Below, piece after piece: positions 1 through 18,164 of a stretch of DNA of 18,164 nt (position 1 is its first letter; each line of letters opens with the position of its first letter). The stretch is from Candidatus Hydrogenedentota bacterium (GTDB lineage Bacteria > Hydrogenedentota > Hydrogenedentia > Hydrogenedentiales > CAITNO01): the NCBI GenBank assembly GCA_903922535.1, contig CAIXUF010001407.1, forward strand, positions 1 through 18,164. The letters run 5' to 3'. The notes below the pieces were generated by a model that searched no databases, was not told the origin of the DNA, and worked only from the letters and a program-made list of their open reading frames with translations. The translations under genes and the position numbers were made by a program.

Positions 1-2
1 CC

Positions 3-713
3 AATGGCCGCCCACGAAACGTCTCAAAGAACAAGGCTCACTTCAGCGTGGACCCGGGCGCGGACTATCTTCTATACCTGCCACTATACAATGGCGTGAA
101 GTCCATGGCATTCGGCATTCCCCGGAACAACCGTCTTTCGACTCCCGCTGTGGATGCGTCAAAAACCTGCAAACCGATTGTGTTCTACGGCACTTCGATT
201 ACGCAAGGCGGGTGTGCTTCCCGCCCCGGTATGGCCGCCACGGCCATCGTGAGCCGGCGGCTCGCAGTCTCCATCATAGACCTCGGTTTTTCCGGTAGCG
301 GCAGGATGGAGCCTGAGATGGCATCTCTGCTGGCGGAGCTAGATCCTTCCATCTACGTAGTGGACTGCCTGGCCAACATGACCCCCCGCATGGTGACGGA
401 GCGCGCCGAAATCTTTGTAAATATCTTGCGCAAGGCACATCCAGATACTCCGATTCTGCTGGTCGAAGATTCCAGTTTCCAGCATATCACCCCAACCGAG
501 AAAGGGACCATCCTTCGGGGCATCCAGGAAAAGATCGTCAAGGCTGGCGAAAAAAATACGCATTTCCTGTCGAATGAAGGGATGTTGGGCAACGACTGCG
601 AAGGCACCGTCGATGGAGTCCACCCCAACGATCTGGGCATGATGCGATTGGCGGAAGTCTTCATAAAGGCCTTAGCGCCCATGTTGCCCCCCGTCGCCGT
701 GAAAGGGATGTGA
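3..713 (+). CDS. SGNH/GDSL-family hydrolase, 5' truncated by window edge
   Basis: The frame is open to the left edge, so the N-terminus is missing; the GTG at 48 is only an internal codon. Visible SGNH signatures: block I GTSITQGG with the presumed nucleophile Ser at 195-197, a block II Gly in LGFSGSGRM, a block III Asn in DCLANM, and block V DGVHPND with the catalytic Asp at 612-614 and His at 621-623. The layout matches the Lipase_GDSL_3 type, which often follows a GxDLY beta-sandwich; the first visible residues (DYLLYLPLYNG) fit the end of such a domain. Family members are esterases or deacetylases, commonly acting on acylated sugars. The specific substrate is unknown. The stop lies one base before the start of the beta-helix gene, so the two are almost certainly cotranscribed and probably translationally coupled. 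Family assignment is firm; a carbohydrate-esterase role is inferred from context. Confidence 0.9.
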   Translation, partial: NGRPRNVSKNKAHFSVDPGADYLLYLPLYNGVKSMAFGIPRNNRLSTPAVDASKTCKPIVFYGTSITQGGCASRPGMAATAIVSRRLAVSIIDLGFSGSGRMEPEMASLLAELDPSIYVVDCLANMTPRMVTERAEIFVNILRKAHPDTPILLVEDSSFQHITPTEKGTILRGIQEKIVKAGEKNTHFLSNEGMLGNDCEGTVDGVHPNDLGMMRLAEVFIKALAPMLPPVAVKGM

Positions 714-714
714 G

Positions 715-2769
715 ATGAATATCGCGTCACGTATGATGGCCTCCGTGGCCGGCGTTCTCCTTCTGGTCGCCGCAACGGCACACGCCGCGGAGCGCGCGGC
801 ATTGACCAGCGGCGACTGGTCTTCTCCGAAGACTTGGGACGGAAACATCCCCGGGGACGGTGATACGATCATCATCCGTGACGGGGTCACCGTAACTGTT
901 TCAGACGCGCGGACCATCGGCTCATCGGGCGCCGATGGGACCCTTGCAGCAAATCTGCAGAAATCAGGGGCGCTGCTCATCGCCAAAGGCGGCATCCTCC
1001 GCGTCCGCGGCGACGTGGTCTACACCGCCGGATTGGACGCCACCTCCACCGCAGTCACCGTGCAGGGCGGAGGCACGTGGCGCTGGGACGCCTCGAAAGC
1101 CGCGCCGCCGCAGAACACCTGCTATAAGTTCCGTCCATCCGGAGACCTGGCCTTTCGCGACTTCGTGATGGCCGGCACAACGGAAGCCCACGCGACCCTT
1201 GATTCCGACCCGGCCGGCGGCACCGGGTGCTTCACGCTGAACAACAAGAAACAAAGCGGCGGGCCGTTTCTAGCGGATTATGGCGACATCGCACGTATCG
1301 GCGATGCCCAGACACCGGGTTGGGATATCGGATGGTTCAAGCGGCCCGGAGTCATCTGGAACGTGCAGCACTCCTCCTTCACGCACTGCGGCATGATTCG
1401 CATCACCGGGGCGATGAACCCGGATGGAATGTTCCGTCACGCCATGAACGTTCATGAGGAGACCCGCTCGAAAAGCGTATTCTCTGCGTTTCCCGCCGGC
1501 GCGGCGAGTGGCGGTGTGCGCGAATTGACCGGAAACATCTTTGATGTGGCGGCGGCTGAAAACACCATGGCTGATGGGTACACGATTACCGGCAACTACT
1601 TCGGCGGCGGACTGAACGTGCTGTGGCAGTCCGGTCCCTGGACCCGGTGCGAGGGTAATTTCTACCGTATTTTCGACAAATGGTGGGTCGTTGGCCATCG
1701 GTTGGCCGACGCTTTTGTATTCATCGACCGGGACAAGGACAATCCTCATGTCCTGCACGGCACCAGCAGGCATCCGATCGACGTAGACGGACTCATCCTG
1801 TCACATGCCGGCACGTGCAACTACGATTCGGGCGAGTGGATCTTTTCACAGCCAGGCTGCCGGCGCTGTATCTTCCTGCCGAACCTCTATGGCTATTCCA
1901 GCGGCGAAATTACAGCCATTCTGGGGCCAGCCGCGGACAAACATTTTGAGTTCGACCATAACACCTGGTTCGGAGGGTTCAAAAAGGCAAGAGAATATGC
2001 GGCCATTCAGTACTCCGAACACGGCAACAACACTCCCGGCGTGATCAAATCGTTTCGATCGAACATCCTGTGGAATCCCCAAGCGGCGGGCAGTGAAGCA
2101 AAGTTCTTCAAGATGAACGATATTGGAAACATGGGAGGCAATCAAGGCATACTCCCCACGCAGGACGTCGGGGATCCTGTCAATATCGACTACAACACGG
2201 GGTGGAATTACACTCCAGATAAAGACGTCGATTTTCCAAACAAGAGCCATTACAAAAATATGGGCAAAGGCTATATCGGCAACTGGTCCAAGACGCCAGG
2301 CGCGCATGATGTCGACGTGGATCCCCGGTTCTTCGATTACCAGCGTGACCTGCCGCTCTTTGCCACAAAGGCCCTGGGTGTACAACCGTCGCGCGGGGAA
2401 TGGTCGGCCAAGCCCGATAGGCCCTATGCCGTGGGGGATACGGTCATTCATCGAACCTCCATTCTATGGGGGCTGCCCGTGCTGTATCGCTACGTCGGCT
2501 CAGGCGGTAATCCCGAGCCTGGCCTGGGCACGCGCAAAGAGGGCGATATCGGCCAATGGCGCAACAGTTGGGAATGGGCCAGCCTGCATTGCCTCCGCGA
2601 AGGCGTGCGAACCCGGCAGAGATTTGGAGAGGATGATATCATCATGCACCTGATCAAGTGGGTCCGATCTGGCTATGCGCCGACCAATCCCGCGCTCAAA
2701 GGGGCGGCTCACGACGGAACAGATATCGGCGCCGTCCCTGTGGCGATTGGACAGGCAAAGGCAAACTGA
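715..2769 (+). CDS. Secreted right-handed beta-helix protein with G8-like N-terminus and CBM5/12-like C-terminal segment
   Basis: The 684-residue product starts with a clear signal peptide: a hydrophobic ASVAGVLLLVAATAHA core with probable cleavage after AHA (about residue 24). Residues about 30-62 (GDWSSPKTWDGNIPGDGD, then short beta strands) resemble the G8-type Trp/Gly entry motif. The middle is rich in Asn/Gly turns and short strands (GNIFDV, GNYFGGG, DHNTWFGG, RSNILWN), as in right-handed parallel beta-helix proteins of the polysaccharide-lyase-like class. Residues about 561-622 (GEWSAKP, YAVGDTV, LYRYVGSGGNPEP, W) resemble a CBM5/12 carbohydrate-binding module. The C-terminal DGTDIGAVP is typical of the last turn of many beta-helix proteins. 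It probably binds or cleaves an extracellular polysaccharide, but I cannot identify catalytic residues. The ATG start follows the upstream stop by one base. A decayed paralogue fragment lies at 8368-8511. Confidence 0.85.
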   Translation: MNIASRMMASVAGVLLLVAATAHAAERAALTSGDWSSPKTWDGNIPGDGDTIIIRDGVTVTVSDARTIGSSGADGTLAANLQKSGALLIAKGGILRVRGDVVYTAGLDATSTAVTVQGGGTWRWDASKAAPPQNTCYKFRPSGDLAFRDFVMAGTTEAHATLDSDPAGGTGCFTLNNKKQSGGPFLADYGDIARIGDAQTPGWDIGWFKRPGVIWNVQHSSFTHCGMIRITGAMNPDGMFRHAMNVHEETRSKSVFSAFPAGAASGGVRELTGNIFDVAAAENTMADGYTITGNYFGGGLNVLWQSGPWTRCEGNFYRIFDKWWVVGHRLADAFVFIDRDKDNPHVLHGTSRHPIDVDGLILSHAGTCNYDSGEWIFSQPGCRRCIFLPNLYGYSSGEITAILGPAADKHFEFDHNTWFGGFKKAREYAAIQYSEHGNNTPGVIKSFRSNILWNPQAAGSEAKFFKMNDIGNMGGNQGILPTQDVGDPVNIDYNTGWNYTPDKDVDFPNKSHYKNMGKGYIGNWSKTPGAHDVDVDPRFFDYQRDLPLFATKALGVQPSRGEWSAKPDRPYAVGDTVIHRTSILWGLPVLYRYVGSGGNPEPGLGTRKEGDIGQWRNSWEWASLHCLREGVRTRQRFGEDDIIMHLIKWVRSGYAPTNPALKGAAHDGTDIGAVPVAIGQAKAN

Positions 2770-2811
2770 CGTTTCCCCTGCCTGCCAAGGGGGCTCGCAG
2801 GAAGGACTGAA

Positions 2812-3861
2812 TTGAAAGGAAAGACTGTCTTGAATACCGACACGCGGCTTATCAGCGGAACATTTCTCGGCATTGATCACTGGAGCGACAAAGAAGGGGC
2901 ACGATTCCAGGAAGCGATCCGGAGCTTGAACGAAGAGCATTGGCGGCAGATGGTGCGGGACATGCATGCCATCGGCATCGATACCCTGGTCTTCGGGCAG
3001 TGCTCCTGTTCACGGGACGGGTGGGGAAATGGACGCGCGTACTATCGCAGCGCCAGGCGGCCTCGTTTCGATTGGATGAAGGGCGATACGTTTGGGGCCG
3101 TGGTCGCCGAGGCGACTTCCCTGGGAATGACCATCTTCTACGGCATCGGAGATATGTACAGTCCCGATCCCTACCGCTACACCGAAGCCGTGCTGCAGGA
3201 CGCGCTGCTCACGGCGGAGGAGATCCTCGGACTGTACGGCAGCCTGCCCTCCTTTGGCGGCTGGTACTGGACCAAGGAGTATGCCCCTTCCACCCTCACC
3301 GGCCGCGATTCGCTGCGCCGCATTGTGCCGGCGCTTCGTGCGTTTCACAACTGCCCGATCATGCTGGCTCCCAATGCCGATCGCCCCATGTCGCCGACGC
3401 TGCTGGCTGATATTGATGTGGACATCGTGGCATATCAGGATTCTGTCGGGCTCGGCGTCTACCCCGACGCCCTGGGGCGGTACGCGAGGGCTGACCGGCA
3501 CCAGACGCTGCACCGCCTGCCCATTCTCTACAAGGGGCTCAGATGGTCACACGACGCCTGGCAGCCAGAGGATCAGGTGAAGAGTTACTGGCACTACTAT
3601 CCCCGGGCCCGCGGACGCACGGCGATCTGGAATGACGTAGAGATATGGGAGTTCGATCACCGCCTCTCGCTGCTGCCGGCGGAGTTTTCACGCGTGGTCA
3701 GTCAACTTGATCTCACGGCGCCGTACGTGGAAAAGCAGATCATCTATCAGTATCCTGGATTCATGTGCCACCCCGATCACCCGGTCAAGGTCGGGGGAGA
3801 GCGGGCGGTCACGCTCTATGAGCAGTACGCGATCTACCGTGAACACCTGCTAAAGGGCTAA
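2812..3861 (+). CDS. DUF4434-family TIM-barrel protein (putative glycoside hydrolase)
   Basis: The 349-residue protein opens with SGTFLGIDHW, then EEHWRQMVRDMHAIGIDTLVFGQ, the arrangement seen at the start of DUF4434 (PF14488) barrels. It continues through alternating strand/helix units including GMTIFYGIGDMYS and the conserved-looking FGGWYWTKEY, whose Glu is the best catalytic candidate. The family is placed among glycoside-hydrolase-like TIM barrels but its reaction is generally uncharacterised. No signal peptide is visible, unlike most neighbours. No ATG start exists. TTG at 2812 has AGGAAGGA five bases upstream, and TTG at 2830 has AAGGA nine bases upstream; either could be used. The gene lies 42 bp after the beta-helix gene, in the same frame as its stop codon, and converges with the repeat-protein gene with 5 bp between stops. 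Family confidence is good, function is inferred. Confidence 0.83.
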   Translation: MKGKTVLNTDTRLISGTFLGIDHWSDKEGARFQEAIRSLNEEHWRQMVRDMHAIGIDTLVFGQCSCSRDGWGNGRAYYRSARRPRFDWMKGDTFGAVVAEATSLGMTIFYGIGDMYSPDPYRYTEAVLQDALLTAEEILGLYGSLPSFGGWYWTKEYAPSTLTGRDSLRRIVPALRAFHNCPIMLAPNADRPMSPTLLADIDVDIVAYQDSVGLGVYPDALGRYARADRHQTLHRLPILYKGLRWSHDAWQPEDQVKSYWHYYPRARGRTAIWNDVEIWEFDHRLSLLPAEFSRVVSQLDLTAPYVEKQIIYQYPGFMCHPDHPVKVGGERAVTLYEQYAIYREHLLKG

Positions 3862-3866
3862 GTGTC

Positions 3867-6800
3867 TCACTGTACAACATAGATGGTGCCTCCCGAAGGA
3901 AACACCCAGTTGACGTTGTGCCCGAGATTCTGACCGCTTCCCTTCACCACGATGGTCTGCCCGTTCGTGGCGTTGTTGTCCTGCACCGTCACCCTCCGCA
4001 CGTTCTGGGTTCCCGTCACCGGGTCCAAGTACAAATAGGCCCACTGCCCTGCCGTCGTGGACAGCAACGTCGCCTGCTGAAGCGAGAGCATCTGGTTGAC
4101 GGTGTTCGTGCTGCCGACCTGGAACCGTACCGTCTTGACAACCGAGTTGCTGATGCTGAAATTCGCGTTGGTGATGTTGCCGTAGATGACGGCATCGTTG
4201 GTGCCCACGAATGCCACCGTGCTGTTTGTATCTGCCAGAAAGGAGGCGCTGTTGGAGAACGTGGTCGTCACGGCCAATGTTTTACCCGATGGGAGCTCGA
4301 GCACTCCATTCCCGAGCACGTACACCCGGTCCACCGTCACCGAAGGGGGTGTCCCGACAAAGCAATCCGTATTGGTGGGCAGCAACGTGGTTACGAGGTT
4401 GGACGCAACCGCGTTGTTGTTTATAATCAAAGTCCCGTACTGATCGCCGAGGCCGCGATCGACAACGAGAATTGTCCCGGCCGCACTCTTGGAAGTGCCC
4501 GGTCCGCCATAGACTGTAACCCCGCCGTTATCAAGCGGGTTCGGAGTGTTCTTGGTTGTGTAAGCGATATGAATGCGCCCGCCGCTGCCGCCATATTGAG
4601 CGTAGGTCCCAATTCCATTACCCCCATTCGCCGAGATGGTTCCTGCGCCCGTCAAGGTCGCGCAGTCAATCCACAGCGAACCTCCTGAAGAACCGCGAGT
4701 ATTGGAGCCGGAAGGCGTGCCGCCTGCCGAAGAAATTCCCCCATCCACGGACAATGTGCCGGTAACAACCAACTTGATCGCCCCCCCTCCGACTCCAGAG
4801 TTAGCGCCGACGCCGGTGCCACTGCCCAGGGCCGTGACATTGGAAATCGAGCCGTAGGTAACACCCGCGCCCGCTCCGGACAGTCCCCCGTAAGTCCCGG
4901 AAGTACCAGCAACGCCGGGACCCTGCACCTGCCCACGTCCGGCAGCCGTCAGCGTCCCTCCGGCGTTGATCGTGATATTGGTTGCGAAGACAGTGATCCC
5001 TTCTCCATAGGGATTGCTGACGGTTCCACCGGCACCGGGGTTGACAGAGCTGATGTTTCCATTGCATTGCACCGTGCTGTTGGTCGCAATTGTCAGCGAT
5101 GTGAACGTGAAGGTGTCTTGATTGGTGTTGGCTTCGAGGATCAACGTGACTCCGTTTGTGATGACAACGGGATTGGTGAACGTCAGACTGTTACCGAACG
5201 CGACATTGGTGTAGGGAACAAAGTTGTTCATGGTCAAACCTGTGCCCGTCGACTGTGGCAATAGGAGGGAACCCGTGAATCCCCGGTAAGCGGCCATCGT
5301 AGAGACATACGAAACATCGAGCGTACCGGTGAAATTATTCGTCACCCCGCTGATATCAATTCGCCCGCCGCCACCGTAACCATAGGCCGGAGCCGCTAAA
5401 CTCTTCGCGGAGATGCGTCCTGCGCCTTGAAGAATTCCGCCCGTGATCCAAATTGATCCTCCTGAACTGCCTGCCGAGTTCGCCCCCAAAGTCAGGGTGG
5501 CATCCGCAGATAGGGCGCCGTTAACCGTGGTTGTGCCGGAAACAATCAGTTTGATCGCGCCGCCACCCGGTTTACCGGGAGCGGCGGAACCGGCGGCGCT
5601 GCTTCCCAGCGCCGTGGGTCCGGCGGCGATTCCATAGCAGGACGCCGGAGGTCCTCCCGCTACAAGACCTGAAAGATCGAGTCTCGCACACCCTGCGCCG
5701 CCGTAGCTTGCGCCGCGGTAACAACTCCCTTTGCCCGGCCCCATACCCGTGTTATTAGCCACACTTGGAAATCCCTGGTTGTCCGCATTGATGCTGCCCC
5801 CTGCCCCGATGAGGATATTGGATGCCTGGACCGCGTACCCGATGCCGAATGGATTGCCCGCTGTTCCTCCGTTGCTTTCGTTGATGACATTCGTGTTGCC
5901 ACTGAACACGAGGTTTCCGCCGTACACCGCAACGTCCCCCGCCACAGTCAGGTTCATGCCCCCGGCCACAGCGTTGGTGGCAAAGGTCACGGTGCCTGTA
6001 TAGCCGGCCGCGAGCGTGATGGAACCCAGGTTATTGCTCACAATATTCGCCGTGCAGTTCGAGGCAACCCGGAAGTCAAAAGTGACGTCCTCCCCCGGCA
6101 ATGGGGCATGCCCTTTCGACCAATTGGCAGCCGTCGACCACGTGCCCGTGCCAATCCAATAATTCGCGTTGGTCGAGGTCGCGCCCATGCAGACCACGTA
6201 AATGCAGTTATTCAGGTTCGTCACCGACCACGTGCCGCCGACCTTGAATGCATTTGTGTCCAACGTGACATTGGCGGGATTGAGGGTAGCCGTGGCACCG
6301 CACGTGATGACCTTGAGGCTGTAATTCTTGTTGGTCTGGAATCCCAGGGTCTGCCCGAGGGAATCCATGCGGAGGACGACGACGGAGGCCGCAGTCAGTG
6401 AACCCGTCACCGAGATCTGGTCGTAATCAACGCCAGCTCCGGCTTCATTGTTGGAGATGCTGGCAATCTCGAACTTGCAGGTGCTCCCGCCGTTCCAGAT
6501 CAAATTGGCCATCGTCAGCGTTCCGCCCGCCGTACCTTCGACACCGGGAGATATTGTGCCGCCGCTGTAATTCGTCACTATACCCGATATCGTTCCATTG
6601 CCCTGAAGTGTTCCCCCGTTGACACCGACCGGGCCCGCGATTGTCCCAGTGCTCGCGAGCAACCCGCCGCTGTTGATAGTGACCGGCCCCCCGATCGTCC
6701 CGTTATTCGAGAAACTTCCGCCATTGTTGATGGTGACCAGGCCCGTGCCGATCGATCCGTCGAGCCTGAGCACGCCGTTCGAAATCGTGGTGCCGCCCGT

Positions 6801-8222
6801 GTAGGTATTCGCGCCGCTGAGTATCAACGGCGATGTTCCGCTGTTCTGCACCACCTGGCTTACATTGGGGCCAATCGCCGCGCTGATCAGCGTGTCGCCG
6901 GTGCCAGATCCCGAGTTGACAACCCGCCCTATGTTGGTAATGGATCGTGTCGAGATCGTTATGCCGTCGGCAATTGCGCTGTTGTTCTTGAGTATCAGAT
7001 CGCCGGTGCCATTCACCCCGAACGCCACGGTGAACAGCGCGGAACCGCTGGCGTTGTTATTGGCCAAAGTCGTGCCGGAGCTGTTAACGGTCAGAATCGT
7101 CGTGTCGATGGTCAGAGACGAATTCGTGCTGTTCTCGGTGATGGCTGTCACATTCGCCCCCACGCCCCCGGCGATCTGGACAGGCGCCGAACCGGTGCTC
7201 GAATTCGTGATGGAGCCGACGTTATTGACAGGCGCGGTTTGGAGGATGATGGCACCATAGGGAGCTCCGCTGCCGCTTGTGGCGAGCGTGAGATTGCCTG
7301 TTCCGGTGATGCCGCCTATAAAACGCAGATTAAGCTCGCCAGGCGTCAATACCATCAGGTCGTGATTGTAGAGAGTCACCGGCCCAGCCCATTGCTGGCC
7401 ATTCCCCGCGTTGCTGATGGTGGCAATGCCCGTGTTGTTCGAGGCGACGGCAATTGGATTCGTGTAAGAAGTTCCGCTAGGTAATCCTCCGATCAGAGTG
7501 GCGTTGGCACTGCCGCTGGTGTCGCCGATGGTGATCAGGCCGAAACCGAGGGCGTTGGTAGTGGTCATTCCCTTGAGCGTTCCCGCCTTGATGATCACAC
7601 CGCCCGTGAAGCTGTTTGCGCCGCTCAAGGTCAGTTGGGAATTGGCGCTGTTCTGCAAGACCGCAACCGTTCCGGCGCCATTGCTGATGACGCCGCTGAT
7701 GGCAACCCCACCGGTGCCTGCACCCACGTTGGCTATCGTCACGACACCCGCCACCAAGCAGCTGTTGGAGCCTGAAATCGTCAGGACATTCGTCGACGCA
7801 TTGGCTATATCCACCGAGTTGGAGAGCGCCAGCGGCGTGCTGATCGTGTCGCCGGCGCTCGTGCTGATCTGATTGATTTGCGCGTTGGCGCCATTGGTGG
7901 CGAGGATCAGCCTGGCTCCGCCGCTGGCGGCAATCGTGAACTTATGAGTATCATCGGCGTCGCCGATATTGAGAATGCCCAGCGTCCGATCATTGGTATT
8001 CACTGTGATGGTCCGTGCGGCGGTGATGTTGTTGGTGAACCACGCCGTGGTGCCAGCCCCGTCGGCCATAGTCCCGCCCGCCCACTTGCCTGTGACGCTC
8101 CAGTTGCCGGCACCGTCATTCGTCCATGATCCGCTGGCGCCCATCGCGCTGCCCGTCATGCCTGTAATCAACGCCATCAGCAGACAAGAGCCGGATAGCC
8201 ACGACTGCATCTGTTGTCTCAT
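3867..8222 (-). CDS. Large exported autotransporter-associated beta-strand repeat protein
   Basis: The start is taken at ATG 8222 (1451 residues) because GGAG at 8229-8232 sits six bases upstream; the in-frame GTG at 8234 would add four residues. A signal peptide is clear (SCLLMALITGMTGSAMGA). The first half is Gly/Asn/Thr-rich beta-solenoid sequence with autotransporter-associated strand repeats (PATR type): LTLSGANSFTGG at about residue 197 and LILSGANTYTGG at about 466, each preceded by a V..Q.S..S stretch. It continues as repeated TINNGG/TINSGG units ending in a DYDQISVTG motif near 600. A second part begins at about 688 with WIGTGTWSTAANWS and PLPGEDVTFDF, then two Gly-rich modules (listed separately). 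The C-terminus (NWVFPSGGTIYVVQ) shows no autotransporter barrel, PEP-CTERM or LPXTG-type signal. The likely role is a cell-surface or matrix structural protein. It sits 231 bp downstream of the phosphodiester glycosidase gene and probably has its own promoter. Confidence 0.88.
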   Translation of the reverse strand: MRQQMQSWLSGSCLLMALITGMTGSAMGASGSWTNDGAGNWSVTGKWAGGTMADGAGTTAWFTNNITAARTITVNTNDRTLGILNIGDADDTHKFTIAASGGARLILATNGANAQINQISTSAGDTISTPLALSNSVDIANASTNVLTISGSNSCLVAGVVTIANVGAGTGGVAISGVISNGAGTVAVLQNSANSQLTLSGANSFTGGVIIKAGTLKGMTTTNALGFGLITIGDTSGSANATLIGGLPSGTSYTNPIAVASNNTGIATISNAGNGQQWAGPVTLYNHDLMVLTPGELNLRFIGGITGTGNLTLATSGSGAPYGAIILQTAPVNNVGSITNSSTGSAPVQIAGGVGANVTAITENSTNSSLTIDTTILTVNSSGTTLANNNASGSALFTVAFGVNGTGDLILKNNSAIADGITISTRSITNIGRVVNSGSGTGDTLISAAIGPNVSQVVQNSGTSPLILSGANTYTGGTTISNGVLRLDGSIGTGLVTINNGGSFSNNGTIGGPVTINSGGLLASTGTIAGPVGVNGGTLQGNGTISGIVTNYSGGTISPGVEGTAGGTLTMANLIWNGGSTCKFEIASISNNEAGAGVDYDQISVTGSLTAASVVVLRMDSLGQTLGFQTNKNYSLKVITCGATATLNPANVTLDTNAFKVGGTWSVTNLNNCIYVVCMGATSTNANYWIGTGTWSTAANWSKGHAPLPGEDVTFDFRVASNCTANIVSNNLGSITLAAGYTGTVTFATNAVAGGMNLTVAGDVAVYGGNLVFSGNTNVINESNGGTAGNPFGIGYAVQASNILIGAGGSINADNQGFPSVANNTGMGPGKGSCYRGASYGGAGCARLDLSGLVAGGPPASCYGIAAGPTALGSSAAGSAAPGKPGGGAIKLIVSGTTTVNGALSADATLTLGANSAGSSGGSIWITGGILQGAGRISAKSLAAPAYGYGGGGRIDISGVTNNFTGTLDVSYVSTMAAYRGFTGSLLLPQSTGTGLTMNNFVPYTNVAFGNSLTFTNPVVITNGVTLILEANTNQDTFTFTSLTIATNSTVQCNGNISSVNPGAGGTVSNPYGEGITVFATNITINAGGTLTAAGRGQVQGPGVAGTSGTYGGLSGAGAGVTYGSISNVTALGSGTGVGANSGVGGGAIKLVVTGTLSVDGGISSAGGTPSGSNTRGSSGGSLWIDCATLTGAGTISANGGNGIGTYAQYGGSGGRIHIAYTTKNTPNPLDNGGVTVYGGPGTSKSAAGTILVVDRGLGDQYGTLIINNNAVASNLVTTLLPTNTDCFVGTPPSVTVDRVYVLGNGVLELPSGKTLAVTTTFSNSASFLADTNSTVAFVGTNDAVIYGNITNANFSISNSVVKTVRFQVGSTNTVNQMLSLQQATLLSTTAGQWAYLYLDPVTGTQNVRRVTVQDNNATNGQTIVVKGSGQNLGHNVNWVFPSGGTIYVVQ
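4560..5855 (-). repeat. Two tandem Gly-rich modules inside the large repeat protein
   Basis: Two related modules lie at 5346-5855 and 4560-5015. Both start with NP[FY]G.G, a five-to-seven residue strand, then ATN or ASN, I-I-AGG. Both pass through a Gly-rich loop and then GGGAIKL.V.GT..V.G..S, SSGGS[IL]WI, L.GAG.ISA and finally GG.GGRI.I. The conserved order shows an internal duplication at the protein level, separated by about 110 residues. Similar Gly-rich blocks recur in large surface proteins of several environmental phyla. Module 1 contains five Cys-containing positions not matched in module 2. Confidence 0.7.
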
Positions 8223-8234
8223 GGTGGTCTCCAC

Positions 8235-8320
8235 TGTTTAATAGTATCCTATTCTATGGATATTTGCCATATAAATCCTCCCGTTTCAGGGGCTGCTTAT
8301 TCCTGAATATTAAGACACGT
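8235..8320 (-). promoter_or_regulatory. AT-rich upstream region of the repeat-protein gene, probable promoter
   Basis: This segment is markedly AT-rich in a GC-rich window and lies just upstream of the repeat-protein start. On the minus strand it has TACTAT (complement of 8241-8246) about 19 bases before the start codon as a possible -10, and TATGG/CCATA arms with a 7-base spacer around 8256-8274. No convincing -35 box at the right distance was found, so the promoter call rests on composition and position. The rest of the 231-bp gap is occupied by the beta-helix remnant. Confidence 0.3.
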
Positions 8321-8367
8321 GAAAGATCCGACCGAAGGACAGTTTCCCTGCTTAGGTCAGACTGCAT

Positions 8368-8511
8368 GTGGTCTTGCTAAGCCTGCAGAAGGCCGACATG
8401 TGGCGAGGGAACGCATCGAAGGCCGCGGCACTGCGGGAGATCTGTTGCAAATTCTATTGTTCCGGGGACATGGCCTTTCGCAGATTCGTGCTGCCCGGCA
8501 CAGGGGAGGCA
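8368..8511 (+). pseudogene. Decayed fragment of a paralogue of the beta-helix gene (715-2769)
   Basis: Read in the frame of 8398, this stretch aligns without gaps to residues 122-158 of the beta-helix protein. Shared residues include W-R, ASKAA, C.KF, SGD, AFR.FV and GT.EA. I count 22 identical residues of 37, and by hand 79 of 111 identical bases. Homology weakens upstream of 8398 (only an isolated Gln matches) and stops after 8511. An in-frame TAG lies at 8353-8355 and a TGA at 8554-8556, so only about 40 of 684 codons remain. It is therefore a gene remnant and not an active gene. The 3' part (from 8454) is antisense to the end of the phosphodiester glycosidase gene. Confidence 0.75.
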
Positions 8512-9446
8512 ACCCGGCCTTTCAAGGCGATGGGGCTCACTCCCTCCGTTTTCTGAAGGGTTAGAATCACCGGTAGCGGGCGAACGACCGGTATGCCCAG
8601 AATACAGCTCGATGGGCTATTCACAACACGAAGCTGTCCGTCGGGTCCCGCCAACCCCATCACGCTGCTCCCTCCGCCATCAAGGTTGACCGCACCCCGG
8701 CACCCGAGTTCAAGCATGAAGGCCCCCAATTCACGCCAACTCATTCCCTCGCTATAGCCGTCCTGTCTTCCGTCCACGACCACCAGCCAAAGCACGCTCG
8801 ATTCCTGATCGATTCCGAGAGCTGTACGCGGGGCCAAAGCAGCCGACGGGGGCGCCACATTCTTCCCCTCCTTGACGATCTGTTGCCACCCGGCCAAGCC
8901 CTCGAGGACTGACGCCTCTGCGCCTTCCGCTCCAATGAAGACCTTGCCCTCCGCCGTCATGCGGACCGGCACACATTCCTTGCCGACGGGACTCCTCACG
9001 ACACCGGAGGAAACCGCCAGGCCGTTGATATCCACAGCCTGACCTTCAAACCAGTCCCGGTTCTTCTTCCCTGCCTCATCGGGAAGACTGCACCAGGGAT
9101 TGGCGTTGATGAATGCCAGCGTCTGCGGCCCGGCGGCCAACTTCAGGGGATTCATCAGCACCGCCTCCGCAGGACCGGCGCCGTCCGGATCCGGCGCAAC
9201 GACCACAGCCGGCCGTACCCGGTTCTTTGACATGTCGACACGCAGAACATGGACACGGTTTGTGCGCGGAACACTCAATTCCTTGAGCTGATATTCAATA
9301 CCGAAGTCGGCGAGGAAGTCGGCTGTTTCCGATCTGAGGTCCCGGCCACAAGTCAACAGAAGGCCGAATGTGCAGAATGCGAGAACCCGCCGTCTCGTGC
9401 TGCGGAAGGCCGGGAGCGTCACGTTAATTCTTGAAAGCCTCTCCAT
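8454..9446 (-). CDS. Phosphodiester glycosidase family protein (NAGPA / DUF2233 domain)
   Basis: The NAGPA family includes the mammalian uncovering enzyme, which removes GlcNAc from a sugar-1-phosphodiester; bacterial members are mostly uncharacterised and exported. With ATG 9446 as residue 1 (330 aa), visible family motifs are FINANPW (about 113-119), RTALGID (207-213), VVDGRQDGYSEGMS (223-236) and NLDGGGSS (254-261), in the usual order. The N-terminus has an Arg-rich stretch then VLAFCTFGLLLTC, an export signal; LLTC would be only a weak lipobox. The ATG follows GAGAGGAAG closely. An in-frame GTG at 9596 overlaps the upstream stop (GTGA) and would add 50 residues ahead of the signal peptide, which makes it less likely. 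The last 31 residues (codons 8457-8549) lie beyond the domain and are encoded opposite the beta-helix remnant region. Confidence 0.85.
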   Translation of the reverse strand: MERLSRINVTLPAFRSTRRRVLAFCTFGLLLTCGRDLRSETADFLADFGIEYQLKELSVPRTNRVHVLRVDMSKNRVRPAVVVAPDPDGAGPAEAVLMNPLKLAAGPQTLAFINANPWCSLPDEAGKKNRDWFEGQAVDINGLAVSSGVVRSPVGKECVPVRMTAEGKVFIGAEGAEASVLEGLAGWQQIVKEGKNVAPPSAALAPRTALGIDQESSVLWLVVVDGRQDGYSEGMSWRELGAFMLELGCRGAVNLDGGGSSVMGLAGPDGQLRVVNSPSSCILGIPVVRPLPVILTLQKTEGVSPIALKGRVASPVPGSTNLRKAMSPEQ

Positions 9447-9449
9447 CTT

Positions 9450-9535
9450 CCTCTCGAAATTCAGCTTCGCCCGCACCCGACGAAGTTGGGGGTTCTCTTT
9501 TCCGGAATCGGCGAGGGCAACCGGCCCTCTCGAAA
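9450..9535. repeat. 10-bp direct repeats and hairpin in the gap before the phosphodiester glycosidase gene
   Basis: The plus-strand 10-mer CCTCTCGAAA occurs at 9450-9459 and again at 9526-9535, with 66 bp between. Within this span GAGGGC (9513-9518) and GCCCTC (9524-9529) form a 6-bp stem with a 5-base loop. No T-run follows on either strand, so it is not a standard terminator. It lies in the 146-bp gap between the GH42-like stop codon and ATG 9446 and could be a leader structure or an old small insertion. Confidence 0.35.
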
Positions 9536-9592
9536 GAGGTAGAACAGGGAATGCCAATGAAAGAATTGTCCTTTCAAGACAGATCACGTTCC

Positions 9593-12500
9593 TCACGGCT
9601 GCAACAGCAAGACATCGCCCTCGGCAAGGTGCGGCAGGACCACAGCAAAGCCGTCGGCAGCGGGTTCCACTTTCAGCTCGTGGCCACTTTCTGCGGATAT
9701 CACCTTGGAGGGCATCTTCCCCGAACGAACCACTATCCGGACGTTTTCCTGCGGCACCAGCGTGCCGCCGCTATATCCCCAGTTCACAAGTGAAACCGCC
9801 AGTCTTCCCGTGTTTCGGTTCTTCAAGAGCACGCCTTCCACAACGGGCTGAGACGGTTCAACGAAGGGCTTTACGCCCGCCTGTCGAACCGGCGCGGCGA
9901 CGGCGGCTCTCTTGTCGGCGCGAAAATCCACGGCGGTGTTGAAGTTGGTTTTCAGAACATCGGCGCTGTACTCCAACCCCGCATAAAAACCCACAACCCA
10001 GGCCGCCCCTTTTCCGTAGCTGTGCCGAATGGCCGCCACCCCGCCATCCGCGTACTTCGCGACCGTCTCCGCACCGTCGACCGGATCCAGCACCTCGCGC
10101 CCCACCCCGAGAGCAAAGTCTCCGGCCATGGCCGGTGTACCCTTTACTGCAGCGCCCGGCGGCGGTTCTTTGACTGCGATAAAGGGGAGAAGTGCTCCGG
10201 ATTTGTAGCGGTGAACGTCACCCCAGAATTCCACGTCCTTCCGGCTCTTCAGGCCGAGGATGGGCCGTAGAATCTCCAATGGTTCGGCGGCCTCGTCCCG
10301 CGCAAGACCACCGCCGCTGGTGTAGAGAACGCCTCCCGCCTCAACCCACTTGGCCAGTTTCGCGGCGGCTGTGCGCCGGATATGGGAGCCGCTGACGTAG
10401 ATGACCTTGTAGCCCGACAGATCCTCAGTCTCAAGCAGTCCCTCGTCCAGCGGGTCCACGGCCATATGCTCATGCGAAAGCGCCTGGTAGATCCACTTTC
10501 CATTCTCCCAGGATGCAGTGTTCTCGAAGAATTCGGACGTGCGCGGCCGTACGACTGCCACCTGGGCGGGAAACGCCGGAATGGAGTCGTAGGTGACGTC
10601 CTCCGCCGCCGCGATCAGCCTGGCCGCCCGGCTCACGTCGCAGAGGCACCATGGCTTGCCGGCAAAGGAATCGCCCTTCCACCACTCGGGCCCATAGGTG
10701 TACCAGCACAGGGTTTGCGCATTCCGGCTTATGGCGGCGAGCGCCCGCTGGATGGGCGCGCCCCGGTGCGGTTTGATGTAGATGCCGAACCGCACCCCCA
10801 TCTTCCCCGAAAGGATGCGCCCGACGTCGCACAGGTAACTGTCCCATGGCCATACGCGGGGATCACGGTTGGAGGTCTCATACATGAAACCGTTGTCGGC
10901 GTAGCGGTAGAAGTCAAAGAAGTCCAGACTGTGGCCGCCCAACAAGAAAGTGTTGGCGCGCAGCGCGTAACTGTAGACCCATGGCTGGCGCGCTTCCGGG
11001 CTGTTCGCCTGCCCTTCCGCCAGAGCCTTTCGTTTCTTGTCATTCTCCTCTTTCAACGCGTCGCGCAAGCCGGAAAACAATTGAGCCGTCGCGTCATTGA
11101 TGAAGCGTCGCGAACAATAGTAGAGCAGATTTTGCCCGCGCTCCGAGAGGCGGGATTTGGGTGCGGCCCCTGCCGGAGCAGCGTCCGCAGCCCCGGACTC
11201 CAACTCGTCGGCGGTCGGCTCTGCTGTCGTTCCTGCGCCGACTTCCGGGTATTTCTTTCTGCCCTCTGCCGCCTTCTTCTCTTTCTGCTGCTCGTCCCAC
11301 GTCTTCGCGAAATAGCCGTAGGTGGACCGGACATCGTCCCAGCTCGGGGCGCCGAAGTCCGCCAGAGTCAGCCCCATCCCCTTTACATATTCCTGGAATG
11401 CCTTGCGGCAGTACGGACAACATCCCTGATGATTTTTTCCCTCCGGCGACCAGTCGAAGACCGTGCCGATTTCATCGTGAGTCATCAACCAATACTCGTC
11501 AACACCCGAGCCACGCACCTTGGTGGCCATCAACTGCGACGCCAGATCGCGCATGGCCACGACATTGTTCGTGCGGTCCGGATAGAAGGGGCAACCGGCG
11601 CCCGGCGGGGGCGGCGGCCGGTCCTTCCGTGTGCGCGGCACCAACCAGCCCGCACCGCCGGAAACCTGAATCCGGCGGAAGTCGTTGCCAATGCCCTGAC
11701 CATTCTTGACCATGTCCAGGACGAAATCCGGCCCCGCCCGGAAACCGTTGACACCCAACTGCCGCAGCGTCCGGCACTCGGCCAGCTCCGTCTCCCGACT
11801 GCTCGTGCGAACGCCATAGCCGGCGCCAGAGCCATAGCCGCCGCAGTCGGTTTCGATGGCGTAGCGCTTCGGCACCGGCCTCTTGGCCCATGGCTGCGCT
11901 TCCAACATCTCCGCCCGGAGCGTCGAATACAGCGACAGCCCGCCCAGCTCTTTGAGGAACTCGGGAGTCGCGCTGCCGTCGGCGCCCAGGTTGCCGAAGG
12001 GAATGACGATTCCAACGGTCGGCCCATCGTCGCCGCGCTCGGCAAACCGCTTGAGCACGTTTGTGCCTGAAGCGCACTCGAACTCCACGGTGACGTTGTG
12101 CAATTTCTGCCCCTTCGTCTCTGTACCGGCACGGCCTTCGATGGTCACCGTCAGGAAGAGATGGGAACGGCGGAATTTGAAGGCCGACAGCGGAACGGCC
12201 GGCGACCACACGTCGCGGTGCAACCAGGAGTCATTACTGCTGTTTCCCCCTTCAAGCATGGCCTCCGGAGAGGCATCCTCCGCGTCATCCACGGGATGGA
12301 TGGCTTTGCCGTGCGCCTTTACAGGCTTTGCCGCATGACCCCGCGTTTTCGGGGATTGTCTTGGTACTGCCGAAAATTCGCCCTTCGAAACGCCGCCGCC
12401 CACCCCTTCTCCGCCCCACCGCCAATGGATCTTTACGTCCTCGTCCGGCTCCATGGCTGTTACGCGGGCACGCAAAGTGATATCCGTACCCGTCGCGTGC

Positions 12501-12724
12501 GCCAAGGGCAGGACGGAGAGCAGAAACAAGATAGCAATCGAACTTCTTGAGAAAGGCAACGGCAGAGCCTTGAAACCGTTCAGAAGACCGGAGTGGCCTT
12601 TGGCGGGAATCGAAGCTGTAGCGACGCATGTCCCCATGCGTCGATGTAGATGTCGCCGGATGGTGACATCCGGCGCTACACCTTCTTTGCACGTTTCCGT
12701 CCTGTTCCGATGGAATGACATCAT
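9593..12724 (-). CDS. Large exported GH42-like glycoside hydrolase-type protein with GATase-like domain
   Basis: The 1043-residue frame starts with ATG overlapping the upstream stop by 4 bp (ATGA). The export signal core (IAILFLLSVLPLAHA) only begins at residue 63, and residues 16-36 are encoded by a palindromic repeat. A later start such as TTG 12559, with AAGG eight bases upstream, is therefore possible. A beta domain (about 80-275) is followed by a TIM-barrel-like part with THDEIG (Glu 418, acid/base candidate) and GCCPYCRKAFQEY at 434-446, like the Cys cluster and helix of GH42 proteins. A YETSNRDP segment (Glu 616) follows. Residues about 700-850 (AQVAVVRP, YKVIYVSGS, LAKWVEAGGVLYTSGGG) resemble the GATase-like trimerisation domain of GH42. 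The C-terminus is beta-rich. Low-complexity inserts occur at about 104-165 and 478-526. Hydrolase activity is inferred; the family match is distant. Confidence 0.8.
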   Translation of the reverse strand: MMSFHRNRTETCKEGVAPDVTIRRHLHRRMGTCVATASIPAKGHSGLLNGFKALPLPFSRSSIAILFLLSVLPLAHATGTDITLRARVTAMEPDEDVKIHWRWGGEGVGGGVSKGEFSAVPRQSPKTRGHAAKPVKAHGKAIHPVDDAEDASPEAMLEGGNSSNDSWLHRDVWSPAVPLSAFKFRRSHLFLTVTIEGRAGTETKGQKLHNVTVEFECASGTNVLKRFAERGDDGPTVGIVIPFGNLGADGSATPEFLKELGGLSLYSTLRAEMLEAQPWAKRPVPKRYAIETDCGGYGSGAGYGVRTSSRETELAECRTLRQLGVNGFRAGPDFVLDMVKNGQGIGNDFRRIQVSGGAGWLVPRTRKDRPPPPPGAGCPFYPDRTNNVVAMRDLASQLMATKVRGSGVDEYWLMTHDEIGTVFDWSPEGKNHQGCCPYCRKAFQEYVKGMGLTLADFGAPSWDDVRSTYGYFAKTWDEQQKEKKAAEGRKKYPEVGAGTTAEPTADELESGAADAAPAGAAPKSRLSERGQNLLYYCSRRFINDATAQLFSGLRDALKEENDKKRKALAEGQANSPEARQPWVYSYALRANTFLLGGHSLDFFDFYRYADNGFMYETSNRDPRVWPWDSYLCDVGRILSGKMGVRFGIYIKPHRGAPIQRALAAISRNAQTLCWYTYGPEWWKGDSFAGKPWCLCDVSRAARLIAAAEDVTYDSIPAFPAQVAVVRPRTSEFFENTASWENGKWIYQALSHEHMAVDPLDEGLLETEDLSGYKVIYVSGSHIRRTAAAKLAKWVEAGGVLYTSGGGLARDEAAEPLEILRPILGLKSRKDVEFWGDVHRYKSGALLPFIAVKEPPPGAAVKGTPAMAGDFALGVGREVLDPVDGAETVAKYADGGVAAIRHSYGKGAAWVVGFYAGLEYSADVLKTNFNTAVDFRADKRAAVAAPVRQAGVKPFVEPSQPVVEGVLLKNRNTGRLAVSLVNWGYSGGTLVPQENVRIVVRSGKMPSKVISAESGHELKVEPAADGFAVVLPHLAEGDVLLLQP
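12617..12680. repeat. REPIN-like double palindrome with short terminal inverted repeats
   Basis: The 64-bp element begins TGTAGCG and ends CGCTACA, a perfect 7-bp terminal inverted repeat. Inside are two hairpins, each with a 9-bp perfect stem and 4-base loop: CGACGCATG (12622-12630) with CATGCGTCG (12635-12643), and CGCCGGATG (12654-12662) with CATCCGGCG (12667-12675). A 10-base linker joins them. Two REP-like hairpins framed by inverted ends is the architecture of REPIN elements mobilised by RAYT-type transposases, but only one copy is present in this window. It lies within the predicted 5' coding end of the GH42-like gene, codons about 16-36. Confidence 0.75.
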
Positions 12725-15700
12725 TCGTCCTTCGTTTTCTTAACGGCGGCTGCCATTCCGTCGGCGGCCTCGTATTTCACTCCGACCCGGCTGATGAAGA
12801 CGGCGCGATTCGTGACGGGGACTTCGTCGTCCACGTACAGGATGTGCGGCGGCGCGGCCAGAATGACCTTGGTCAGTTTGGCCGGATAGGAGACCCGCGC
12901 GATTCCATAATCACGAAACTGACCGGGTGACTTGGGCGCCACCGGCGCTTTTGGCATATCTTCCGGCGGGGTCGGCGGGGGCGTCACCGACAGCCGAGGT
13001 TCTTCCGGCGCCACGGGAGGCGCTGCGTCTTTGTCGCCCTTCTTCACCGCTCGGTCATAGGCGGTCTTCGCCTGATTGTAGCTAACGAGACTCTTCTTGT
13101 AGGCTGCCACGGCGGCGGTGTGGTCCTTCTGTTCTTTGTCATAAGCCGCCTTGGCCTTCCTGTACTCCGCCTGCTTCTCCTCGTGAGCCTGTTTCGCATC
13201 GTCATACGCCTTCTTCACGGAAGGAAATGCCTCCATCGCTTTCTCATAAAGGGCCGTGGCCTTCTGATAATCCGCCAGCTGCTGTCGCGATTCCGGAGTG
13301 TTCTCCGGCCACCATTCCGTGCTGCTGGGCAGATACGCAGTCAAGTCCGTGGCCGGAAATCGGCCCGGAGCCGCTACGGTCAGTGTCCGCCAGCCGTCAA
13401 AGCTGATATACGAGTCGCCCCGGTTATCGCTCGCATTGCAGGAGCCGGAATACTGATTGCCGCAGGACGTCCATATCCGGCCCTCGGCATCCACCAGTTC
13501 GAACATCACGCGACCCCAGCCCCCGTTTCCCTTCACGCGCACGGTGAACGCCTCTACGCGGTCTTTGAGAACAACGGGTTGGGCCAGCTTCAACTCGACG
13601 TATCGTTCCAACAGCTTGCGAGGGTCCGGGTCGTCCTTGAGGGCCAGCTCCACCGCTCCGGCTCCATCCTCCTGCACAACTTCCACGGCAAAGTCACCCT
13701 TGATGCGAGGATAGTCCCAATTGTTTTCCATGGTTCGGTTCGTCGAAGGTTCCACGGCAAATACGCCAGCCTTGTCGAACTCGACGATCGGGCTTCCGCC
13801 GTCTGTCTTCTCTTCCAACGGCTTTCGTGCCGCAACCCCTTCAATCGTTGTCCCCGTGACGTAAAGCGGTGCGTCTGTGACAGGAACGATCAGGCGCTCA
13901 TCCTTGACGGCTGTCGGGAGCTGATTACCGTACACGTCGTTCACGGCGGGATGACCGCCCTTGACGACCAGCGTCACATCCTGCCGGCCGCGCACGCACC
14001 AGACCGGGTATACGTGGTCTCCGGCGGGCGTCTTGAAATCGAGGATATGCAGCGACGTGCTGTCAGGGGTGATTTTTCCGGCATACTTGGCCTGGTCGAG
14101 AACCTGCGTCAGCCACGCATACATGGGATAGGCCGGCTTGGGGTTCATCTCGGGTTCACGGAAACAGAGTCCCACCTGCCCCCAATTGCTCCAACGATAG
14201 TCGTCTGTGCAGTCGCGGATGCAACCCGCCGCACACATGCGCTGCACACCATTGGCCAGGGCCAGCATGGCTTCGCGCGTTTGAATGACCGCCTGCTTAT
14301 GGAGACTGAGATTGGCCGGGCTTGTCCCGTGATACAGAGCTTCGGTGGTCCAGATCGGCTTGTCCTCGTATCCGTACTTCGCCTTGGCCCGCTTCCAGTC
14401 CTGCAGTATGCCCAGCAGGCACATCCAATCCGGCTGCCGCTCAGGTTCCCGCATGAAGTTGGCCACCTCGGTGCCGAACACATCGAAGGCATCCTTCGGC
14501 ATTCCGCGTTTCATGAATTCCGCGCCCACGCCGGGGTAGTCGTTGATGAGGCATATCTTCGCCTGAGGATCCGCCTTCTTGACGGCCTGACAATATTTCA
14601 CCACGTGGGCAAACTGCGCGTCGATGCCCGCCTTCTCCTTATCGGGCATTGCGTAGGGCTCGCCACCAAAGAAGACGCTGAAATGTCGGAGGAATGTGTC
14701 CGAACTGCGTGACTCGTGCAGAACCTTGTAAGTCCGGTCCTGCCCCTTTGCCGGATTCTTCGCGAAGTCGCGAATTCCGGGCGCTATGGTCTCCTCAAAG
14801 ACCTTCTCGTCCCACCATCCTTCTTTTCGCTGGTACCCGTTGGGGAGATTACGAATCGTGTAGGTTATCTTGTAATCGTCATAGAGCTGTTCGGCGCTCA
14901 GAGTGGAGCCTCGGGCGCGTTCCTGCGCGCTTCCGCCGTAAGTCCAGCGCCAGCCTCCCTTGTTGATCAGGGTCGCGATGTCCTTCACTTGCCGGTCATG
15001 CCGCGCATACGACGCATGCGGCCACCAGAATTCCCAGATCCCAAAGGGTGAATCGGCCATCGCCTTGCGCGTGTCCGGCGCCAGCACGGCGTAGGTGGTC
15101 CGATACACTTGCACCGGTTTGCCATCGCACTCAATCCCGATTTCCACGTCGAACCAACCGCGTTTCTTCCGCTCGGCCGGCATGACCTTGATCGGGAAGT
15201 CCCGGCTCTCGCCTTTCTTGAGCGTGATATTATTCTCAACCGTCCATTCCGACCTGAGCGGGCTCCCCTCCTCCACCGTTCCCGGTCCGGCACTGCGGGC
15301 ATACAGCCGTCCTTTGAATTCGCCGTCCAGCCGGTTGACCAGGTTGATGGTCAGCACGGGCTCCTGCGTCTCGTGAAAGACGTTTCCGGGTTCGCCGAGC
15401 ACGTAGGCAAATCCCACCGGCGCCCGCTCGGCAGTCGCTGATACAATCACGACAGAACTGGGCAGCCCCACCGGCACGCGCCCGAACTCATTGGGATCGG
15501 GCAGATTGTGGAGATCCTCCTTGTCGCGCGTGAACTCGAACTGCGTGTCTTCCGAAAACCATGCCGAGGCGGCGCGGGCCACCGGGATTCGCAAGTGGTA
15601 CAACCATCCCGCTTTGCCATCCGACAATTTCACCGGTATGCGGGATTGGACATACACCGACTCGCCTCCGGCCATAACATCGGGCACAGGAACCACGTCC

Positions 15701-16638
15701 TCCTCCATGGGCCCGCCCCACCCCACGCACTTCCCGTAACAGACGGTCATCCGGGGCACGTGGTTCGGTATCTGGCGCGAGTAAGCCAGCACGTGGAGCG
15801 CCTCATAACCGTTGCCGGGAACCGTGCCGACAGGCCGGCTGACGTTGGAAGGAATCACGTAGTAACCCCACTTCAAACGCCGTGAAAAGTCCGAGCCCGC
15901 CATCGCGAGCCGCACGTCCACCGCCTTGTCCCCGATCATAATCGGCACGCCGTCCCCCGTCGTCTTACCGGACGGCACCGAGGCTGGATCGATCGCCGCG
16001 CCGGGATTCGGCTTCTTCACGCCGGTTGAATCTGTCAAACAAGCGTCAAGGTTCACAGGAGACATGCCCGGGGGAAGGGTGGTCACTTTCACCGCCTTGA
16101 GGCGAGCCCCTTTCTGCAGGGTGACGACGAGCGGCTGGTCAACCGGGGCGGAAAATGAAGCGTTCCCTTCCTCGCTGGTTCCCGCCAGCGCGATGCTGAG
16201 ACCATCGCCCATTCTTTGTATTGAAAAGGGAACCCATGCGGATGTGGCGCCATTGGTCAAGGCGATCGCGGTCTTCTTTCCCGTCTTCCCGGCACCGAGG
16301 GTGAGTGTAAGGCTCTTCTCGCCCTTGACGAGAGAGACCGAGCCGCCGGGGAAAGCCAGGGCGGCCCCGGAGGCTGGCAATGACACTTCCCCTGTAAGGA
16401 TGTAGTAAGCTCCGCTCCAAGGTTGCTTCACGTCAAAGGTTGCGGCTTCTTTGGCATCCGCGGCACCAAGTTCGCCGGGCCCCCACGGCTGTTTCGTGTA
16501 TTCGGCGGGAAACGACGCCATACGGCTATCCGGCGCCGCGACTGGCGCTGCTAACGCCCACATTCCCCCACCACAGGCGGCGGATACTACGAGAACTCCA
16601 CAGAGACGAGAGATCAATCTACGGCTTGCTGAGCACAT
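12721..16638 (-). CDS. Very large exported clan GH-A-like protein with alanine-heptad/proline stalk insert
   Basis: ATG 16638 is chosen because AGGAAGG (16648-16654) sits nine bases upstream; ATG 16647 touches that ribosome site directly. The 1305-residue product has a signal peptide (RLCGVLVVSAACGGGMWALAAPVAA). Residues about 40-520 are beta-sandwich-like. A TIM-barrel-like part begins at SPFGIWEFWW (about 530) and includes HESRSSD (Glu 642) and DKPIWTTEALYHG (Glu 766). The latter resembles the strand-7 nucleophile motif of clan GH-A (GH39/GH5-type) enzymes, and Glu 642 is the acid/base candidate. C-terminal sandwich domains follow from about 870. The last one is interrupted at 1122-1239 by a long Ala/Tyr heptad helix and a proline-rich arm, then resumes at YGIARVSYPAKLTKVIL. 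The stop overlaps the next gene's ATG by 4 bp. Glycosidase activity is inferred, and no characterised homologue is recognised. Confidence 0.85.
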   Translation of the reverse strand: MCSASRRLISRLCGVLVVSAACGGGMWALAAPVAAPDSRMASFPAEYTKQPWGPGELGAADAKEAATFDVKQPWSGAYYILTGEVSLPASGAALAFPGGSVSLVKGEKSLTLTLGAGKTGKKTAIALTNGATSAWVPFSIQRMGDGLSIALAGTSEEGNASFSAPVDQPLVVTLQKGARLKAVKVTTLPPGMSPVNLDACLTDSTGVKKPNPGAAIDPASVPSGKTTGDGVPIMIGDKAVDVRLAMAGSDFSRRLKWGYYVIPSNVSRPVGTVPGNGYEALHVLAYSRQIPNHVPRMTVCYGKCVGWGGPMEEDVVPVPDVMAGGESVYVQSRIPVKLSDGKAGWLYHLRIPVARAASAWFSEDTQFEFTRDKEDLHNLPDPNEFGRVPVGLPSSVVIVSATAERAPVGFAYVLGEPGNVFHETQEPVLTINLVNRLDGEFKGRLYARSAGPGTVEEGSPLRSEWTVENNITLKKGESRDFPIKVMPAERKKRGWFDVEIGIECDGKPVQVYRTTYAVLAPDTRKAMADSPFGIWEFWWPHASYARHDRQVKDIATLINKGGWRWTYGGSAQERARGSTLSAEQLYDDYKITYTIRNLPNGYQRKEGWWDEKVFEETIAPGIRDFAKNPAKGQDRTYKVLHESRSSDTFLRHFSVFFGGEPYAMPDKEKAGIDAQFAHVVKYCQAVKKADPQAKICLINDYPGVGAEFMKRGMPKDAFDVFGTEVANFMREPERQPDWMCLLGILQDWKRAKAKYGYEDKPIWTTEALYHGTSPANLSLHKQAVIQTREAMLALANGVQRMCAAGCIRDCTDDYRWSNWGQVGLCFREPEMNPKPAYPMYAWLTQVLDQAKYAGKITPDSTSLHILDFKTPAGDHVYPVWCVRGRQDVTLVVKGGHPAVNDVYGNQLPTAVKDERLIVPVTDAPLYVTGTTIEGVAARKPLEEKTDGGSPIVEFDKAGVFAVEPSTNRTMENNWDYPRIKGDFAVEVVQEDGAGAVELALKDDPDPRKLLERYVELKLAQPVVLKDRVEAFTVRVKGNGGWGRVMFELVDAEGRIWTSCGNQYSGSCNASDNRGDSYISFDGWRTLTVAAPGRFPATDLTAYLPSSTEWWPENTPESRQQLADYQKATALYEKAMEAFPSVKKAYDDAKQAHEEKQAEYRKAKAAYDKEQKDHTAAVAAYKKSLVSYNQAKTAYDRAVKKGDKDAAPPVAPEEPRLSVTPPPTPPEDMPKAPVAPKSPGQFRDYGIARVSYPAKLTKVILAAPPHILYVDDEVPVTNRAVFISRVGVKYEAADGMAAAVKKTKDE
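12922..13275 (-). other. Ala-rich heptad helix plus polyproline arm inserted in a beta-sandwich
   Basis: Codons 13275 to 13039 encode residues 1122-1200. Every seventh residue is aromatic or His for eleven consecutive heptads: Y, Y, F, Y, H, Y, Y, H, Y, Y, Y. Ala often occupies the position before it and the third position of the heptad. One Pro follows the Phe, so the first two heptads may form a separate helix or kink. A six-residue linker (GDKDAA) leads to 33 residues (codons 13020-12922) with 13 prolines, eight of them on one phase of a three-residue repeat. Sandwich-like sequence lies on both sides, so the insert must leave and return to the same domain. Confidence 0.75.
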
Positions 16639-16911
16639 CCTGACCATCCTTCCTGCTGTATTTCCCCGGACAGTGGCCCGCGCGTTATAAGAAGCGGCAA
16701 CCTCTAGCGGCTACTTGCATGGTAAAGGTAACACATGGGGGTGAGACAGAACTTCCCGCTTCTGTTCTCTTTCTTCCCATATCTTCAGGTTGTCTGCCCT
16801 TGAGAGGCCAGCCCATCCGCGCCGCATCACCACCGCTCCACCTCGTCAATAACCACTGAATCGCCATCGGCGCGCAGGCATTCATGACCCCCCGTGTTGT
16901 CCGGCTCAACG
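16639..16911 (-). other. Intergenic region between beta-propeller gene and large GH-like gene
   Basis: This 273-bp gap holds the AGGAAGG ribosome site (16648-16654) and a TATAAC (complement of 16684-16689) that could be a -10 box, without a matching -35. A 76-residue frame starting at 16915 overlaps the propeller stop as ATGA, but it has no recognisable domain. In another minus-strand frame, bases 16916 down to 16827 read as coding-like sequence rich in GC at third positions and end with DSVVIDEVERW and TGA. That could be a frameshifted tail or a leftover gene end. No terminator hairpin with a T-run was found. Confidence 0.3.
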
Positions 16912-18164
16912 TCATGGCTGTCGTTCGGATTCAGGGATGTGGACCGCGAACAAGGAAACCGCATACCAATTCTTTGCGCCCGCGGCGGGCGGCAGACACC
17001 CGTTCATCGTGATGAAGAGCGTTGAACCGTCAGGCGACAAGGCCGATCCGTACGATCCGTCCGGATTGTAGTTATACTTGCGGGCGTAGAACGGATTCAT
17101 GAACGCGATGACCTTGATGGTCTTTGTCCGTGTATCGAACTGCTTGATGGGCATGCCTTCGTTGGCAATGCCTCCATGGCTGCCGCCGACGTAATACAGA
17201 TATCGTCCCGCGGCGTCGGCATCCAGCGAAGTGATCGTGCTATCCGTCTTGCCGATGAACAGGGGACCGATGAACTCCAGCCTCTCGCCTTGGACATCGA
17301 ACTTCCAGAGGTTGCCCGCAAAATCGCTCACATACACGACGCCGCCCGGCAGTTCCTCCGTGCAGGATCGAATATCGAAGCGCCTCGAGGCTTTCAATGC
17401 AAACGTGGTCATCTTGCCGGTGTTGGGATCGTAGCAGCCCATGGCGCCGGTTACGGCGTTGCTGCTGCTGACGAAATAGACTCGGCCCGTACTCTTCGCG
17501 AAGATCATGTAGCGCTGGGGCCCCTGTCCAGGTTCACTCTTGAACAGCAGCTTCTTCCCCGCACAGTCAAACGCGAAGAAGACCTGATGCTGTTCGGTGC
17601 CGCCGTAGTAGATCAGCCGTTCGGGATCGAACTGTCCAACTGGAATGGACTCGGGAACTTCCCCGTGCATCATGATCTCGGTCTTTCCTGCAACCGGGTC
17701 AGTCTTGAGAACCCAATCTCCCTGGTAATGATGCTTTCTGCCGCCCTCGCCATCCGTATAACCGGCAGAGCCGCGGTGCGTCGAGTAATACAGGCAGCCG
17801 TCTTTGCCGACCCCGATCTTGCTGTGAATCTTGCCGGGCCGGTAGTCATCGGACTGAAGACTAAGAAACGCGGTTGTTCCGAGGAGTATCCGGAGATCCT
17901 TCTTCGCCGCGTCGTACTCGTAAACGAAGGCGTCGAACTTGTGGTCGCCGATGGCGGAGTAGTACTTGCCGCTCACGGCGGCTCCGTCCCCCCAATCCGA
18001 CCACGGATTGCCGACGTGGTCCTGGCCGGGATAGTACGCAAAGTCGATGGTCGGCGCCGTTTTGGCGACTGTGAACTTTCCTGTGAACGTGAGGCCCGGC
18101 GGCATCTGGACGAATTCAGGAGCGGTGTCGGTGACGATCTTGGCCCCGTCAGGCAAAGCCGGCG
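16912..18164 (-). CDS. Beta-propeller-fold protein, 5' truncated by window edge
   Basis: The frame is open to the right edge; TTG 18156 is only the first start-like codon inside it, and upstream codons (Ala, Pro) continue past it. At least 416 residues are present, so the missing N-terminus, probably with the export signal, is outside the window. The sequence shows repeated blade-like units: GKIHSKIGVGKDGCLYYSTHRG, RVYFVSSSNAV..MGCYDPNTGKM, GVVYVSDFAGNLWKFD, GRYLYYVGGSHGG and SALSPDGSTLFITMNG. This is the pattern of SMP-30/gluconolactonase-like or WD40-like propellers. The C-terminus ends LFAVHIPESERQP. I do not recognise an enzymatic signature; ligand sensing, sugar-lactone hydrolysis or scaffolding are all possible. 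It is upstream of, and codirectional with, the large GH-like gene across a 273-bp gap. Confidence 0.8.
   Translation of the reverse strand, partial: PALPDGAKIVTDTAPEFVQMPPGLTFTGKFTVAKTAPTIDFAYYPGQDHVGNPWSDWGDGAAVSGKYYSAIGDHKFDAFVYEYDAAKKDLRILLGTTAFLSLQSDDYRPGKIHSKIGVGKDGCLYYSTHRGSAGYTDGEGGRKHHYQGDWVLKTDPVAGKTEIMMHGEVPESIPVGQFDPERLIYYGGTEQHQVFFAFDCAGKKLLFKSEPGQGPQRYMIFAKSTGRVYFVSSSNAVTGAMGCYDPNTGKMTTFALKASRRFDIRSCTEELPGGVVYVSDFAGNLWKFDVQGERLEFIGPLFIGKTDSTITSLDADAAGRYLYYVGGSHGGIANEGMPIKQFDTRTKTIKVIAFMNPFYARKYNYNPDGSYGSALSPDGSTLFITMNGCLPPAAGAKNWYAVSLFAVHIPESERQP

Follow-up and report, generated by a model that had tools for sequence, protein, structure and literature searches.

Rods in which an alpha-helix is paired with a polyproline II (PPII) arm have so far been known from one adhesin family and from miniprotein design. 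In the PPalpha miniproteins, as in the pancreatic-polypeptide fold, heptad Tyr residues pack between prolines. Both are built from one helix, one turn and one arm, and the miniproteins (PPalpha and PPalpha-Tyr; 5lo2, 5lo3, 6gwx) are designed and about 35 residues long. In the streptococcal adhesin antigen I/II (AgI/II), the A3 helix is intertwined with the P1 PPII repeat to form a 155 Å fibre that is partly stabilised by Pro-aromatic contacts, as described in excerpts of PMC3707005 (A3VP1 structure 3iox/3ipk; Larson 2010). In antigen I/II the two arms are separate A and P repeats with an entire V domain between them, and the protein is anchored to the cell wall. A further case, in extracts of PMC8616854, is the bacterial protein Tuna (CASP14 T1087), in which an N-terminal PPII segment buttresses a helix and which AlphaFold2 (AF2) predicted correctly. 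The first-pass annotation of the DNA analysed here, a window of 18,164 nucleotides, had proposed a stalk of this type in a glycosidase-like protein and had called its unbroken aromatic register seemingly undescribed in such a context; the packing principle is already known, but the papers listed by our literature searches include no account of an alpha/PPII rod inside an enzyme. We put the probability at roughly 0.8 that the insert is an intramolecular A/P-type alpha/PPII hairpin rod in a loop of a CBM-like sandwich; its most likely role is as a stand-off.

The host ORF encodes 1308 amino acids on the reverse strand (12721..16647; all features of the insert and host domains below lie on this strand), and the ORF list, its homologues and the fold of a relative, P0014, identify it as a GH39/PslG-like glycosidase homologue whose C-terminal domain resembles a CBM. 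Its N-terminus looks like a signal peptide when judged by eye, and the protein is predicted to be secreted. A structure search with P0014 shows a (beta/alpha)8 fold closest to GH39, in clan GH-A; in the host this barrel covers approximately residues 528–934 (13846..15066), boundaries that were transferred by eye from P0014 via conserved columns. The barrel shares its fold with GH39 (5jvk) and PslG, and the C-terminal domain, a CBM-related beta-sandwich, shares its fold with CBM-type jelly rolls (FlaA1 9cyn, CBM6/11/27), with identities of 6–17% among the matches listed. Pfam GH39 gave no match on the host ORF at E 0.1. The Glu residues in HESRSS and WTTEALYH are conserved in at least 90% of 42 alignment rows, and we take them to be the two putative catalytic Glu residues after beta4 and beta7. 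On the basis of the AF2 model and structure search, the sandwich is split by the insert into a first part (approximately residues 951–1115, 13303..13797) and a second part (approximately residues 1256–1295, 12763..12882). The nearest named relatives of the host come from a Verrucomicrobia MAG and a PVC-group MAG.

The insert opens with a helix arm, residues 1118–1202 (13042..13296; AF2 model residues 214–298), which is predicted to be one continuous alpha-helix. Along it runs a ladder of 11 Tyr, Phe and His residues at heptad spacing, from residue 1127 to 1197 (13057..13269): Y1127, Y1134, F1141, Y1148, H1155, Y1162, Y1169, H1176, Y1183, Y1190 and Y1197. The ladder accounts for every aromatic or His residue of the 85-residue arm (11/11), all in one heptad position. 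When the arm was shuffled 100,000 times, the longest spacing-7 run was 6, which occurred in 4 shuffles, and a run of 11 never arose. The turn GDKDAA follows (residues 1204–1209, 13021..13038) and is, from the sequence and AF2 model, the presumed tip of the rod. The next 33 residues form the proline arm (residues 1210–1242, 12922..13020), presumed to be PPII, with 13 Pro that occupy 8 of the 11 positions of one three-residue phase, a modest bias when taken alone (p 0.024 by shuffling). Finally, residues 1243–1255 (12883..12921), assigned from the family alignment, AF2 and shuffling, form the end of the return arm and run into the next strand. The eleven consecutive heptads, the GDKDAA turn and the in-phase prolines had all been claimed earlier and are read directly in the translation, and the lengths computed then are correct (79 × 1.5 Å = 118 Å; 39 × 3.1 Å = 121 Å). 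The span given with them, 12922..13275, is slightly narrower than the modelled limits, which are 13042–13296 for the helix and 12883–13041 for the return arm.

AF2 was run on host residues 905–1308 and on full-length P0014. The host model has a mean pLDDT of 90.2, with a single helix at 1118–1202 and a non-helical return arm at 1203–1255 (pLDDT about 87–98), and strands of the CBM-like sandwich border the insert arms on both sides. Ten-residue pLDDT means over model residues 291–350, the end of the helix and the return arm, are 95, 95, 96, 98, 96 and 87; weak blocks in the same model have values of 50–59. The P0014 model (pTM 0.88) places a helix at 977–1019 and a return at 1020–1050 with pLDDT 90–93, and its N-terminus is at about 30. 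The helix of P0014 is shorter by 42 residues, or six heptads, and the two returns differ by 22 residues; the difference expected for a PPII arm that matches the helix is 42 × 1.5/3.1 = 20.3 residues. The models thus show a confident single helix with an ordered non-helical return arm between sandwich strands. From chain closure we infer that the arms pair in antiparallel contact with Tyr-Pro stacking between them, and the return arm would have PPII geometry.

The homologue set comprises at least 80 proteins, including the window's own, from three protein searches, the third with a query lacking the insert; a fragment, P0071, was dropped as it has no residues in the region, leaving 79 usable members. 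Bounded by the motifs WWPxNTPE and YPxKLTK, the insert reaches about 135 residues in the longest case and is missing altogether in some members. A hairpin insert is present at the same loop in 54 of the 79 members, by a loose criterion (an outbound stretch of 30 or more residues with three or more aromatics, followed by a return with two or more Pro) and equally by a stricter heptad criterion, and the rest have short loops, stubs or other inserts. Short loops are found in the distant relatives P0074–P0080 and in P0034, P0037, P0040, P0041, P0072, P0073 and others. On a midpoint-rooted FastTree of the flanking domains, a minimum of five changes is needed to explain presence and absence, with the insert absent at the root. 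The insert is gained and lost at one loop. A few members carry a degenerate insert, and rod length varies more than twofold. At the same loop P0049, which adjoins relatives without the hairpin (P0034, P0037), has an insert of about 87 residues, in which an Ala-rich stretch of 77 lacks aromatics and has almost no Pro; a pair of helices may have taken the place of the hairpin.

The pattern seen in the window recurs across the 54 inserts: there are 268 aromatic pairs at spacing 7 against 31.4 in shuffled sequences (z 47) and 200 Pro pairs at spacing 3 against 98.6 (z 14), counts that come from related and hence not independent sequences. Over 50 inserts, an aromatic stands at heptad position 0 in 87% of cases; position 4 is aliphatic (45%) or basic (32%), position 3 is Ala (52%), and the other positions are mostly Ala, charged or polar. 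The helix arms thus have one narrow seam, as a single PPII partner needs. P0014 searched at E 1e-60 against the orders of two genomes, G002 (17 genomes) and G001 (386 genomes), gave only one distant match each beyond G002 and G001 (27% and 33% identity), and a 71-aa hairpin used as a tblastn query had no match at E 1 in phages or plasmids. A regular expression (four spaced aromatics plus PxxPxxP) run over the window and loci L001–L037 matched, apart from the host ORF, just the relative found in L002/L004/L006; the scan is not a sensitive test because it missed the member in L001.

If a PPII arm is to match a helix along its whole length, the return should grow with an ideal slope of 0.484 residues per helix residue. 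With turns placed automatically at the first Gly or Pro to occur well beyond the final aromatic, the 54 inserts give a slope of 0.483 ± 0.055 (r 0.77), and omitting P0028, P0033, P0039 and P0055 gives 0.527 ± 0.035 (r 0.91, N 50). The turns of P0012, P0019 and P0052 were judged misplaced and were reset to match sister sequences after the first result had been seen; the slope is then 0.497 ± 0.052 (r 0.80) for all 54 inserts and 0.539 ± 0.027 (r 0.95) without the same four. A split by Pro likelihood gives 0.452 ± 0.041 (r 0.84; phylogenetically corrected r 0.26, p 0.028; 54 inserts). After phylogenetic correction, the coupling depends on turn placement: automatic turns give r 0.12 (p 0.19, N 54) or r 0.25 (p 0.04, N 50), and reset turns r 0.38 (p 0.004, N 54) or r 0.69 (0 of 20,000 permutations, N 50). 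When clades are collapsed, the rank correlation is 0.75 for 37 groups, 0.69 for 28, 0.59 for 23 and 0.47 (p 0.10) for 13. On these data the coupling appears strong across the family, and correlated change of the arms along branches is suggestive, not proven. The expectation that the arms change length together thus mostly held, but with exceptions: P0011/P0012 have seven fewer helix residues with an unchanged return arm, and P0028, P0033, P0047 and P0055 do not fit.

Two other measures of arm length were rejected. A first split of 42 proteins gave a slope of 0.13 (r 0.27), with the turn misplaced in P0020, P0028, P0033 and P0035. A measure based on the last aromatic (N 55) gave a slope of 0.288, r 0.46 and a phylogenetically corrected r of −0.35. 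We put the negative value down to mis-picked chain ends, which shift residues between arms of fixed total; this happens where a single substitution breaks the chain (e.g., P0023, P0045) or where the chain is followed beyond the helix (P0063).

A profile of 74 positions, A4, was built from the hairpins of ten short relatives and matched 30 distinct PDB sequences at E up to 10. The best were the adhesin 6tzl (E 0.0003), AgI/II 3iox/3ipk (0.007), GbpC 5uqz (0.007) and antigen I/II 6e36 (0.014); eight PPalpha-type miniprotein sequences (E 0.34–0.73) and 1jmm matched weakly, and the others included STI-1, septin, arfaptin and designed coiled coils. Of the 30 matches, 28 reach no further than profile position 51, so the evidence concerns the helix half more than the Pro arm. 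With the window's own insert as a single sequence, the 25 PDB matches listed were mainly designed TPRs and included no antigen I/II chain, so the proposed search with the insert alone succeeded only in the form of the ten-hairpin profile. The NCBIfam antigen I/II model NF033804 matches 4 of the 10 excised hairpins (best E 3.1e-5 with 21.5 bits, far under the cut-off of 1500) and gave no match at E 1 to the window's ORF or insert. The absence of A/P stalks from the structure-search match lists is uninformative because the sandwich or barrel fills those lists. A sub-threshold Pfam match to DUF3987 covers host residues 1151–1227 (model positions 60–132, E 0.013; E 0.055 on the whole ORF), and that family may hold a similar helix and Pro arm.

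The insert and the antigen I/II stalk have in common an Ala-rich helix with a Pro-rich arm of the same chain on a secreted protein; here the arm is presumably in PPII form, with Pro-aromatic contacts to the helix, and the two would form a similarly long rod. In the host, however, the arms are joined by a bare six-residue turn, with no V domain between them and no NF033804 match above cut-off, and the hairpin is a loop insertion in the CBM-like domain of an enzyme homologue. It would work like an A/P stalk, but it is not an antigen I/II protein. In contrast to the designed PPalpha miniproteins, the inserts of the host family, roughly 57–135 residues, are natural, are embedded in a large protein and form a graded length series. 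Tuna shares a presumed PPII segment beside a helix in a bacterial protein, but its segment, in the account available, is an N-terminal extension beside a histidine-zipper coiled coil rather than a hairpin rod in an enzyme homologue.

The predictions, the homologous inserts and the ten-hairpin profile together support the proposed intramolecular A/P-type stalk. The hairpin rod would grow from one loop of the C-terminal CBM-like sandwich of the secreted GH39-like glycosidase homologue, its single Ala/Lys-rich helix running out about 125 Å. A Lys/Gly/Asp-rich turn would close the rod and a Pro-x-x arm return in PPII form. The ladder, which lines one face of the helix, would pack on this arm in the manner of the antigen I/II A/P stalk and of the PPalpha-Tyr miniproteins. 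As its most likely role we infer a rigid stand-off spacer, fixing the distance between the enzyme and the target of its tip or sugar-binding end. The length of such a spacer would be tunable, and some lineages could do without it. The family, whose rods at this one loop vary from absent to about 12 nm long, would provide a natural experiment on how Tyr-Pro packing scales; it could also supply protein engineers with rigid, monomeric spacers and help to test what use a sugar enzyme has for an arm.

The main rival to the spacer role is a functional tip, in which the same hairpin serves as a binding or docking arm and its Lys/Gly-rich end holds on to an anionic polysaccharide, to a cell surface or to another protein. 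Most of the 54 inserts have a turn rich in Lys, Gly and Asp. The V domain of antigen I/II has a binding role. The stalk there separates a V domain from the anchored end, according to the excerpt available of PMC6586375. However, there is no domain at the tip of the insert, and tip identity among 13 long forms (50%) is hardly above that of the rest of the insert (42–49%); the more than twofold variation in rod length and the five or more changes in presence also count against this reading. We regard the binding arm as possible, at well short of even odds.

An intermolecular coiled coil, with the aromatic heptads pairing the helices of two molecules and the proline arm serving as a loose return linker, would make equal use of a heptad repeat, and designed CC-Type2 coiled coils are among the profile matches. 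But the return arm is modelled with high confidence rather than as disorder in a monomer, there is one seam, and the aromatics are flanked by Ala and Lys or aliphatic residues, not by Leu, Ile or Val. A loose linker would require neither a return length that scales with the helix nor the retained Pro spacing of 3, and we consider this arrangement improbable.

Still less likely, and in our view very unlikely, is a low-complexity, largely disordered insertion under little constraint, whose A/K/P content is driven by composition. The insert is indeed less conserved than its surroundings (among the 13 long forms, 42% identity in the helix arm and 49% in the return arm against 71% in the barrel, and 62–71% over the flanking domains), and its repeated gain or loss and the few degenerate members would fit such a reading. 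The spacing-7 signal (z 47), the aromatic or His residues at 129 of the 140 filled ladder positions in the long forms, and the confidence of both models argue against it; in particular, the return arm of the monomer model, with pLDDT about 87–98, is not the confidently disordered segment that would have spoken against a rod. Comparison with the homologue in L002 gives dN/dS values of 0.22/1.35 for the helix arm, 0.24/0.99 for the return arm and 0.13/0.86 for the barrel, i.e., ratios of about 0.16, 0.24 and 0.15, with 0.10–0.12 for the sandwich parts. Both arms are thus under purifying selection, with the return arm the least constrained.

Tetratricopeptide-type helical repeats can be dismissed, since the sub-threshold Pfam TPR matches (best E 0.013, 16.6 bits against a cut-off of 23.5), the designed TPRs that top the single-sequence PDB search and the label "tetratricopeptide (TPR) repeat protein" given to homologue P0013 by one source are set against a period of 7, not the 34 of helix-turn-helix repeats, and one unbroken 85-residue helix in place of helix pairs. 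The label of P0013 is perhaps owed to the aromatic heptads.

Similar short inserts are seen in some proteins of the sialate-O-acetylesterase family (SASA) from Verrucomicrobia. Over 387 genomes of the phylum of G001, the A4 profile matched at least 34 places in at least 27 genomes at E 0.001 or better, 31 of them in open frames of 499–604 aa, and SASA (PF03629) was found in all five of the matched frames that were scanned. Among 32 fetched loci, 29 have a frame with a WYQGE motif, and 10 of these frames (nine genes, as L043 = L083) show 4–5 consecutive spacing-7 aromatics upstream of WYQGE, followed by Pro-x-x-Pro. With 10 of 29 frames having it, the ladder characterises some SASA proteins but not the family as a whole; it occurs in 6 of 11 loci chosen by profile versus 4 of 18 chosen only by an interrupted SASA match. 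The ladder genes (L039, L040, L041, L043, L044, L045, L094, L097, L099) look much like the short hairpins of the host family, and PF03629 was confirmed for L039, L040, L043 and L044. Alignments suggest that 7kmm, 9h4u and 9ega have over 100 other residues at the SASA insert place, and 8f9q about 20. A tentative extension, with the odds against it, treats the alpha/PPII hairpin as a portable rod, monomeric and modular, in surface loops of unrelated Verrucomicrobia-type carbohydrate-active proteins, GH39-like and, independently or by transfer, some SASA proteins. On this view it would act as a molecular ruler of adjustable length, growing by nearly whole units that each add one heptad on the way out and about one proline triplet on the way back. 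Should the SASA inserts have the same fold, the motif would be a building block that recurs and not just a peculiarity of adhesins.

In the window, the end of the host ORF overlaps the next ORF (9593–12724) by four bases, 12721–12724, the host stop coinciding with the start of that ORF, which suggests translational coupling of the two. The product of ORF 9593–12724 has a weak C-terminal match to a GH42 trimerisation domain. The other ORFs encode a NAGPA phosphodiester-glycosidase protein (E 1e-22; 8454–9596, reverse strand), a 1455-aa protein with PATR repeats (PF12951, passenger-associated transport repeat, E 1e-10; 3867–8234, reverse strand) and a DUF4434 protein (E 3e-26; 2812–3861, forward strand). 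By gene content, the window looks like a secreted polysaccharide-processing cluster.
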